Shown here piece by piece: positions 1-64,000 of a stretch of 64,000 nt of DNA. Both the position numbers and the translations under genes were made by a program. Under the pieces are notes generated by a model that was not told the origin of the DNA, did not search any database, and worked only from the letters and a program-made list of their open reading frames with translations. Origin of the DNA: Bacteroidia bacterium (GTDB lineage: Bacteria > Bacteroidota > Bacteroidia > Flavobacteriales > Schleiferiaceae); NCBI GenBank assembly GCA_030424545.1, contig JAUHWL010000004.1:62001-126000 (forward strand), given 5' to 3'. Positions within the stretch are counted from its first letter, which is position 1; the number at the start of each line of letters is the position of its first letter.

Positions 1-136
1 CAGAAGCTCCGCCAGATCTAAAAAAATGTCTTACAGTTTCTTGGCCTGCACCAATTTCTGCAAAGGTTCCGTAAATGGCACTATCTAAATTTATTTGAAG
101 CGCTTTTTGCGCAGCGTTTAATATGAAACTATCCAT
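1..136 (-). CDS. N-terminal fragment of a conserved cytoplasmic protein (YGTFAEIGAGQE family)
   Basis: Only the first 45 codons are inside the window; the gene runs off the left edge. The fragment has no signal peptide and contains the block YGTFAEIGAGQETVRHFF followed by RSGGAS. From memory this block marks a large (about 480 residue) bacterial family that databases variously label TonB-dependent receptor or nicotinate-nucleotide adenylyltransferase, names the N-terminus does not support. It starts 35 bases after the stop of the FtsX-type permease on the same strand, so the two may be co-transcribed. The function cannot be assigned from what is visible. Confidence 0.6.
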   Translation of the reverse strand, partial: MDSFILNAAQKALQINLDSAIYGTFAEIGAGQETVRHFFRSGGAS

Positions 137-171
137 CTGTTAATGGCTTAAATATTTAATAAATCTATAAA

Positions 172-1416
172 TTACTCATACCTTAATGCATCTATAGGGT
201 TTTGGCGAGAGGCTTTAACGGCAGGATAAAGTCCAGCAAAAATCCCTACAAAAATGCAAATAATTAGAGCGGTAATAATCCAAGTATAGGGGATGAAAAA
301 AGTACCTCCAACCATGGCGGCTACGCTGTTACCTATTATCAACCCCAGAATTACACCAATAACTCCACCAAGTTGACAGATTAAAATTGCTTCGGTTAAA
401 AACTGCCCCATTATGGTGTTTGCTTTTGCGCCTATGGCTTTTCTTGTTCCTATTTCTCGTGTACGTTCTGTAACAGATACTAACATAATATTCATTAACG
501 CGATGGCAGCGCTAAAAAGTGCAATCATCCCGATTAAAAATGCACCCATTGTTACAAACTTTAAATTTTCTAAAAGCGATTGCGCCAAACTATCGCTTCG
601 CTCTATTCTAAAGTTGTTTTCTTCTTTCGGATTCAGTTTGCGTACACTGCGCATCATGGCTATGGTTTCTCCTTCACTTGCATCTAAATCTGCACGGTTT
701 GGCGACATTACGTTTATAGCATAAGAGGGGTTGGCAGTAGAAAGAGATTTTCTCCCATACGCCAATGGAACAAATACAACACGGTCTCCAGAAAATATGC
801 CGCTACTTCCTTTAGATGATAAAACGCCAATTACCAAGAGTCGCTTGCCTTTGTAAGAAATGAGTTTGCCGAGTGGTTTTTCGCCATCGAATACTTTCTC
901 AACAATGTCTTGGCCAATAATAGCAACAGGTCTTCCTTCGTTTACTTCTACTTCGGTAAAGTTTCTGCCTTCGCCAATTTCGTAGCCTGCAGTAGTAAAG
1001 TAGGGGGCATCAACCGACCAAATTTGAACGTTTGGATCTGATTTAGCTCTTTTATTTTTTATCTCGGCCGTACCCGTAACGATGTAAGAAACCGAAACAA
1101 TAGATTTTTGATATTGAAAACGCTCTTTAAAACGCAGCGCTTCTTTGTAGGTAATTTTTGGGAATGCTTTCGGTTTTTTTCCGCCAAAGTGAATTGAAAA
1201 GCCAGAATTGCTGCTTTTAATGGTAAACGTGTTTGCACCTAAACTAGAAAAATTACCCTCTAAAGATTGTTTAATTGCATCAGTTGCTGATAATATTCCT
1301 ACCAAGGCCATGATGCCAAAACTGATGATTAACGCAGTTAGCCACGTTCTAAGCTTTTGGGCTTTTACAGAGGCGATAGCTAGTTTAATGTTCTCAAGAA
1401 AGAGATCGCGTTTCAT
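172..1416 (-). CDS. ABC transporter permease, MacB/FtsX type
   Basis: This is a 414-residue inner-membrane permease of an ABC exporter. A cytoplasmic N-terminus (LFLENIKLAIASVKAQKLRT) leads into the first membrane helix at about residues 21-41, followed by an extracytoplasmic MacB-like domain to about residue 250 and three C-terminal FtsX helices near 285-305, 335-360 and 375-400. The segment TERTREIGTRKAIGAK before the second helix and the ending YPAVKASRQNPIDALRYE are family hallmarks. Family members move lipoproteins, peptides or macrolides, or transmit mechanical signals; the substrate here is unknown. The ATPase and membrane-fusion partners are not in the window. A -7 element lies just upstream. 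Confidence 0.9.
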   Translation of the reverse strand: MKRDLFLENIKLAIASVKAQKLRTWLTALIISFGIMALVGILSATDAIKQSLEGNFSSLGANTFTIKSSNSGFSIHFGGKKPKAFPKITYKEALRFKERFQYQKSIVSVSYIVTGTAEIKNKRAKSDPNVQIWSVDAPYFTTAGYEIGEGRNFTEVEVNEGRPVAIIGQDIVEKVFDGEKPLGKLISYKGKRLLVIGVLSSKGSSGIFSGDRVVFVPLAYGRKSLSTANPSYAINVMSPNRADLDASEGETIAMMRSVRKLNPKEENNFRIERSDSLAQSLLENLKFVTMGAFLIGMIALFSAAIALMNIMLVSVTERTREIGTRKAIGAKANTIMGQFLTEAILICQLGGVIGVILGLIIGNSVAAMVGGTFFIPYTWIITALIICIFVGIFAGLYPAVKASRQNPIDALRYE

Positions 1417-1433
1417 GTGTTCTGTTGTGGTTT

Positions 1434-1441
1434 CAAATTTA
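1434..1441 (-). promoter_or_regulatory. -7 promoter element TAAATTTG
   Basis: On the minus strand this octamer fits the Bacteroidota consensus TAnnTTTG and lies 17 bases upstream of the permease start codon. No convincing -33 TTG partner was identified. Confidence 0.45.
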
Positions 1442-1481
1442 CCATATTTACATCGGATACAAAGCTTAAAATCATCATTAT

Positions 1482-1519
1482 TTCTTCAAAACAAAAGATT
1501 TTTGAACAGGTTTGAAGAA
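1482..1519. repeat. 9-bp inverted repeat TTCTTCAAA / TTTGAAGAA
   Basis: Two perfect 9-base arms (1482-1490 and 1511-1519) are separated by 20 bases in the gap between the divergent permease and phosphatase genes. There is no T-run of terminator type. It could be a regulator site or chance in AT-rich DNA. Confidence 0.3.
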
Positions 1520-1541
1520 GCGATTAATCTCTGCCAAAGAA

Positions 1542-1549
1542 TACATTTG
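1542..1549 (+). promoter_or_regulatory. -7 promoter element TACATTTG abutting the small coupled gene
   Basis: This is an exact match to TAnnTTTG, and only four bases separate it from the ATG at 1554. Transcription would begin at or next to the start codon, giving an almost leaderless message. Confidence 0.5.
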
Positions 1550-1553
1550 CAGT

Positions 1554-1697
1554 ATGGCAAAAGATGAAAGAAGCATCCCGTTTCCAATACCTCCGCAAGG
1601 TTCTCTCGGATTGTTAGCCCTTGGTGCTGTGGGAATTAAGGCGTGGCGCGAGAAAAGGAATAGTTCTCAAAAAGAAAAGGAAAGCCCCAAAAAATGA
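1554..1697 (+). CDS. 47-residue small protein coupled to the phosphatase gene
   Basis: This short gene is proposed from context and composition. The protein begins MAKDERSIPFPIPPQGSLG, has a short hydrophobic stretch LGLLALGAVGIKAW at about residues 18-31 and ends in a charged tail (REKRNSSQKEKESPKK). Its TGA stop overlaps the ATG of the next gene as ATGA, the usual arrangement for translational coupling. The start at 1554 is preferred over an in-frame ATG at 1512 because a -7 element lies between them. I recall proline-rich small proteins of this look beside phosphodiesterase-type genes but cannot verify homology. It may be a small membrane or accessory subunit of the downstream enzyme. Confidence 0.5.
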   Translation: MAKDERSIPFPIPPQGSLGLLALGAVGIKAWREKRNSSQKEKESPKK

Positions 1698-4156
1698 CTG
1701 GTAAAAAAAGCAAAGTTTTATTGGTTGGTTGGGATGCTGCCGATTGGCAGATTATCAATCCGCTATTAGAACAAGGTAAAATGCCCGCACTGGCAAGGTT
1801 ACTTAACAAGGGCGCTTGGGGGAACTTGGTAACTTTAGATCCGCCCATTTCGCCCATGTTGTGGACGAGCATTGCTACAGGAAAAAGACCTTATAAACAC
1901 GGTATTTCTGGTTTTACAGAAATAGCTCCAAATAAAAAAACAGTGAGACCCGTGCGCGTTACGAGCCGGAAATGTAAAGCTGTTTGGAATATTTTAAACG
2001 ATTACGGATTAAATACCAACGTGATAGGATGGTGGCCAAGTCATCCGGCAGAAAAAGTTAGAGGAGTTTGTGTATCAAACTTTTACGGTGTTTTGCCTAA
2101 AGACGAAACAGATGACTGGCCATTACTAAAAGGCACCGTTTTTCCCGAAATTTTTGCTGATGAATTGGCTGAACTCAGATTAAATCCCAATGAGCTTACC
2201 GCTGATATCATGCGCAATTTTTTTCCGCATGCGCCTAACTTGTTTGCTCACAATGATGCCGTATTGCGCAGTTGTATGCGCATTTTAGCACACGCCACAA
2301 GTATTCAGGCGGTAGCCACCCATGTTATGGATAATACCGATTGGGATTTTACGGCCGTGTATTTTGATGCGCTAGATCATTTTAGCCATTTGGGGATGAA
2401 ATACCATCCACCAAAATTAGAAGCCGTAAGCGATGTAGATTTTCAAAAGTATCACTACATCGTAGAGGCTGCTTACCGTTTTCATGATATGATGCTAGAC
2501 CGATTGATGGATTTGGCGGGAGACGATTGTACTGTGATGCTGGTATCTGACCATGGATTTGAAAGTGGTAGAAATAGAATGATAATGCTACCAAACGAGC
2601 CAGGAGCACCTGCATTAGAACATAGGGCGTATGGGGTTTTTGCGGCAGGCGGAAATATGGTTAAACCTGGACAGGTTTATGGTGCATCATTGTTGGATGT
2701 TGCTCCTACAATTCTAAATTTATTTGGTTTGTCCACGGCAAAAGATATGGATGGAAATTCAATTCAATGTATTGATAAAGAAGTTGATAAGGCATTTATA
2801 GAAAGCTATGATTCAATTGATGAAACAGAAAGTAGTGCAGAAGAATTTTCAAGCATAGACCAGCAGTTGTTAGTTGATTTGGAAGAATTGGGCTACATAA
2901 AACCGTTATCACCCAATGCTGAAAATGAGATTATTTTAACCGAGAATGAGTTTTACATGGCTCGCAGTTTGGCTGATGGTGGCAAACTTGAAGAGGCGCT
3001 TTCCAAAATGAATCGACTTGTAAACTTACAGCCAGAAACAGAACGATTTGCAAACTTTTACGCCACTTTGTTGCTTAGAGCTAATAAGTTAATTGATTTA
3101 GAACTTTGGCTTCAAACACAAAAATCGTCCGATTTCACTAACTATATACAAGGTTTGGTGTATTTACAACAAGGTAAACCCTTGCTTGCTGCACGTAAGT
3201 TTGAAGAATTTAGTACCAACACAAATGCCAATCTGCATTTGCAAACGGCAAGAGCTTGGTTGCAAGCCGGAAACATAGATTTAGCCAAAAAGCATGCGCA
3301 ACAATCGTTAAAGTTATCACCAGAAAATACAAGTGTTTTAAACCTATTGGGTAATTTGGCGTGGCAAATGCAAGCTTGGGAAGAAGCGTTAGGTTGGTAT
3401 TTTAATTCGCTAAAACTCTTGTATTATCAACCACATGTGCATGATAGAATCGGGCAATGTTTTGTGGGATTAAACTTACTACAAGAAGCAAGCAATGCTT
3501 TTGAGGTGTCGCTTAAGATGCAGCCTAATAATACCGCAGTATATCAGTCGTTTACAGAAGTTTTGAAAGCGTTGGGGATAAGCGCAGAATCTAATTTTAA
3601 AAGAGTACATGAAAACGTAAAACCGGCAATTGTAGTTACTGGTTTTCCACGCTCAGGAACCAGCATGATGATGCAGATTTTAAATGCAGCTGGGGTACCC
3701 TTGTTAGTTGATGATGTTAGAAAACCAGATGCAAACAATCCAAATGGTTATTTTGAACTCGAAGCAGTAAAATCCACGGCATCAAACCAAAAGTATTTAA
3801 ACAAAGCTGCTGGAAAGGCAGTAAAAATTGTAATGCCTTTGTTGCGTTTGGTAAATCCAACAATGCCATTAAAAGTCATTTGGATGGACAGGCCGATTGA
3901 CCAAATACTAAAGTCGCAAGAAACTATGTTGGGCAAGCCATCTAGCGCGATTAACCTGCAGCAAGCAAGTCGATTAAAAGAAGAACAAGAACGGGTAGAA
4001 ACGTGGCTGAATCAGCATCCGCATATTTCTTATTTAAAATTAGATTACAATGTTTTGGTAGGGTCTCCCGAAAAACAGCTGCAAAAACTGCTTGATTTCT
4101 TGCAAATAAATATTGATCTAAAAACGTTGATAAAAGAAATAAAACCTAAAAATTAA
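1694..4156 (+). CDS. Alkaline-phosphatase-superfamily enzyme fused to TPR and sulfotransferase-like domains
   Basis: This 820-residue protein has three parts. Residues 1-370 are a type I phosphodiesterase/nucleotide pyrophosphatase-like metal enzyme: VGWDAADW with Asp14, the nucleophile region PPISPMLWTSIATGKRP (about 50-66), DALDHFSHL, and VSDHGFE near 282 supply metal ligands. Residues about 415-630 are TPR-like helical repeats (GKLEEALSKMNRLVNLQPE and later units). Residues about 645-820 resemble a P-loop sulfotransferase with VVTGFPRSGTSMMMQIL at about 647. No signal peptide is seen, so it should be cytoplasmic. The substrate is unknown. It follows a tiny gene by an ATGA overlap. The architecture is clear; its biochemical role is inferred only in outline. 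Confidence 0.85.
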   Translation: MTGKKSKVLLVGWDAADWQIINPLLEQGKMPALARLLNKGAWGNLVTLDPPISPMLWTSIATGKRPYKHGISGFTEIAPNKKTVRPVRVTSRKCKAVWNILNDYGLNTNVIGWWPSHPAEKVRGVCVSNFYGVLPKDETDDWPLLKGTVFPEIFADELAELRLNPNELTADIMRNFFPHAPNLFAHNDAVLRSCMRILAHATSIQAVATHVMDNTDWDFTAVYFDALDHFSHLGMKYHPPKLEAVSDVDFQKYHYIVEAAYRFHDMMLDRLMDLAGDDCTVMLVSDHGFESGRNRMIMLPNEPGAPALEHRAYGVFAAGGNMVKPGQVYGASLLDVAPTILNLFGLSTAKDMDGNSIQCIDKEVDKAFIESYDSIDETESSAEEFSSIDQQLLVDLEELGYIKPLSPNAENEIILTENEFYMARSLADGGKLEEALSKMNRLVNLQPETERFANFYATLLLRANKLIDLELWLQTQKSSDFTNYIQGLVYLQQGKPLLAARKFEEFSTNTNANLHLQTARAWLQAGNIDLAKKHAQQSLKLSPENTSVLNLLGNLAWQMQAWEEALGWYFNSLKLLYYQPHVHDRIGQCFVGLNLLQEASNAFEVSLKMQPNNTAVYQSFTEVLKALGISAESNFKRVHENVKPAIVVTGFPRSGTSMMMQILNAAGVPLLVDDVRKPDANNPNGYFELEAVKSTASNQKYLNKAAGKAVKIVMPLLRLVNPTMPLKVIWMDRPIDQILKSQETMLGKPSSAINLQQASRLKEEQERVETWLNQHPHISYLKLDYNVLVGSPEKQLQKLLDFLQINIDLKTLIKEIKPKN

Positions 4157-4234
4157 ACGCGTAATACAGAGTGAAAAACTATGTTTCGTTATTACAATTG
4201 AAATCCTCAATTTTGACGACCCTAGATAGAGATA

Positions 4235-5071
4235 ATGAAAAAAGATTTTAAGAAAGAAATTCTAAAATATACATCGGCTGCAACTGCGGTTTTGGCTGGC
4301 ACTTCGGCAACCGCACAATATCAGTACACCGATATAAAAGACACCACAATTTCTTCCAATAACGGTTTTTATAATCTAGACATCAACCAAGATGGAGTTA
4401 TAGATTTTAAGATTACACAATATGTAGATACGGGAGGTTTAGGTACTACAAATGCAGTTATTATTCAGCCATATGGTGCTAATGATAATGCTGTTGCTGG
4501 AGAAAAAATTTCTATTTATAACTATCCATTTAATCTTAATGCGGCTGTTGTGCTAGATGGCACCACAGATTGGCGCGGAGCAGGCGGGAATTATAATAAT
4601 GGATACTTGACCTTTGTTGTGGATGGCCAAAATTATCCCAATAGCAATTGGGTGGGGCCAGAAACAGATGGCTTCTTAGGGTTAAAAATTTATGTAAACA
4701 GCTTGCCTCATTACGGTTGGGCGCGATTGGATATTGGTGCAGATAGCAAGAGTTTTACGGTAAAAGATTTTTCGGTAAACCTTTCGGTAGATTCTTCTAT
4801 TGTGGTGGGTAGCGAGCTAATTGGGCAAGTAGAAAACTTGCTGGAGCATGTAAAAATTGGTGTTACAGAAAACGGAATAAAGTTTTTTAAACCTAATAGC
4901 ATAGAAAACCTGCAGATCAAGATTTTTGATTTAACGGGAAGATTGTTAAAAGAAGAAGCGATATCGGAAGAAGTTTCGGAATTGTTTTTTCAGAAAGAAG
5001 CTACCGCACTTTACATTGTAGAATTGGAGAGCGAAGGCGTAACCAGAAGAGAAAAGGTTTTTGTGTATTGA
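4235..5071 (+). CDS. Secreted protein with T9SS type A sorting domain
   Basis: This 278-residue exported protein has an N-terminal signal-like segment ending near SATAQ, then DINQDGVIDFK (about residues 49-59), which resembles a single calcium-binding EF-hand or dockerin-type loop. The last 80 residues fit a T9SS C-terminal sorting domain: IENLQIKIFDLTGRLLKEE, then EATALYIVELES and the ending REKVFVY. It is therefore predicted to cross the outer membrane by the type IX system and lose the sorting domain at the surface. The middle region (about 60-195) is not recognised. It stands alone between the phosphatase fusion and aconitase, so context gives no function. Confidence 0.75.
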   Translation: MKKDFKKEILKYTSAATAVLAGTSATAQYQYTDIKDTTISSNNGFYNLDINQDGVIDFKITQYVDTGGLGTTNAVIIQPYGANDNAVAGEKISIYNYPFNLNAAVVLDGTTDWRGAGGNYNNGYLTFVVDGQNYPNSNWVGPETDGFLGLKIYVNSLPHYGWARLDIGADSKSFTVKDFSVNLSVDSSIVVGSELIGQVENLLEHVKIGVTENGIKFFKPNSIENLQIKIFDLTGRLLKEEAISEEVSELFFQKEATALYIVELESEGVTRREKVFVY

Positions 5072-5090
5072 TGAATTCTTGATTCGCATC

Positions 5091-5158
5091 TTTACGTAAA
5101 CTTAAAATACTCATCAGTTTTTAAATGGATTATAGCGTGGCGTAAATACACGTAAAGG
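5091..5158. repeat. Palindrome TTTACGTAAA followed by CGTAAA repeats
   Basis: A perfect 10-bp palindrome at 5091-5100 is followed by two more CGTAAA units before 5160 in the 176-base gap upstream of aconitase. It may be a degenerate intergenic repeat or an operator. Nothing coding is seen here. Confidence 0.3.
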
Positions 5159-5198
5159 TAAAGACCGCTAAAGTTGCGCGAAATCCATCTCAAATTAA

Positions 5199-5206
5199 TA
5201 AATTCG
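5199..5206 (+). promoter_or_regulatory. -7 promoter element TAAATTCG for aconitase
   Basis: This fits the TAnnTTyG form of the Bacteroidota -7 element and lies 41 bases before the aconitase start codon, predicting a leader of about 35 bases. Confidence 0.45.
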
Positions 5207-5247
5207 CGCCTCCAAAATGCAAGTTCAATTCTTAAAATATCATACAT

Positions 5248-7518
5248 ATGACATTTGATTTAGACATGATTAAAAGCGTTTACGAACGTTTTCCTTCGCG
5301 CATTGCCGCAGCGCGTAAACTTTTAAATAAGCCTTTAACCTTATCTGAAAAAATTCTCTATACCCACTTGTGGGATGGAGACGCTACTGAGGTTTTCGAG
5401 CGCGGGTCATCATATGTAGATTTTGCTCCAGACCGTGTTGCCATGCAAGATGCAACTGCACAAATGGCGCTTTTGCAGTTTATGCAAGCCGGAAAAGATA
5501 AAGTAGCTGTTCCTTCTACAGCGCATGCAGACCACCTAATTCAAGCACGCTTGGGTGCCGATAAAGATTTGCAAGAATCTTTAAACAAAAACAACGAAGT
5601 ATTTAACTTCCTTTCTTCGGTTTCAAGCAAATACGGAATTGGATTTTGGAAACCAGGTGCTGGTATTATTCACCAAGTTGTACTTGAAAACTACGCATTT
5701 CCTGGTGGGATGATGATTGGAACAGATAGCCATACTGTAAACGCAGGTGGTTTAGGTATGGTTGCCGTGGGTGTTGGTGGTGCCGATGCCGTTGATGTAA
5801 TGGCCGGAATGGCTTGGGAATTGAAATTTCCGAAATTGATTGGGGTTAAATTAACAGGTAAGTTAAGCGGATGGTCATCGCCAAAAGATGTGATTTTAAA
5901 AGTGGCTGGAATTTTAACCGTAAAAGGTGGAACTGGCGCTATTGTAGAATATTTTGGAGAAGGCGCAAAAGCACTTTCTTGTACAGGTAAAGGAACCATT
6001 TGTAACATGGGTGCCGAGATAGGCGCAACAACATCAACCTTTGGGTACGATGATAGTATGCGTAGATATTTAGCTGCTACGGGTCGCCAAGATGTAGTTG
6101 AATTGGCAGATACTGTTGCTGAGCACTTAACAGGCGATGACGAAGTATATGCAAACCCGGAACAATATTTTGATCAAGTAATAGAAATTGACCTTAACAC
6201 GTTACAACCGCACGTTAACGGGCCGTTTACCCCAGATTTAGCAACTCCCGTTGCCGAAGTTCGTGCAAAAGCAGAAGAAAACGGATGGCCATTAAAAGTA
6301 GAGTGGGGCTTAATTGGTTCTTGTACAAACTCTTCTTATGAAGATCTTTCTCGCGCAGCAAGCATTGCAAAACAAGCCGTAGAAAAAGGATTAAAACCCA
6401 AAGCAGAATTTGGTATTAACCCAGGTTCTGAGCAAGTGCGTTACACCACAGAGCGCGATGGTTACATAGGAATATTTGAAGATTTAGGTGCAAAAATATT
6501 TACCAATGCATGTGGACCATGTATAGGTCAATGGGCGAGAGCGGGTGCCGAAGAAGAAAAGAAAAACACCATTGTTCACTCTTTTAACCGCAACTTTAGC
6601 AAGCGTGCCGATGGTAACCCAAACACACACGCTTTTGTAACATCGCCAGAAATGGTAGCTGCTATTGCTATTAGTGGCGATTTAGGTTTTAACCCACAAA
6701 CGGACACCTTGGTGAATGACAAAGGTGAAACCGTGAAATTTGATGAACCAACAGGATTCGAACTTCCGCCAAATGGCTTTGATGTAAAAGATGCTGGTTT
6801 TCAAGCTCCGGCAGAAAATGGTAGCAGCGTAGAAATTATTGTAAACCCAGAATCTAACAGATTACAATTGTTAGAACCGTTTGCACCTTGGGATGGCAAA
6901 AATATTACAGGTGCCAAGCTTTTAATTAAAGCTTTTGGTAAATGTACTACCGACCATATTTCTATGGCGGGCCCTTGGTTGCGTTTCCGCGGACATTTAG
7001 ACAATATTTCAGACAACTGTTTAATTGGTGCAGTAAATGCATTTGGCCAAAAAACCAACGCAGTTGTAAATCAATTAACAGGCGAAGTTGGCGCTGTTCC
7101 AGCCACAGCACGCGCCTACAAGGCTGCAGGTGTGCCAAGTATTGTTGTGGGAGACCATAACTATGGTGAAGGTTCTTCTAGAGAGCATGCAGCAATGGAG
7201 CCACGCTTCTTGGGTGTACGTGCGGTAATTGTAAAATCGTTTGCGCGCATACACGAAACAAACTTGAAAAAGCAAGGTATGCTTGGTTTAACGTTTGCCA
7301 ACGAAGCCGATTACGATTTAATACGTGAAGATGATACCTTCAACTTTACAGATTTAGAAAGTTTTGCTCCAGGTAAACAACTTACCTTAGAGGCAGTTCA
7401 TGCCGATGGTAGCAAAGACACAATAATGCTAAACCATACGTATAACACACAGCAAATAGCTTGGTTTAAGGCGGGTAGCGCATTAAATTTAATTAAATCA
7501 GAAAACGCTAAAAATTAA
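5248..7518 (+). CDS. acn: Aconitate hydratase
   Basis: This enzyme interconverts citrate and isocitrate in the TCA cycle with a [4Fe-4S] cluster. The 756-residue length and the N-terminus [19 protein letters not shown] match the mitochondrial-type aconitase common in Bacteroidota rather than AcnA or AcnB of enterobacteria. The cluster cysteines are visible in [10 protein letters not shown] (Cys359) and [10 protein letters not shown] (Cys422 and Cys425). Further family blocks are [20 protein letters not shown] and, in the swivel domain, [19 protein letters not shown]. It is a single-gene unit with its own -7 element and a strong terminator. Nothing is missing or truncated. Confidence 0.97.
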
Positions 7519-7536
7519 TTTTCCTGATAATTTTCT

Positions 7537-7568
7537 AAAAAAGCCTCACAGAAATGTGGGGCTTTTTT
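7537..7568 (+). terminator. Rho-independent terminator after aconitase
   Basis: A 14-bp stem with one G-T wobble has arms at 7537-7550 and 7555-7568 and a GAAA loop, and ends in a six-T run. It lies 18 bases after the aconitase stop. Confidence 0.85.
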
Positions 7569-7670
7569 AATGCGTTATATGCAATAAAAATTAATCATTG
7601 CGGCATGAAGCGAATCTTAAATATATTTTAGGCAGGTGATGTTAAATATTTAAATCATTCAATTTTATTC

Positions 7671-7678
7671 TACATTCG
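7671..7678 (+). promoter_or_regulatory. -7 promoter element TACATTCG for the MscS gene
   Basis: This fits TAnnTTyG and lies 19 bases before the chosen ATG at 7698. It rules out the in-frame TTG at 7680 as a practical start. Confidence 0.45.
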
Positions 7679-7697
7679 TTTGCTCAAAAATGAAACG

Positions 7698-9590
7698 ATG
7701 CATATGTTAAAATATAAGTTTAGTCAATCTTTCTCTCTGATTATTGCTGTGTTCATTAGCTTTTTTTTATCAAGCAATTGGGCATATGCGCAAACGGCTA
7801 AAGATGAAAACGCCCAAAAAGACAGTGTTTTATTGGTGCAACAAACCGAGGGTAAGAAGTTAATTAGAAAAGCAGATTCTGCACGTGTTTCAGATAGTTT
7901 ACAAGCCCTGGTTATACAGGCAGAAATAGATAATTTAAACGCCACAGATATTAAAAAATCTGAGCTTTTACAACGAAAACTAGACAGCTTAAAACAAGCC
8001 CAAATAGAACAAGATGCACGCATAAATAAGCAGGTTGATAGTTTGCGTGCAATTACCGTTGGAGTACCTGTAATATTTCATAATGACACGTTGCTCAGTT
8101 TGTATGCGAAACTCGGACCTTTTTCAGCTAGAGACCGTGCAAAGAGAATTGTTGAGAAACTAAATATTATTGCCGCAAACAGATTGTTTGAGGCGGAACA
8201 AATAAAAGTTTTTGAGGGGGAAGAGAGCTATGATATCCTTTACAACGAAATGATAATCATGAGCATTACTGCCAGAGATGCATTTTTTGTGGATAAACCA
8301 AGAGAACAATTGGCGAATGAATATGCAGATAAATTAACAAATGCAATTATTACCTACCAAGACAGTACAGGGCCAATCACAATAATCATGCAATTGTTTA
8401 AGCTGATTCTTGTACTGCTATTCTTATTTTATTTAATAAAATATATGAATAGGTTTTTTACGTTGATTAATAAAAATCTCATTCAAAAAGGCGGTAAATA
8501 CATCAATGGAATAAAGTTTAAAAATTATGAGTTTTTATCTGTTGAGCGCGAGACACAACTTATAAGATGGCTGTTAAAGGTTGTAAAATGGATTATAATC
8601 CTGCTGTTGGTATACTTATCGTTGCCATTAATATTCAGTATTTTTCCTTCAACGCAAGGACTTGCTGAAACGCTTTTTGATTTAATCTTAAACCCAATCA
8701 AAGATTTTGTTTCTGCGGTGGTTGGTTACATTTCTGAGCTTATAACAATTATTGTCATTGTTGTTATCGCTAGGTATATCGTTCAGTTTATTGGGTTTTT
8801 GGCCAGAGAGGTTGAATCTGAAAAATTGGTTATTCATAATTTTTACCCAGAATGGGCGAGACCTACATATACTTTACTTAAAATAGTTATTTATGCTTTT
8901 TCATTTATCGTCATCTTTCCGCTTTTACCTGGTAGCGATTCACCGGCATTTAAAGGTGTAAGTGTTTTTCTTGGTGTATTAATCTCTTTAGGTTCTTCAT
9001 CTGCCATAAGCAACATTATTGCGGGCTTGGTTATTACGTATATGCGTGCGTTTAAAATTGGCGATAGAGTAAAAATAGGAGATATTACGGGAGATGTGCT
9101 TGGAAAAACCATGCTTGTTACGCATATGCGTACCGTAAAAAATGAGGATATTACTATACCAAATGCTACGGTTCTAAATGGCAGTACTATTAACTATAGT
9201 TCTAGTGCAAAAACACTTGGACTTATTTTAAATACCACCATTACAATAGGCTATGATGTGCCCTGGAAAAAAGTTAATGAATTGCTATTAGCCGCTGCGC
9301 TTAAAACAAACCACATTAAAAAAGATCCGTCTCCATTTGTACTTCAAACAAGCCTGGATGATTTTTATGTAAGCTATCAAATTAATGCGTATACCGAAAA
9401 TTCAGGTCAGGCATCTAGAATATACTCAGACTTGCATGCAAATATTCAGGATGCATTTAACGAAGCTGGAGTAGAAATCATGTCACCACACTACCGCGCG
9501 GCTAGAGATGGAAACCTGAGTACAATGCCTCCGGAGTATTTACCGAAAGATTATAAAACCCCAGGTTTCAACCTCACTAAAAACAAATAG
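7698..9590 (+). CDS. Mechanosensitive ion channel, MscS family
   Basis: This inner-membrane channel of about 630 residues is expected to open under membrane tension during hypo-osmotic shock. A signal-like N-terminal hydrophobic segment precedes a periplasmic, partly coiled region to about residue 230. At least four membrane segments follow. The MscS core comes after these: GLVITYMRAFKIGDRVKIGD, then VTHMRTVKNEDITIPNATVL and NGSTINYSS, characteristic of the beta domain, with an alpha/beta C-terminus. It is longer than E. coli MscS (286 residues) because of the N-terminal extension. The start is the ATG at 7698 or possibly 7704; upstream in-frame codons lie at the promoter. It converges on the RIC gene. 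Confidence 0.9.
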   Translation: MHMLKYKFSQSFSLIIAVFISFFLSSNWAYAQTAKDENAQKDSVLLVQQTEGKKLIRKADSARVSDSLQALVIQAEIDNLNATDIKKSELLQRKLDSLKQAQIEQDARINKQVDSLRAITVGVPVIFHNDTLLSLYAKLGPFSARDRAKRIVEKLNIIAANRLFEAEQIKVFEGEESYDILYNEMIIMSITARDAFFVDKPREQLANEYADKLTNAIITYQDSTGPITIIMQLFKLILVLLFLFYLIKYMNRFFTLINKNLIQKGGKYINGIKFKNYEFLSVERETQLIRWLLKVVKWIIILLLVYLSLPLIFSIFPSTQGLAETLFDLILNPIKDFVSAVVGYISELITIIVIVVIARYIVQFIGFLAREVESEKLVIHNFYPEWARPTYTLLKIVIYAFSFIVIFPLLPGSDSPAFKGVSVFLGVLISLGSSSAISNIIAGLVITYMRAFKIGDRVKIGDITGDVLGKTMLVTHMRTVKNEDITIPNATVLNGSTINYSSSAKTLGLILNTTITIGYDVPWKKVNELLLAAALKTNHIKKDPSPFVLQTSLDDFYVSYQINAYTENSGQASRIYSDLHANIQDAFNEAGVEIMSPHYRAARDGNLSTMPPEYLPKDYKTPGFNLTKNK

Positions 9591-9604
9591 TTAGCCGATC
9601 TTTT

Positions 9605-10333
9605 TTATTGATTAGCTAGTTTGTTTTCTAAAGCAATTATGCCAGGAAACAGAATGTTGTTTTCTAAATGAATGTGCAAATGCAAATCGTTTTGAAACTC
9701 TTCTAATAAAGAGAATGCCACACGATATGTATTACAAGCATCTACAGGTGGAGTGTATTGATTTGTTATTTCAGCAATAAGTCTAAATCTTTCACCTTCG
9801 TTTTCATGCTCATTCATCATGGCTTGTATAGGGTTTTTTACCGTGCCAAAATGAGGCAATTCTACAGCTGTGCCTCTGCTGCTTGCCTCAACCGTTTTGC
9901 GGATATAAGGAAAAAGAACCAATTCTTCTTTTTTCATATGCATGGTTAACTCTCCGGCAGATGCAGTAAACAATTCGTTTATTTCTAAAAGCTCTGGATG
10001 ACGATCGCCATGTACTTTACAAATTTTGTTTAAGTATTGCTTTAGTACTGGAACTTGACTTTCAACATATCTATGGTGTTTTTTCTCAATATAATCGGCC
10101 AATAAGTCTAACGGCCAGCTTGTGTAATCTATGTTTGGATCTTTTCCTGCAGTTATGGCGGCATTTAGCTTGGCCAATAACTCGTCCAGTTTAATATTTT
10201 TGTTTTCGCAAACATCTTTTATAGTGCGGTTTCCGCCACAGCAAAAGTCTATGCCAAACTCTTTAAATACAGATGCCGCTTTATAATTTGTGGCTACTGT
10301 TTCTCCTACATTGTTTTGTTCTGTAATGTTCAT
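9605..10333 (-). CDS. ric: Iron-sulfur cluster repair di-iron protein (RIC/ScdA/YtfE)
   Basis: This protein repairs iron-sulfur clusters damaged by nitric oxide or oxidants, using a non-haem di-iron site. The 242 residues contain an N-terminal ScdA_N domain with the motif FGIDFCCGG (about residue 25-33) and a hemerythrin-like four-helix domain with repeated His and Glu ligands (KKHHRYVESQVP, HMKKEELVLFPYIR, MNEHENEGERF, HLHIHLENNILFP). The start is the ATG at 10333, beginning MNITEQNNVGETVA as in the family; a longer frame from a TTG at 10354 is unlikely. It lies 21 bases after the truncated haemoglobin gene, third in the Rrf2 cluster, consistent with NO defence. Confidence 0.93.
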   Translation of the reverse strand: MNITEQNNVGETVATNYKAASVFKEFGIDFCCGGNRTIKDVCENKNIKLDELLAKLNAAITAGKDPNIDYTSWPLDLLADYIEKKHHRYVESQVPVLKQYLNKICKVHGDRHPELLEINELFTASAGELTMHMKKEELVLFPYIRKTVEASSRGTAVELPHFGTVKNPIQAMMNEHENEGERFRLIAEITNQYTPPVDACNTYRVAFSLLEEFQNDLHLHIHLENNILFPGIIALENKLANQ

Positions 10334-10354
10334 AACGTAATTAATTATATCCAA

Positions 10355-10744
10355 TTAAATAATTGGTTTTGAATTAGAATTTTTAATGTGCTGAATTTTA
10401 AATTGAAACATCTCTGCCATTTTCTCGGCTCTCCACAGAGCTTCATTTGCTTTCTCTCCTTCAAAGTTTTCTGTTAATGTTTCAGAAAAGAGAAGAAGCC
10501 AGTGGTTAAAATGTTCTTTTTCTAAAGGCATTTGCGCATGTGGCGAAAATGGGCTTCCATAGTATGTATGGTTTCCAAGCAACACGGTTTCCCAAAAAGA
10601 GTACATTTTAGGCAAATGTTCGTTCCATCTGTTTTGAATGATGTTATTGAATATTGGTCCTAAAAGAGCATCTTCACGTATTTTACCGTAAAACTCATCA
10701 ACCATTGTTTTTATGTCTTCTATATTTTGAATGTCTTTTTTCAT
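10355..10744 (-). CDS. Truncated haemoglobin, group III-like
   Basis: This is a 129-residue haem protein with a shortened globin fold. The pattern of FYGKIREDALLGPIF, then W and HLPKMYSFWETVLL, then Y.G.PF..H and HFNHWLLLFSETL resembles group III truncated haemoglobins of proteobacteria and Bacteroidota. The proximal haem ligand is probably the His in HFNHW. Its start codon overlaps the stop of the Rrf2 regulator by one base and RIC follows, so the context points to nitric oxide binding or detoxification; direct NO dioxygenase activity is not demonstrated for this group in general. Confidence 0.88.
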   Translation of the reverse strand: MKKDIQNIEDIKTMVDEFYGKIREDALLGPIFNNIIQNRWNEHLPKMYSFWETVLLGNHTYYGSPFSPHAQMPLEKEHFNHWLLLFSETLTENFEGEKANEALWRAEKMAEMFQFKIQHIKNSNSKPII

Positions 10745-11181
10745 TAAGCGTATTTTAATATGCTTTTGCCTTCGGCAAATGTTTGGGCTAACTCGGCTAG
10801 TGTTGTATTAAGTAACATGGTTTTTAATTCGTCTCTTACCACTTTAAATTTAAAATGAACAGGGCATGGGTTACTTTCATTACATACATGCAAGCCTAAT
10901 CCACAGCCGTTGTAAATAGAGTCTCCATCAATGGCAAAAACTAGATCTAAAAGGGTAATGCTTTCTAGTTTATCTACATCTACATTAAATCCGCCTTGAG
11001 GTCCTTTATGAGATATAATCAGCGCGTGTTTAACTAAGGTCTGTAGTATTTTGGCTGTAAAAGCAACCGGTGAGTTTGTCTCTTTTGCAACATCCTGCAC
11101 CTTTACACGAAAACCTAATTTAGATTGATTCGCTATGTAAATAGAGGCTTTAATACCGTGCTCGCATGTTTTAGAAAACAT
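10744..11181 (-). CDS. Rrf2-family transcriptional regulator with cysteine cluster (NsrR/IscR-like)
   Basis: This 145-residue winged-helix regulator begins MFSKTCEHGIKASIYIANQS, typical of Rrf2 proteins. The C-terminal half contains NGCGLGLHVCNESNPCPVH, three cysteines spaced as C-x6-C-x5-C, the usual ligands for an iron-sulfur cluster that senses NO or iron-sulfur status. The reading frame extends upstream to a TTG at 11202, but that codon overlaps a TATTTTTG promoter element, so the ATG at 11181 is the start. It heads an operon with a truncated haemoglobin and RIC and probably autoregulates it. Confidence 0.92.
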   Translation of the reverse strand: MFSKTCEHGIKASIYIANQSKLGFRVKVQDVAKETNSPVAFTAKILQTLVKHALIISHKGPQGGFNVDVDKLESITLLDLVFAIDGDSIYNGCGLGLHVCNESNPCPVHFKFKVVRDELKTMLLNTTLAELAQTFAEGKSILKYA

Positions 11182-11199
11182 ATACTTTTTATTTGAGCG

Positions 11200-11207
11200 C
11201 AAAAATA
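11200..11207 (-). promoter_or_regulatory. -7 promoter element TATTTTTG of the Rrf2 operon
   Basis: An exact TAnnTTTG match on the minus strand, 18 bases upstream of the regulator's ATG. The regulator's own binding site should lie around or upstream of it, in 11200-11260. Confidence 0.55.
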
Positions 11208-11314
11208 AGTTAAAATTATATTTAAGACAAATTTATCCGAAATAAGAAAATTATTTTTCCGACAACTCAAAATAGGGGGTAGAATGGTGTGTATATTATT
11301 TGTTTATTGGCTTG

Positions 11315-12595
11315 ATGAAATTTAACAAAATACAAAAGTCTTGGGCGTTTTATGATTGGGCAAATTCGGTTTACAGTTTGGTTATTGGTACCGTGTTGTT
11401 ACCCATTTATTATGAAGCCGTAACAAAAGATGCAGGTTTAGAAACCATGAATTTTTTAGGTTTTAAGTTTATAAATACGGCACTTTATTCCTATACAATT
11501 TCCTTTTCATTTTTAATCATTGCGTTGTTATCACCCTATTTAGCTTCTTTGGCAGATTTTTCTGGAAAGAAAAAAGCATATATGAAAGCATTTATGTGGA
11601 TTGGTTCTACGGCATGCCTTTCTTTGTTTTTTTTTAATGGAGAAACCGTTTGGTTAGGTTTGTTGGCTGCATTATTTGCCAGCATTGGCTTTACCGGAAG
11701 TTTGGTTTTTTACAATGCATTTTTACCAGAAATTGCCGCGCCAGAGCAGCAAGATAGATTAAGTGCAAGAGGTTTTGCTCTTGGATATTTGGGCAGTAGT
11801 CTATTGTTAATTTTTAACTTATTGCTTGTACAAAAACCAGAATGGTTTGGTTTAGAAGGGGCTGGTATAGCAACACGAATATCATTTTTAATGGTTGGTG
11901 TATGGTGGATTGGATTTAGCCAATACACGTTTAAAAATTTACCAGACAAAGAAAGAACTTTAGGAGAGAGGCCTAAAAATATGGTTTCTGTAGGCTACAA
12001 GAAATTATTAGTGGTATGGAAAGAATTTATGCGAATTCCTCAGCTTAAACGATTTTTATTTGCTTTTTTCTGGTACAGTACAGGAGTGCAAACCGTAATT
12101 TTACTGGCCGCGCTTTTTGGTAAGAAAGTATTAAACCTACAAACAGATCAACTTATTGTTTCTATTTTAATTATACAATTTGTAGGGATTTTAGGGGCAA
12201 TATTGTTTAGTAGATTATCAGGTAAAATAGGCAATATTAAGGCCTTAGGAGTGGCAGTGTTTATATGGGTGGGGGTTTGTTATGGCGCTTACATTGTTAA
12301 AGATGCGAATCAATTTTATGTGGTTGGTGCGTTAGTAGGTTTAGTAATGGGCGGCATACAATCTTTAAGCAGAAGCACATATTCTAAATTATTACCAGAA
12401 ACAAACGATAATGCAACTTATTTTAGTTTTTATGATGTAACTGAAAAAGTTGCAACAATGAGTGGAACCTTTGCTATAGCAGTTATGGAAAGCATTACTG
12501 GAGATTTGAGAAATGCCGCATTAATCCTTATGGCATTTTTTATACTAGGATTTTTACAACTGCTTAGAATACCAAAAACAAAATTTGTTTATTAA
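11315..12595 (+). CDS. MFS transporter, UMF1/Atg22-like family
   Basis: This is a 426-residue membrane protein with about 12 helices. The N-terminus KIQKSWAFYDWANSVYSLVI is the signature of the UMF1 family, related to the vacuolar amino-acid effluxer Atg22; bacterial substrates are mostly unknown. Other supporting blocks are PYLASLADFSGKKKAY and a late GLVMGGIQSLSRSTYSKLLP segment. The start is the ATG at 11315; a TTG at 11300 in the same frame has less support. Its stop codon interlocks with that of the convergent OB-fold gene in a four-base TTAA. It faces away from the Rrf2 cluster across a 133-base gap. Confidence 0.88.
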   Translation: MKFNKIQKSWAFYDWANSVYSLVIGTVLLPIYYEAVTKDAGLETMNFLGFKFINTALYSYTISFSFLIIALLSPYLASLADFSGKKKAYMKAFMWIGSTACLSLFFFNGETVWLGLLAALFASIGFTGSLVFYNAFLPEIAAPEQQDRLSARGFALGYLGSSLLLIFNLLLVQKPEWFGLEGAGIATRISFLMVGVWWIGFSQYTFKNLPDKERTLGERPKNMVSVGYKKLLVVWKEFMRIPQLKRFLFAFFWYSTGVQTVILLAALFGKKVLNLQTDQLIVSILIIQFVGILGAILFSRLSGKIGNIKALGVAVFIWVGVCYGAYIVKDANQFYVVGALVGLVMGGIQSLSRSTYSKLLPETNDNATYFSFYDVTEKVATMSGTFAIAVMESITGDLRNAALILMAFFILGFLQLLRIPKTKFVY

Positions 12596-12999
12596 TTAAT
12601 AATTACGCATTGATCAAGATTACAGATTATCTCTCCTGTTAAAATATCTTCATCCGTACCAACAAGTCTGCCTTTAACCGAGATTTCGTCTCCAATTTTC
12701 GGCATTTTTTTTAATTGGCTCTCATCAACATTACAAATAACGCCACTGCCAAGGGTAAAAAAGGTAGTGCCTGTTTCTTGTACCGTTCCTTGTACTTCAA
12801 TCGCTTGATTTAGAAATTTCTCAGTAAATGATGCTGTGTTCTGTTGAGCTTGATCGCGTAACAAATCTGCTTCACCAGAAAATACCGCAGCCTCTTCTTG
12901 ATAATTCACATGATCTTTATTGTATACAAAAAACCATACATAAGCTCCGGCTAATACACCTAGAATTGCCAAAGCACCAATTATTTTTTTTGCTTTCAT
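12592..12999 (-). CDS. Membrane-anchored OB-fold (tRNA_anti-like) protein
   Basis: This is a 135-residue protein with a single N-terminal membrane anchor or uncleaved signal (KKIIGALAILGVLAGAYVWF) followed by an extracytoplasmic domain. The pattern AIEVQGTVQETGTTFFTLG, VICNVDES and EISVKGRLVGTDEDILTGEI resembles the tRNA_anti-like OB-fold family found in Bacteroidota envelopes; despite that name a role in RNA binding is unlikely outside the cytoplasm. Two cysteines (VICNV and IICNLDQCV) may form a disulfide. It is divergent from the cytochrome-like operon. Confidence 0.75.
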   Translation of the reverse strand: MKAKKIIGALAILGVLAGAYVWFFVYNKDHVNYQEEAAVFSGEADLLRDQAQQNTASFTEKFLNQAIEVQGTVQETGTTFFTLGSGVICNVDESQLKKMPKIGDEISVKGRLVGTDEDILTGEIICNLDQCVIIN

Positions 13000-13011
13000 T
13001 TGTAATTAGAA

Positions 13012-13019
13012 TATATTCG
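13012..13019 (+). promoter_or_regulatory. -7 promoter element TATATTCG of the cytochrome/YceI operon
   Basis: A TAnnTTyG match 27 bases before the first gene of the secreted redox-like operon, in the 47-base gap to the divergent OB-fold gene. Confidence 0.45.
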
Positions 13020-13046
13020 TTGTTGTAACTTTATTTAAAAACATAA

Positions 13047-13760
13047 ATGTATAAGTTTTTTGCGTTAGTATTTATTGGCTTGGCCATTTCCTGTAAACAT
13101 GATCCATTGTTTATAGATAATGCAGGAAAAACACCTGGAGATACTATAGTAATGCCCCCTGTTGGCAAGCCTTGTGACCCTGATACAGTCTATTTTCAAA
13201 ATGATATTTTACCTTTAATTGTTGGTAATTGTGGTATCTCCGGATGTCATGATGCTGCTACAGCAAGTGATGGCGTTGTTTTAGACAGTTACGCCAATAT
13301 TATAAATACCGGAGATGTTAAGCCAGGAGATCCAAATGGCTCTGATCTTTATGAGAATATAGTAGACAATGATCCAGATAAAAGAATGCCGCCTCCGCCC
13401 AGTCCTGCATTATCTGCAGATCAAAAAGCATTAATCTTTAAATGGATTCAACAAGGAGCTTTAAATAATTACTGTGATGGATGTGATACTTCAGATGTGA
13501 AGTTTAGTACCCATGTTCTGCCTATTTTTGAAGAAAATTGCCAAGGATGTCATGGTCCAACACCTGTTGGATACGCACAATACTCTCTAACCAATCATTC
13601 TGAAGTTGTTTTCGGCATTACTTCAAACAATTTGTTAGAGAGAATAAAGCACCTTTCGGGGTATAATGCAATGCCGGTAAGTAGCACAGGCGTTAAATTA
13701 AGCGACTGTAAGATTAGAACTATAGAACTTTGGATTAACAAGGGAATGAAAGATGACTAA
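13047..13760 (+). CDS. Cytochrome-c-like lipoprotein with two haem-binding modules
   Basis: This 237-residue protein has a lipoprotein signal (FIGLAISC, lipid on Cys16). Module one holds NCGISGCHD, a CX4CH haem-type motif, followed by a proline-rich DKRMPPPPSPALS with a possible axial Met. Module two holds NCQGCHGP, a canonical CXXCH motif, and a later NAMPVS. Both modules follow the layout of Bacteroidota c-type cytochrome domains that end in a helix with WI..GA or WI.KGM. Whether the CX4CH site carries covalent haem is not proven by sequence. It overlaps the next gene by eight bases, so they are translated together. The likely site is the periplasmic face of a membrane. Confidence 0.8.
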   Translation: MYKFFALVFIGLAISCKHDPLFIDNAGKTPGDTIVMPPVGKPCDPDTVYFQNDILPLIVGNCGISGCHDAATASDGVVLDSYANIINTGDVKPGDPNGSDLYENIVDNDPDKRMPPPPSPALSADQKALIFKWIQQGALNNYCDGCDTSDVKFSTHVLPIFEENCQGCHGPTPVGYAQYSLTNHSEVVFGITSNNLLERIKHLSGYNAMPVSSTGVKLSDCKIRTIELWINKGMKDD

Positions 13761-14148
13761 GACAAAAAATAAATTTAGAATTGTGAACAAAGTGCTTTTG
13801 ATTGTTCTTGGTATTGTATCTATTACGAGCTGCTATTACGATAATGCCGAGGAATTATACGGGACTGGACAAAAATCATGCGATACAAGTGTAGTAACCT
13901 TTTCTCAAGATGTAAGTATTATTATAAATAATAATTGTGCGTTTTCGGGTTGTCACTTAGGTACAAATGCAGCTGCAGGAATAGACTTATCTACTTATGG
14001 CTCTGTTTCTGCAAATGCTACAGAAATTAGAAACCGAATAAATTTGCCCAGTGGGGCAGTAGGACTAATGCCTCCAACAGGCAGATTGAATCAATGTGAC
14101 ATTGATAAAATAAATGCTTGGATAGATATGGGTGCGATGAATAACTAA
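13753..14148 (+). CDS. Small cytochrome-c-like lipoprotein with one CX4CH motif
   Basis: This 131-residue lipoprotein (VSITSC, lipid on Cys27) has one module like those of the gene before it: VVTFSQDVSIIINNNC, then NCAFSGCHLG (CX4CH), a methionine in GLMPPTG and a closing helix INAWIDMGAM. It is probably a duplicate of the upstream protein's first module. It overlaps that gene by eight bases, and YceI follows 13 bases downstream. A mono-haem electron carrier is the simplest reading, but the nonstandard motif leaves room for a non-haem structural role. Confidence 0.75.
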   Translation: MTKTKNKFRIVNKVLLIVLGIVSITSCYYDNAEELYGTGQKSCDTSVVTFSQDVSIIINNNCAFSGCHLGTNAAAGIDLSTYGSVSANATEIRNRINLPSGAVGLMPPTGRLNQCDIDKINAWIDMGAMNN

Positions 14149-14161
14149 ACACATTTAAAAA

Positions 14162-14704
14162 ATGAAAAAGATACTTTTTTTACTAGCAATTACAACCATT
14201 GGTTTAACCGCAAATGCGCAAAAATATTTAACCAGAGAAGGTTTTATTAAATTCTATGGAAGCACACCTCTAGAAAATATAGATGCCGTTTCTAAACAAG
14301 CCAGCAGTGTTATTGATGCCAGTAACAACGAAATAGTTTTTCAGGTGCTAATGAATAGTTTTACGTTTGAAAAAGCTTTGATGCAAGAGCATTTTAATGA
14401 AAATTACATTGAATCAGAAAAATTTCCTAAAGCCATTTTTAAAGGTAAAATAGAAGGAAAAGTAAATTACTCATCACCAGGAAATTATGATGTTAAAATA
14501 GTGGGTACCATGACAATCCATGGAGTAGATCAAAAAATTTCTGTTCCAGCAAAAGTGATTGTTGAAAAGAGCGATATAAAACTTTCTTCGGAATTTACAT
14601 TAAAACCCGAAGATTATAATATCGAAATTCCAGGTGCTGTTAGAGATAAAATAGCTGACCAAATGGACGTTTCGGTTAAATGTCTTTACAAACCAGTAAA
14701 GTAA
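14162..14704 (+). CDS. YceI-family periplasmic protein
   Basis: This 180-residue protein has a cleavable signal peptide ending near TANAQ and a lipocalin-like YceI beta-barrel. The block AIFKGKIEGKVNYSSPGNYD and then VGTMTIHGVDQKISVP matches the family's core. YceI proteins bind isoprenoid or other lipophilic molecules, and some sit beside cytochromes. In Bacteroidota this gene is often clustered with cytochrome-like lipoproteins and DUF5777, exactly as here, which suggests a shared extracytoplasmic process, perhaps quinone or lipid handling; that last step is inference. Confidence 0.9.
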   Translation: MKKILFLLAITTIGLTANAQKYLTREGFIKFYGSTPLENIDAVSKQASSVIDASNNEIVFQVLMNSFTFEKALMQEHFNENYIESEKFPKAIFKGKIEGKVNYSSPGNYDVKIVGTMTIHGVDQKISVPAKVIVEKSDIKLSSEFTLKPEDYNIEIPGAVRDKIADQMDVSVKCLYKPVK

Positions 14705-14722
14705 CTTTTTACAAATCGCACA

Positions 14723-15652
14723 ATGAAAGCCAAACTTTTCCTTTTATCATTTTCCCTTTTTTCTTTTTCGCTTTTTGCACAAGATGATTTGTTAGATCTA
14801 GTGGAAGAAACCGATCCGAAAGAAGAAACCATTTACACCACAGCTACGTTTAAAGGCACAAAAATTATAAACATGCAAAGCTGTGAAATTCCCGGAGCAG
14901 GAGTAATGCAGTTTATCATCATGCACCGTTTTGGCGCTTTGAATGATGATTTTATGTATAACTTTTTTGGGCTAGAACAGGCAAGCACAAGGTTTAGCTT
15001 CGATTATTCTATAAACGATTGGCTAAATGTTGGAATTGGAAGAAGCAGCATGTCTAAAACTTACGATGGTTTTTTTAAAGCAAAATTGTTAAGACAATCT
15101 TCTGGAGGAAAAAACATGCCTATTTCTATGGTAGCCTATGCCTCAATGAATTATAACACGACCAGGTATATTGACAATTTACCACATTACACAACAGATC
15201 GGCTTTCATACTCTTATCAATTAGTTGTTGCAAGAAAATTTAACGAGTGGTTCTCTTTTGAAGTAACACCAACACTAATCCACTATAATTTAGTTGAAAC
15301 AACAACCCAGAATAATGATGTTTTTGCACTTGGGTTTGGTGGAAGAATAAAACTTTCGCAACGCATTGCCATTACTGGAGAGTATATGTTGCAAATGCCA
15401 AATCATACTTATTTAGACCCTGCAACAAATACAGAAGTAAATTTTAATAATTCTGCTTCATTAGGAGTAGATATAGAAACTGGGGGACATGTTTTTCAAT
15501 TGCATATAACAAATTCTAGAGGTATGGCAGACCCAGAATGGGTTGGTAGAACTCCAGGGAATTGGTTTGATGGCGATGTTTATTTAGGTTTTAATATTTC
15601 TAGAGTTTTTACAATAAAAAAACCAAAAAGAGCCGAAGAACCTCAGTGGTAA
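14723..15652 (+). CDS. DUF5777-family outer-membrane beta-barrel protein
   Basis: This is a 309-residue protein with a signal peptide (SLFSFSLFAQ). The block GAGVMQFIIMHRFGALNDD and then FDYSINDWLNVGIGRSS identifies the DUF5777 family, and alternating amphipathic strands to the end are consistent with an outer-membrane barrel. The family has no established activity. It is the last gene of the cytochrome/YceI operon, separated from YceI by 18 bases, and may be a porin or outer-membrane anchor for that system. Confidence 0.82.
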   Translation: MKAKLFLLSFSLFSFSLFAQDDLLDLVEETDPKEETIYTTATFKGTKIINMQSCEIPGAGVMQFIIMHRFGALNDDFMYNFFGLEQASTRFSFDYSINDWLNVGIGRSSMSKTYDGFFKAKLLRQSSGGKNMPISMVAYASMNYNTTRYIDNLPHYTTDRLSYSYQLVVARKFNEWFSFEVTPTLIHYNLVETTTQNNDVFALGFGGRIKLSQRIAITGEYMLQMPNHTYLDPATNTEVNFNNSASLGVDIETGGHVFQLHITNSRGMADPEWVGRTPGNWFDGDVYLGFNISRVFTIKKPKRAEEPQW

Positions 15653-15687
15653 TAGATAATCTTTCATACATTTAATTTCATTATTAA

Positions 15688-16137
15688 ATGTCATATATGG
15701 AATTAGAACCTCAGTACTGGTGGGCGATTATTGGAATCCTTCTGATTATTATCGAAATATTTAGTCCAAGCTTTTTTGCAGCTAGTTTGGCAATAGGTGC
15801 ATTTGCAGCATCAATCTCCGCTTTTTTTAATGGTAGTTTAGAAATTCAACTTAGTTTTTTTTCTTTTTTTAGTGTCTTGTCTGTTTTTTTTGTTCGGCCA
15901 TTGGGTAAAAAGTATTTGTACTCTGTTAAAGATGTAAAAACAAATGCAGACGCATTAATAGGGAAGATTGGTGTGATAAAAGAAACTATTGCAGGAAAAA
16001 ATGACATTGGTAGAGTTGCAATTGATGGAGATGCTTGGCAATGTAAATCTCTTGATGGAGAAAGAATAGAAGTAGGAGAAAAGGTGGTAGTGGAGAAAAG
16101 AGAAAGTATAATTTTAACGGTGAAACAAATAATTTAA
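15688..16137 (+). CDS. NfeD-family membrane protein
   Basis: This 149-residue protein has two or three membrane segments in its first 75 residues (YWWAIIGILLIIIEIFS; SFFAASLAIGAFAASISAFF; and a third ending in VRPLGKKYL) and a C-terminal OB-fold (DALIGKIGVIKETI through GEKVVVEKRE). NfeD proteins partner with SPFH proteins in bacterial membrane microdomains. The SPFH gene follows after six bases, which supports this pairing. The first codon could be either of two nearby in-frame ATGs. Confidence 0.88.
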   Translation: MSYMELEPQYWWAIIGILLIIIEIFSPSFFAASLAIGAFAASISAFFNGSLEIQLSFFSFFSVLSVFFVRPLGKKYLYSVKDVKTNADALIGKIGVIKETIAGKNDIGRVAIDGDAWQCKSLDGERIEVGEKVVVEKRESIILTVKQII

Positions 16138-16143
16138 AAAGAA

Positions 16144-17130
16144 ATGGGGCCAATAATTGTATTAGGCGTACTTGTAGTTTTAGTATTTATCTTACTAGCT
16201 AAAGGCGTACGCATTGTTAAGCAAAGTGAATCTGTAATTATTGAAAGACTAGGTAAGTATCATAAAACACTTACTTCGGGTTTTAACATCATTATTCCAG
16301 TAATAGATGCACCTAGACAAATTGCCTGGAGATATACCCAGCAAGGATTTAATGGAGAATTGATTTCGGTTTTTAAAATGAGAGATCAAATAGATTTAAG
16401 AGAAAATGTATATGATTTTCCTAAACAGAATGTAATTACTAGAGATAACGTTGTTACCGAAATTAACGCCTTAATCTATTTTCAAATTGTAGACCCTATG
16501 AAGGCGGTTTATGAAATTGGTAATCTACCCAATGCAATTGAAAAGCTTACACAAACAACATTGAGAAACGTAATAGGTGAGTTAGATTTAGATCAATCTT
16601 TAACCAGTAGAGATACGGTTAATACCAAATTGCGACTTATTTTGGATGAAGCTACCAATAAATGGGGCGTAAAAGTAAACAGGGTAGAGTTGCAAGATAT
16701 TAATCCACCTAGAGATATTAGAGACGCTATGGAAAAACAAATGCGTGCAGAGCGAGACAAACGTGCCGCTATTCTTGTTGCCGAAGGCGAAAAACAATCT
16801 AGAATTTTAGAAGCTGAAGGTTTGCGCGAAAGCCAAATTAAGGAAGCAGAAGGAATGAAAGAAAAACAAATATTAGAAGCTGTTGGTTTTGCTGAAGCAC
16901 GAATAGCAAAGGCAAATGCAGAGGCCGAAGCCATAAAACTTGTTTCTATCGCCATTAAAGAAACAGCTCATGGCGATCCTGTAAACTATTTAATTGCCCA
17001 AAAGTATTTAGATACATTAGAGAAAATGGCTGCTGGTAAAGAAGACAAAACCATTTTCTTGCCCTATGAAGCCTCTGGCGTTTTAAGTTCTTTAGGGGGT
17101 ATAAAAGAAATGTTAGCCAGCAAAGGTTAG
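16144..17130 (+). CDS. SPFH/band 7 membrane-microdomain protein
   Basis: This is a 328-residue protein anchored by an N-terminal helix (IIVLGVLVVLVFILLAKG) with a band 7 domain from about residue 20 to 190 (SESVIIERLGKYHKTLTSGF; QNVITRDNVVTEINALIYF). A heptad-like helical region rich in EGE, EAEG and AEA follows (about 200-270), typical of the QmcA/stomatin subgroup. Such proteins oligomerise at the inner membrane and organise proteases or other partners. It pairs with the NfeD gene just upstream, and the unit ends at a strong bidirectional terminator. Confidence 0.92.
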   Translation: MGPIIVLGVLVVLVFILLAKGVRIVKQSESVIIERLGKYHKTLTSGFNIIIPVIDAPRQIAWRYTQQGFNGELISVFKMRDQIDLRENVYDFPKQNVITRDNVVTEINALIYFQIVDPMKAVYEIGNLPNAIEKLTQTTLRNVIGELDLDQSLTSRDTVNTKLRLILDEATNKWGVKVNRVELQDINPPRDIRDAMEKQMRAERDKRAAILVAEGEKQSRILEAEGLRESQIKEAEGMKEKQILEAVGFAEARIAKANAEAEAIKLVSIAIKETAHGDPVNYLIAQKYLDTLEKMAAGKEDKTIFLPYEASGVLSSLGGIKEMLASKG

Positions 17131-17148
17131 AATAGCACCTATTGTAAA

Positions 17149-17181
17149 AAATAAATCCCCACAATGCGTGGGGATTTATTT
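17149..17181. terminator. Bidirectional terminator between SPFH and Pycsar-effector-like genes
   Basis: A perfect 14-bp stem (17149-17162 with 17168-17181) with a five-base loop has T-rich flanks on both sides and sits between two convergent genes, so it can stop both transcripts. Confidence 0.88.
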
Positions 17182-17182
17182 T

Positions 17183-17755
17183 TTATACAGGTAAATCTCT
17201 TTCGGTGTATTTATTAATATATGTGGCAAGCCAATACAATAGCAAAACAGGAATTGGTAACACAAGCGAAATTAAAGTTAAATGACCCGCCCAGCTAAAG
17301 AACACATACTTGTGTCTGGTAATTCTAGAAAGTGTTATGGCTTGCTGGGCAAGATCTAATTCAATTCTAGGTATAGGTTCTGTTAATTTTAAATTGTGGT
17401 ACTCATAAACTTTGGCCAAATATTCTTCTGGGCCATATTGCCGTATGTGGCCGAAATAAAAAATCCCATACTTTTTTCTGGCATTCCATTTTTTTAATTG
17501 TAAGCTAGACAAAGATTTTGTTTGAGAACCAAAACTGGGCAAAAAAGCAATAATGGCTAAGGTTATGGCAATTATTAAAACAACTGCACTAAAGTGCCAA
17601 TGCCTTTGAACAAAGTCTGGGAAATAAGAATTTCCTTCTACCATAACATACAATGCAGCGCCATTAAACGTAATAAGCGCTGCATTCTTTGCTTCAGCAA
17701 ACCTCAACGATTCTTGAACGTTGTGCCCAATTTTTTCTAGTTTTTCTATGATCAT
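17183..17755 (-). CDS. Pycsar-effector-like membrane protein (DUF5706/PycTM type)
   Basis: This 190-residue protein resembles the transmembrane effector domain of Pycsar antiphage systems. A first amphipathic region FAEAKNAALITFNGAAL leads into a membrane segment (about residues 24-42). A second helix pair follows (AVVLIIAITLAIIAFLPSFG, about 56-75), then a soluble region with YGIFYFGHIRQYGPEEYL, then ELDLAQQAITLSRITRHKY before the last helix (about 155-180). In characterised systems a neighbouring cyclase makes cCMP or cUMP that triggers membrane damage. No cyclase gene is in the window, so this copy is an orphan or has another role. It follows FTCD by 30 bases on the same strand. The family call comes from motif recognition, not a search. 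Confidence 0.72.
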   Translation of the reverse strand: MIIEKLEKIGHNVQESLRFAEAKNAALITFNGAALYVMVEGNSYFPDFVQRHWHFSAVVLIIAITLAIIAFLPSFGSQTKSLSSLQLKKWNARKKYGIFYFGHIRQYGPEEYLAKVYEYHNLKLTEPIPRIELDLAQQAITLSRITRHKYVFFSWAGHLTLISLVLPIPVLLLYWLATYINKYTERDLPV

Positions 17756-17785
17756 AGTTCAATGCGAATTGCAAAAAGAAAGGTA

Positions 17786-19477
17786 TTAAATCTTAGATAA
17801 AACAACTGCCATAATCTCCTTTTCAACTTTTGTTGCTTCTTTAAGAATCTGTTCTGCATTTTCCATAGCAGAAGATACAAATTGAGCGTCTTTAAAGCCT
17901 AAACAATTAATTCTGACATTTAAATATGCGCCTCTAACAGCAGTTAAGGCACACATAGCGCCAACTGCTGCGTCACTTACCGATGCTTCTAGTCCTGTTT
18001 TTGCCATTTCTTGCATAACCTCCATAGAGTTTAGTGCGCACTGCATCACTTCTAAAGGAGCATTTATAGCAAATTTTGTGGCCTCTACAATGGCTAATGA
18101 ACGCGCTTCTTTTTCATTTTGAGTTGATTTTGGTAAACGGTAGGCATCTAATATTTTGTTGTAAGCGTTGGTATCTTCATCTACTAAAAACATTAATTTT
18201 TCTTTATAACGTTGTCCTTTTACTGCCCAATCGGAATAGTATTCCCATTTATCATCCCAACCTCTTTTATGCGCAGATAAATTGGCCACCATTGTTCCTA
18301 ACGCAACCCCTAGTGCACCTACGTAGGCAGAAATAGACCCTCCACCTGGAGCCGGACTTTCTGCTGCTGTTTCATTGGTAAAGTCAGTAAGCGATAGATC
18401 CACAAGTTTTTTTGGTTCACCTGCGGCCATTACATATTCAATCACGCTCTTTTGTGGGTCAAAAGGTTTTAAATCATCTAATCCAAGAGATTTTACCGCA
18501 ATTTTTATTTTTTCATGTTCATCAATCCCTAAGGATCTATTTTGTTTTTCTAGGAAAAAATCAGCAGCATCTAGCAAAGCTTGTTTAGGAATAAGCCCAA
18601 CCAATTCTGAGCCCGTTACTCTTAAACCGCGGTTTGTTGCAGAAAGTACAGTTTCGTAAAACGCTTCATGCACAGATGTGATAGAAATGTTGGTTAAATT
18701 GTAAGAAATCTGCGCGATGCCATATTCCTCTATATACCAACCAATACCTTTTACTGCTTTTAGTTTTCCTGGAATTCTAACAGGCTCTCCGTGTTCATCA
18801 AGTACAGGTTTACCACTTGGTTTCCCATCAATGGTTTTTATTCTTCCTGCCTCGCGGATGTCAAACGCAACGGCACTTGCTCTGCGGGTAGAAGTTGTAT
18901 TTAAATTTACATTGTAGGCCACTAAAAAATCTCTAGCGCTAATAGCAGTTGCGCCAGTTTTGGCCACAGATGTAGTAAACTCAGCAGGACCAAAATCAGG
19001 TTTCCAATTTGGATCAACTAATTTTTTGGATAACCCTTCATACTGGCCGCTTCTACAGTTGGCCAGGTTTTTACGTTTTTCTTCTTGGGCTGCATTTTCA
19101 TAGCAATAAACAGGGATGCTCAATTCAGTTCCAACACGTTTGGCAAGTTTGTGAGCGTATGGAATAACTTCTTCCATTTTTATGTTTGCAATTGGTACAA
19201 GAGGACAAACATCTGTGGCGCCAAACCTAGGGTGTTCTCCACTATGTTTACTCATATCAATTAACTCTGCAGCTTTTTTTATGAGTATAAATGCAGCCTC
19301 AATTACGTTTTCTGGTTCACCTACAAATGTTATTACGGTTCTATTTGTGGCCGCACCGGCATCTATATCTAATAGTTTTACACCTTCAACGGTTTCTACT
19401 ACCGCGGCAATTTTATTTATTTTATCCAAATCTCTTCCTTCGGAGATATTGGGTACACATTCAATTATTTTTTTCAT
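17786..19477 (-). CDS. ftcd: Bifunctional glutamate formimidoyltransferase / formimido-THF cyclodeaminase
   Basis: This 563-residue enzyme takes the formimino group of formiminoglutamate, the product of histidine breakdown, onto tetrahydrofolate and then deaminates it to methenyl-THF. The N-terminal transferase domains (about 1-330) begin KIIECVPNISEGRD and include SGEHPRFGATDVCPLVPI. The C-terminal cyclodeaminase (about 350-563) has ESPAPGGGSISAYVGALG. Bacteria more often have separate enzymes; the fusion is common in Bacteroidota and animals. The start is the ATG at 19477; the longer frame from a TTG at 19504 would cross a terminator hairpin. HutI is encoded nearby on the same strand; HutH and HutU are not in the window. 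Confidence 0.95.
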   Translation of the reverse strand: MKKIIECVPNISEGRDLDKINKIAAVVETVEGVKLLDIDAGAATNRTVITFVGEPENVIEAAFILIKKAAELIDMSKHSGEHPRFGATDVCPLVPIANIKMEEVIPYAHKLAKRVGTELSIPVYCYENAAQEEKRKNLANCRSGQYEGLSKKLVDPNWKPDFGPAEFTTSVAKTGATAISARDFLVAYNVNLNTTSTRRASAVAFDIREAGRIKTIDGKPSGKPVLDEHGEPVRIPGKLKAVKGIGWYIEEYGIAQISYNLTNISITSVHEAFYETVLSATNRGLRVTGSELVGLIPKQALLDAADFFLEKQNRSLGIDEHEKIKIAVKSLGLDDLKPFDPQKSVIEYVMAAGEPKKLVDLSLTDFTNETAAESPAPGGGSISAYVGALGVALGTMVANLSAHKRGWDDKWEYYSDWAVKGQRYKEKLMFLVDEDTNAYNKILDAYRLPKSTQNEKEARSLAIVEATKFAINAPLEVMQCALNSMEVMQEMAKTGLEASVSDAAVGAMCALTAVRGAYLNVRINCLGFKDAQFVSSAMENAEQILKEATKVEKEIMAVVLSKI

Positions 19478-19490
19478 TATTAAGTTTATT

Positions 19491-19518
19491 AAAAAAGCCT
19501 CCAATTTCTAAGAGGCTT
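19491..19518 (-). terminator. Terminator after uspA, immediately before FTCD
   Basis: On the minus strand a 7-bp stem AAGCCTC/GAGGCTT (arms 19512-19518 and 19495-19501) is followed by a T-run. It ends only about 14 bases before the FTCD start codon, leaving no room for a separate promoter downstream of it, so it may act as an attenuator or be partly read through. Confidence 0.65.
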
Positions 19519-19547
19519 CTATTTAATAGTATTACACGTTTCATTCA

Positions 19548-20375
19548 TTATCTAAAAACCTGAAATATATCTCCTACAGTTGAAATGTCTTTAGTATTCA
19601 TTATTAAGACGGGGATATTGTGCTTATTCGTAATAACATTCTGATCAAAGCTTGCTCCAAACAAGTTCTTTATGCCATCATCTTTATGGTTTACAATTGC
19701 AATCATATCTGCATCAATAGAATTTGCAAAATCTATTAGTTGGTCTCCAAAGTCTTTTTCACCAGAAGCTATGGTTGTAGAGTAACTTACGTTATGCTCG
19801 GCTAAGTATTTTTTAGAAAAAGCTAAATTTCTTTTTACGGCATTTTCTAGAAATTCATCATTGTGTTTAGAAACAAACAAGTGCACTTTGGCAACAAATG
19901 TTTCTGCAGCCTCAACTACGGCAGTAAGTATTTGTTTTTCTTCTACGCCCATATCTATAGGCATAACAATACTGTTAATATCATCATTAATAGGAGGGCT
20001 ATTTTGAGTGATGATAAACGGTACAGATGAGTTTGTTACAACTTTTAGGGCGCGGCTTCCCATAACATACTGCATTCCCATCAACCCATGCGTTCCCATA
20101 AAAATTAACCCACTTTGTAATTCAGCTGCGGTGGCACCAATATCATCATAGATATTTCCTGCTTTTACCATGCCTTTTAAAGGCACGTTAGTATAACTAA
20201 ATTGGCCAATAAGGTTGTTTATTTTTTCAGTTGCGCTTTGTTCAGTTTCATTTTTTTCTAAAATATGTAAAAGTGCTATACCGGTATTTAAAAGCTTGGC
20301 GGCACCTATGGCATACTTCACAGCGTTATTTGAAATCTCGGTAAAATCTACAGGAACTAGAATATTATATTTCAT
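19548..20375 (-). CDS. Tandem universal stress protein (UspA family)
   Basis: This 275-residue cytoplasmic protein has two Usp domains (about 1-140 and 145-275). Domain one starts YNILVPVDFTEISNNAVKYA and has the nucleotide-binding run GTHGLMGMQYVMGSRALKVV with the G-x2-G-x9-GS spacing, so it probably binds ATP. Domain two is divergent (IVMPIDMGVEEKQIL; MIAIVNHKDDGIKNLFGASF). It follows the HD-domain gene by 11 bases, and a terminator follows it. Its role in stress physiology is inferred from the family. Confidence 0.92.
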   Translation of the reverse strand: MKYNILVPVDFTEISNNAVKYAIGAAKLLNTGIALLHILEKNETEQSATEKINNLIGQFSYTNVPLKGMVKAGNIYDDIGATAAELQSGLIFMGTHGLMGMQYVMGSRALKVVTNSSVPFIITQNSPPINDDINSIVMPIDMGVEEKQILTAVVEAAETFVAKVHLFVSKHNDEFLENAVKRNLAFSKKYLAEHNVSYSTTIASGEKDFGDQLIDFANSIDADMIAIVNHKDDGIKNLFGASFDQNVITNKHNIPVLIMNTKDISTVGDIFQVFR

Positions 20376-20386
20376 ATTGTACTGTT

Positions 20387-20986
20387 TTAAATAGTTTTTC
20401 CATCAATATTTTTAAGAATATTTAGATTTTTTTGTTTGGTTTCGTTCAGTAATTTTTGAGTATAAGGTAGGTGATATTCGTGATTTTCTAAGAAGTTTAT
20501 TTGAATCTCTTTCCAATGGTTTTCATCTTTCAAAGCATCTAACCCCACAAGTTCGCCTTTAAAATGATCTGCAATTTCGAAATAATAGTTACATCCTAAA
20601 TAGTACAAATCTGCATCGCAGATAATTTTTTCTAACAAGGTTTTTGGGGTTTGAGGAATTTTAGTGGCCATAATCATCCCACAAATAATCTCTATATCTT
20701 CTTTAGAATATCCGTATTCTGGTAATAGTTTTCTGGCCTCAATACAGCTTCGTTCTTCATGTTTTTCATGGCTTATTACAAAACCGTAATCATGCATGCT
20801 CGCGGCTGTTTGTAATAAGATCATATCAGATACTGATAAATTTAGTTTGTGTCCTAAAAATGTGGAATCTCTAAAAACCATGCAAATATGCCTTGGTGAA
20901 TGATAAGAGTATTTCTTATCTAAGCCTGTAGACTGATTTTTAAATACGAGTTTGATGAGCTTGTCGAATTGTATTTTATTGGTCAC
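20387..20986 (-). CDS. HD-domain phosphohydrolase
   Basis: This 199-residue soluble protein carries the metal ligands of the HD superfamily: His in YHSPRHICMVF, the HD pair in ASMHDYGFVISHEKHEE and the distal Asp in IICDADLYYLG. The pattern resembles HD domains that in Bacteroidota are fused to Pycsar-effector-like (DUF5706) domains or linked to nucleotide cyclases, which would fit cyclic-nucleotide hydrolysis; the substrate is not known. The start is a GTG; I see no in-frame ATG for another 31 codons. It lies 64 bases downstream of the regulator gene, with a spaced direct repeat in that gap, and is followed at once by UspA. Confidence 0.8.
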   Translation of the reverse strand: MTNKIQFDKLIKLVFKNQSTGLDKKYSYHSPRHICMVFRDSTFLGHKLNLSVSDMILLQTAASMHDYGFVISHEKHEERSCIEARKLLPEYGYSKEDIEIICGMIMATKIPQTPKTLLEKIICDADLYYLGCNYYFEIADHFKGELVGLDALKDENHWKEIQINFLENHEYHLPYTQKLLNETKQKNLNILKNIDGKTI

Positions 20987-20993
20987 GCGAATG

Positions 20994-21025
20994 CTTTTTA
21001 CGAATCTGAGAATCTTTTTACGAAT
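20994..21025. repeat. 12-bp direct repeat with 20-bp spacing upstream of the HD gene
   Basis: The sequence CTTTTTACGAAT occurs at 20994-21005 and again at 21014-21025, start to start 20 bases, two turns of the helix. It fills the gap between the AraC-type regulator gene and the HD gene. Direct repeats about 20-21 bp apart are typical of AraC-family operators, so it is a candidate site for the adjacent regulator. Confidence 0.5.
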
Positions 21026-21050
21026 TAAAATTTACAATGTTTCACATAAG

Positions 21051-22643
21051 TTACCTATCGTTACGTATAACTTCGCTTGGTTTTTTGCCATAAACTTCTT
21101 GAAAAACTCTACTAAAATATGCAGGGCTACTAAATCCAAATTTATAAGCAATTTCGCTTATTGTACCAGTATGTCCTTCTAATTCTATTAATGCCTTTTT
21201 TAGTTTAAAACGTTTTATGTATTGAGTAGTAGATTGGTTGGAGATTGCTTTTAACTTTCTGTGAATCTGAGTTCTACTCATAAACATTTCATCGCTTAAT
21301 TGATTCACATTAAATTCGTCATCAGAAATATGATGATCTATAATACTATTCAGTTTTGACAAAAAGCTGTCTTCTAATGAAAGGGACTTTGTTGTTTTTA
21401 TTTCATTAAGTGCTTTTTGCCAAGCGGATTCAAATACTCTTTTTCTATTTTCTATTAAATTATTTAATCTAGAAATAGTTGTTTCTGCATCGCCAGAATC
21501 TATTATTACATCATCGGCTTTTGTTTCAGATAGGAGTGTTTTTCTAGAATCTACGGTTGCATCTGGAGAATATACAACAATGGGGATGTGACTAACTACC
21601 GTATTTCTTTTTAAAAACTGTATGGTTTCTTTTAAGTTTAAATCTTTTAAACCTTCTTGAATTATAATTAGGTCAGGCACAAAATCAAAGATGTGGCCGA
21701 GGGCAATATCTATGTCATAAACAAAGATTAATTCCTTTTCATTTGGGTAAATGCTTTTCCAGTATTCCTCTTGTTTTTTATTGGCGGCAATAACAACAAG
21801 GTTAGAATCACTTTTCGAAGATTTTATTTGTAGAATCTCATCAGTATCTACATTAAGTACAACTTCTTTACTCGTTAATTGCTCTGCACTTTCTTTGTCC
21901 ATTATTTCTACATGATCAAACGGTAAGGTGTTCGGGTTTGTATAAATGGGTAAGAGAATTTTAAATTTAGTGTACTCAAATTTTGTGCTCTCAACAGAAA
22001 TTGTTCCTCCAATTAACTCAGTTAAAAGTTTAGTTAAGTATAACCCAATACTAGTGCCTTGGTAGTGGGCTAGGTGTATGGGGTCTTCATCATAATTTAA
22101 GCTAAATACATGAGGTACTTTTTCAGGTACAATACCAATTCCGTTGTCCCAAATTTCTAATTGCAACTGGTTGCTATCACTTAAATGGAAAAGGGAAACT
22201 TTAACAATACCTGTATTGCTATTAGAAAACCGAATACCATTGGCAATGAGCTTGTAAACTATTTTAAACAGGTTTTTATAGTCTACATAGCATTGTAAGT
22301 CTTTAATGCTAGAGGTAAATTGAAGTTTTATTTTTTTGTTTTGGGCAGCTGTTTGAAACATCATGCAGATATTATCTATAAAATCTACAATGTTGGTATA
22401 TGCTAAATTGTGAATAACATTACCATTCATTGCTCTAGAAATAGAAAACACATCATTGGTTAATGATCTGTATTTATAAGCATTTCTTAAAGCAACATCA
22501 AGCTGCATTCTTTTTTTAGGTTCTTTTTCTTCTCGCTGAAGTTCTTCTAATGTAGCTACGAGTGTACTTAAAGGAGATGTAAATTCATGCGTTAGGTTAA
22601 CAGCTAATTTCGCAATTCGCTGAAGTTCTTTGTTATTTTCCAT
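21051..22643 (-). CDS. Soluble histidine kinase / pseudoreceiver / AraC-type hybrid regulator
   Basis: This 530-residue protein has no signal peptide, membrane segment or sensor domain. A HisKA H-box LTHEFTSPLSTL (His19) opens the protein; the ATPase domain (about 130-235) has IWDNGIGIVPEKV and GTSIGLYLTKLLTELIGG. Residues about 278-395 have a receiver-like fold, but the acidic pair is Ala-Ala, the phosphoacceptor position is Gln329 (PDLIIIQEGL) and the usual KP is lost. The C-terminus (about 430-530) is an AraC helix-turn-helix domain (IAYKFGFSSPAYFSRVFQEV). It lies 19 bases after hutI, so it may control the histidine-degradation or HD/usp genes. Confidence 0.88.
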   Translation of the reverse strand: MENNKELQRIAKLAVNLTHEFTSPLSTLVATLEELQREEKEPKKRMQLDVALRNAYKYRSLTNDVFSISRAMNGNVIHNLAYTNIVDFIDNICMMFQTAAQNKKIKLQFTSSIKDLQCYVDYKNLFKIVYKLIANGIRFSNSNTGIVKVSLFHLSDSNQLQLEIWDNGIGIVPEKVPHVFSLNYDEDPIHLAHYQGTSIGLYLTKLLTELIGGTISVESTKFEYTKFKILLPIYTNPNTLPFDHVEIMDKESAEQLTSKEVVLNVDTDEILQIKSSKSDSNLVVIAANKKQEEYWKSIYPNEKELIFVYDIDIALGHIFDFVPDLIIIQEGLKDLNLKETIQFLKRNTVVSHIPIVVYSPDATVDSRKTLLSETKADDVIIDSGDAETTISRLNNLIENRKRVFESAWQKALNEIKTTKSLSLEDSFLSKLNSIIDHHISDDEFNVNQLSDEMFMSRTQIHRKLKAISNQSTTQYIKRFKLKKALIELEGHTGTISEIAYKFGFSSPAYFSRVFQEVYGKKPSEVIRNDR

Positions 22644-22662
22644 AGATTGATGTTAGAAACAT

Positions 22663-23907
22663 TTATTGTTGCACACCGCCTAAAAATACAGTTTCTATGT
22701 GGTTATGTCCAAAATTGTATGAAATATATTCTAGCGAAGGAATTTTTTTAGTGACCAATAAATTGGCTCGTTTGCCTTTTGTAATGCTTCCCAACAAATT
22801 AGATTGTTCTATGGCTGCGGCAGCGTTAATGGTGCTGGCATTAAAAGCCTCTATTGGGGTAAGCTTCATGTTTATACAAGCGGCACTTTGTACAAGCTGC
22901 ATATTACCACAGGGTGTAGAACCCGGATTATAATCTGTTGCTAGGGCAATTATACTATTGTTGTTAACTAGTTTTCGTGCGGGTGCATAGGGTATGTTTA
23001 TAAAAAAAGAACACAACGGCAGCAAAGTGGCAATGGTTTTAGAATCTTTTAAAAAGGTATAATCTATGTCATCCATCACCTCTAAATGATCTACACTAAT
23101 TGCATTGTTTTTTACGGCTACCTCTATACCACCAATAGCGTTAAATTGATTTACATGAATTTTAGATTTTAATCCAAGTGCCATTGCTTTTTGTAATAGT
23201 GTATTTGTTTGTTCTGCGCTGAAATAGCCTTTTTCACAAAAAATATCTACATAATCGGCCAATTGGTTTTCTACAATGGTGGGAAGAATATCTTCAATTA
23301 ACATGTTTAAATACCCGTCAGCATTGTTTTTAAATTCAACTGGTACAGCATGTGCCCCTAAAAAAGATGATTTAATAATGGCGTTTGATTCTTTTTTTAA
23401 CCGCTGTATTACACGAAGCATTTTTAGTTCAGATTCTTTAGTAAGACCATAGCCGCTTTTTATTTCAATAGCGCCAGTACCTAGGGCAATTACTTCGTCT
23501 AGTCTTTTTTTGGCAGCAATGTATAAGTCTTCTTCGCTGGTGTTCTGCAGTTTTTTAGCCGAATTTAAAATACCTCCGCCTCCTTCGGCTATTTCCTCGT
23601 ATGTTGCTCCGTTTAGCCTCATTTTAAACTCGTCTTCTCTTGTGCCTGCATAAACCAAATGGGTATGAGAGTCTACAAAAGCGGGGAGTACAAGCCGATC
23701 TGTGCAATCAACAATTTGTGCATCTTTCTTATGCGCATCTGTAATTGATTCTAATCCGCCAAAATCTTCTATTTTATCATCAACAACAAGCAACCAAGCA
23801 TTGTCTATTGTTTGTATTGTATTGAGCTCTTTGCCAATTAGATTGGTTACACTTGCGGGTAATATTCCGGCCAATTGTTTTATGTTCTGAAATAGAATTT
23901 TATTCAT
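22663..23907 (-). CDS. hutI: Imidazolonepropionase
   Basis: This enzyme hydrolyses imidazolonepropionate to formiminoglutamate, the third step of histidine degradation; FTCD downstream on the same strand handles the product. The 414 residues have amidohydrolase metal ligands in DSHTHLVYAGTREDEF, the loop EGGGGILNSAKK, and HVNQFNAIGG, VDHLEVM and ALATDYNPGSTPCGNM further on. The start is the ATG at 23907 (MNKILFQNIKQLAG); the frame extends upstream but would run into the divergent aroC start region. It leads the minus-strand run of hutI, regulator, HD, usp, FTCD and the Pycsar-like gene. Confidence 0.95.
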   Translation of the reverse strand: MNKILFQNIKQLAGILPASVTNLIGKELNTIQTIDNAWLLVVDDKIEDFGGLESITDAHKKDAQIVDCTDRLVLPAFVDSHTHLVYAGTREDEFKMRLNGATYEEIAEGGGGILNSAKKLQNTSEEDLYIAAKKRLDEVIALGTGAIEIKSGYGLTKESELKMLRVIQRLKKESNAIIKSSFLGAHAVPVEFKNNADGYLNMLIEDILPTIVENQLADYVDIFCEKGYFSAEQTNTLLQKAMALGLKSKIHVNQFNAIGGIEVAVKNNAISVDHLEVMDDIDYTFLKDSKTIATLLPLCSFFINIPYAPARKLVNNNSIIALATDYNPGSTPCGNMQLVQSAACINMKLTPIEAFNASTINAAAAIEQSNLLGSITKGKRANLLVTKKIPSLEYISYNFGHNHIETVFLGGVQQ

Positions 23908-23966
23908 TTGTTCATATTTAATTTGATGGAAATTTAATAACTCTTTGGGTAGCGCAAAAATCAGTT

Positions 23967-23974
23967 TATTTTTG
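23967..23974 (+). promoter_or_regulatory. -7 promoter element TATTTTTG abutting aroC
   Basis: An exact TAnnTTTG match with only six bases to the aroC ATG at 23981, predicting a nearly leaderless transcript for the four-gene operon. Confidence 0.5.
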
Positions 23975-23980
23975 AGGCAA

Positions 23981-25039
23981 ATGGCAGGAAATACTTTTGG
24001 TACCTTATTTCGGTTAACCACTTTTGGTGAATCTCATGGCGTTGCCATAGGCGGTGTTATTGATGGTTGTCCGCCTGGGCTAAATATTGATGTTGCTTAC
24101 ATACAGAAGCAACTTGATAAACGCAAACCTGGGCAGTCTAGAATCTCTACTCCGCGCAAAGAAAAGGATTGTGTGGAGCTTTTGTCGGGAATTTTTGAAG
24201 GCAAATCTACTGGAGCACCTATAGGTTTCGTCATTAAGAACGAATCTCAGATTTCTAAAGATTATAACCACCTTAAAGATGTTTATAGACCTTCTCATGC
24301 AGATTTTACTTACGATAAAAAATATGGGATTAGAGATTATAAAGGAGGTGGGCGAAGTTCTGCCCGTGAAACAGCTTGCCGCATTGTTGGCGGTGCCATA
24401 GCTGCGGCTATTCTTCCAGATATTAAAGTTCGCAGTTTTGTGTCTCAGGTAGGTTCTATAAAAGTAGAAGAGCAAAACGTTGATTTAGAAAACATAGATA
24501 CAAACATTGTACGCTGTCCAGATCAGGCTATTGCTTTAAAAATGATTAAACTCATTGAAGAAGTAAGGGATGCTGGCGATACGATAGGTGGGAAAATAAC
24601 ATGTGTTATAGAAGGTGTTCCGGCAGGGTTAGGTGAGCCCGTTTTTGATAAACTTCATGCCGATTTAGGCAAGGCCATGTTAAGCATTAATGCGGTAAAG
24701 GGTTTTGAAATAGGCAGCGGTTTTACTGCTGTAGAACTTAAAGGTTCTGAGCACAATGATGCTTTTTTACCCAATGGTAAAACAAAATCAAACTTTAGTG
24801 GAGGAGTACAAGGTGGCATTAGCAATGGCCAAAACATTTTTTTTAATGTTGCTTTTAAACCGGTAGCTACAATTAAACTTCCGCAAGAAACAATAAACAT
24901 AAAAGGAGATGCTGTACAACTAGAAGCAAAAGGAAGGCACGACCCTTGCGTAGTACCTAGAGCAGTACCCATAGTAGATGCTATGGCTTACTTGGTTTTA
25001 GCAGATCACTTTTTAAGACAAAAGACAAATCAAATTTAA
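23981..25039 (+). CDS. aroC: Chorismate synthase
   Basis: This is the last step of the shikimate pathway, converting 5-enolpyruvylshikimate 3-phosphate to chorismate with reduced flavin. The 352 residues begin [20 protein letters not shown] and contain the signatures [18 protein letters not shown] and [19 protein letters not shown], and end with [19 protein letters not shown]. The start at 23981 is chosen over a TTG at 23945 because of the family N-terminus and the -7 element between them. It heads an operon with a cation symporter, an AsmA-like protein and a PD40/OmpA protein, an arrangement without obvious metabolic logic. Confidence 0.97.
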
Positions 25040-25048
25040 AATACTAAA

Positions 25049-26488
25049 ATGGCTAAAAAACTTCCTTTACACACAAAAATAGTATTGGGGTTATTGTTAG
25101 GTGTTATATGGGCTTTGTTTAGCTCTTATTTAGGTTTTAGCACATTTACAATAAATTATTTACTTCCTTTTGGCACAATCTTTATCAATCTGCTTAAGCT
25201 TATTGCTATTCCTTTGGTACTGTTTTCTATCATTACAGGAATAACAGGATTAAAAGATATTTCCGCATTGGGCCGTATAGGCGCTAAAACAATTGCTATT
25301 TATTTAAGTACCACCATAATTGCTATTACAGTTGGGTTGGTTTTGGTAAACACTTTGTCGCCTGGCAAACACATAGATAATGAGCAGCGCATTATCAATA
25401 GAATAAGCTATGAGCTATGGGTAAAACAAACGCCAGGTATGAGTGTGATAGATCAGCAGCACTTTTTAACCGACCCAAAGTTTGAAAGTTATGTTGCAGA
25501 TGCACAAAGAAAAATGGAGTTTGATCAAAGCAGTGATTTAGTACGTTCTAACCTGCAAACTGTAGAGAAGCAAAAAACAAGCAGACCGCTAGACTGGATT
25601 GTAGACATGGTGCCCAGCAATATTTTTAATTCACTTTCTAGCGGGTTAATGCTACAAATAATATTCTTTGCCGTGTTTTTTGGTGTAACCATTGTGTTGC
25701 TCCCCAAAGAAAAAATGACTTATGTAATTGGCTTTTGCGATGGTGCTAACGACATTTTTATAAAAATGGTTGATTTAGTAATGAAGGCAGCCCCTCTGTT
25801 TGTATTTGCGCTACTCGCAGGTAAATTAGCAGAAATGGCAGGAAATGATCCCAGCAGGTTAGTAGAAATTTTCAAGGCATTAGGGTTTTATTCTATCGTA
25901 GTTGTTCTCGGATTAGCAATCATGGTTTTTGTTATTTATCCAGGCATTGTTTCGGCTGTAATATCTAGAAAAACCAAAATGGGTTATTTTGAGTCATTGA
26001 GATATTTTTTAAAAGGTATACGCCCAGCGCAACTTTTAGCGTTTAGTACTAGCTCTAGTGCTGCAACATTACCCATTACTATGGAGTGTGTGAGAGACAA
26101 TTTAAAAGTAGACGAAGAAGTATCTAGCTTTGTTTTGCCCATTGGCGCAACAGTAAACATGGATGGCACAAGTTTATACCAAGGTGTAGCCGTTGTTTTC
26201 TTAGCACAGTTTCATTTTATAGATTTAACAATAGCTCAACAAATGGCCATCCTTTTAACAGCAACGCTTGCATCTATAGGTTCTGCGGCTGTACCAAGCG
26301 CAGGTTTAATAATGCTCATTATTGTGTTAGAATCTGTGGGGTTAAACCCAGCTTGGATAGCTATAATTTTCCCAATAGACAGAATTTTAGACATGTGCCG
26401 TACCGTAGTAAACGTTACAGGCGATGCAGCTGTTTCAGTTATTGTTGCACAATCAGAAAATAGATTACACTTAAAAGAAGAATCATGA
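25049..26488 (+). CDS. Dicarboxylate/amino acid:cation symporter
   Basis: This is a 479-residue inner-membrane carrier of the DAACS (GltP/DctA) family that imports glutamate, aspartate or C4-dicarboxylates with Na+ or H+. The first helices (LHTKIVLGLLLGVIWAL; FINLLKLIAIPLVLFSII) and the transport core FSTSSSAATLPITMECV, VNMDGTSLYQGVAVVFLAQ and PIDRILDMCRTVVNVTGDA are visible. An insert of about 70 polar residues after helix three is somewhat longer than in E. coli GltP. It lies nine bases after aroC and overlaps the AsmA-like gene by ATGA. Confidence 0.94.
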   Translation: MAKKLPLHTKIVLGLLLGVIWALFSSYLGFSTFTINYLLPFGTIFINLLKLIAIPLVLFSIITGITGLKDISALGRIGAKTIAIYLSTTIIAITVGLVLVNTLSPGKHIDNEQRIINRISYELWVKQTPGMSVIDQQHFLTDPKFESYVADAQRKMEFDQSSDLVRSNLQTVEKQKTSRPLDWIVDMVPSNIFNSLSSGLMLQIIFFAVFFGVTIVLLPKEKMTYVIGFCDGANDIFIKMVDLVMKAAPLFVFALLAGKLAEMAGNDPSRLVEIFKALGFYSIVVVLGLAIMVFVIYPGIVSAVISRKTKMGYFESLRYFLKGIRPAQLLAFSTSSSAATLPITMECVRDNLKVDEEVSSFVLPIGATVNMDGTSLYQGVAVVFLAQFHFIDLTIAQQMAILLTATLASIGSAAVPSAGLIMLIIVLESVGLNPAWIAIIFPIDRILDMCRTVVNVTGDAAVSVIVAQSENRLHLKEES

Positions 26489-29298
26489 TAAAAGTATTGA
26501 AATACGGCTTTTTTGTTATCCTGTTCATATTTATTTTATTGCTTTTAGTACCGTGGTTATTTAAAGATGAAATATTTACCAAGGTTAAAGTAGAAGCCAA
26601 TAAAATGTTGGTTGGCGAACTATTTATAGAAGACGTTAGCCTCAGTTTGATTAGTGATTTTCCTAACCTGGCTTTGGGTTTAGAGCAAGTAAAATATGTA
26701 GGCGAAGGTGATTTTGAAGGCGTTGAGCTTTTTAACATTACAGAAATAAGAGCAGAATTGGACTTAATGTCTGTAATAACTGGCGATAAAATAGAGGTAA
26801 AAGAAATTGCCATTATTCATCCTACTTTAAATGTTCGCGTTTTAGAAAATGGTGCCGCCAATTACTTAATTCTTAAAGAAGATGGAGCAGAAGAAGAGCT
26901 GGTTGAAGATTCAACCGAAGAATCCTCTCCTTTTAATATGGGCATAAACAGGTTTATTATTCAAGAAATGAACCTGATTTATGAAGACTTAGAATCTCAA
27001 ATCTCTACAAATATTGTAAATGGTAACGTAAGTCTTTCTGGCAATTTTTCTGATGTTGATGTGGCTATAACAACCGCCATAACAATGGATGAATTAAGCG
27101 TTGGCTATGAATCGATAAACTATTTAAACAAAGTTTTAGTTGATGCCAATATGCAGTTAGGCTACAATCAAGAAACGGGTAAAATTTTATTAGGAGACAA
27201 TGACGTAAAAATGAACAACCTGCATTTGTTGTTTAACGGGTGGCTGCAAAGTTTTGATGAAAAAGTTGCTATGGATTTAAGCTTTGAAGCTCCTCACGCA
27301 GAGTTTAAAGAAATTCTCTCCATGATTCCTGCGGCTTACATGGAAGGTTTTGAAGACATAAAAACGAGCGGAACGTTTAGTTTAAAAGGTTTTTCTGAAG
27401 GCGAATATTTTTACGAAGGAGACAATTTACCCAACTTTGAAATTGCTTTGCAAATTGAAAACGGTAATTTTCAATACCCCGAATTACCTTCAGCCATTAC
27501 CAATATTATGGTGAATGCAAAAATTGCCCATGTCCAAGGCATTACAGATAATTTAATTGTAGATATGAGCAAGGCAACATTAAATGTAGCGGGAAGTCCG
27601 TTTAAATCTACGTTGTTTTTAAAAACGCCTATGTCAGATCCATACATAGATTTTACCCTTAAAACCAATTTAGATTTGCATAAACTTACTCAAGTTGTGC
27701 CTGTAGAAGGTACAATACTAGAAGGTATATTAATGGCTGATGCTTATGTTAAAGGAAACCTTTCTGATTTTGAAAACAGCAATTACAAAGCAGTAACTGC
27801 GGGTGGTTGGCTAAAAACAAAACACATGAAAGTTGGCACAGACATGCTGAAAGAACCTGTATTTATTGATACAGCCTTTATGGAAATTACGCCACAAAAA
27901 TTTGCGCTTCCGGCTGTTCACGTAAAACTTGGCAAAAGCGATTTTAAAGGTTCTGGCAGGTTTGATAATTTACTTTCTTACGCACTGGCAGATGATACGC
28001 TGAGTGGAAGGTTTTCACTAACATCAAACGTTATTGACGCTACGGAACTCATGCAACTTATGGTGGAAGATTCTACGGCAATAGAAACAGTTTCTGATTC
28101 TACCACAACGGTTGCCATGGAAATCCCGGGAAATTTAAACCTTGTTTTTAATGCTGAAGCAACCAAAGTATATTATGACAATTATGATATTTCAGATTTA
28201 AAAGGAAATCTAGAAATAAAAAATTCAGTAGCCTATTTAAAAGGTTTTAGCATGGGAATTTTAAATGGACAAGTATTAATGGACGGTGCATTTTCTACAC
28301 CCAATCAAATCCCCACGGTAGATTTTAATTTTGAAATTAAGAATATGGATGTAAAAACTTCGTTTACAACGTTTAATACGGTACAAAGTTTTGCGCCCAT
28401 TGCAAAAACAGCAGAAGGTAATTTTTCTACAAAACTGTCTTATAAAGGCACATTAGATCAAGAGTTTTCGCCAGATTTAAATACGCTCAATGTAAAAGGT
28501 AACCTTTATACATTGGGTATGATTTTACAGCCAGAAATTATGACAAAGGTTTCTGACTTGCTAAAAAATGAGAGTCTTAAAAAAATAAAACTAAAAGATG
28601 CCGATTTGAGTTTTGAAATTGCAAATGGCCGCGTTTTGGTTAAACCTACCAAAATTTATATGGGCGATATTGGAACACAATTTTCAGGCTCTCATGGTTT
28701 AGACAACACAATGGATTATCTTTTAGAATCTGATATCCCCACAAAAAGTATAAATATTCCTGCAGAAATTAAAGCGTTAGGATTGATTGGAGAAACCATA
28801 CCCGTTAAGCTAAAATTAGGCGGCACATTTAGCAAACCAACAGTTTCTCCAGTATTTGGCAAAGGCAGTTCTGTAAAAGATGTAGTTACAGACTTGGTAA
28901 ACAATGCGGTTAATGAAGCAAAAGATTCAATAAAAAAACTAACCAACGAAGAGAAAAAAAGAATTTTAGCCGAAGCACAACTCGAAGCAGACAAACTAAT
29001 AGCGGAAGCTGTTAAACACAACAAGAACATAAAAGCAGAAGCCAAAAAACAAGCAGAAATGCTGAAGGAAGAGGCACGTAAACAAGCCGCCAAATTATTG
29101 GAAGAAGCAAACGGAGATCCGCTTAAAACCATTGGCGCTAAAACGGCTGGAGATTTACTTATAAAAGAAGCCGATAAACAAATTGCTGCGTTGCAAAAGA
29201 AAACCAACGAAGAGGCAGATGCTTATTTAGAAAAGGCAAAAATGCAGGCCGCAAAAATTATGAAAGACGCAGAAGAAAAAGCTAATATTCAAGAATAA
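26485..29298 (+). CDS. AsmA-like envelope protein with long coiled-coil tail
   Basis: This 937-residue protein has one N-terminal membrane helix (VILFIFILLLLVPWLF region) and a large, beta-rich periplasmic body of the AsmA/DUF748 type, thought to bridge membranes and carry lipids. Family features are VSLSLISDFPNLALGLEQV near residue 50 and FKGSGRFDNLLSYALADD. The last 115-130 residues are different: an Ala/Glu/Lys-rich helical tail beginning EEKKRILAEAQLEADKLIAE (about 822) and continuing with few breaks to the end, probably a coiled coil. Translation is coupled to the symporter by ATGA, and the next gene begins immediately after the stop. Confidence 0.85.
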   Translation: MIKVLKYGFFVILFIFILLLLVPWLFKDEIFTKVKVEANKMLVGELFIEDVSLSLISDFPNLALGLEQVKYVGEGDFEGVELFNITEIRAELDLMSVITGDKIEVKEIAIIHPTLNVRVLENGAANYLILKEDGAEEELVEDSTEESSPFNMGINRFIIQEMNLIYEDLESQISTNIVNGNVSLSGNFSDVDVAITTAITMDELSVGYESINYLNKVLVDANMQLGYNQETGKILLGDNDVKMNNLHLLFNGWLQSFDEKVAMDLSFEAPHAEFKEILSMIPAAYMEGFEDIKTSGTFSLKGFSEGEYFYEGDNLPNFEIALQIENGNFQYPELPSAITNIMVNAKIAHVQGITDNLIVDMSKATLNVAGSPFKSTLFLKTPMSDPYIDFTLKTNLDLHKLTQVVPVEGTILEGILMADAYVKGNLSDFENSNYKAVTAGGWLKTKHMKVGTDMLKEPVFIDTAFMEITPQKFALPAVHVKLGKSDFKGSGRFDNLLSYALADDTLSGRFSLTSNVIDATELMQLMVEDSTAIETVSDSTTTVAMEIPGNLNLVFNAEATKVYYDNYDISDLKGNLEIKNSVAYLKGFSMGILNGQVLMDGAFSTPNQIPTVDFNFEIKNMDVKTSFTTFNTVQSFAPIAKTAEGNFSTKLSYKGTLDQEFSPDLNTLNVKGNLYTLGMILQPEIMTKVSDLLKNESLKKIKLKDADLSFEIANGRVLVKPTKIYMGDIGTQFSGSHGLDNTMDYLLESDIPTKSINIPAEIKALGLIGETIPVKLKLGGTFSKPTVSPVFGKGSSVKDVVTDLVNNAVNEAKDSIKKLTNEEKKRILAEAQLEADKLIAEAVKHNKNIKAEAKKQAEMLKEEARKQAAKLLEEANGDPLKTIGAKTAGDLLIKEADKQIAALQKKTNEEADAYLEKAKMQAAKIMKDAEEKANIQE

Positions 29299-31266
29299 AT
29301 GAAATACATTTTAGGGGTTTTCATGAGTGTAATATTATCAACGCTTGCCGTAAATGCTCAAGTAGAATTAGGCGAATGCGATGAACCTCAAGAAAAAAAT
29401 GAAAAGGCCGAAGCGCAAATTAATAAGGCGCTAAAAGCAATAAACACCAAAAATTTAAAAATGGCCAACATTTATGTGGCCAATGCACTGAAGTTTCAAG
29501 AAGACAATGTGCATGCATTTTATTTAGCGGGAGAAATTGCGTTGCGTGAAGGAGTACTGTTTAAAACAGAAGCCTCTTGGACAAAAGTGCTAGAAATTTG
29601 CCCGAACTATAAAGCCGATTTATACTTCTTTTTGGGTATTATTTATTTAGAAAATGGTAAGAGAGACTTGGCCGAAGAGTATTTAACATTGTTTTTAACC
29701 AAAGGTGATAGAGAGCGCGGTTACGACAAAGACGCTAAAGAAGCACTCAAAGAAATTAAACTAAAAAAAGACCAGTTTAGTAATCCTGTACCGTTTGACC
29801 CTCATCCCATATTGCAAATTTCTACACCTGCAGATGAGTATCTCGCCATTATTTCTCCCGATACGGAGCTTTGTTTTTTTACAAGAAGACAAATGAAAAA
29901 AGACAAATATGCTGGTCCGGCCGGAAGCACAAGAATGGTTGAAGAGTTTACCATGGCCACAAAAACGGGCAATGCATATTCTGTTGGCGATGCTTTGGAT
30001 TCTCCATTTAACGAGAGTTTTAATGAGGGTGGCGCATCCATAACGGCCAATAACAAAGAGCTGTTTTTTACCGTTTGCCAGGTTGATGCCAAAGGCTACC
30101 AAAATTGCGACATTTATTATTGCAAGAAAGAATATGGCTTTTGGGGTGACATTGTTCCGCTTGGCGCAAACATTAACAAACCAGAAAGTTGGGAAAGCCA
30201 ACCCAGTATTTCGGCAAACGGAGATGTTTTGGTTTTTACAAGCAACAGGCCAGGAGGACAAGGTGGTTTAGATTTATGGAAAACTAACCGTTTACCAAAT
30301 GGAGAATGGGAAGACCCTGAAAATCTTGGGCCTGTGATAAACACAAGAAAAAACGAAAAATCACCATTTCTTCACTCAGATAGCCAAACACTTTACTTTG
30401 CTAGCGATGGGCATCCAACCATTGGTGGTTACGATATTTATTTTAGCAAGTTTGATGATGATTCTAAAACGTGGGCCGAGCCTATAAATATTGGTTACCC
30501 CATAAACACAAAGGCCGATGAAATTGGGTTGTTTGTTAGCTTAGATGGCAAAATGGCCTATTTTAATAGCAACAATTTAAAAGGTAAAGGCGGTTGGGAT
30601 TTGTACAGCTTTGAGCTATACAAAGATGCACGTCCAGAGCGCGTTGCACTGCTTAAAGGCGCTTTGGTAGATGAGAATAACGAAGTGGTAAAAGATGCCA
30701 AGCTTGAAGTTAAAAACTTGAAAACAAAAGAAGTTACTCAAGTAGAAGTTGATCAAGAAACGGGGGAGTTTGCTACCGTTGTTAAATTAAAAGAAGAAGA
30801 AAACATCATCCTTAAAGTTGATAAAAAAGGAACAGCTTTTACTTCCAAATTTGTTGCGGCAGATGATGACAATGGCAACGGAGTAGTGGCTGCCGATTTA
30901 GAAGTAAGCCCCATAGAAGTGGGTAAAGAATATCGTTTAAATGATATTAGATTCGCATCAAACTCGGCCGAGTTGAATGAGCACGCCAAACAAATTATAG
31001 ATGAATTTGTGTTGTTTCTTTCTGATAATCCTACCGTTAAAGTAGATATACAGGGGCACACCGATGATATTGGTAATGATGATGACAATTTAACCTTGTC
31101 TAAAAATCGTGCTAAAGTGGTTTACGAATACATTGTTGCCACAGGTATTTCTTCTAGCCGTTTAACACATCATGGGTACGGAGAGCAAAAACCAATTTCA
31201 TCTAACAACACCGATGCGGGCAAGGCCAATAACAGAAGAACCGTTTTTGTAATTACCGCCAAATAA
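29299..31266 (+). CDS. OmpA-family protein with TPR and PD40 repeats
   Basis: This 655-residue exported protein has a signal peptide ending near AVNAQ, a short TPR-like region (about 30-155), WD40-like PD40 beta-propeller repeats (about 190-440, for example VFTSNRPGGQGGLDLWK and YFASDGHPTIGGYDIYFSK), a carboxypeptidase-like module (about 450-530) and a C-terminal OmpA domain (about 545-655) with VDIQGHTDDIGNDDDN and LSKNRAKVVYEY for peptidoglycan binding. Such proteins tether the outer membrane to the wall; close relatives include T9SS PorE-type proteins, but identity with PorE is not claimed. It is the last gene of the aroC operon, beginning directly after the AsmA-like stop. Confidence 0.9.
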   Translation: MKYILGVFMSVILSTLAVNAQVELGECDEPQEKNEKAEAQINKALKAINTKNLKMANIYVANALKFQEDNVHAFYLAGEIALREGVLFKTEASWTKVLEICPNYKADLYFFLGIIYLENGKRDLAEEYLTLFLTKGDRERGYDKDAKEALKEIKLKKDQFSNPVPFDPHPILQISTPADEYLAIISPDTELCFFTRRQMKKDKYAGPAGSTRMVEEFTMATKTGNAYSVGDALDSPFNESFNEGGASITANNKELFFTVCQVDAKGYQNCDIYYCKKEYGFWGDIVPLGANINKPESWESQPSISANGDVLVFTSNRPGGQGGLDLWKTNRLPNGEWEDPENLGPVINTRKNEKSPFLHSDSQTLYFASDGHPTIGGYDIYFSKFDDDSKTWAEPINIGYPINTKADEIGLFVSLDGKMAYFNSNNLKGKGGWDLYSFELYKDARPERVALLKGALVDENNEVVKDAKLEVKNLKTKEVTQVEVDQETGEFATVVKLKEEENIILKVDKKGTAFTSKFVAADDDNGNGVVAADLEVSPIEVGKEYRLNDIRFASNSAELNEHAKQIIDEFVLFLSDNPTVKVDIQGHTDDIGNDDDNLTLSKNRAKVVYEYIVATGISSSRLTHHGYGEQKPISSNNTDAGKANNRRTVFVITAK

Positions 31267-31296
31267 AGATTCCTTTAAAATTTATTGATGCATAAA

Positions 31297-31324
31297 AAAA
31301 GCTCCGAAATAATTCGGAGCTTTT
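31297..31324. terminator. Bidirectional terminator between the OmpA-type gene and rplS
   Basis: A 12-bp perfect stem (31297-31308 with 31313-31324), an ATAA loop and A/T runs on both flanks lie between convergent genes. The T-run is longer in the rplS direction. Confidence 0.88.
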
Positions 31325-31345
31325 GATATATACGTTAAAGAAGGA

Positions 31346-31693
31346 TTAAACTCTTCTTTCTTTAATACGCGCAGATTTACCTGTACGTTCACGTTGATAG
31401 AAGATACGAGCTCTGCGTACTTTACCTCTTTTGTTTACTTCAATCTTTTCAATTGCAGGAATGTTTAGCGGGAAAATTCTTTCTACACCAATGTTTCCAG
31501 ACATTTTTCTAATTGTAAAAGTTTCTGAAGAACCTGAACCTTTGCGTTGTATAACTACACCACGAAAGAACTGGGTACGGGTTTTTTCACCCTCTTTAAT
31601 TTGGTAATACACAGTAATTGTATCACCAGCACTGAATGAAGGAAGGTCTTTTTTCTCTACAAAACTTTCCTGTACATACTTAACTAAATCCAT
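31346..31693 (-). CDS. rplS: 50S ribosomal protein L19 (bL19)
   Basis: This 115-residue protein of the large subunit sits at the 30S-50S interface. Family blocks are FSAGDTITVYYQIKEGEKTR, QFFRGVVIQRKGSGSSETFT, GVERIFPLNIPAIEKIEV and RARIFYQRERTGKSARIKE. The length is normal. It is separated here from rpsP-rimM-trmD, with which it is grouped in many bacteria, and has its own -7 element in the 142-base upstream gap and a terminator downstream. Confidence 0.97.
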   Translation of the reverse strand: MDLVKYVQESFVEKKDLPSFSAGDTITVYYQIKEGEKTRTQFFRGVVIQRKGSGSSETFTIRKMSGNIGVERIFPLNIPAIEKIEVNKRGKVRRARIFYQRERTGKSARIKERRV

Positions 31694-31775
31694 ACTAGTT
31701 AAAATTTTTAATTAATCACAAACCAACATTCACATCTTTTGCCAGAGGTTGATACGTGCTGCTTTTAAGCGGGTG

Positions 31776-31783
31776 CAAATATA
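31776..31783 (-). promoter_or_regulatory. -7 promoter element TATATTTG for rplS
   Basis: An exact TAnnTTTG match on the minus strand with about 82 bases to the rplS start, leaving a leader of roughly 75 bases that could hold ribosomal-protein autoregulation. Confidence 0.55.
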
Positions 31784-31809
31784 TATTTTATTTGCTTTTT
31801 TAAAACGTT

Positions 31810-31836
31810 AAATCACTTTTTGTAAAAAAGTGATTT
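31810..31836 (-). terminator. Hairpin terminator at the end of ndk
   Basis: An 11-bp stem AAATCACTTTT/AAAAGTGATTT overlaps the ndk stop codon. The following T-run is short, so termination may be incomplete. Confidence 0.55.
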
Positions 31837-32255
31837 TAGAACATCTCACGACCAGCAAAATGGAAGTTTCCTTCAATCATTGCGTTCTCATCGCTATCAG
31901 AACCGTGTACTGCATTGGCAGAAATATCTGTAGCATAAAGCGCACGAATTGTTCCAGGATCAGCTTTTTTAGGATCGGTATTTCCAATTAACGTACGGAA
32001 ATCTTCAACAGCATTTTCTTTTTCTAAAATTGCCGCTACAATTGGTCCCGAAGACATGTAAGAAACAAGCTCACCATAAAAAGGACGTTCTGCGTGTACT
32101 GCGTAAAATGCTTCAGCATCTGCCGTAGTTAACTGTGTCATTTTTAACGAAACAATGCGAAATCCTGCACCGCTAATTTTTTCTAAAATAGCTCCGATAT
32201 GTCCGTTTGCAACGCCATCAGGCTTAATCATTGTAAATGTTCTGTTACCAGCCAT
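31836..32255 (-). CDS. ndk: Nucleoside diphosphate kinase
   Basis: This enzyme transfers the gamma phosphate between nucleoside triphosphates and diphosphates through a phosphohistidine. The 139 residues start [20 protein letters not shown] and carry the active-site block [12 protein letters not shown], with the catalytic His in the family position, and the ending [11 protein letters not shown]. The length is normal. It is a single-gene unit with its own -7 element. In several flavobacteria ndk lies close to the DHH/gldI pair; here those genes are about 5 kb away, with the caspase operon and ribosomal genes between. Confidence 0.97.
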
Positions 32256-32283
32256 TGTCTTAAGTTTTTGTCAAAATTTGGCG

Positions 32284-32291
32284 CGAAAATA
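32284..32291 (-). promoter_or_regulatory. -7 promoter element TATTTTCG for ndk
   Basis: A TAnnTTyG match on the minus strand, 28 bases before the ndk start codon. Confidence 0.5.
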
Positions 32292-32416
32292 GTTTTTTAA
32301 GCTTTATAAAAAACATATAAATTGTAATGCTTTTCTTAACAAATTTGGTTTGGCATCATTTTGGAATATTCACCAACAATTAACTACTTTAACCATTCTA
32401 AATTTCCTTTTACAAC

Positions 32417-34429
32417 ATGAAGTATCAATTGTTTTGGATTCCGTTAATTTTTCTTTCAATCTTATTTTTTGGCAACATAGCCAATGCAGAAAACACAAAA
32501 CGTGCATTAATAATTGCCGTTGGAGATTACGACAAAGCAGCAACCGGTTGGAGCCCTATTAGCTCTGCAAACGATGTTCCCCTTGTTAGAGATGCTTTGG
32601 TTAGCCAAGGATTTAAGGCCGATAACATTGCCGTTTTACAAGATGAAAAAGCTACCAAAAAAGCCGTAATAGAATATTTAAATACGTTGGTAAAAGAAAC
32701 GCAACCGGGCGATGTTGTGGTAATACATTACTCGGGCCATGGCCAACAAATTACCGACAACAACAACGATGAAGTTGATGGATATGACGAAGCTTTAATT
32801 CCGGTTGATGCCAAAGCGCGATTTACCAAAGGCGTGTACGAAGGCGAAAACCATATTAGAGATGACGAAATGGGCGAACTACTGAATAAGATTAGAAAGC
32901 GTGCTGGTACAAAAGGAAGCGTTTTGCTTATTATGGATTCGTGCCATTCGGGTACCTCCTCTAGAGGTTTGGCCAAAACACGTGGTACCCAAGAAACTTT
33001 TGATACTGCGCCTGCAAACCAGAGTGCAGCCAAAGAAGAAGGAACATTTGGACTAGAAACTAAAGATGACGAAAATCTGGCGCCTTTAATTTGTTTTTAC
33101 GGTGCAAGTGCACATGAGCTAAACTACGAAACCACCGATGCTAACGGCAATGGAGTAGGCTCTTTAAGTCTTGCTTTTAGTGATGCATTTGCCAATGCAA
33201 AACCCACGCAAACGTATAAAGAGTTGTTTGATCAGGTTAGAAACAAAATGGCCGTTTTGGCTCCAAAACAATCGCCACAAGCCGAAGGAGATTTAAACCT
33301 TGCCATTTTGGGGGGAGAAATTACAGGCAAAAAAATGTACTACAACGTAACCAATGTCTACAATAAAAAAAGTGTTGCCATTAATGGTGGTAACTTAATG
33401 GGGGTTTACGAAAATTCTGAAGTGGCATTTTATGCGCTAGGCGATGAAACAACCGAAGATAAAATTATAGCTACAGGAAAAGTAGTTTTTTCTGATGCAG
33501 TAACTGCCGACATTGAGTTAACAAATACAGCCGAAAATATTGATTTAAAAGCGTGTAAGGTTATTGTTACCAAAGAGAATTTTGGCAACATTGGTGTTAC
33601 AGTGCAACTCAATTTAAAAGAGCAAAAGTTAGAAGCTAAACTTAACGAGGAGTTTAAAAAGTACCCTTTAATTAAAGTGGTAGATAATGGTGGAGATTTA
33701 ATTTTAGAAGAAAACAATGAATTTACCCGTGGCGAAAAACTCTACTTAATTACCGCCTTAGAGTACGAATTATTTGCCAATTCTTATAGTGATGTAGATG
33801 TAACCGCAAAAGATATTACACGTAAAATACTTGCTTTTGCACAAGCAAAATATTTGCGACAAATAGAAATGTACAGCGAAGATTTTGATGTGAGATTTGA
33901 GTTTATTCCCGTAAGAACACAAAAAGTTGGTCGTGGTAGTGTAGAAGAAGTAGAGCGTTTTAGCATAGATACTAAACGCGATGCATCAGGTAATATTAGC
34001 TTTACCGCTGGCGACTATTTTAAAATAAAAATCATAAACGATGGTTACGAAGTGGCTTATTACAGTATTCTAGATTTTCAGCCTGATAACCAAATTGGCG
34101 TATTGATTCCCGGTAAAAACCAAAACGCAGCAGATTACGTAATTAAACCCGGAGAAGAAAAAGAATTGCCTCGCATCTACCAGTTTAATCCACCATACGG
34201 AACAGAAGTCTTTAAGCTTGTAGCAAGCAAAGAACCTATAGATTTCAGATCGATATTGTTAAACAAAGGTGCCCACAGAGGTACGAGCGACTCAAATAAT
34301 CCTTTTGCCACATTGGTATCTGCAAGTTTTAGAGTTGAAAACGCAAGCAGTAGAGGAACAGAAACGGTAAGCGTGGCACCTGGGAATTGCAATATTCAGT
34401 CAGTAACATTTTCAATTGTAGAAAAATAA
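32417..34429 (+). CDS. Exported caspase-family (C14) protease with C-terminal DUF4384-like domain
   Basis: This 670-residue protein has a signal peptide (IFLSILFFGNIANAE), so it should act outside the cytoplasm, unusual for a caspase-like enzyme. The C14 domain (about 28-290) begins RALIIAVGDYD and has the catalytic pair intact: VVIHYSGHGQQ with His108 and LIMDSCHSGTSSRG with Cys176. A middle region of unknown fold follows. The C-terminal part (about 500-640) resembles DUF4384: FTAGDYFKIKIINDG, YYSILDFQPDNQIGVLIPG and ELPRIYQFNPPYGTEVFKL. The next gene, a CHASE2 sensor, starts one base after the stop, and a third gene overlaps that by ATGA. Its substrate and trigger are unknown. Confidence 0.88.
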   Translation: MKYQLFWIPLIFLSILFFGNIANAENTKRALIIAVGDYDKAATGWSPISSANDVPLVRDALVSQGFKADNIAVLQDEKATKKAVIEYLNTLVKETQPGDVVVIHYSGHGQQITDNNNDEVDGYDEALIPVDAKARFTKGVYEGENHIRDDEMGELLNKIRKRAGTKGSVLLIMDSCHSGTSSRGLAKTRGTQETFDTAPANQSAAKEEGTFGLETKDDENLAPLICFYGASAHELNYETTDANGNGVGSLSLAFSDAFANAKPTQTYKELFDQVRNKMAVLAPKQSPQAEGDLNLAILGGEITGKKMYYNVTNVYNKKSVAINGGNLMGVYENSEVAFYALGDETTEDKIIATGKVVFSDAVTADIELTNTAENIDLKACKVIVTKENFGNIGVTVQLNLKEQKLEAKLNEEFKKYPLIKVVDNGGDLILEENNEFTRGEKLYLITALEYELFANSYSDVDVTAKDITRKILAFAQAKYLRQIEMYSEDFDVRFEFIPVRTQKVGRGSVEEVERFSIDTKRDASGNISFTAGDYFKIKIINDGYEVAYYSILDFQPDNQIGVLIPGKNQNAADYVIKPGEEKELPRIYQFNPPYGTEVFKLVASKEPIDFRSILLNKGAHRGTSDSNNPFATLVSASFRVENASSRGTETVSVAPGNCNIQSVTFSIVEK

Positions 34430-34430
34430 A

Positions 34431-35612
34431 ATGCTTAAAAAGTTAGCCATAGAATCTGCGCTGATAGTGCTGATTGTCATTCTGATTGCAAAGTTGGTGA
34501 GTTGGCTTCCTTTAAATTTAAGTGCGTTAAAACCATTAGAAAATTTGCTCAAGGGTTTTGACATGATGGATATATACTACTCGGTATTGCAGGATAAGGA
34601 AATGGCTTTTTGCAAAGACGTTGTTTTAATAAATATTGCTGATGCCAATAGAAGCGAAATTGCAGACCTGATTATGATATCCAGTTTTGGTAACCCAAAG
34701 GCCATTGGCGTAGATGTTTTGTTTGAAAAACGCAAGGATTCTTATACAGATTCTATTTTGGCCGATGTAATACGTGAAACTCCACAAGTAATTCTGGGAG
34801 CATTTTACCAAGATGGACTAGCAAGTTTAAAAACCAGTACAGATATTTTTAAAACTGCGTATGTTGGTTACACCAATTTTATTGGTACTGATGCACGGTA
34901 TTCTAATATTAGATATTTTAAACCTGTTTTAAATGTAGGCAATACAAGCTACAATTCATTTGCTGTTGCTTTGGCAAAAATGAGCAACACTGATGCTACC
35001 AACGAATTTTTAAACAGAAACAATGAAAACGAAATTATCAATTACATCGGCAATTACAATTCGTTTCTAAGTTTTGAAAAAGACGAAATATTAGAAGGCG
35101 AAGTAGATCCAGAATTGTTTCGAGATAAAGTAGTAATCATTGGTTTTTTAGGAAATACCATTGGAGATCAGCAAAACGTTGAAGATCGTTTTTTTACACC
35201 GTTAAACCCACAAATTAGTGGTAGATCAGTGCCAGATATGAACGGGATGGTATTACATGCCAATATTGTAAACATGATATTAAATAAAGATTGGATAAAC
35301 ACCACCGGAACTTTTTTAAAACAACTTATTGCTGGGGTAATCTTGTATTTACACATTTTGTTGTTCATGTTTTTAATCATCAAATGGAATCTCTATTTCG
35401 ATGCGCTTTCTATGGTTTTACAAATTATATCAACCCTGATTATTCTTCTTATTGTATATAATGTATATCACTATTTTAATTACAGAATTTATATTGCTAA
35501 CGCTTTGGTAGGAGTAGGTTTATCAGTAGAACTTCTTTTTGTGTACGAAGCTGTGGTACATACATTGTATAAAAAGTATAAAATCAAATCAGTACTAATT
35601 ACAGAGTCATGA
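34431..35612 (+). CDS. CHASE2-domain membrane sensor without an output domain
   Basis: This 393-residue protein has one N-terminal helix (ESALIVLIVILIAKLVSWL), an extracytoplasmic CHASE2 domain (about 40-280; FGNPKAIGVDVLFEKR and DPELFRDKVVIIGFLG) and three C-terminal membrane helices (about 290-370). CHASE2 is normally the input module of kinases, cyclases or Ser/Thr phosphatases, but this protein ends about 20 residues after the last helix. It must therefore signal through partners, most simply the caspase-like protein encoded one base upstream or the secreted protein encoded by the overlapping next gene. The role is inferred from domain and operon structure. Confidence 0.82.
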   Translation: MLKKLAIESALIVLIVILIAKLVSWLPLNLSALKPLENLLKGFDMMDIYYSVLQDKEMAFCKDVVLINIADANRSEIADLIMISSFGNPKAIGVDVLFEKRKDSYTDSILADVIRETPQVILGAFYQDGLASLKTSTDIFKTAYVGYTNFIGTDARYSNIRYFKPVLNVGNTSYNSFAVALAKMSNTDATNEFLNRNNENEIINYIGNYNSFLSFEKDEILEGEVDPELFRDKVVIIGFLGNTIGDQQNVEDRFFTPLNPQISGRSVPDMNGMVLHANIVNMILNKDWINTTGTFLKQLIAGVILYLHILLFMFLIIKWNLYFDALSMVLQIISTLIILLIVYNVYHYFNYRIYIANALVGVGLSVELLFVYEAVVHTLYKKYKIKSVLITES

Positions 35613-36397
35613 AAAATTTCCTTTTAACTATTTTCCTTTTTCTTTCTCAACTTCTTTTAGCCCAAGAGATTGGCGTTTATTATTTAGAAGGTACATGTAC
35701 CGCTAAAAAAGATGGCAAGACCATTTCATTAGCAAGAAATACCATTTTATCAAATGGTAGCCTAATTAATGTAGATGATGCATCTAAGATTATTTTGGTA
35801 AACGGAGAAAAAACAATAAGTATAAATACAAAAGGACAATACACTTTTGAAGATATATTATCAAAATTCAACTCATCTAAAAAGAATGTTTCTAACAAAT
35901 ACATACAGTATGTGTGGAATAAAATAAGAGAAAAAGAAGAAAGCAAAGACGATGAGGGCGATGGTAAAATGAATGTTTCAGGAATGGTAACAAGAGGAGA
36001 ACCAAGCGGTATTAAATTTCCAAAAGACTCTAGTATAATTATAAGCAGAACATTAAAGTTAACAATAGATAAAACCTTTGCTCCTGGCTTTTTATATATC
36101 TATAAAAAAAGTAGGTCATTATTGTTTATCCCAACAAAATCAGAAAATGTAACCCTTAATAAAGAAGAATTTAAAGAAATTAATGGTTGGTTTGGGATGG
36201 CTGTTTCTCTAAATCAAACGGCTCCAACAAACAATATTATCTATGCAAGGTGGGCCAATGACAGTGAAATAGAAACCGCCAATAACAAGTTACAAGAGTT
36301 ACTTATGGAATTATCTAACTACCCAAATACGGTGCAAGATGAGCTTATTGAAGCTTTTTTAGAATCAAACAATTATGTAAGCACTAGGGTAGATTAA
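35609..36397 (+). CDS. Secreted protein of unknown function in the caspase/CHASE2 operon
   Basis: This is a 262-residue protein with a signal peptide (LLTIFLFLSQLLLAQ). The following part has a FecR-like beta pattern: AKKDGKTISLARNTILSNG and SKIILVNGEKTISINTKGQY. A helical linker rich in Lys and Glu (about 95-120) leads to an unrecognised C-terminal domain containing GFLYIYKKSRSLLFIP, whose FLYIYKK strand is reminiscent of DUF4384-like folds, and a helical end. No catalytic motif is visible. Its ATG overlaps the CHASE2 stop (ATGA), so the three genes are translationally linked and it is likely a periplasmic partner of the other two. Confidence 0.65.
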   Translation: MKNFLLTIFLFLSQLLLAQEIGVYYLEGTCTAKKDGKTISLARNTILSNGSLINVDDASKIILVNGEKTISINTKGQYTFEDILSKFNSSKKNVSNKYIQYVWNKIREKEESKDDEGDGKMNVSGMVTRGEPSGIKFPKDSSIIISRTLKLTIDKTFAPGFLYIYKKSRSLLFIPTKSENVTLNKEEFKEINGWFGMAVSLNQTAPTNNIIYARWANDSEIETANNKLQELLMELSNYPNTVQDELIEAFLESNNYVSTRVD

Positions 36398-36531
36398 GTT
36401 AAGTGCCTGTAAATAAAAAGTTTAAAAAATTTTAGCGTTTAATTCTTTAGTTCAATTTGAAAAAGGTGAAAGAATAAAAAATGCGAAGAATTTTCTTTGT
36501 AAACAGGTGCTGAATTTGTTTAATGATTTTC

Positions 36532-36539
36532 TATATTTG
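36532..36539 (+). promoter_or_regulatory. -7 promoter element TATATTTG of the rpsF operon
   Basis: An exact TAnnTTTG match 29 bases before rpsF, in the 171-base gap after the caspase/CHASE2 operon. No gene is seen in the rest of that gap. Confidence 0.6.
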
Positions 36540-36568
36540 CCGCCCTAAAATAATTTATATAAATCATT

Positions 36569-36907
36569 ATGAATCAGTACGAAACCGTTTTCATTCTTAA
36601 TCCCGTCTTGTCTGATGATCAGATAAGGGAAACGGTTGATAAATTCACCGGCTATTTAGAAAGCCGCGGTGCTGAACTTATCAACAGAGAAAATTGGGGC
36701 TTAAAAAAGATGGCCTACCCAATTCAAAAAAAGAAAAGTGGCTTTTACAACTTTATCGAATTCACTGCGCCTACAGATGTAATTGATAACTATGAAGTTG
36801 AGTTAAAACGCGATGAGCGCATTATGCGATTCTTAACCGTGAAAAACGAAACGCATGCAATAGAGTATGCAGAAAAGAGACGCAAACGAGTAAAATCTAA
36901 CGCTTAA
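36569..36907 (+). CDS. rpsF: 30S ribosomal protein S6 (bS6)
   Basis: This 112-residue small-subunit protein binds beside S18 on the platform. Family blocks are [39 protein letters not shown] and [16 protein letters not shown]. The length is typical. It is the first gene of the conserved unit rpsF-rpsR-rplI, followed by rpsR after 12 bases. The priB/ssb gene found in this operon in proteobacteria is absent here. Confidence 0.97.
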
Positions 36908-36919
36908 TCCAGAATCAAC

Positions 36920-37210
36920 ATGAGTATTATAGATCAAAATTCAAAGGCACAAAGCGAAATTCGTTATTTACAGCCTATCCAGATTGAAACTGGAAATCAA
37001 AAAAAATACTGTCGCTTCAAAAAGCTAGGTATTAAATATATCGATTATAAAGATCCTGACTTCTTAATGAGGTTTTTAAATGAGCAAGGAAAAATTCTTC
37101 CTCGCAGATTAACAGGAACTTCATTAAAATATCAACGCAAAGTATCTCAAGCCGTAAAGCGTGCACGCCACATCGCGTTGTTGCCTTACGTAGCAGATAA
37201 CCTTAAATAA
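36920..37210 (+). CDS. rpsR: 30S ribosomal protein S18 (bS18)
   Basis: A 96-residue partner of S6. The core [40 protein letters not shown] and [17 protein letters not shown] are diagnostic. The N-terminus is extended (about 25 residues before the core), as in many Bacteroidota. One cysteine remains in YCRF. It lies 12 bases after rpsF and 10 bases before rplI. Confidence 0.97.
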
Positions 37211-37220
37211 GAAGCACGAA

Positions 37221-37670
37221 ATGGAACTTATTTTAAAACAAGATGTAGAAAATCTAGGATTTAAAGACGATGTTGTAACGGTAAAAAACGGTTATGGTCG
37301 TAACTTTTTAATCCCTAGAGGAATGGCTGCAATGGCAACAGAATCAGCCAAGAAAGTATTAGCAGAAAACTTGCGCCAACGTGCACACAAAGAAGCTAAA
37401 TTAATAGCAGACGCTAATAAAACGTTAGAAAACCTTAAATCGGTTGAAGTAAAATTAGAAGCTAAAGTTGGACAAGGAAACAAATTATTTGGTTCTATGT
37501 CTAATGCAGATGTTGCAGCAAACCTTTTAGATAAAGGATTTGATATTGACAAACGCTTTATCCAAATTGTTGGAGGTACTGTAAAAGCTCTAGGTTCTTA
37601 CACGGCTAAAATCCGTCTTCACAGAGAGGTTAATACAGAAATTACATTTGAGGTTGTAGCTCAAAAATAA
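37221..37670 (+). CDS. rplI: 50S ribosomal protein L9 (bL9)
   Basis: A 149-residue protein with the N-terminal rRNA-binding domain MELILKQDVENLGFKDD and VKNGYGRNFLIPRGMA, a long connecting helix (about 45-75) and the C-terminal domain with GQGNKLFGSMSNADVAANL. The length and layout are normal. It ends the rpsF operon, closed by a strong terminator. Confidence 0.97.
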   Translation: MELILKQDVENLGFKDDVVTVKNGYGRNFLIPRGMAAMATESAKKVLAENLRQRAHKEAKLIADANKTLENLKSVEVKLEAKVGQGNKLFGSMSNADVAANLLDKGFDIDKRFIQIVGGTVKALGSYTAKIRLHREVNTEITFEVVAQK

Positions 37671-37704
37671 TTGATATAAAGCTTTGTTTATAAAGCGAAT
37701 GCAT

Positions 37705-37737
37705 AAAAGAGTCTCGTGTTTCGAGGCTCTTTTTTTT
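37705..37737 (+). terminator. Rho-independent terminator of the rpsF-rpsR-rplI operon
   Basis: A 12-bp stem with one G-T wobble (37705-37716 with 37722-37733), a five-base loop and a T-run follow rplI by 34 bases. Confidence 0.88.
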
Positions 37738-37763
37738 GATGTAGCATGGCATAGCTTTTCTGT

Positions 37764-37771
37764 TATCTTCG
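37764..37771 (+). promoter_or_regulatory. -7 promoter element TATCTTCG abutting the DHH gene
   Basis: A TAnnTTyG match that leaves seven bases to the ATG at 37779, immediately after the rplI terminator, so transcription would begin next to the start codon. Confidence 0.5.
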
Positions 37772-37778
37772 CGAGCCG

Positions 37779-38789
37779 ATGAAAGAAATTAGATTAGAAG
37801 GATTAAAACAGTTATTACTAGTGCCATCGCGCATTGTAATTACAAATCATGTAAACCCAGATGGCGATGCCATGGGTTCTGCACTTGGTCTTTCTGCAGC
37901 TTTAAAAGCACTTGGGCATAACGTTAAGGTAATTGTACCCAACGCATATCCAGAATTTTTAAATTGGTTGGCAGGCAATGATGAAGTAATCATCTTCGAG
38001 CAAAGTGAACAAACAGCAAGTGAGCTTATCGCGCAAGCCGATTTTATTTTTCACCTTGATTACAATGCATATTCTAGAGCAGGAAGTATGCAAGATGTTT
38101 TGCAAACAGCCCAAGCAAAACGCGTGCTTATAGATCATCATCAACAACCAGAAAGTTGGCCAGATTTTATTTATTCTGATGTGGCAATGAGTTCTACTTG
38201 CCAAATGATTTATGAGTTTTTAGCATTTAACAATTGGTTGCACCTTTTAAATAAAGATATTGGAGAATGCCTGTATACAGGTTTAATTACGGATACGGGT
38301 TCTTTTAGATTTTCTAGCACAAGCTCTAGAACGTTGAGGATTGCCGCAGATTTAATGGATCTTGGTGTTAAGCCTGAAAAAATTTACAGTAAAGTTTTTG
38401 ATAATAACTCGCCAGGAAGATTTAAGCTATTGGGTACAATGCTAGATAGCATGATTGTAGACGAGAAAAACAAAGCAGTTATTCTCTATTTATCGGCTCA
38501 AGATCAACTTAAAAACAATTACAAAAAAGGCGATAGCGAAGGCTTTGTTAATTATGGCCTTAGCATTGTAGATACCGAGATATCGGTGTTTTTAAGAGAA
38601 GATAAAGACATGATAAAAGTTTCTTTACGCAGCAAAGGCAGAATAGATGTAAATAAACTGAGTAGAGCAAAATTTAATGGTGGCGGACACGTTAATGCTG
38701 CCGGAGGTATGCTAACCATGAAATTAGACGAAGCCATCAATCATGCAAAAATGGCGGTACAAGAAAAAGAGCAATTCTTACAAGGATGA
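37779..38789 (+). CDS. DHH-family phosphoesterase (NrnA-like oligoribonuclease/pAp phosphatase)
   Basis: This 336-residue cytoplasmic Mn-dependent phosphoesterase is expected to degrade nanoRNA or 3'-phosphoadenosine 5'-phosphate, as NrnA does. DHH metal motifs are visible: VITNHVNPDGDAMGSALGL, FHLDYNAYSRAG and the eponymous LIDHHQQPESWPDF. The C-terminal DHHA1 domain ends with FNGGGHVNAAGGM. Its stop overlaps the GldI-like gene by ATGA. The DHH-gldI pair is known from gliding flavobacteria such as Flavobacterium johnsoniae, so the pairing supports the identity of the next gene. Confidence 0.93.
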   Translation: MKEIRLEGLKQLLLVPSRIVITNHVNPDGDAMGSALGLSAALKALGHNVKVIVPNAYPEFLNWLAGNDEVIIFEQSEQTASELIAQADFIFHLDYNAYSRAGSMQDVLQTAQAKRVLIDHHQQPESWPDFIYSDVAMSSTCQMIYEFLAFNNWLHLLNKDIGECLYTGLITDTGSFRFSSTSSRTLRIAADLMDLGVKPEKIYSKVFDNNSPGRFKLLGTMLDSMIVDEKNKAVILYLSAQDQLKNNYKKGDSEGFVNYGLSIVDTEISVFLREDKDMIKVSLRSKGRIDVNKLSRAKFNGGGHVNAAGGMLTMKLDEAINHAKMAVQEKEQFLQG

Positions 38790-39331
38790 TTGGTAAACTA
38801 GTAACATATACGTTGTTCTTCACTTGCCTGGTTTTATCGGGTTGTAGTCAGGCGCAGTCTAGCCAACCAAGTAACTCTTCTCAGCAAGTTTCGCCAGAAG
38901 AAAGAATGATAGAACAGAACAAAGCATTTTTAAAACAAGAGCGTGAGCAAATAAATAAGTTCATTAAAGAAAACAACTTTACAATGCAGCGTACGGGAAG
39001 TGGGTTGTATTACATGCCCATTTCAACTTCCGAAATGGAACCTAAAACCCCTATTAAAGAAGGCGATAAAATAGAATACAATTACAGAATTTCTTTGCTT
39101 GATGGCACTCCAGTAAAAAATTCTATAGACAATGGTGCACGTACCATTTTGGTAGGAACAGACCAAGTAGAAATAGGGTTGCACGAAGCCTTTTTGTTAA
39201 TGAATATAGGAGACAAAACCATGTTTATTTTTCCGGCACACTTAGCGCATGGCCTTGCTGGTAATATGGATAATGTGCCGCCTAGAAGTACGCTTATTTA
39301 CGAATTAGAACCTTTTAATAAACTCAATTAA
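38786..39331 (+). CDS. gldI: GldI-like FKBP-type peptidyl-prolyl isomerase lipoprotein
   Basis: This 181-residue lipoprotein (LVLSGC, lipid on Cys20) has a C-terminal FKBP domain (about 85-178) with IEYNYRISLLDGTPV, EIGLHEAFLLMNIGDKTMF and FPAHLAHG. GldI of gliding flavobacteria is a lipoprotein of this layout encoded beside the same DHH gene, and is needed for gliding and T9SS function. The assignment rests on architecture and gene order; divergence from the F. johnsoniae protein cannot be measured here. It overlaps the DHH gene and is followed by three dual-immunophilin genes. Confidence 0.7.
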   Translation: MIGKLVTYTLFFTCLVLSGCSQAQSSQPSNSSQQVSPEERMIEQNKAFLKQEREQINKFIKENNFTMQRTGSGLYYMPISTSEMEPKTPIKEGDKIEYNYRISLLDGTPVKNSIDNGARTILVGTDQVEIGLHEAFLLMNIGDKTMFIFPAHLAHGLAGNMDNVPPRSTLIYELEPFNKLN

Positions 39332-39336
39332 TACAA

Positions 39337-40494
39337 ATGAAAAGAATAAAATTATTTATAGCTGCAGCTTTTATTTTATCAAGTTTTATTGCAACTGCTG
39401 GAGGTAAAAAAATAGAAGTTAACGGAGAGAAAATTGTTGTAGAAGACGGTATTTACGGAAAGTTTGAAACAACTTTGGGCGATATATTAATTCAATTTAG
39501 TATTGATAAAGCGCCAATGACAGCGGCAAACTTTATACTACTTGCCGAAGGTAAAATGCCTGGTGCAGACGAAAAATATAAAGATGTGCCTTATTACAAC
39601 GGTTTAACGTTTCACCGTGTAATTCCTAATTTCATGATTCAAGGTGGAGACCCTGAAGGAAACGGACAAGGGGGCCCTGGTTATGAATTTCCGAACGAAA
39701 CGCATGAAGATTTAAGTCACAGCAAAGGAGTTATTTCTATGGCCAATGCTGGGCCAAATACCAATGGTAGCCAGTTTTTTATAACTGTAGCCGAAACAAA
39801 ACAATTAGATGGGTCTTACAGTGTTTTTGGTCATGTAATTGAAGGGCAAGATGTTGCAGATTCAATCTCCAACGTTGCCAGAAATAAAAGCGATAAACCT
39901 GAAGTACCTGTTGTAATGAATACGGTAACCATTGTACGTGTGGGTAAAGAGTTTAAGTCTTGGGATGCTGTAGCTGCATTTACTGCCGGTAAAGCGGCTT
40001 ATGAAGCAGAAGTAGCTATGCTTGAAGAAAAAAGAATTAAAGAGCAGCAAGAAGCGTTAGAGAAATCTAAACAAATGGTAGTAGAATTTAAGCAAAAATA
40101 CCCTGAGGCAAAAACTTCGCCAACTGGCTTAATGTATGTTATTGAAAGCATTGGTGAAGGTGAAAAACCTGCAAATGGTACGAATGTAAACGTGCATTAT
40201 GCGGGATATTTTGCCGATGGAAAACTGTTTGATACAAGCATTAAATCTTTGGCGCAAGAAACAGGAACGTACAATCCACAACGCGAACCATATAGCCCTA
40301 TGGCTATTCCTTACGGACCAGAAGCACAGCTTATTCCTGGGTTTAAAGAAGGGCTAGCGTTGTTAAACGTTGGTGGAAAGGCTAAGCTTATAATTCCTCC
40401 AAGTTTGGCATACGGTGAGCAAGGTGCTGGCGGTATTATTCCTCCACACGCTTGGTTAATTTTTGATATTGAATTAGTAGATATTGCCAAGTAA
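39337..40494 (+). CDS. Cyclophilin-FKBP fusion peptidyl-prolyl isomerase 1, exported
   Basis: This is a 385-residue dual immunophilin with a cleavable signal peptide (AAAFILSSFIATAGG). The cyclophilin domain (about 36-205) has LTFHRVIPNFMIQGGDPEG and NTNGSQFFITVAETKQLDG, with the catalytic Arg of FHRV present. A charged helical linker (about 215-260) joins it to an FKBP domain (about 265-385) with VNVHYAGYFADGKLFDTS, PGFKEGLALLNVGGKAKLII and PHAWLIFDIELV. It should assist folding in the periplasm. It starts five bases after the GldI-like gene, and a close paralogue follows. Confidence 0.93.
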   Translation: MKRIKLFIAAAFILSSFIATAGGKKIEVNGEKIVVEDGIYGKFETTLGDILIQFSIDKAPMTAANFILLAEGKMPGADEKYKDVPYYNGLTFHRVIPNFMIQGGDPEGNGQGGPGYEFPNETHEDLSHSKGVISMANAGPNTNGSQFFITVAETKQLDGSYSVFGHVIEGQDVADSISNVARNKSDKPEVPVVMNTVTIVRVGKEFKSWDAVAAFTAGKAAYEAEVAMLEEKRIKEQQEALEKSKQMVVEFKQKYPEAKTSPTGLMYVIESIGEGEKPANGTNVNVHYAGYFADGKLFDTSIKSLAQETGTYNPQREPYSPMAIPYGPEAQLIPGFKEGLALLNVGGKAKLIIPPSLAYGEQGAGGIIPPHAWLIFDIELVDIAK

Positions 40495-40524
40495 AGTCTA
40501 TTGGCAAGTAATTAATTAGACTTT
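40493..40524. repeat. 8-bp inverted repeat between the first two immunophilin genes
   Basis: AAAGTCTA (40493-40500) and TAGACTTT (40517-40524) can form a stem with a 16-base loop right after the first fusion gene. The T-run after it is weak, so it may protect the mRNA end rather than terminate. Confidence 0.35.
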
Positions 40525-40562
40525 AACAATTTATATATACACTTTAAAGTAAGAAAACAGGA

Positions 40563-41714
40563 ATGAAAAAAGTTGGATTATTGGCGGCCTTTGCCATAGC
40601 AATTGTAAGTTTTACATCATGCACCAAAAAGGTAGAAATTAATGGCGAAAAAGTTGAGTTAGAAGATGGCATCTATGCCAAGTTTCAAACGTCTATGGGA
40701 GATATTTTGGTAGAGTTAAATACCGAATTGGCACCAATGACAGCAGCAAACTTTATGCTTTTGGCAGACGGTTCTATGCCCGAAATAACAGATAGCTTAC
40801 AAGGAAAACCATATTTTGATGGATTGACATTTCACCGTGTAATTCCAGATTTTATGATTCAAGGTGGAGACCCTCAAGGTAACGGTATGGGTGGCCCAGG
40901 TTATCAATTTCCAAACGAAGTAAACCCTGAATTATCGCACGATAAAGGCGTAATTTCTATGGCTAATTCTGGTCCTCACACCAACGGAAGCCAGTTTTTT
41001 ATCACCGTTGCAGAAACCAAACAATTAGATGGTGGTTACAGCGTATTTGGTAAAGTTTTAGAAGGGCAAAGCGTTGCAGATTCTATTTCGATGGTAGAAA
41101 AAAACCAAGGCGATGCACCTGCAGTACCTGTTGTTATGGAAAAAGTTACCATTATTAAAGTGGGTAGCGATTACAATAACTGGGATGCTTTAGCTGCCTT
41201 TAACAGAGGTAAAGAAGATTTTGAAGCTGCACAAGCAGAAGAAATTGCAAGAAGAGCAGAAGCAGAAGAGCAAGCACGTGTACAAGCCGAAGCCCTTAGC
41301 ATTGAAATGTTAGAAAAATATCCTGATGCACAAACCTCTGCAACTGGTTTAATGTATGTTATAGAAACTGTTGGTAATGGTCCTAAACCTGCCAATGGCG
41401 ATAACGTAAACATTCACTACGCAGGTTATTTTGCCGATGGAATTATGTTTGACACAAGCATTAAAGAACTTGCCGAAGCAAACGGAATGTACAACCCACA
41501 GCGCGAGCCTTATTCTCCAATGCCTGTACCATACGGTCCAGAAGCTCAATTAATTCCTGGATTTAAAGAAGGCGTTTCTTTGCTAAACGTTGGCGGAAAA
41601 GCCAAGTTGATTATCCCCCCACATTTGGCTTATGGCGCACAAGGTGCTGGAGAAGTTATTCCTCCACACGCTTGGTTAATTTTTGATATAGAACTCGTAA
41701 ACATTGTTAAATAA
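40563..41714 (+). CDS. Cyclophilin-FKBP fusion peptidyl-prolyl isomerase 2, lipoprotein
   Basis: This 383-residue paralogue of the preceding gene is nearly colinear with it from residue 25 on, but has a lipoprotein signal (AIVSFTSC, lipid on Cys20), so it is tied to a membrane. The cyclophilin domain has LTFHRVIPDFMIQGGDPQG and NGSQFFITVAETKQLDGGY; the linker is Ala/Glu-rich (about 215-250); and the FKBP domain has VNIHYAGYFADGIMFDTS and PHAWLIFDIELVNI. The 68-base gap before it contains an inverted repeat, so it may be transcribed separately from its neighbour. The next fusion gene begins one base after its stop. Confidence 0.93.
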   Translation: MKKVGLLAAFAIAIVSFTSCTKKVEINGEKVELEDGIYAKFQTSMGDILVELNTELAPMTAANFMLLADGSMPEITDSLQGKPYFDGLTFHRVIPDFMIQGGDPQGNGMGGPGYQFPNEVNPELSHDKGVISMANSGPHTNGSQFFITVAETKQLDGGYSVFGKVLEGQSVADSISMVEKNQGDAPAVPVVMEKVTIIKVGSDYNNWDALAAFNRGKEDFEAAQAEEIARRAEAEEQARVQAEALSIEMLEKYPDAQTSATGLMYVIETVGNGPKPANGDNVNIHYAGYFADGIMFDTSIKELAEANGMYNPQREPYSPMPVPYGPEAQLIPGFKEGVSLLNVGGKAKLIIPPHLAYGAQGAGEVIPPHAWLIFDIELVNIVK

Positions 41715-41715
41715 G

Positions 41716-42648
41716 ATGAAAGACGGTTTATACGCAAAATTTGTTACCTCTAAAGGTGACATACTAGTAAACTTAGAATTTGAAAAAACCCCGATGACAG
41801 TGGGAAACTTTGTTGGCCTAGCTGAGGGAAAATTTGAAAACACCGCTTCTGATAAAGGCGTACCTTATTATGATGGCCTTAAATTTCATAGAGTTATAGA
41901 AAATTTTATGATTCAAGGTGGATGTCCAGACGGAAGAGGAACGGGCGGTCCGGGTTACCAGTTTGCCGATGAATTTGATAAAACTTTACGCCACAGTGGC
42001 CCTGGAGTTTTATCTATGGCAAATGCAGGCCCTGGAACCAACGGAAGCCAGTTTTTTATTACACATACAGCAACAGATTGGTTAGATGATAAGCACACTG
42101 TTTTTGGTAATGTTATAGAAGGACAAGACGTTGTAGATAAAATTGCACAAGACGATAAAATTGAAAAATTAGAAATTTTACGTGTTGGTGCCGCTGCAGA
42201 AGGTTTCGATCCAAAAAATGCTTTTGATGCAGGTATGGAAGAGCAGCGTAAAGCAGCCGAAGAAGCAGCTAAAGCTCAAGAAGAAAAAATTGCTTCGATG
42301 ACTAAGAATGCTACAAAAACCAATTCTGGTTTGATGTACGAAATCTTAGAAAAAGGCAACGGACCAAAGCCAACCAAAGGACAACAAGTAAGCGTACATT
42401 ACGCTGGCTTTTTGCTAGATGGCCTTAAGTTCGATTCTTCTTTTGACCGTAACGATCCAATTACCATTGCTATTGGTACCGGACAAGTAATTCGCGGTTG
42501 GGACGAAGGCATAATGTTGTTGAATGAAGGCAGCAAAGCAAGATTTATTATTCCTTCTAATTTAGGTTATGGCCCTCAAGGCGCAGGTGGTATTATCCCT
42601 CCTAATGCAACCTTAATTTTTGAAGTTCAATTGGTGAAGGTTCACTAA
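41716..42648 (+). CDS. Cyclophilin-FKBP fusion peptidyl-prolyl isomerase 3, cytoplasmic
   Basis: This is a 310-residue third member of the tandem array, without any signal peptide, so it should be cytoplasmic. The cyclophilin domain (about 5-160) has LKFHRVIENFMIQGGCPDG, with Cys in place of the Asp seen in the other two copies, and GTNGSQFFITHTATDWLDD, closer to stand-alone cyclophilins. The FKBP domain (about 215-310) has VSVHYAGFLLDGLKFDSSF and IRGWDEGIMLLNEGSKARF. The start is the ATG one base after the preceding stop; an earlier TTG overlapping that gene is unlikely. A terminator follows. Confidence 0.93.
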   Translation: MKDGLYAKFVTSKGDILVNLEFEKTPMTVGNFVGLAEGKFENTASDKGVPYYDGLKFHRVIENFMIQGGCPDGRGTGGPGYQFADEFDKTLRHSGPGVLSMANAGPGTNGSQFFITHTATDWLDDKHTVFGNVIEGQDVVDKIAQDDKIEKLEILRVGAAAEGFDPKNAFDAGMEEQRKAAEEAAKAQEEKIASMTKNATKTNSGLMYEILEKGNGPKPTKGQQVSVHYAGFLLDGLKFDSSFDRNDPITIAIGTGQVIRGWDEGIMLLNEGSKARFIIPSNLGYGPQGAGGIIPPNATLIFEVQLVKVH

Positions 42649-42667
42649 TTTACACATAATTGTTTTT

Positions 42668-42704
42668 AAAAAAGCCTGATAGATTTATTCATCAGGCTTT
42701 TTTT
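42668..42704 (+). terminator. Rho-independent terminator of the immunophilin cluster
   Basis: A 13-bp perfect stem (42668-42680 with 42691-42703) with a 10-base loop and T-run, 19 bases after the third fusion gene. The rest of the 160-base gap to creD shows no gene. Confidence 0.86.
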
Positions 42705-42808
42705 ATATGTGTCATCTGCAAATCAATTCACAATTTTTTAACGCCATCAAACTCAATCTTCAAGAAGGAATTACCGTTGTAAAACTTCATTTATAACTCA
42801 AAACTAAC

Positions 42809-44182
42809 ATGCAAGAAAAATCGTCCTTCTTCGAACGCCTCAACCAAAAATTAAAAGAATCTTTAACCGTTAAGCTCTTCACCATCGGGGTGCTAATTTT
42901 ATTGTTGCTCATTCCGTTAGAAATGGTAGAGAGCCTCATCCGCGAACGCAACTACCGCAGCCAAAATACCATAAGCGATGTAAGCGCAGAGTGGAGTAAA
43001 GCCCAAGAAATTAGCGGCCCCATTATTACCATTCCGTACCACAGCTACGAAAAAACAACGGTAAACGAGGTAGACAAAATAATTATGGTAACGCGCTATT
43101 TGCACCTCATGCCAGAAGAACTTTCTTATACGGGAGAATTGTTTCCGAAAACACTTCACCGAGGCATTTATGATGCCGTGGTTTACGAAGGAAAACTAAC
43201 ATCAAACGGAAGTTTTAATCTGGCGCAGATTAACGAGTTAAACATAGAACCCGAAAATATTTTATGGCAAGAGGCCGTAGTGAATATGGGCATTTCGGAT
43301 ATGCGAGGCATTGCCAACCAGATAGAATTTAATGTAGGCAATAAAAATGTAGTTTTTTTACCCGGTTTAAAAAATGCCGCATTAAACAAATCGGGTGTGC
43401 ACGCCACCATGCCATTAAGCGGAGAAGAGGGCTTGTTTACTTTTCGGTTTAACATAGATTTAAAAGGTAGTTTTAATATCAAATTTCTGCCATTGGCCAA
43501 AACCACCGATGTAAAAATTAAATCAGCCTGGCCATCGCCAAGTTTTATTGGGAGCTTTTTACCCAAAGAGCGCAACATTTCTACAGACGGTTTTACTGCA
43601 CATTGGCATGTGCTAAATCTTAACCGGCCCATACCACAAATTGTACGCAACGATAAATTAAATTTTTCTGAGTATAATTTTGGCGTTGAACTCTTTATGC
43701 CCACAACGCAATACCAAAAAAGCGAGCGAACAGCAAAATACGGAGCGTTGGTTATTGCATTAATTTTCTTGATTATATTCTTTGTGCAAATCATGCAAAA
43801 GCTCAGCATCCATCCGTTTCAGTACATTTTAATTGGGCTGGCTCTGGTTATATTTTATACACTTTTGGTTAGTATTTCTGAGTTTACATCGTTTAACATA
43901 GCGTATTTAATTGCTGGTGCGGCAGTGGTAGTTTTGGTAACCATTTATTTGCATGGTGTAATTAAAAACCTAAAATCAAGCGGCATAATTTTCGGTTTAC
44001 AAACTTTTATATACGGCTTTATTTATGTTATCATTCAGTTAGAAGATACCGCGTTATTGATTGGCAGCATCGGCCTTTTCTTAACTTTAGCGGTAATTAT
44101 GTTGGTGTCTCGCAAAGTAGATTGGTATCATTTAAAAAGTAAATCGCAACAAAAAGTTGATAAATTAGACGCCAATTTGTAA
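42809..44182 (+). CDS. creD: CreD-family inner-membrane protein
   Basis: This 457-residue protein has an N-terminal helix (LFTIGVLILLLLIPLEMV), a large extracytoplasmic domain to about residue 310 beginning ERNYRSQNTISDVSAEWSKA, and five or six closely packed C-terminal helices. These features define CreD, whose loss or overexpression changes envelope integrity, beta-lactam and colicin sensitivity in enterobacteria. No CreBC two-component pair is in the window; in Bacteroidota creD often lies near a helix-turn-helix regulator, also absent here. Confidence 0.92.
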   Translation: MQEKSSFFERLNQKLKESLTVKLFTIGVLILLLLIPLEMVESLIRERNYRSQNTISDVSAEWSKAQEISGPIITIPYHSYEKTTVNEVDKIIMVTRYLHLMPEELSYTGELFPKTLHRGIYDAVVYEGKLTSNGSFNLAQINELNIEPENILWQEAVVNMGISDMRGIANQIEFNVGNKNVVFLPGLKNAALNKSGVHATMPLSGEEGLFTFRFNIDLKGSFNIKFLPLAKTTDVKIKSAWPSPSFIGSFLPKERNISTDGFTAHWHVLNLNRPIPQIVRNDKLNFSEYNFGVELFMPTTQYQKSERTAKYGALVIALIFLIIFFVQIMQKLSIHPFQYILIGLALVIFYTLLVSISEFTSFNIAYLIAGAAVVVLVTIYLHGVIKNLKSSGIIFGLQTFIYGFIYVIIQLEDTALLIGSIGLFLTLAVIMLVSRKVDWYHLKSKSQQKVDKLDANL

Positions 44183-44215
44183 GTCTAGAATGATTATCCA
44201 TTCTCGCTTAACAAT

Positions 44216-44223
44216 TACATTTG
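44216..44223 (+). promoter_or_regulatory. -7 promoter element TACATTTG for the KdnB-type gene
   Basis: An exact TAnnTTTG match 44 bases before the gene, directly followed by a 14-bp imperfect tandem repeat. Confidence 0.55.
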
Positions 44224-44225
44224 CC

Positions 44226-44257
44226 CAACATTTAACTTTCAACGTTTAACATTCAAC
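44226..44257 (+). repeat. 14-bp imperfect tandem repeat in the kdnB leader
   Basis: Two units of CAAC(A/G)TTTAAC(T/A)TT (44226-44239 and 44240-44253) and the first four bases of a third lie between the -7 element and the start codon, within the predicted untranslated leader. Confidence 0.45.
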
Positions 44258-44267
44258 ACCTCCAAGA

Positions 44268-45347
44268 ATGCATAAAAATTTCAACAACATAGATAAGGTT
44301 TGCTACGGCCCCGGAAGCTTTGCACAATTAGGCGATATAATTGCACCCAAACGTACAGAAAACGACAAGTTTTTTGTTTTTGTGGTTGATGCTTATTTCA
44401 AAGGAAAACCCCTCGCAGATCAAATACCGTTGCAAGATGGCGATCTGTTGGAGTTTATAGATGTAGACCCGAAAGAGCCTACAACGGCACAAATAGATGA
44501 ATTGCGCGACCGTATTTTAGCCAACCACGGCTTACCAGCTGGGCTTGTTGGTATTGGAGGTGGTAGCATTATGGATATTGCCAAAGCTGCAGCCTTAATG
44601 TTTACAACCGAAGGGCCTTCTGAGAATTATCAAGGGTTAAACTTGATTAAAAAACCAGGTATTTACCACTGCGGTGTACCAACTATTTCGGGCACAGGTG
44701 CCGAGTGCAGCATGACGGCCGTACTTACCGGACCTGTTAAAAAACTCGGTTTAAAATGCGAATGGACCGTTTTTAACCAAGTAATTCTAGATCCAACGTT
44801 AACAGCTTCTGTACCTAAAAACCAATGGTTTTATACCGGTATGGATACGTTTATTCACTGCATAGAAAGTGAAACTGGTATTTTTTACAACACCTTTTCT
44901 AGAGCCTATGGCGAGCAAAGCTTAAAACTTTGCAAAGAAATTTTCTTGGGCGAGGGCAGTGGTCAGACACCAGAAAATGACGAAAAACTTATGGTGGCTA
45001 GTCTTTTTGGTGGCCTCAGTTTAACCTATTCTGAAGTTGGTGTGTGCCACGCGCTTTCGTACGGATTAAGCATGGTGCTTGAGTACAAACACGGGTACGC
45101 CAACTGTATTGCATTTAACCATTTAGAAGATTATTACGGCAGTGCAGTAAACGATTTCAAAGAGATGGTTGCTTTCCACAATATAGATTTGCCGCAAAAC
45201 TTATCAGCAAATTGGAGCGAAGAAACCATTACCGCCATGGCCGAAGTGGCTTATGCTTTGCCTCACATGTGGACTCACGCTTTGGGCTATGACTGGCAAG
45301 AAAAAATTACACTAGAAGACATTAAAGACCTTTACAGAAGGTTGTAA
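44268..45347 (+). CDS. kdnB: 3-deoxy-D-manno-octulosonate 8-oxidase (KdnB-like iron-containing alcohol dehydrogenase)
   Basis: This 359-residue member of the iron-containing alcohol dehydrogenase family matches remembered features of Shewanella KdnB: VCYGPGSFAQLGDIIAPKR at the start, VGIGGGSIMDIAKAAALM (nucleotide binding, about 97-114), YQGLNLIKKPGIYHCGVPTI, SGTGAECSMTAVLTGPVKKL and FYTGMDTFIHCIESETG, with metal ligands also in VCHALSYGLSMVLEYKHGYA. KdnB oxidises C8 of Kdo so that the aminotransferase KdnA can make 8-amino-Kdo of lipopolysaccharide. KdnA is not in the window. A generic alcohol dehydrogenase is the alternative. Confidence 0.8.
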   Translation: MHKNFNNIDKVCYGPGSFAQLGDIIAPKRTENDKFFVFVVDAYFKGKPLADQIPLQDGDLLEFIDVDPKEPTTAQIDELRDRILANHGLPAGLVGIGGGSIMDIAKAAALMFTTEGPSENYQGLNLIKKPGIYHCGVPTISGTGAECSMTAVLTGPVKKLGLKCEWTVFNQVILDPTLTASVPKNQWFYTGMDTFIHCIESETGIFYNTFSRAYGEQSLKLCKEIFLGEGSGQTPENDEKLMVASLFGGLSLTYSEVGVCHALSYGLSMVLEYKHGYANCIAFNHLEDYYGSAVNDFKEMVAFHNIDLPQNLSANWSEETITAMAEVAYALPHMWTHALGYDWQEKITLEDIKDLYRRL

Positions 45348-45367
45348 TTATATTAGAATGCAAGTTT

Positions 45368-45398
45368 AAAAGCCATCGTGAATTGCGATGGCTTTTTT
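45368..45398 (+). terminator. Rho-independent terminator after kdnB
   Basis: An 11-bp stem AAAAGCCATCG/CGATGGCTTTT (45368-45378 with 45386-45396) with a seven-base loop and T-run. Confidence 0.86.
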
Positions 45399-45432
45399 GT
45401 TCATAGAACTTTTTTCAAGCCACTTGGTTCTA

Positions 45433-45440
45433 TACATTTG
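45433..45440 (+). promoter_or_regulatory. -7 promoter element TACATTTG abutting bshC
   Basis: An exact TAnnTTTG match with five bases to the bshC ATG, downstream of the kdnB terminator, predicting a leaderless or near-leaderless message. Confidence 0.55.
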
Positions 45441-45445
45441 ATTTT

Positions 45446-47050
45446 ATGCAAGCAAACCGAATTCCATATGCCGATACCGGAAAATTTTCTGGATTGGTTT
45501 TAGATTATATCGCTCAGGAACCCACCCTTTGTTCCTTTTTTAAAAACTTGCCAACCACAAATGGGTTTGTGTTACAACGTAAAGAACGAGCCAATTTTAG
45601 CCCAAGTTTGCGTGCTGTTTTGGTGCAACAGCTCAAACAACAATATACACACTTAAAGCTAAAAGCAGAAGAACTTACGCAGCTAGATGAGCACATAGAC
45701 ACATTAAAAAACAAAAATACATTTACGGTAACTACGGGGCACCAATTGTGTTTGTTTACGGGCCCGCTTTACACCATTTATAAAATTTTGCATGTAATAC
45801 GTTTGGCCAAAGACTTGCGACAACAGTTTCCAGAAGACCATTTTGTGCCCGTTTTTTGGATGGCCACAGAAGACCATGATTTTGCTGAAGTTAATCATGT
45901 ACACATAAATGATAAAAAATTGGTTTGGGAAACAACTTCTCGCGATGGGGTTGGAAGAATTTCTGTAGAGAATATTGCAGATGTTATTGCTGAGCTTCAA
46001 AAGCTTTTGCCAGCAAGCACTACCTCAGATAAAATATTAGCCGACTTAAAAGCTGCATATAACAAAAAAAATAATTTAGCACAAGCCACACGCACGTTGA
46101 TACACACTTGGTTTGGTCATTATGGTTTGATAATTGTAGATGGCGATGATGCCGAATTAAAAAAAGCCATGATTCCGGCTTTTACAAAAGAGATAACCCA
46201 GAACACGGCATTTAAAACCGTAACGGAAACCAGCAAGAAATTAAACGAAAAATATAAAGTTCAGGTTACGGCCAGAGAAATAAACCTTTTCTATTTGCGC
46301 GATGGTTTCCGCAGCCGCATTGTAAATCAAGATGGTAATTACCAAGCAATAGATACCAATTTTGTTTGGACAAAAGATGAAATATTAACCGAACTAGAAA
46401 ATCATCCTGAGCGATTTAGCCCCAATGTTTTGCTTCGCCCATTGTACCAAGAAACCATTTTGCCCAATTTGGGCTACATAGGTGGTGGCGGAGAAATAGC
46501 CTATTGGGCGCAATTAAAAGATATGTTTACCGCGTTTGATGTGCCGTTTCCCATTGTTTTGTTGAGACAATCTTTTTTGCTTGAATCTAAAAGCTTAGCC
46601 AGGAAAAGAGAAAAATTGGGATTTACAATCCCACAATTGTTTGGCAATACGCACAGTTTAGAAAACGAAATTGTAAAACACCACCGAGATTTTGCGAAAG
46701 AAATGGCTCCGTTTAAAAATAGAGTAGAGGCATTGTTTGCCGAGATTGAACAGCTGACTGATGAAATTGATGAATCGCTGAACAAGAATGTTAGGGCACA
46801 AGAAAAGAAAACCCAAAATCGGGTAACTCAAATTGAAAAGAAATTAATTAGAGCCGCAAAAAGAAAAGATCACGAAGGTTTTTCGCAACTAGAAGCGTGG
46901 CAAACCGCACTTGTGCCCAACGGTGGTTTGCAAGAACGTTATGATAATATTGTTTGGCAACTCACGCAATTTGGTCCCAATTTATGGGATGATTTATACA
47001 AAGCTATAGATCCACTTGCCTTTGATTTTATTGTATTAACCGAAGAATGA
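45446..47050 (+). CDS. bshC: Putative cysteine ligase BshC (bacillithiol biosynthesis)
   Basis: This 534-residue cytoplasmic protein should attach cysteine to glucosaminyl-malate in the last step of bacillithiol synthesis. Recognised blocks are FTVTTGHQLCLFTGPLYTIY (about 93-112), FVPVFWMATEDHDFAEVNHV and LYQETILPNLGYIGGGGEIA; a long coiled-coil region (about 400-480) is normal for the family. bshA and bshB are not in the window. Its stop overlaps the TauE-type gene by ATGA, which may tie thiol synthesis to sulfur-compound export. Confidence 0.95.
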   Translation: MQANRIPYADTGKFSGLVLDYIAQEPTLCSFFKNLPTTNGFVLQRKERANFSPSLRAVLVQQLKQQYTHLKLKAEELTQLDEHIDTLKNKNTFTVTTGHQLCLFTGPLYTIYKILHVIRLAKDLRQQFPEDHFVPVFWMATEDHDFAEVNHVHINDKKLVWETTSRDGVGRISVENIADVIAELQKLLPASTTSDKILADLKAAYNKKNNLAQATRTLIHTWFGHYGLIIVDGDDAELKKAMIPAFTKEITQNTAFKTVTETSKKLNEKYKVQVTAREINLFYLRDGFRSRIVNQDGNYQAIDTNFVWTKDEILTELENHPERFSPNVLLRPLYQETILPNLGYIGGGGEIAYWAQLKDMFTAFDVPFPIVLLRQSFLLESKSLARKREKLGFTIPQLFGNTHSLENEIVKHHRDFAKEMAPFKNRVEALFAEIEQLTDEIDESLNKNVRAQEKKTQNRVTQIEKKLIRAAKRKDHEGFSQLEAWQTALVPNGGLQERYDNIVWQLTQFGPNLWDDLYKAIDPLAFDFIVLTEE

Positions 47051-47805
47051 GTGTAGCCATCATCATATTGGTTGCATTGCTTGGGTCTGCCTTAACACTG
47101 ATTTCTGGGTTTGGTTTAGGAACTCTGTTACTACCCATTTTTGCCCTTTTCTTTGATGTTGAAATAGCCGTAGCCATGACGGCAATTGTTCACCTTTTTA
47201 ACAATATTTTTAAATTTTCTCTGCTTAAAAAAAGCGTTAATAAAAAGGTGTTGTTGCTTTTTGGAATCCCGGGAATAGTAGGTGCATTTTTTGGCGCTTT
47301 TGTGTTGAATAATTTGGTGAGCATCCCCAATTTGTTTTTTGGAGAATTCGAAGTATCGCCTGTAAAAGCAAGCATAGGTTTGGTCATGATTGTTTTTGCT
47401 ATTACCGAAATATTTCCTGAAAAACTGAAGCTAGATTTTAGAAAGAAATACCTCATTCCAGGAGGCGTAATAAGTGGTTTTTTTGGTGGATTAAGCGGAC
47501 ATCAAGGTGCTTTGCGTAGTATGTTTTTGATAAAAGTTGGAATGTCCAAAGAGGTATATATTGCCACCGGAGTAGCTATTGCACTGCTAATTGATTTAAC
47601 CCGTATACCCATTTATGTTTCAACGTTTCGTATTGAAGAATTAAAAGCAGAATGGGGCATTATTTTTATGGCGACTTTAGCGGCATTTTTAGGTGCAATA
47701 ATTGGTAAAAGTCTTATCCCAAAAATTACGTTAAAAAGTGTTCATTTATTGGTAGGCTTATTTATGATTGTAATGGGTATTGCCATGATTTTTAACCTTG
47801 TATAA
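47047..47805 (+). CDS. TauE/SafE-family sulfite/sulfonate exporter
   Basis: A 252-residue membrane protein with about eight helices in two similar halves. The motif LTLISGFGLGTLLLPIF in helix one and GGVISGFFGGLSGHQGALRS in the second half fit the TauE/SafE family, which exports sulfite, sulfoacetate or related anions. It is translationally coupled to bshC by ATGA. The specific substrate is not evident from the sequence. Confidence 0.9.
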   Translation: MSVAIIILVALLGSALTLISGFGLGTLLLPIFALFFDVEIAVAMTAIVHLFNNIFKFSLLKKSVNKKVLLLFGIPGIVGAFFGAFVLNNLVSIPNLFFGEFEVSPVKASIGLVMIVFAITEIFPEKLKLDFRKKYLIPGGVISGFFGGLSGHQGALRSMFLIKVGMSKEVYIATGVAIALLIDLTRIPIYVSTFRIEELKAEWGIIFMATLAAFLGAIIGKSLIPKITLKSVHLLVGLFMIVMGIAMIFNLV

Positions 47806-47828
47806 AGAAATTATAACAAGCATTTACG

Positions 47829-48560
47829 TTGAAAACAATAAAAATAGTTACTCCGCAAAACGTTCTTATAGAACATGAATTAGCTAGTGTAGTGTTGCGA
47901 ACAGTAGCCTTATTTTTAGATCAAATAATCATTATTTTATTTTTGGTTTTTGTTTTTATCCTTTTCGAATTTTTTAACATGCCGGGTGCAATCATAGATT
48001 TAATGATTTATGTATTGGTGATACCGGTTTACTTCTTGTATTCTTTACTTTTTGAAGCTTACAATTACGGCCAGACTTTAGGGAAAAGGGCCATAGGCAT
48101 AAAAGTTAGACGGTTAGACGGAAACGAAGTTACATTTACAGAGGCTGTTACAAGATGGTTAATGCGCATACCTGATGTGTTTATTTCGGCTGGTTCTTTA
48201 GCGGCTATTCTTATACATTCTACAGAACGTTCTCAAAGGTTGGGTGATATTTTAGCGGGTACTATTGTTGTAAAACAAGTTTCTAATGCTACCGTAACAT
48301 TAGATGGGCTTTTAAAAATTAATTCCAGCGAAAATTATACTCCTAAATATGTAGATGTGCTAAAGCTAAATGAGGAGGATGTTGTACTAATTAAACAAAC
48401 CATAGTACGTTATAATAAGTATAGTAATGTTGCACATAAAGAAGCTATAAGTCTGCTAGCAGCAAAATTGGCACAAACATTAAATATTGAATTAGAAAAG
48501 CAAAACGAGATTAAGTTCTTAAAAACGTTGATTAAAGATTACATTGTTTTAACTCGTTAA
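47829..48560 (+). CDS. RDD-family membrane protein
   Basis: This is a 243-residue protein whose TTG start is supported by the conserved N-terminus IKIVTPQNVLIEHELASVVL. Two or three hydrophobic segments lie at about 28-85 and 110-140, with the RDD-type core GQTLGKRAIGIKVRRLDG and RSQRLGDILAGTIVVKQ, then a soluble tail of about 100 residues. RDD proteins are implicated in ion transport in a few cases, but most are uncharacterised. Its stop interlocks with the convergent Mpo1-like gene in a four-base TTAA. Confidence 0.88.
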   Translation: MKTIKIVTPQNVLIEHELASVVLRTVALFLDQIIIILFLVFVFILFEFFNMPGAIIDLMIYVLVIPVYFLYSLLFEAYNYGQTLGKRAIGIKVRRLDGNEVTFTEAVTRWLMRIPDVFISAGSLAAILIHSTERSQRLGDILAGTIVVKQVSNATVTLDGLLKINSSENYTPKYVDVLKLNEEDVVLIKQTIVRYNKYSNVAHKEAISLLAAKLAQTLNIELEKQNEIKFLKTLIKDYIVLTR

Positions 48561-49036
48561 TAGCGTACTCCAATTTTTTTATAAATAAACCCCATAAGCC
48601 ACGCAGGGCCTATTAAAAGAAATTGTACGTCATTAAAAAAACTTGGTTTTTTTCCTTCAATTTTATGACCATAAAACTGACCAATCCAAGCCAAAGTAAA
48701 AATAATAAGAGAACTAACCCAAAGCGATACAGAAAACTGTGAGATAAAGTGTGCTACGTAAAGACAGACAATGGAAAAGAAAAGCATGCCAAGCGCCATA
48801 GTAAAGCTTAAAATAAAATAAAACAGCATTGCAGCCATCAAAGCAACTCCAGCCCAGTTTACAAATGGTTGCAAACTTTCCGGGAAATTTGTTGTTGAAA
48901 ACGGAAATGGGATACTTACAAGCAACCCAACAATACTGTAATATATTGAAGGAATGCACACCCAATGGATAGCTTTGTTTGTTTCATTTTGATGACACTC
49001 GGCATATTCATCAAACCAATTTTGAAGTGATTTCAT
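48557..49036 (-). CDS. Mpo1-like (DUF962) membrane protein
   Basis: This 159-residue protein has three or four helices. The N-terminus WFDEYAECHQNETNKAIHWV contains the H-x2-N-x2-NK-x2-H layout of the Mpo1/DUF962 family, and GWIGQ-like AWIGQFYGHKIEGKKPS near residue 118 is the second hallmark, with further His. Yeast Mpo1 is an Fe-dependent dioxygenase that shortens 2-hydroxy fatty acids; bacterial members are presumed to act on lipids too. The start is the ATG at 49036 (MKSLQNWF), two codons inside a TTG. Confidence 0.88.
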   Translation of the reverse strand: MKSLQNWFDEYAECHQNETNKAIHWVCIPSIYYSIVGLLVSIPFPFSTTNFPESLQPFVNWAGVALMAAMLFYFILSFTMALGMLFFSIVCLYVAHFISQFSVSLWVSSLIIFTLAWIGQFYGHKIEGKKPSFFNDVQFLLIGPAWLMGFIYKKIGVRY

Positions 49037-49119
49037 AAGCAATTTATAGTTAAGACTAATTTAATTTTAAGATAATAAAATGAGTAAAACAATTTATTTT
49101 TACACAAAATAACATCAAA

Positions 49120-49407
49120 ATGTCAGAACAAGATAAAGAAGCAAAATACGAGAGCTTACGCAAAAAATTAGAAGAAAATACGCAGTGGCCTGCGGTTTAC
49201 ATGTTTAAGTTTATCGTAAAATCAGATAAAAAACAGATTGCGCAAGTAGAAGATTTGTTCAATACAAAAGAAGCACAAGTAACTATGCGCGAATCTAAAA
49301 AAGGAACATTCGTTAGTATTTCAGCCAAAGAAATGATGCTCAACCCAGAAGAGGTAATCAATCGTTACCGTCAAGCTGAAGGAATAGAAGGTTTAATCTC
49401 GTTGTAG
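49120..49407 (+). CDS. DUF493-family small protein
   Basis: This 95-residue soluble protein has the ferredoxin-like pattern of DUF493 (YbeD-like): WPAVYMFKFIVKSDKKQIAQ, TMRESKKGTFVSISAKEMM and VINRYRQAEGIEGLISL. The family may have a regulatory or ligand-binding role, but no activity is established. It is transcribed away from the Mpo1-like gene and converges on a glycosyltransferase. Confidence 0.85.
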   Translation: MSEQDKEAKYESLRKKLEENTQWPAVYMFKFIVKSDKKQIAQVEDLFNTKEAQVTMRESKKGTFVSISAKEMMLNPEEVINRYRQAEGIEGLISL

Positions 49408-49427
49408 CTATAACGCAATTGCTTAAT

Positions 49428-50171
49428 TTAGTCTACTAAATAGGCAGGTTTTATTATTCCCCATTTCGCCAATCTATACTGTACAGATACCTTTAAGCAA
49501 CCCAAACCGTAAATAGAACTCCGTTTAAAGTTTATTGAGGATGCTTCTTCAAAATACTTTGTAGGACAAGTTATTTCTGCAATTTCAAATCCCTTATAAA
49601 AAATCTGACCAAGCATTTGGTTATCAAACACAAAATCGTCTGAAATAGAATTGTAGTTGATGGCATTTAAGACTTCTTTAGAAAAAGAGCGGTATCCGGT
49701 ATGGTATTCAGATAGTTTTTGATTTAATAAAATATTTTGCGTGAGCGTTAATATTCTATTAGCAACATATTTATACCAAGGCATACCTCCTTTAAGAGCA
49801 CCTTTTCCTAATATTCTAGACCCTAAAACTACAGGATAAACATCATTGGCAATTAAATATGCCATACTCTGAATTAATTTAGGAGTATATTGATAATCGG
49901 GGTGTAACATAATGACAATATCAGCACCAATTTCTAGCGCTTTATTATAACATGTTTTCTGGTTTCCTCCATAGCCCTTATTGTTTTCATGAACCATGAT
50001 ATGCTTAATTCCAAGTTTTTTTCCAACTTCAACAGTATTATCGCTGCTTTTATCGTCAGTTAAAACTACATCATCAACAATATCAAAAGGTATTTCGTTG
50101 TAGGTACGCTCTAACGTTTGTGCTGCGTTGTAGGCAGGTAGAACTACAACAACTTTTTTATTATTTATCAT
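49428..50171 (-). CDS. Glycosyltransferase family 2
   Basis: This 247-residue cytoplasmic GT-A enzyme begins KVVVVLPAYNAAQTLERTY and has VVLTDDKSSDNTVEVGKKLG and DIVIMLHPDYQYTPKLI, where the DxD-type metal site is replaced by HPDYQ as in dolichol-phosphate-mannose-like transferases. It also has LSEYHTGYRSFSKEVL. There are no membrane helices, unlike polyprenol-linked enzymes with C-terminal anchors. It probably glycosylates a lipid carrier or surface polysaccharide; it stands alone, so the pathway is unclear. Confidence 0.9.
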   Translation of the reverse strand: MINNKKVVVVLPAYNAAQTLERTYNEIPFDIVDDVVLTDDKSSDNTVEVGKKLGIKHIMVHENNKGYGGNQKTCYNKALEIGADIVIMLHPDYQYTPKLIQSMAYLIANDVYPVVLGSRILGKGALKGGMPWYKYVANRILTLTQNILLNQKLSEYHTGYRSFSKEVLNAINYNSISDDFVFDNQMLGQIFYKGFEIAEITCPTKYFEEASSINFKRSSIYGLGCLKVSVQYRLAKWGIIKPAYLVD

Positions 50172-50195
50172 GATTAACCATACTTATAAGGGCCG

Positions 50196-50203
50196 CGAAG
50201 GTA
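50196..50203 (-). promoter_or_regulatory. -7 promoter element TACCTTCG for the glycosyltransferase
   Basis: A TAnnTTyG match on the minus strand, 24 bases before the start codon. The rest of the 197-base gap to the TonB receptor is AT-rich without a recognisable gene. Confidence 0.5.
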
Positions 50204-50368
50204 AAAAACAATACAAGAAAAATATTTGTAAAATTGATTGAAACAATGTTTGAGTATTGTTAAGATTTTCATTTAATTTACATTGTTTATAAGTTTTTAA
50301 TATCATGATTTTAGTTCGAATGTATAAAAAGCTTATTTTTTTACCGCTACAATTCAGAATAGATATAC

Positions 50369-53113
50369 ATGATAAAACATTACACTGCGCTTTTCGTTGC
50401 TGTTTTAATTTCTACATTTTCATTCGCTCAGAATATTGTAAGTGGCACCGTGTTAGACGAGATTAATGAACCGGTGATTGGCGCAAGTGTCGTTATAAAA
50501 GGCACTAAGAATGCGGCCGCCACAGATTTTGATGGTGTTTTTAAAATAAATACATCCTTGCAATTTCCGATTACATTAGTCTTTAATTCAGTAGGCTATT
50601 CAGAACTTGAAGTGGTGGTTAAAAACAGCAGTCCTATAAAAGTTACACTTTCTCCAGACAAACAATTGCTTAATGAAGTAAGCGTAGTAGAGGACAGATT
50701 AACCAAAAAACAGCGAGAATCGGCATTAACAGTAGAAGCCATGGATGTTTTGGCGATAAAAGAAACCCCTGCTATCAGTTTTTATGATGGCCTCAGCAAT
50801 TTAAAAGGGGTAGATTTAACATCAGCTTCCATAGGTTTTAAAATTGTTAATACACGTGGATTTAATAGTACATCGCCTGTAAGGTCATTGCAGGTAATAG
50901 ATGGTGTGGATAATCAAGCACCAGGTTTAAATTTTGCTTTAGGTAATTTTTTAGGTGCATCAGAATTAGATGTAATGAATGTGGATATTATTGCTGGAGC
51001 AAGCACTGCGTTTTATGGTCCTAATGCATTTAATGGGGTGATTAGCATGACCACGAAAGACCCTTTTAAGTTTAAAGGTTTAAGCGCATCTGTAAAAGCC
51101 GGTGAGCGCAATATGACTGAAGTTGCCGTAAGGTTTGCCGATGTAATTAAGAATAAAAAAGGAGAAGATAAATTCGCATACAAGATTAACCTGTTCTACC
51201 TAAAAGCAAATGATTGGGAAGCGACTAATCTTAATGCTGTAGACGAAAGTAATTTAACAGATAATCCAACGCCAAAAGGTAATCCAGGAGGATATGATGC
51301 TGTGAACCGATATGGAGATGAAGAACAATATGACAATGGGGGAGACAACCTGACTTATCCCGGCATTGGTTTATTTCATAAAGCAGGTATTGAAGAAAAG
51401 TATTTGGTTGATTACGATACAAAGAATTTAAAATTTGGCACCAGTCTCCATTATAAAGTAAAGCCAGATGTTGAGTTGACCTATGCGTTTAATTACGGTA
51501 CAGGAACAACTGTTTATCAAGGAGATAATCGATTTAGTTTAAAGGGAATTAAGTTTTACCAAAACAGATTAGAATTAGCAAAAGAAAACAAATGGTTTAT
51601 ACGCGCATATGCCACCAATGAAGACGCAGGCGAATCTTACGATGCTTATTTTACTGCATTACGTATGCAAGAAAGGGTAGTAAATGATAAAGTATGGTCT
51701 AGTGATTATCGTAATTTTTGGTTTTTATCTTATGCAGATTCTGTGAAAGCATTGCCCGGATATGATAACCTTACTCAAGACGAACTTAATTCTCTTTATT
51801 CAAGTTCCTTAACAAGATGGCACAATCAGAATCAATATTTTACCAATGATATACACAACGGGGCTGATTCAATAACCCCAGGAACTCCAGAGTTTGAAGC
51901 CTTAAAAAATGATATTATTAGCAAAACTTCAAGAGAAGGCGGCTCCAGATTGTATGATAAATCTGCATTATATCATGCACATGGCGAATACAAATTTGAT
52001 CCTCGCAATGTTGGGAATTTTACAGTAGGTGCAAACGCAAGGTTATATACACCAAGATCAAACGGAACCATTTTTAGTGATACAAACGGCATTGAACTTT
52101 CTGTTGCAGAATTTGGTGTTTATGGCGGTTGGGAGAGATATTTTGTAAATGATCGCTTAAAAATGAATGCTACCGTACGTGTAGATAAAAATCAAAACTT
52201 TAATTATTTACCAACCTTTGGTGTTTCTGCCATATATAATTTAGATGAAGTCAATACAGTACGTGTTTCTTTTTCTTCTGCCATTCGTAATCCAACATTG
52301 CAAGATCAATATCTTTATTACAACACTGGTAGAGCAATTCTGGCGGGTAATTTAACAGGTTATGATTCTTTGGTAGAGGTTGATCGCATTGGTGATTTTC
52401 TTGCCGCATCAACAAGCGAGCGGGCAAATTTTAAATGGGGATTTTATGATATTGACCCGATAGTTCCCGAAAAAGCAAAAACAATAGAAGTAGGTTACAG
52501 AACCACACTTTGGCGTACACTTTACGTAGATGCAAATTATTATTACTCATGGTATAATGACTTTATTGGATATAATATCGTGGGTTCTGGCATAGATCCA
52601 AGCCAACTAATTAACCCTTTTAGAGATTTAAAAATTTTACGTATTGCTACAAATGCCGAAGAGCAAGTAACTACACAAGGGTTTTCAATTGGCCTTAATT
52701 ATTATTTCGCTAAGAATTTTAGTCTATCTGGTAACTATACTTGGACTGTGCTAAATACAGGTGCAGATGACCCCATAGTTCCTGCATATAACACGCCAGA
52801 AAATAAATTTAACATTGGTTTTGGAGCAAGAAACTTAAAAGCGAAAAGCGATGGATCTATTTTGTGGGGATATAATTTAACCTATAAATGGATTGAAGGA
52901 TTTAAATTTGAAGGATCGCCACAATTTACAGGCTTCATTGATGCCTATGATTTGTTAGATATTCAATTTAATATGCAAGTAAAAAAATGGAATACGACCT
53001 TTAAAGTCGGAGCAAGTAATGTTTTAAATAATATGGTATATCAAGTATATGGCGGTCCCCAGGTTGGCCGATTAGCATATGTTTCTATACTTTATGAGTG
53101 GAATAAAAAATAA
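50369..53113 (+). CDS. TonB-dependent outer-membrane receptor with carboxypeptidase-like domain
   Basis: This 914-residue protein has a signal peptide (AVLISTFSFAQ), an N-terminal carboxypeptidase-regulatory-like domain (about 22-100, GTVLDEINEPVIGASVVIKG), a plug (about 105-230, with VRSLQVIDGVDNQAPGLNF and IAGASTAFYGPNAFNGVISM) and a large beta-barrel ending VSILYEWNKK. The ligand is unknown. No SusD-like gene follows; instead a secreted hydrolase with a T9SS sorting domain lies 139 bases downstream, suggesting that the receptor may import what the hydrolase releases. Confidence 0.93.
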   Translation: MIKHYTALFVAVLISTFSFAQNIVSGTVLDEINEPVIGASVVIKGTKNAAATDFDGVFKINTSLQFPITLVFNSVGYSELEVVVKNSSPIKVTLSPDKQLLNEVSVVEDRLTKKQRESALTVEAMDVLAIKETPAISFYDGLSNLKGVDLTSASIGFKIVNTRGFNSTSPVRSLQVIDGVDNQAPGLNFALGNFLGASELDVMNVDIIAGASTAFYGPNAFNGVISMTTKDPFKFKGLSASVKAGERNMTEVAVRFADVIKNKKGEDKFAYKINLFYLKANDWEATNLNAVDESNLTDNPTPKGNPGGYDAVNRYGDEEQYDNGGDNLTYPGIGLFHKAGIEEKYLVDYDTKNLKFGTSLHYKVKPDVELTYAFNYGTGTTVYQGDNRFSLKGIKFYQNRLELAKENKWFIRAYATNEDAGESYDAYFTALRMQERVVNDKVWSSDYRNFWFLSYADSVKALPGYDNLTQDELNSLYSSSLTRWHNQNQYFTNDIHNGADSITPGTPEFEALKNDIISKTSREGGSRLYDKSALYHAHGEYKFDPRNVGNFTVGANARLYTPRSNGTIFSDTNGIELSVAEFGVYGGWERYFVNDRLKMNATVRVDKNQNFNYLPTFGVSAIYNLDEVNTVRVSFSSAIRNPTLQDQYLYYNTGRAILAGNLTGYDSLVEVDRIGDFLAASTSERANFKWGFYDIDPIVPEKAKTIEVGYRTTLWRTLYVDANYYYSWYNDFIGYNIVGSGIDPSQLINPFRDLKILRIATNAEEQVTTQGFSIGLNYYFAKNFSLSGNYTWTVLNTGADDPIVPAYNTPENKFNIGFGARNLKAKSDGSILWGYNLTYKWIEGFKFEGSPQFTGFIDAYDLLDIQFNMQVKKWNTTFKVGASNVLNNMVYQVYGGPQVGRLAYVSILYEWNKK

Positions 53114-53252
53114 TATTAACCCAAATTAAAAATTAAATGAGCAATGATTTCAATGAGTACTAACCTTAAAGGCAACCTGAATTAACAATTAATAACACTA
53201 AATTAAACGAGTAACTAAATCAACCTGTTTTAACAACTAAATCTATTATGAA

Positions 53253-54860
53253 ATGAAAAAAAACGTAACCTTATTTTTAGCTGCAGTTTGCATGGCATTT
53301 CAAGTAAATGCCCAATGGAGATACACAACAGAAGTATTTACCGATGCAGAGATTGACGTTCAATCCAATGTACCTTATGGGGTAAATTTTAATCCCTATG
53401 TAGACCCCGCAATGTTGGGCGGTCAAACTCAGATGCAACCATTAATGTGTGATATCTACGCACCAAGTTTTAATGTAGATACAGACTCTAACAGACCGGT
53501 GGTTGTCTATTTTCACACAGGATCATTCTTACCTCCATCAGTATCTGGAGGTTGTGTAGGAACCAAAGAAGACCCTACAGTAGAGTATATGTGTCGTAAA
53601 TTGGCAAGACATGGTTTTGTTGTTGTATCAGCAACGTATCGTTTAGGCTGGTTAGCAAATTCTACCGACCTAGATTTACGCAGAGGAACAAACCTACTTG
53701 CCGTGTACTACTCAATTCAAGACGCAAAAACGGCAGTTCGATATTTAAATGCTACCAAGTTAGGGCTAGGAAACCCTTATGGTATAGATCCTTCTAAAAC
53801 CATACTTATGGGACAAGGTTCTGGTGGATACATAACATTTGGCTATGCATCTATTGATGATTATGACGAAGTTGCCAACCCTGTTAAATTTCAGTACCAA
53901 GGTAGCACTGGTATTTTAGGTCAGCCGGTTTCTCCAGGCGACCCATACATTGATACTGCCTTATTTGGAGATTGGGACGGATATGGTGGTGCTGCTACTG
54001 TAATTGGACAAAACCCAGTTGGTTTACCCATTATTGATACCAATGATTACGGTAGAAACTACATTAACCACCCTGGATTGCCAGATAATGTTTTAATGGT
54101 TGCCAATATGGGCGGAGCATTAGGAGATAGCGCTTGGATAGAAGCTGGTGATGTACCTATGGTTTCTGTTCACTCTAAATTTGACTTTTTTGCTCCATAT
54201 GAGGAAGGAATGGTTCAAGTACCTGTAGGAAATCAGTTTTTCCCAGTTGTTTATGTAAACGGAAGCCACTGGGCGGTTACCCGTGCAAATGCCTTAGGCA
54301 ATAATGATATTTTCTTAAATGCAGGCTATACGGATCCGCTTTGGCAAAAAGGAATAAACAACATATACAACACAAATAAAGCTCCTGGTATTTATACAAT
54401 TAATATTAAGCCAGCTAATGCTCAAAAACCATGGGAAGTTAACAATGCACCTTGGGATTTTTGGTCGGATACGACTTGCACTAGCACAGGAAATCCAAAT
54501 AAAGAGTACTTCAGCCAATTATATATTGATACGGTATTCCAATACATCTACCCAAGAATGTTAACGGTATTAAAAGCCTCTGGCTTACCTATTGGTGTTG
54601 AAGAAGTAGCGTTGAATAATGGTAATGTAAAACTTTACCCTAATCCTGCTAATGGTACCTTTACCATACAATTAAACAATGTTGATGCTGTTTTAGAAAG
54701 TGTTACTATTCTTGATATAACCGGAAAAGCGGTACTTAGTAAATCTCTTAACTCTACTAACGAAGAAAAAGTAGATATTAATAATCTGAGCGCAGGAATG
54801 TATCTCGTTAAGGTTAAAACAGACAAAGGAGAAAACATTCAGAAATTATCTATTAAATAG
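53253..54860 (+). CDS. Secreted alpha/beta-hydrolase (carboxylesterase-like) with T9SS sorting domain
   Basis: This is a 535-residue exported protein (signal ending FQVNAQ). The catalytic region resembles type B carboxylesterases: VVVYFHTGSFLPPSVSGG (oxyanion side), FVVVSATYRLGWLANS, AVYYSIQDAKTAVRYLNATK and the putative nucleophile in ILMGQGSGGYITF, where Gln replaces the first Gly of GxSxG. A candidate His lies in YVNGSHWAV. The last 80 residues form a T9SS domain (VKLYPNPANGTFTIQLNN; AGMYLVKVKTDKGENIQKL). It is probably cell-surface or released, working with the TonB receptor upstream. Confidence 0.85.
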   Translation: MKKNVTLFLAAVCMAFQVNAQWRYTTEVFTDAEIDVQSNVPYGVNFNPYVDPAMLGGQTQMQPLMCDIYAPSFNVDTDSNRPVVVYFHTGSFLPPSVSGGCVGTKEDPTVEYMCRKLARHGFVVVSATYRLGWLANSTDLDLRRGTNLLAVYYSIQDAKTAVRYLNATKLGLGNPYGIDPSKTILMGQGSGGYITFGYASIDDYDEVANPVKFQYQGSTGILGQPVSPGDPYIDTALFGDWDGYGGAATVIGQNPVGLPIIDTNDYGRNYINHPGLPDNVLMVANMGGALGDSAWIEAGDVPMVSVHSKFDFFAPYEEGMVQVPVGNQFFPVVYVNGSHWAVTRANALGNNDIFLNAGYTDPLWQKGINNIYNTNKAPGIYTINIKPANAQKPWEVNNAPWDFWSDTTCTSTGNPNKEYFSQLYIDTVFQYIYPRMLTVLKASGLPIGVEEVALNNGNVKLYPNPANGTFTIQLNNVDAVLESVTILDITGKAVLSKSLNSTNEEKVDINNLSAGMYLVKVKTDKGENIQKLSIK

Positions 54861-54882
54861 ATTTTATTCTTAATAAATGAGC

Positions 54883-54917
54883 AAAACCTCCAAGGTATTT
54901 TTCCTTGGAGGTTTTTT
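54883..54917 (+). terminator. Strong terminator after the T9SS hydrolase
   Basis: A 13-bp perfect stem AAAACCTCCAAGG/CCTTGGAGGTTTT (54883-54895 with 54903-54915) with a seven-base loop and six T's. It lies inside the longest open frame of the next gene, showing that this frame's upstream part is not coding. Confidence 0.9.
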
Positions 54918-54925
54918 ATTTCTTC

Positions 54926-54933
54926 TATTTTTG
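54926..54933 (+). promoter_or_regulatory. -7 promoter element TATTTTTG for the aminotransferase gene
   Basis: An exact TAnnTTTG match just downstream of the terminator and 21 bases before the TTG start chosen for the aminotransferase. Confidence 0.6.
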
Positions 54934-54954
54934 GCGGCTGAAAAAATTTATGTT

Positions 54955-55797
54955 TTGATAAGCTACAACGGAGATATTAAGGAAGAATCTAAAGTTAATA
55001 TTGATTTAAATAACAGAGCTTTTAAATATGGCGATGCTGTTTTCGAATCTATTAAATATGCTTATGGAAAGCTAGTTTTTTGGGAAGACCATTATTTTAG
55101 ATTGATGAGTAGTATGCGCATTTTGCGCATGGAAATTCCACTTTCTTTTTCTCCTGAGTATTTGGAAGAAAAAATTTTAGAAACCATAAACGCGAATGAT
55201 TTAGAACAATCGGCCTGTAGGTTAAGATTTACAGTTTTTAGAAAAGGAACGGGTTTGTACTTGCCAGAAACCAATCAAGTTGATTTTGTGATTTCTGTAG
55301 AAAAATTAAACTCAGAAAAATATATCCTAAATAGTGAAGGATTGCAAATCGATTTGTTTAAAGATCATTACAAGCAAGTAGGTCTTTTATCGAATTTAAA
55401 AACTGCCAATAGTTTAATTTACGTACTAGCGGCAATCTATAAGCAAGAAAATAAGCTAGATGATTGTATTCTAATCAATGATCAGAAAGAAGTTGTAGAG
55501 GCGGTGAGTAGCAATGTTTTTATGGTAAAAGAAAACGTTATTTATACCCCACCTTTATCTTCTGGATGTTTAAAAGGAATAATGCGTAAAAATGTTATTA
55601 AACTAGCAAAAAATAAAGGAATTGAATTAAAAGAAGAAGCTTTTTCTCCGTTTGAATTACAACGCGCGGAGGAAGTGTTTTTAACAAATTCTGTTTCTGG
55701 AATAAAATGGGTGAGTAATTACCGTAAAAAGAAATACACCAAAAATGTAGCTAGTTCGCTGATTGATAGTTTAAACTTATTTGTAAAACTTAGCTAG
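54955..55797 (+). CDS. Class IV aminotransferase (branched-chain/4-amino-4-deoxychorismate lyase-like)
   Basis: This PLP enzyme of about 280 residues has family blocks NRAFKYGDAVFESIKYAYGK, FWEDHYFRLMSSMRILRMEI, VGLLSNLKTANSLIYVLAA (PLP lysine in NLKT) and EAVSSNVFMVKENVIYTPPL. An ATG-initiated frame from 54877 would add 26 residues, but those codons contain a terminator hairpin and the promoter, so translation most likely begins at the TTG (ISYNGDI follows, matching the family N-terminus). Whether it acts in branched-chain amino acid or folate metabolism cannot be decided from motifs alone. It converges on the YqgE gene. Confidence 0.85.
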   Translation: MISYNGDIKEESKVNIDLNNRAFKYGDAVFESIKYAYGKLVFWEDHYFRLMSSMRILRMEIPLSFSPEYLEEKILETINANDLEQSACRLRFTVFRKGTGLYLPETNQVDFVISVEKLNSEKYILNSEGLQIDLFKDHYKQVGLLSNLKTANSLIYVLAAIYKQENKLDDCILINDQKEVVEAVSSNVFMVKENVIYTPPLSSGCLKGIMRKNVIKLAKNKGIELKEEAFSPFELQRAEEVFLTNSVSGIKWVSNYRKKKYTKNVASSLIDSLNLFVKLS

Positions 55798-55800
55798 AGT

Positions 55801-56361
55801 TTAATTAAGAATGGGGTCAATTGGGGCGTTTGCCCAAAGTAAATAATCACCCCCTAAGGAGATCAACAAATCTTTCCAAAGCGTTTTAGGGTCTGATTGA
55901 AAAAGATCAAATTTCGGTTTTACAACCATCCATGATTTATCTTTTATTTCATCATCCAATTGGTTTTTACCCCAACCAGAATAGCCTAAGAAAAATTTTA
56001 TTTCAGATTCATCAATTAACTCAGATTCAATTAGTTCTTTAACGGCCGATATTTTTCCACCCCAATAAATACCCGGGTAAACTTCAACACTTTCGGGAAT
56101 TAATTCACCCTGATTATGTAAGTAAAACAAGTTGTTTTGCTGCACCGGTCCGCCATAAAAAATTGGTTCATTGTAATCAGCAAAACCATCTAATACTTGC
56201 CGTATTTTTAAGTCTAAAGGGCGATTCAATACAAAACCAACTGATCCATCATCATGATGTTCTGTTAATAAAATCACGCTCCTATCAAAACTTGGATCAC
56301 CTAAAAAAGGCTCGGCAATTAAGATAGTGCCCTTAGCGGGTTTTTTCATAGATAAAGACAT
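55801..56361 (-). CDS. YqgE/AlgH family protein
   Basis: This is a 186-residue soluble protein. The blocks AKGTILIAEPFLGDPSFDRS, GSVGFVLNRPLDLKIRQVL, IFYGGPVQQNNLFYLH and FFLGYSGWGKNQLDDEI are those of YqgE/AlgH, a widely conserved family named after an alginate regulator in Pseudomonas; its biochemical function remains unclear. The start could be the first or the fifth codon (both ATG). It is divergent from pdxH across a 69-base gap. Confidence 0.93.
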   Translation of the reverse strand: MSLSMKKPAKGTILIAEPFLGDPSFDRSVILLTEHHDDGSVGFVLNRPLDLKIRQVLDGFADYNEPIFYGGPVQQNNLFYLHNQGELIPESVEVYPGIYWGGKISAVKELIESELIDESEIKFFLGYSGWGKNQLDDEIKDKSWMVVKPKFDLFQSDPKTLWKDLLISLGGDYLLWANAPIDPILN

Positions 56362-56430
56362 ACACTAATTTATCTTTAAAAAGTTTACAACGCAATCTAG
56401 AACATTATTTTTACAAAAAAATTTATTAGA

Positions 56431-57072
56431 ATGGATTTAAAAGACATTCGTACCGATTATAAATGGGGCGCTTTAGATGAAGATAAAGTTTGCATAAACC
56501 CAATAGATCAGTTTAAGAAGTGGTTTTCTGAATATACGAGCTTAGATACCCTAGACAGTACCGCAATGACCGTTTCCACCGTTGGAAAAGACTTGATTCC
56601 GCATAGTAGAATCGTGCTATTGAAAGAAATAATAGACAATTGCTTTGTTTTTTATACCAATTACAACAGTACAAAAGGGAAAAACATAGCAGAGAATGAG
56701 AACGTAAGTCTCTTGTTTTTCTGGCCAGAAATGGAACGCCAGATCAGGGTAGTAGGCAAGGCTAAGCGTTTGTCTGAAGAGTTAAGTACATCATATTTTA
56801 ATAAACGTCCATTCGAAAGTAGAGTTAGCGCCATTGTATCTCCACAAAGCAGCGTAATTCCGAGCCGGACATTTTTAGAAGAAAAAGTTTTCGCCTTTCT
56901 AGCTGAAAACCCAGATGAAAAACAACCCTTGAAAAAACCAGAAAACTGGGGAGGGATTGCTGTAGAACCTGTTTCTGTTGAATTCTGGCAAGGCCGCATT
57001 AGTCGTTTGCATGATAGATTGCGTTTTACACGCGTTGCCAATTCATGGAAGATAGAACGACTTGCTCCATAG
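56431..57072 (+). CDS. pdxH: Pyridoxamine 5'-phosphate oxidase
   Basis: This FMN enzyme oxidises pyridoxamine or pyridoxine phosphate to pyridoxal phosphate. The 213 residues contain PHSRIVLLKEIIDNCFVFYT, ERQIRVVGKAKRLS, FNKRPFESRVSAIVSPQSSV and the C-terminal dimerisation signature EFWQGRISRLHDRLRF followed by WKIERLAP. The length is normal. It lies directly upstream of rarA on the same strand, 48 bases apart. Confidence 0.96.
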   Translation: MDLKDIRTDYKWGALDEDKVCINPIDQFKKWFSEYTSLDTLDSTAMTVSTVGKDLIPHSRIVLLKEIIDNCFVFYTNYNSTKGKNIAENENVSLLFFWPEMERQIRVVGKAKRLSEELSTSYFNKRPFESRVSAIVSPQSSVIPSRTFLEEKVFAFLAENPDEKQPLKKPENWGGIAVEPVSVEFWQGRISRLHDRLRFTRVANSWKIERLAP

Positions 57073-57120
57073 AATTTCAATTCCACAAATACCTTTACAG
57101 TACTCCATAAAATTAAATAA

Positions 57121-58395
57121 ATGTCTCAGACACCGTTAGCAGAGCGCTTAAGGCCAAAATCTTTAGATAGTTACATAGGGCAAACCCATTTGGTGGGCAA
57201 AAACGGTGTGCTACGTGCAGCCATTGCCGCAAAAAGATTGCCCAGTATGGTGTTTTGGGGCCCACCTGGTGTGGGTAAAACAACCTTAGCCACTGTTTTG
57301 GCTAGCTCGTTAGAGATTCCTGTTTATGCGCTTAGCGCAATTAATAGTGGCGTAAAAGATGTTAGAGAAGCCATAGCAAAAGCAGAAAAAGGCGGCATGT
57401 TTCAAACTACGCGCCCTATTTTGTTTATCGATGAAATACATCGCTTTAGCAAGGCGCAGCAAGATAGTTTGCTTGGTGCGGTAGAGCGCGGCATTGTAAC
57501 TCTTATTGGAGCAACCACAGAAAATCCAAGTTTCGAAGTGATTTCGGCCCTTCTAAGCCGTTGCCAAGTTTATGTACTAGAACCGCTTTCCAAAAGCGAT
57601 TTAGACAAAATGATTAGAGATGCCGTGCTTAACGATGTGGTGCTCTCTAAAAAAAACATTAGCGTTTTAGAAACGGAAGCCCTTTTGGCTTATAGCGGTG
57701 GAGATGCCCGTAGAATGTACAATTTGCTAGAAATTGTGTTGCAAAGCATGTCGGAAGGCGAGGCGTTAACCAATGTTGTTGTTGAATCTATTTTACAAGA
57801 AAGCAGAATTAGGTATGATAAAGGCGGAGAGGAGCATTACGATGTAATTTCTGCCTTTATAAAAAGTATGCGCGGCAGTGATGTAAACGCAACGCTATAC
57901 TATTTGGCCCGCATGATAGAAGGTGGAGAAGACCCTAAATTTATTGCCAGACGCATGCTTATTTTGGCCAGCGAAGATATTGGAAATGCCAACCCTAATG
58001 CACTTCTTTTGGCCAACACAACTTTTGAAGCCATAGAAAAAATTGGCATGCCCGAAGGCAGGATTATATTAAGCCAATGTGCTATATACTTAGCGGCAAG
58101 TGCGAAAAGCAATGCTAGCTATTTGGCTATAGATAAGGCGTTAGATTTGGTGAAGAAAACGGGAAATTTACCTGTGCCGCTTCAGTTGAGAAACGCCCCT
58201 ACCAAGCTAATGAAGGAGTTGGATTATGGCAAAAATTATAAATATGCGCATGATTACAAAAACAACTTTGTAGCGCAAAAATTTTTACCCGAAGAAATTG
58301 AAGGCACATCGTTTTACAAACCCGGAAACTCTGATAGGGAACAGGCGTTTTCTACGCGGTTAAAGAGTTTATGGAATGATAAATACGATTTTTAA
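57121..58395 (+). CDS. rarA: Replication-associated recombination protein A (RarA/MgsA)
   Basis: A 424-residue AAA+ ATPase of the clamp-loader clade that acts at stalled replication forks. The N-terminus [20 protein letters not shown], Walker [14 protein letters not shown] (about residues 46-58), Walker [17 protein letters not shown], sensor [20 protein letters not shown] and the C-terminal [20 protein letters not shown] are all present. The length is typical. It converges on the DEAD-box helicase gene 15 bases away. Confidence 0.96.
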
Positions 58396-58410
58396 AACCC
58401 TAAAACGGAT

Positions 58411-59763
58411 TTATTTTTTGCGTCTGTTTGCATTTTTATCACCACGTGTTTTTGGTTTTTTGTACTTCTTGGCAATTTCACGGTGATAGCTTCCGCCTAG
58501 GTTTACCTTTTTATTTTTGTCTTTCTTTTCGTGGGTTGCAGCACCGCTTGCCACAAATTGTTTGTTGCGGTTATGGTTTACATTTTCAACCAATTTAGGG
58601 CGCTCATCCGGTATTAAAACATCGCTTATTTCAACATCTTCGGGTATTTCTAGTTGCGGAATTTTATAGTTCATCAACTCTTCTATAGCTGTTTTATACT
58701 CTTGTTCGGCAGGTGTGCTAAACAAGATGGAAGCCCCCATTTTTTTAGCTCTTCCTGTGCGGCCAATTCGGTGCATATAGTTTTCTGCGAAAATGGGCGT
58801 ATCAAAGTTTATTACATGCGTAAGGTTGTTTAAATCTAAACCACGCGCCATTACATCGGTGGCAATTAAAACGCGGTGTTTGCCCTCGTTAAAATCTTCT
58901 ATGGCGCGCAATCTGTAATTCTGGGTTTTGTTAGAGTGTATGATAGACATGGTATTTCCCAAGTCTTCTTCCAACAAATTGAACAAACGGTCTGCGTGTT
59001 TTTTGCTAGATACAAAAACTAGCACTTTGCTAAATAACTCAGCATCAAACAAAATGTGTTTTAGCAAATTGGCTTTGGTATTAAAATTTTTTACGGTGTA
59101 GCAACTTTGCTTAATGTTATCTAATGGTGTACCGCTAAGTGCAATGGCAATTTTTACAGGGTTTGCAAAAAAGTCATAGATTAAATCATCTACCTCTTCG
59201 GTCATGGTTGCTGAAAACATGATGTTTTGCCTGCGCTCGGGCATCAGCTCAAAAAGGTTTATTAATTGTGGTCTAAATCCTAAATCTAACATGACATCAA
59301 CCTCGTCAATCACCAACTTATTTACAGCTTTTAGTTGGATGGCCCGGCTAATGGTAAGGTCATACAAACGACCTGGCGTGGCTACCAAAACATCGCAGCC
59401 GTGTTCTATTTCTATTTTTTGTGTGTTGATGTTTACTCCACCATAAACCCCAAACGTACGTACAAATGTATTTTTGGTAAGAAGCTCAATGTCTTTTACC
59501 ACCTGTACCACAAGCTCTCTGGTGGGTACTAAAATTAATATGCGAGGATGATTACTTTCTTTTAAAAACTTTAAATCGTTTAACAAAGGCATGAGGTAAG
59601 CCAAAGTTTTTCCAGTTCCAGTTTGTGCAATCCCAACAATGTCTCTGCCAGAACGTATTACAGAGTATGCCTCGGCTTGGATAGGTGTTGGAGATTGAAA
59701 GCCAAGTTGGTCTATAGCTTTTCTTAATTGCTTTGAAATATTTAAATCATCAAAAGAATTCAT
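58411..59763 (-). CDS. DEAD-box RNA helicase with basic tail (DEVD motif II)
   Basis: This 450-residue ATP-dependent RNA helicase has the Q motif (FQSPTPIQAEAYSVI), Walker A GIAQTGTGKTLAYLMPLL, VATPGRLYDL, motif II as VIDEVDVMLDLGF (DEVD instead of DEAD), SATM, VLIATDVMARGLDLNNLTHV and the arginine motif MHRIGRTGRAKKMG. A C-terminal tail of about 75 residues is strongly basic. It is RhlE/CsdA-like and probably helps ribosome assembly or RNA turnover. The start is the ATG at 59763; the longer TTG frame would overlap the promoter. Confidence 0.94.
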   Translation of the reverse strand: MNSFDDLNISKQLRKAIDQLGFQSPTPIQAEAYSVIRSGRDIVGIAQTGTGKTLAYLMPLLNDLKFLKESNHPRILILVPTRELVVQVVKDIELLTKNTFVRTFGVYGGVNINTQKIEIEHGCDVLVATPGRLYDLTISRAIQLKAVNKLVIDEVDVMLDLGFRPQLINLFELMPERRQNIMFSATMTEEVDDLIYDFFANPVKIAIALSGTPLDNIKQSCYTVKNFNTKANLLKHILFDAELFSKVLVFVSSKKHADRLFNLLEEDLGNTMSIIHSNKTQNYRLRAIEDFNEGKHRVLIATDVMARGLDLNNLTHVINFDTPIFAENYMHRIGRTGRAKKMGASILFSTPAEQEYKTAIEELMNYKIPQLEIPEDVEISDVLIPDERPKLVENVNHNRNKQFVASGAATHEKKDKNKKVNLGGSYHREIAKKYKKPKTRGDKNANRRKK

Positions 59764-59781
59764 AAACAAATTTGTTTGCGC

Positions 59782-59789
59782 CAAAAGTA
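59782..59789 (-). promoter_or_regulatory. -7 promoter element TACTTTTG for the DEAD-box gene
   Basis: An exact TAnnTTTG match on the minus strand, 18 bases before the ATG. It rules out the upstream TTG at 59799. Confidence 0.55.
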
Positions 59790-59832
59790 GGGCAAACAAA
59801 TGGGCAGCGTTGTGCTAGTTGAAGAAAATAAA

Positions 59833-60480
59833 TTACCGTTTTACTGATTTAGGTTTCAACCACATACTCCCGTATTTCACACTTAAATACTCTACTAAGG
59901 TTTTTAGAATAACCAACAATACAACTACACCTGTAACAGAGTTAAAAAGCAACATGATGAAAGCTCCTAGAATTACCACAAATTGTTGAATAAAAATTCT
60001 GGTGTAGGGGATAAACATATACTCCGAAATACTAAACTTTTGATTTTCCTTTTTACTTGTAACTTCTTGTATAGTATATATAATTTGACCTAGAAAAAAT
60101 GTGTAAATAGCGATTAAATAGGGTTTTTGAAAGAACAATCCGTAATTGTGAATTACGTTAAAACCATCTGTAAATTCAGGGTATACCTCTTTGGCAAGGC
60201 CGAAAAACAAGACACTTTGCACAAAAACAAACATGCCATAATGAAAAGTAAAAAACAAGGTGATTAGCAATGAAACAACGAAGCCGATTGAATGAAACTT
60301 GCTATAAGCAAATAGCCGCAGAGCATGTACCAATCCTATTATAATGGTTTCTAATAAATACAAAATAATCACGGCTATACCATCCCAAATACCCGTTAGT
60401 ACGCCAATCAAAGGAACTGCATTGGTTACTATAATTGTTGCAAGCGTTAAAAAACTAACTGGGTTACCTTTTTTATCCAC
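59833..60480 (-). CDS. DUF6498-family membrane protein
   Basis: This 215-residue protein with about six helices begins VSFLTLATIIVTNAVPLIGV. The family signature is the block WDGIAVIILYLLETIIIGLV, followed by FHYGMFVFVQSVLFFGL. No activity is known. The start is a GTG immediately preceded by an in-frame TAG, so no longer start is possible. It lies downstream of the AlbA_2 gene on the same strand, 34 bases away, so they may be co-transcribed. Confidence 0.75.
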   Translation of the reverse strand: MDKKGNPVSFLTLATIIVTNAVPLIGVLTGIWDGIAVIILYLLETIIIGLVHALRLFAYSKFHSIGFVVSLLITLFFTFHYGMFVFVQSVLFFGLAKEVYPEFTDGFNVIHNYGLFFQKPYLIAIYTFFLGQIIYTIQEVTSKKENQKFSISEYMFIPYTRIFIQQFVVILGAFIMLLFNSVTGVVVLLVILKTLVEYLSVKYGSMWLKPKSVKR

Positions 60481-60514
60481 CTATTGTTGTATTAATAAAA
60501 CAATGATAGCAATT

Positions 60515-61138
60515 TTATGAAGCCAAAAAGTATTGAAAATACTTTCCATTAAAATGCCAACGCAATATGCCCCAATTTAAAAATGTAGCCAGGATTTCTT
60601 CTGATTTTTTTATAGAAACATTGGCAATAGCAGCATATTTTTTCACTGTTATATAAGGCATGTCCTGTAAAAAGCTTAGTAATTTGGCTTCTCGTTCTTT
60701 GTATTCTACAAAATGAGCAGCGTTTTTTTTCATGGTCCAAAGCTTTATTAAAACACCATTGGCCGGAAAATTCTCATCATCTTTTCTAAAATAAGCTTTT
60801 GGTTCGCCTATTTTTTCTTTTACAAAATGTGGCTTTAAAGGAGAAGGCTGTATTAGCGCTTCTAAAATTTCTTTGCCATCCACTTGATACATTTGATATT
60901 CCACTTCAACAGGGGGCAAACAATACAAGTCAGAAGCGCCCTCTATCATATGTATTTCCTCTTTGCTGCGCACACCGGCAAGGCTACCATTGTCTTTTAC
61001 ACCTACAAGCATTCTGCCCCCATCTGTATTTGCAAAGGCAGATAGGGTGCGGGCAATTTTTCTAGAATCAGAAATTTCGAATTTAAAATCTTGTTGCTGA
61101 TGCTCTCCTTCGGCAATAATTTTAAGTAGCGATGTCAT
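60515..61138 (-). CDS. AlbA_2/Schlafen-type DNA-binding domain protein
   Basis: This is a 207-residue protein. The N-terminal AlbA_2 domain (about 1-130) has GEHQQQDFKFEISDSRKIAR, TLSAFANTDGGRMLVGVKDN and PKAYFRKDDENFPAN. The remaining part forms a small winged-helix-like region (PYITVKKYAAIANVSIKKSE). Similar proteins are often annotated ATP-binding or transcriptional regulators; the ATPase half found in longer members is absent. It is divergent from the aspartase gene across 117 bases, so it might regulate it, but this is only positional. Confidence 0.8.
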   Translation of the reverse strand: MTSLLKIIAEGEHQQQDFKFEISDSRKIARTLSAFANTDGGRMLVGVKDNGSLAGVRSKEEIHMIEGASDLYCLPPVEVEYQMYQVDGKEILEALIQPSPLKPHFVKEKIGEPKAYFRKDDENFPANGVLIKLWTMKKNAAHFVEYKEREAKLLSFLQDMPYITVKKYAAIANVSIKKSEEILATFLNWGILRWHFNGKYFQYFLAS

Positions 61139-61255
61139 TTAAAAAATAGAATTATTTAAATCTTGGGTGAAGATAAAAATGCATGCATAAAATCTACACT
61201 TGAGGAATGATTTTAATAAAATATTTACCTAGTTTGCGCCTATTAAAAGCCAATT

Positions 61256-62665
61256 ATGAGCAAATTTAGATTAGAACATGATTTTATAGGAGATTTAGAA
61301 ATACCTAATACTTCCTACTATGGAATACAAACTTTTCGTGCCTGTCAGAACTTTGATATTACTGGCATCGCTATTTCATCAGAACCTTTTTTAATAGTTG
61401 CATTTGCCTATGTAAAAAAGGCTGCTGCATTGGCCAACAGAGATTGTGGTGTTTTAGATCCCAAAAGGGCAGAGGCTATTTGTTTTGCATGCGATGAGTT
61501 GATTGCAGGAAAATATCTAGATCAATTTCCTACCGATTTAATACAAGGTGGAGCGGGTACTTCTGTAAACATGAATGCTAACGAAGTAATTGCCAATGTT
61601 GGTTTAGAATATCTAGGTTTTAAAAAAGGCGATTATGACCAACTTCATCCCAACAATGATGTAAATTGTTCTCAATCTACCAACGATGCTTATCCCACTG
61701 CTTTTAGAATTGCATTGCTTCTGCGATTAAAATCATACTCGGAAGAATTAGAATTGCTTTCTAAAGCTTTTTATAAAAAAGGTGTTGAATTTGCCAAAGT
61801 ATTAAAAATGGGTAGAACTCAGCTGCAAGATGCAGTACCAATGAGTTTAGGAGCAGAGTTTAAAGGTTGGGGAAACACCATAAAAGAAGAATTGGCTCAG
61901 ATATTTAGTTCGGAAAAATTAATCTCTGAAATAAACATGGGTGCAACGGCTATTGGCACACGTGTAAACGCGCCTGATGGTTATCCAGAATTGGTAACCA
62001 AGTATTTGTGTGAATTAACAGGCTTTAAATTAAAGTTGGCCAAAGATTTAATCGAAGCTACCTCTGATACCGGAGCGTATGTACAACTTAGTGGCGCCAT
62101 AAAACGTACGGCTTTAAAACTATCTAAAATTTGTAATGATTTAAGGCTTTTATCCTCTGGCCCAAGAACCGGGTTTAACGAGATTAACTTACCAAGTATG
62201 CAACCCGGTAGTAGCATTATGCCTGGTAAAGTAAACCCTGTAATTCCAGAAGTTGTTAATCAAACAGCCTATTATGTTTGTGGCGCAGATATGACCATTA
62301 CAATGGCCGCAGAAGCTGGCCAATTGCAATTAAACGTAATGGAACCTGTAATTGCTTTTAGTTTATTTACAAGCATAAAGTACATGAGCAACGCATCATC
62401 TACCTTGCGCTTAAAATGTGTTAGCGGCATTACAGCTAACAAAAAATACTGTGAGCAACAAGTAATGAACAGTGTAGGTATTGTAACACTTTTAAACCCT
62501 ATTTTGGGTTATGATGAATGTTCTAGAATTGCAAAAGAATCTTTGCAAACCGGAAAATCGGTGCACCAAATTGCTGTTGTAGAGAGACAGTTGGTTACTC
62601 AAGAAAAGTGGGCAGAACTTTACAAGTTTGACAATTTAATAAGACCCAAATACATTAAAAAGTAG
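61256..62665 (+). CDS. aspA: Aspartate ammonia-lyase
   Basis: This enzyme converts aspartate reversibly to fumarate and ammonia. The 469 residues contain DLEIPNTSYYGIQTFRACQN, GGAGTSVNMNANEVIANVG, NDVNCSQSTNDAYPTAFRI, MGRTQLQDAVPMSLGAEFKG and the superfamily signature PGSSIMPGKVNPVIPEVVNQ. The YGIQTFRA-type N-terminus favours aspartase over fumarase C. The length matches E. coli AspA (about 478). It is a single-gene unit; the dicarboxylate/amino acid symporter at 25 kb could supply its substrate, though that link is speculative. Confidence 0.94.
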   Translation: MSKFRLEHDFIGDLEIPNTSYYGIQTFRACQNFDITGIAISSEPFLIVAFAYVKKAAALANRDCGVLDPKRAEAICFACDELIAGKYLDQFPTDLIQGGAGTSVNMNANEVIANVGLEYLGFKKGDYDQLHPNNDVNCSQSTNDAYPTAFRIALLLRLKSYSEELELLSKAFYKKGVEFAKVLKMGRTQLQDAVPMSLGAEFKGWGNTIKEELAQIFSSEKLISEINMGATAIGTRVNAPDGYPELVTKYLCELTGFKLKLAKDLIEATSDTGAYVQLSGAIKRTALKLSKICNDLRLLSSGPRTGFNEINLPSMQPGSSIMPGKVNPVIPEVVNQTAYYVCGADMTITMAAEAGQLQLNVMEPVIAFSLFTSIKYMSNASSTLRLKCVSGITANKKYCEQQVMNSVGIVTLLNPILGYDECSRIAKESLQTGKSVHQIAVVERQLVTQEKWAELYKFDNLIRPKYIKK

Positions 62666-62677
62666 TTTTACATAAAC

Positions 62678-63034
62678 TTAGAAAGGCAGAATAAAAAATG
62701 CCTTATTACCTAATGTGTATTGCCAAATAAAAGAAAACAAACCAAGGCAGAGGTAGAGCCCGTTTCTAACAAAAAGCTTTACGGGTTTACGTGGTATTTC
62801 AATGCCTATCAGACTAAATACGTATGAATAAAACGTAGCGTCTTCATCATCTTCAATTTCATGGCCATCATTCATTAGGCATTTTTTAAAGAAGATAAAT
62901 TGTAGTTGTACTACCAAATATGCAACTACCATTAATCTCCAGTCTATAATAAAAGGACCAACCCATGCCAAGAAGGTGATAACTACATGAAGCCAAAAGG
63001 TGAAATTAAGAGTAGAGGATTTAGAGCCTGACAT
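62678..63034 (-). CDS. Small membrane protein of unknown function
   Basis: This 118-residue protein has three predicted membrane segments: FTFWLHVVITFLAWVGPFII, RLMVVAYLVVQLQFIFF and a C-terminal LYLCLGLFSFIWQYTLG. An acidic loop DGHEIEDDEDATFYSYVF lies between helices two and three. I do not recognise the family. The start is the ATG at 63034; the open frame continues 22 codons upstream, but a -7 element lies within that extension. It lies 85 bases downstream of the acyltransferase gene on the same strand. Confidence 0.7.
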   Translation of the reverse strand: MSGSKSSTLNFTFWLHVVITFLAWVGPFIIDWRLMVVAYLVVQLQFIFFKKCLMNDGHEIEDDEDATFYSYVFSLIGIEIPRKPVKLFVRNGLYLCLGLFSFIWQYTLGNKAFFILPF

Positions 63035-63071
63035 AAAAAAAACACTTTTATTAATGATTTTTACAAGGCCG

Positions 63072-63079
63072 CGAAAATA
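63072..63079 (-). promoter_or_regulatory. -7 promoter element TATTTTCG for the small membrane protein
   Basis: A TAnnTTyG match on the minus strand, 37 bases before the chosen start. It lies inside the longer open frame and argues against the TTG at 63100. Confidence 0.5.
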
Positions 63080-63119
63080 ATAACCCAACAGAAAACACAA
63101 CTTAATATTTAGGTTTTTA

Positions 63120-64000
63120 TCAATCTAATGTGGTACGTTTTAAAATAGATGTCATTCTGTTTTCAACGTTATTTATTTGCCATAAAGCATTTGTAGCAAT
63201 TTCCCATTTTATTCCAGCCTCTTTTATTTTTTCAGAAGTAAATCGGTAGGCATAATTAGATGAAAGCATTTCTAACCTTTCTTGAAACTGTGGGTTTAGT
63301 GCATCAATGTTTTTTATATTAATTGTTTCTTTATGTTTTTCAAAATCTAATTCAATTCTATCCTTAAAGTAAGATATTGTGCCTCTCCCTTTACTTTTCA
63401 TAGCGTTATAACCTTCGGCCATTGTAAGGTGTACTTGTTCAGATTTTAATAATATATCTGTTGCAGAAGCGTCATTTGCTCGTTTTAAAAATTCACTAAA
63501 AAATTTCGGATTCTGCCAATCAATCCATTCTTTAATATTTTTAAAAGGAGATTTTGCGTTTCCTTTTGGGCTAAGAATACTGTAACAATCAATTTTGTAT
63601 TGTGCGTTGCAATTTCTACAAGTAACCTTGTCTTTATTTGAATTAAACCCTTTAGAGTTTAAACAAGAAGGACACGTAAAAAGAACGAAATCTAAATATT
63701 CAGCAGGGCAATCGGTTTCAGCACAAATTTTTTCATCACTCTGAAACTGTAAATCATCATGTAAAAGGCTTCTTTTTATTCGAGATAAAATTTCATCTTC
63801 AGGTAAGGTTTTTATTTCATCTTCTCGAATGATAATGGAATAGTGTAATTCCATTTTTGCTTTTCTCAATGTTTTTGCCCATCTCGGGTGCGTTATAAAC
63901 CCACCTTTGGTAAGTACAGATAGTACAGGAACTTTTAGTAACCTTACAAGCTTTACAACAGATGGGTCTATGTATAATGTTTCGCCAGACCAAGTTCTTG
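63120..64000 (-). CDS. Lysophospholipid acyltransferase-like protein with C-terminal zinc ribbon, 5' end missing
   Basis: The reading frame continues without a stop to the right edge, adding 43 codons (RTWSGETLYIDPSVVKLVRL onward) before the first internal TTG at 63869, so the gene is truncated by the window. The visible part resembles the latter half of a PlsC-type acyltransferase: LVRLLKVPVLSVLTKGGFIT and then ELHYSIIIREDEIKTLPEDE. A region with CAETDCPAEY and a CxxC-x14-CxxC zinc ribbon (FTCPSC, TCRNC) follows, then an unrecognised C-terminal domain. The catalytic HX4D motif would lie outside the window. A role in phospholipid or lipid A acylation is possible. Confidence 0.7.
   Translation of the reverse strand, partial: RTWSGETLYIDPSVVKLVRLLKVPVLSVLTKGGFITHPRWAKTLRKAKMELHYSIIIREDEIKTLPEDEILSRIKRSLLHDDLQFQSDEKICAETDCPAEYLDFVLFTCPSCLNSKGFNSNKDKVTCRNCNAQYKIDCYSILSPKGNAKSPFKNIKEWIDWQNPKFFSEFLKRANDASATDILLKSEQVHLTMAEGYNAMKSKGRGTISYFKDRIELDFEKHKETINIKNIDALNPQFQERLEMLSSNYAYRFTSEKIKEAGIKWEIATNALWQINNVENRMTSILKRTTLD

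Follow-up and report, generated by a model that had tools for sequence, protein, structure and literature searches.

Three closely packed genes on the forward strand of the window (the whole 64,000-nucleotide stretch of DNA analysed here) encode, in this order, a putatively exported caspase-like protease, a CHASE2 receptor without an output domain and a putatively exported MtxA/FecR-like protein. What is a receptor without an output doing next to a protease? The reading we prefer, as a real possibility a little short of an even chance, is that an envelope receptor pair gates an exported protease. The pair would be made up of the solo CHASE2 receptor and its exported MtxA/FecR-like neighbour, a kind of pair found elsewhere alongside a cytoplasmic cyclase or kinase; here, in place of a cytoplasmic output, it would bind and gate an exported cysteine protease (of caspase type in the window, of papain type in some relatives) acting in the periplasm or on the outer membrane. 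Sequence shows the architecture, the missing output domain, the constant pairing, the proteases clustered nearby with their dyad kept, and fusions of CHASE2 with the partner and of the partner's N-domain with the caspase. The AlphaFold models used below are of single chains, and we infer the physical contact, the gating, the substrates and what kind of signal is sensed.

The first gene (32417..34429) encodes 670 residues and is one base apart from the second (34431..35612, 393 residues), which overlaps the third (35609..36397, 262 residues) in the ATGA at 35609-35612, an arrangement already described in the initial annotation. By its sequence, the first product is a member of the C14 caspase-like (orthocaspase) family and a putative protease: Pfam assigns Peptidase_C14 (PF00656) to residues 28-290 (E 5.9e-26) and DUF4384 (PF14326) to residues 529-607 (E 8.5e-7, 29.4 bits against a cut-off of 27), while an EACC1-type caspase model gives 39.5 bits vs 140. 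Both catalytic residues are present, His108 within SGHG and Cys176 within DSCHSG, and the region around them aligns with a solved metacaspase-1 structure in the PDB. A signal-peptide-like hydrophobic stretch, seen by hydropathy only, opens the protein. Residues, Pfam and hydropathy thus agree with the earlier description of an exported protease with an intact His/Cys pair and a DUF4384-like C-terminus.

The second product was described as a CHASE2 receptor ending soon after its membrane helices, and so it is. CHASE2 (PF05226) is matched at E 1.7e-24 (87.2 bits against a cut-off of 26.3) and no other Pfam family is found at E up to 1, so that no kinase, cyclase or GGDEF output domain is detected by Pfam on the cytoplasmic side. 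The layout is one membrane helix, an extracytoplasmic domain, three membrane helices and a tail of about 10 residues; the AlphaFold2 model (mean pLDDT 88) places the helices at 2-25, 294-318, 320-349 and 356-383, with which hydropathy agrees. This brevity is shared by its relatives, 65 of which were aligned: the 99 CHASE2 proteins of the census loci described below have a median of 18 residues beyond the last hydrophobic stretch. A fold search with the model returned no PDB match below E 0.1, and a likeness to subtilisins (best VIA Z 4.7, rmsd 4.6, 118 residues aligned) was set aside as too weak to use.

What is the third protein? It was said to be exported and to resemble no family; its N-terminus does carry a signal-peptide-like hydrophobic stretch (hydropathy only), while the idea of a novel family was given up because its fold and its gene neighbours group it with MtxA and with FecR-type partners. 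The AlphaFold2 model (mean pLDDT 88) has an N-terminal β domain (about residues 20-80), a helical hairpin, an Ig-like domain (about 132-216) and a shortened TPR-like tail. The C-terminal part of MtxA, known from a crystal structure (PDB 4z29), is found by Foldseek at ranks 1 and 3 (probability 1.00, E 3.5e-3 and 1.0e-2) and by VIA with Z 6.6 (rmsd 3.9, 117 aligned), moderate scores with a short TPR tail, and the predicted C-terminal fold is MtxA-like, Ig-like plus TPR. No FecR structure stands among the listed fold matches, and the profile A3 reaches the MtxA N-terminus over residues 25-73 at only E 0.018. Nor can the protein be called a Pfam FecR member: PF04773 does not match it (P0003) at E up to 1 and is absent from the 25 families listed for 16 A2 members. 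A model of its N-domain without the signal peptide, however, matches 14 proteins in 14 of 40 control CHASE2 loci (E 2e-6 to 2e-3), none of them more than two genes away from CHASE2, and FecR is present in four of the five that were scanned with Pfam. These sequence matches suggest that the N-domain may be distantly related to the FecR-type proteins encoded beside CHASE2 cyclases.

How far does the association extend? The 3.4 Mb genome of the window has a single C14 match and a single CHASE2 match, and these are neighbours, which is more than chance would give. For a wider view, 103 loci were entered in a census and 7 duplicates removed, leaving 96 distinct loci. One set of 80 loci holds the top 80 of 405 ranked by likeness to the window CHASE2 and so is not a random sample, and related species do not contribute independent loci. 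Five fetched loci were left out: L067, L068, L090 and L091, with no match to the seed sequences (L067 has CHASE2 in a long open frame), and L092, with a weak CHASE2 match and neither third gene nor C14. Genes were predicted with a plain script that takes the longest frame and overlooked CHASE2 in 4 of the 96 loci; on these predictions the third gene lies directly downstream of CHASE2 in 69 of 96 and somewhere in the DNA examined in 79. C14 is found in the DNA examined of 35 loci and in none of that of the other 61, some on short contigs, by a model that also catches CHAT (of 21 matches checked with Pfam, 20 are C14 and one, L103|11, is CHAT only). The order C14, CHASE2, third gene runs consecutively in 9 of 96, in rows whose labels include Bacteroidales, Marinilabiliaceae, Chitinophagales and Ignavibacteriales. 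A cultivable organism, Labilibacter marinus Y11 (L100), is among the carriers of the trio. Searched with P0003 as a single sequence, 296 genomes of the order yield the window genome only; profiles find the pair in many Bacteroidota and Ignavibacteria, and the trio was therefore not taken for a recent local oddity.

Where it occurs, C14 is close to the pair. Per gene at distances 1 to 5, it is found in 18/189, 12/175, 16/155, 5/140 and 2/127, and the contrast between distances up to three genes (46/519) and six or more (1/410) is strong (p 2e-11). It also goes with the third gene, being present in 34 of the 79 loci that have it and in 1 of the 17 that do not (p 0.004). At control CHASE2 loci with long open frames it is rarer (2/40 vs 35/96, p 9e-5), the controls being drawn from other genera and hence unmatched in taxonomy; 38 of the 40 are confirmed CHASE2-cyclase proteins, and L200 and L213 are unmarked by the CHASE2 model and unconfirmed. 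Among the C14-model matches of the census loci His and Cys are both aligned in 55 of 56, and an export-like hydrophobic N-terminal stretch is seen by hydropathy in 53 of 61, duplicates included. Conservation beyond close relatives and retention of dyad and signal peptide had been named beforehand as the points on which the initial annotation could fall, and both came out in its favour.

Its idea of a stress-sensing or self-destruct unit of receptor and protease is nonetheless only partly supported. None of the results points to stress sensing or self-destruction, and the protease is no obligatory member: besides the 61 loci without C14, a search of 38 genomes found 8 with the pair and no C14 match, the 38 having been chosen by hand, many for a C14 already seen. 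Two of the eight (L066 and L152) have a papain-like protease instead, with DUF4384 in that of L066; by sequence, exported papain-like proteases occur in 8 distinct loci. Some genes adjacent to the pair were scanned in five of the six further genomes, all but L108: L077 has an M16 peptidase on the opposite strand near the pair, and no protease is among the scanned genes adjoining the pair in L159, L165, L166 and L076. All C14 found in L130, L137, L154 and L162 are on the opposite strand. On a quick tree of 92 CHASE2 proteins (LG+G4, SH-aLRT only) C14 presence takes at least 13 changes, not sortable into gains and losses, and C14 is missing within five genes throughout a 20-row clade made up mostly of Cytophagales. 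As the third protein is more constant than the protease (79 vs 35 of 96 loci), it is better described as the conserved partner of the receptor than as a substrate, one of the two roles once suggested for it. In one draft genome (L055) it is fused to CHASE2 with a hydrophobic segment between.

The surroundings of the trio were also inspected. Scans for promoters and terminators gave no excess over shuffles, and no response regulator is evident among the flanking open reading frames read by eye. Upstream, and separated from the trio by two opposite-strand genes, a TPR-PD40-OmpA protein is encoded on the forward strand (29299..31266; Pfam OmpA 1.6e-22, PD40 8.1e-22; similar to L127|7 and L119|3); its relatives adjoin some CHASE2 loci, and its link with the trio is uncertain. 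Small exported neighbours (clusters 6, 10 and 15) were considered as candidate protease inhibitors, and the four scanned have no Pfam family at E 0.01.

Is the protease really the output of the pair? The pair could signal in trans through some other protein, of the membrane or the cytoplasm, encoded elsewhere, or be structural, with the proteases as co-regulated clients or common neighbours. We consider this rather unlikely, although the greater constancy of the pair, the C14-free clade and the C14-less genomes all speak for it, as does the cytoplasmic kinase or cyclase carried by other CHASE2 proteins (control loci; available parts of PMC5192318 and PMC9239204). It does not readily account for a C14 clustering that is tight, drops away over the first five genes and is far less marked at CHASE2-cyclase loci, for the replacement of C14 by papain-like proteases, or for the fusion of the third N-domain with C14 and an outer-membrane barrel in L074 and L140. 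Moreover, besides a mixed third/C14/TPR cluster no cluster of neighbours spans more than 9 loci, so no common trans partner adjoins the pair. The same barrel fusions would suit a unit for envelope processing or quality control, with a protease that would mature or trim proteins exported or placed in the outer membrane, the pair serving to anchor and scaffold it at the membrane rather than to sense. OmpA proteins encoded in the gene runs of L080 and L119, whose cluster mates occur in L124 and L127, and a type IX secretion tail on a protein next to C14 in L070 point the same way. This is improbable in our judgement, as CHASE2 elsewhere is a receptor-type domain, the distribution is patchy (a CHASE2 match in 5 of 296 genomes of the order) and the very varied protease architectures (WD40, TPR, Ig, CsgG) better fit varied inputs or targets than one housekeeping substrate.

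Could the trio be a self-destruct or defence unit, in which a signal of attack or damage makes the exported protease degrade the envelope and kill the cell? According to the accessible text of PMC7159879 and PMC8195603, bacterial conflict systems use caspase-type and trypsin-type proteases interchangeably as effectors, and C14, papain-like, CHAT and trypsin-PDZ proteins are all found in the gene runs of the loci. However, PADLOC gives only a generic caspase model for the first gene and nothing for the other two, and rpsF-rpsR-rplI follow downstream both in the window and in L131, unlike a mobile island. The systems of the two conflict papers also work mostly inside the cytoplasm or at the cytoplasmic membrane, which counts further against a reading we regard as very unlikely.

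Returning to the gated protease, the data suggest that in many Bacteroidota a signal arriving beyond the inner membrane may lead straight to proteolysis on that same side. The broader claim, that Bacteroidota CHASE2 proteins lost their cytoplasmic output and, with the MtxA/FecR-like partner, switch exported caspase- or papain-like proteases directly, is one we hold as doubtful. If true, the pathway would end outside the cytoplasm, leading from external signal to envelope proteolysis without second messenger or transcription. Bacterial caspase relatives are mostly discussed as cytoplasmic enzymes of death or defence; widespread exported, dyad-bearing relatives tied to one receptor pair would gain a candidate regulator and a place, output-less CHASE2 proteins a function to look for, and the puzzling MtxA now has a large family next to it. 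The question can be approached directly in genomes that, like that of the window, have a single C14 and a single pair.

Parts of the trio have counterparts in known systems. In magnetotactic bacteria mtxA precedes a CHASE2-cyclase gene; MtxA had almost no known relatives in its own paper, and cells without it showed no phenotype in the conditions that were tried (PMC4439547, in part). The likeness is an exported Ig-like plus TPR-like protein adjoining a CHASE2 gene (PMC4439547; PDB 4z29); the differences are the cyclase, the gene order, the longer TPR tail of MtxA and a protease, which the available text does not mention. The Burkholderia BiofilmReg operon joins a FecR-LysM protein to a CHASE2 histidine kinase (PMC5192318) and so resembles the trio in having an exported FecR-type protein and a CHASE2 receptor in one operon. 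It has a kinase output and a response regulator, with no protease mentioned in the part of the paper at hand, whereas the window has a third protein without a Pfam FecR match and a CHASE2 without a kinase domain. In Campylobacterota a gene cluster that holds a CHASE2 adenylate cyclase together with FecR and TPR proteins (PMC9239204), and that 14 of the 40 control loci resemble in layout, likewise combines CHASE2 with a FecR-type exported partner; its cyclase output is inside the cell and the text available describes no protease. Caspase-type proteases are tied to CHASE2 in Trichodesmium, as a CHASE2-metacaspase fusion (PMC2853523, PMC3501461), and in EACC2-caspase proteins (PMC8195603), both single polypeptides in these partial sources, with the Trichodesmium caspase predicted on the cytoplasmic side; in the trio the caspase is separate and predicted to be exported, and the third protein is constant. 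Asplund-Samuelsson et al. surveyed metacaspase operons with OmpA proteins and multi-metacaspase operons in Bacteroidetes, naming in the available part no CHASE2 or FecR/MtxA partner (PMC3501461). CHASE2 with such a partner is thus already documented; what is different here is the missing output and the exported cysteine proteases clustered around the pair.

The three genes of the window form a real, conserved arrangement. Gene 1 (32417-34429, + strand), encoding the C14 caspase-like protease, is separated by one base from gene 2 (34431-35612, +), encoding the CHASE2 receptor, which shares an ATGA overlap with gene 3 (35609-36397, +), encoding the third protein, P0003. Open reading frames, Pfam and a residue check bore out what the initial annotation had described: this spacing, the His108/Cys176 pair, the signal-peptide-like N-terminus and DUF4384 C-terminus of gene 1, and a CHASE2 protein lacking an output domain. 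Gene 1 matches Peptidase_C14 (E 5.9e-26) and, above the cut-off, DUF4384 (E 8.5e-7), and metacaspase-1 structures align with it around His108 and Cys176. CHASE2 is the only Pfam content of gene 2 (E 1.7e-24), whose predicted structure (mean pLDDT 88) has a helix at 2-25, an alpha/beta ectodomain and helices at 294-318, 320-349 and 356-383, the chain ending at 393. Gene 3 encodes a predicted exported protein with no above-cut-off Pfam match. The genome (3,375,244 bases) holds one CHASE2 and one C14 match, both being the adjoining genes of the trio. Downstream are genes that we take, from their protein sequences, to be rpsF, rpsR and rplI; upstream, on the opposite strand, are presumably ndk and rplS, the latter preceded by an L19-Flavobacteria ribosomal leader (RF03130, 31724-31751, - strand; Rfam, 40.8 bits), a sign of flavobacterial origin. 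At 39337-42648 (+), three similar genes in a row each resemble what we take to be a fusion of cyclophilin-type and FKBP-type prolyl isomerases. A TPR-PD40-OmpA protein is encoded at 29299-31266 (+), and OmpA-type proteins like it adjoin the CHASE2 runs of four compared loci (L080, L119, L124, L127); such proteins are frequent in Bacteroidota, so the link may be chance.

But what is the third protein? As a lone query among 296 genomes of the order, P0003 found only its own genome, since the members of its family have diverged far (they share 11-23% identity with P0003 in the family alignment, A3); they were recognised via the neighbourhoods of other solo CHASE2 genes. The P0003 model (mean pLDDT 88) begins with a beta domain, followed by helices, an Ig-like domain and a single pair of helices. 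In a Foldseek search of the PDB, the C-terminal domain of MtxA (4z29), a protein of magnetotactic bacteria, ranks first and third (E 3.5e-3 and 1.0e-2, probability 1.00) and a cell-surface anchoring domain (5ix9) second. VIA-align superposes residues 132-262 on 4z29 (Z 6.6, rmsd 3.9, 117 aligned) and residues 17-92 on 5ix9 (Z 8.6, rmsd 3.3, 74 aligned); against the N-terminal part of MtxA, the family profile reaches E 0.018 only. As controls, an N-domain model built without the signal peptide was run on 40 loci whose CHASE2 gene has a long open frame, 38 of them confirmed as cyclases. It matches 14 proteins in 14 of the 40 (E 2.1e-6 to 1.8e-3), none more than two genes away from CHASE2; Pfam FecR is present in four of the five matches scanned, and the third protein itself lies below Pfam FecR recognition. 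The MtxA fold match and these FecR-type matches beside CHASE2 cyclases correct the earlier view that the protein resembles no known family: judged from sequence and models, it is probably the solo-CHASE2 counterpart of exported partners already known.

How often do this pair (CHASE2 plus third gene) and the protease co-occur? The census drew on 103 loci (the window, L066, L069-L089 and the best 80 of 405 relatives that a contig search found with the CHASE2 alignment), 96 being distinct after seven duplicates were dropped. Gene calling recovered CHASE2 in 92 of the 96. The third gene was seen in the DNA of 79; it is a same-strand neighbour of CHASE2 in 70 and lies directly downstream in 69. Among the 17 loci without it, L083, L099, L126 and L128 lie at contig ends, and six (L093-L097, L099) are one clade of loners. 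These six solo CHASE2 genes also lack C14 and are, within the best 80 of 405 relatives, among the nearest to that of the window (31-35% identity). C14 occurs in the DNA of 35 of the 96 loci; 25 have it within the same-strand run, and 14 have it fused or directly adjacent on that strand. The uninterrupted order C14-CHASE2-third is found in nine (window, L087, L100, L117, L119, L123, L131, L136, L141). By gene distance from CHASE2 or the third gene, the share of C14 is 18/189, 12/175, 16/155, 5/140 and 2/127 at distances 1-5 and 1/410 beyond (distance ≤3 vs ≥6, p 2e-11); it accompanies the third gene in 34 of 79 loci and is found in 1 of 17 without it (p 0.004), and the control loci, which come from other genera and are unmatched in taxonomy, have it in 2 of 40 (p 9e-5 against the census). 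All these p values assume independent loci, an assumption that related species violate. On a tree of 92 solo CHASE2 proteins, C14 presence needs at least 13 changes, so the association is more than one event. The window falls in a set of 29 rows, with weak local support, that includes all seven C14-DUF4384-labelled loci, itself among them. Rows with consecutive trios carry the labels Bacteroidales, Marinilabiliaceae, Chitinophagales and Ignavibacteriales; downstream of the L131 trio, beyond one extra gene, come relatives of the three ribosomal genes of the window, as in no other census locus. A Pfam C14 search of 38 hand-picked genomes (two, G454 and G657, look identical) gave 139 matches, about 0.8 per Mb, compared with 56 C14-model matches in the 1.62 Mb of census DNA. 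Counting the window's genome, seven have a single C14 match, whose coordinates lie within those of the CHASE2 locus in five (window, G531, G649, G660, G664) and outside them in G653 and G658. G654 (Lewinella sp., 8.5 Mb, the genome of L129) has 24.

The proteases vary in architecture. His and Cys are aligned in 55 of the 56 C14-model matches, the exception being a 120-residue fragment, and 53 of 61 (duplicates counted) have a hydrophobic N-terminus; misplaced starts may account for the other eight. C14 is joined to DUF4384 in the window and L100 (above cut-off) and in L131, L103 and L122 (below), to TPR in L069, L087 (gene 4), L131 (gene 2) and L132, to WD40 in L080, L100 (gene 14) and L119, to Ig-type repeats in L070 and L075, and to CsgG plus Ig in L123 and L136. 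In L074 (= L110) and L140, the third N-domain, C14 and an outer-membrane barrel form one protein, the barrel match being above cut-off in L074 and below in L140. In L055, the one such case and from a draft genome, a single open frame (749 residues from the first ATG) encodes CHASE2 followed by the third protein, with a hydrophobic segment between, a layout that fits a predicted CHASE2 tail in the cytoplasm and partner in the periplasm. A papain-like protease occurs at nine loci (eight distinct); the stretches corresponding to papain's Gln, Cys, His and Asn are conserved in all nine rows. DUF4384 is found on its L066 copy (above cut-off) and L070 copy (below), and this domain, common to two unrelated exported cysteine proteases at the CHASE2 locus, suggests a docking role. 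Runs also contain trypsin-PDZ proteins (L122, L131) and, adjoining the solo CHASE2 of L097, a TPR-CHAT protein; no open-licence paper on CHASE2 together with a CHAT domain was found. Small exported proteins of 133-167 aa (cluster 10) accompany C14 genes at L117:7273-7773, L122:14217-14618, L126:9527-9925, L131:5382-5852 and L153:561-962; those of L117 and L131 match no Pfam family at E 0.01, and an inhibitor or substrate is possible.

Does the pair always come with a protease? In a 20-row clade, mostly Cytophagales, no C14 lies within five genes of the pair, and 8 of the 38 hand-picked genomes have the pair without any C14 match, as in Marivirga arenosa (L159; genome G669, titled as complete). 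Near the pair in the genomes of L066 and L152, which lack a C14 match, is the papain-like protease. Some of the adjoining genes were scanned in five of the six C14-less genomes that also lack the papain-like protease: L077 has proteins of the SPFH and NfeD families, together with an M16 peptidase on the opposite strand; the matches across L159, L165 and L166 are MeaB, a Crp-type regulator, an outer-membrane barrel and DUF4846; in L076, no family was recognised among the genes scanned. A small NfeD-type gene follows the third gene in L073, L077, L078, L108 and L144, and an SPFH/Band 7 gene also follows the pair in all of these except L144, both families being identified in the L077 copies. Since pairs occur with no protease nearby, the pair must do something further or act on a protease encoded elsewhere.

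Known CHASE2 proteins couple a signal from outside the cell to cyclase or kinase output. Sinorhizobium CyaD1 without CHASE2 produces cAMP constitutively, according to PMC5498481, so a CHASE2 domain can act as a restraint. The solo CHASE2 receptor and its MtxA-like partner might likewise restrain or license an exported protease, which would be kept at the membrane. Restraint or licensing would be the simplest use of a receptor that lacks a cytoplasmic part and lies beside exported proteases; the whole mechanism is a hypothesis that we consider slightly more apt to fail than to hold. No description of a solo CHASE2 with an exported caspase was found in the open-licence literature, which is not proof of its being unpublished; the passages available in PMC3501461, PMC5192318, PMC2853523, PMC8195603, PMC7475262, PMC4439547, PMC13001267, PMC7159879, PMC9239204 and PMC5498481 contain none. 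For MtxA, PMC4439547 describes a structure with an Ig-like and a TPR part, a CHASE2-cyclase gene that comes after mtxA, and a deletion without phenotype under the conditions used. MtxA and the third protein both stand beside CHASE2, but the CHASE2 gene of MtxA encodes a cyclase whereas that of the third protein is solo. CHASE2 with an exported partner is a known kind; the missing output and the exported protease are what is new.
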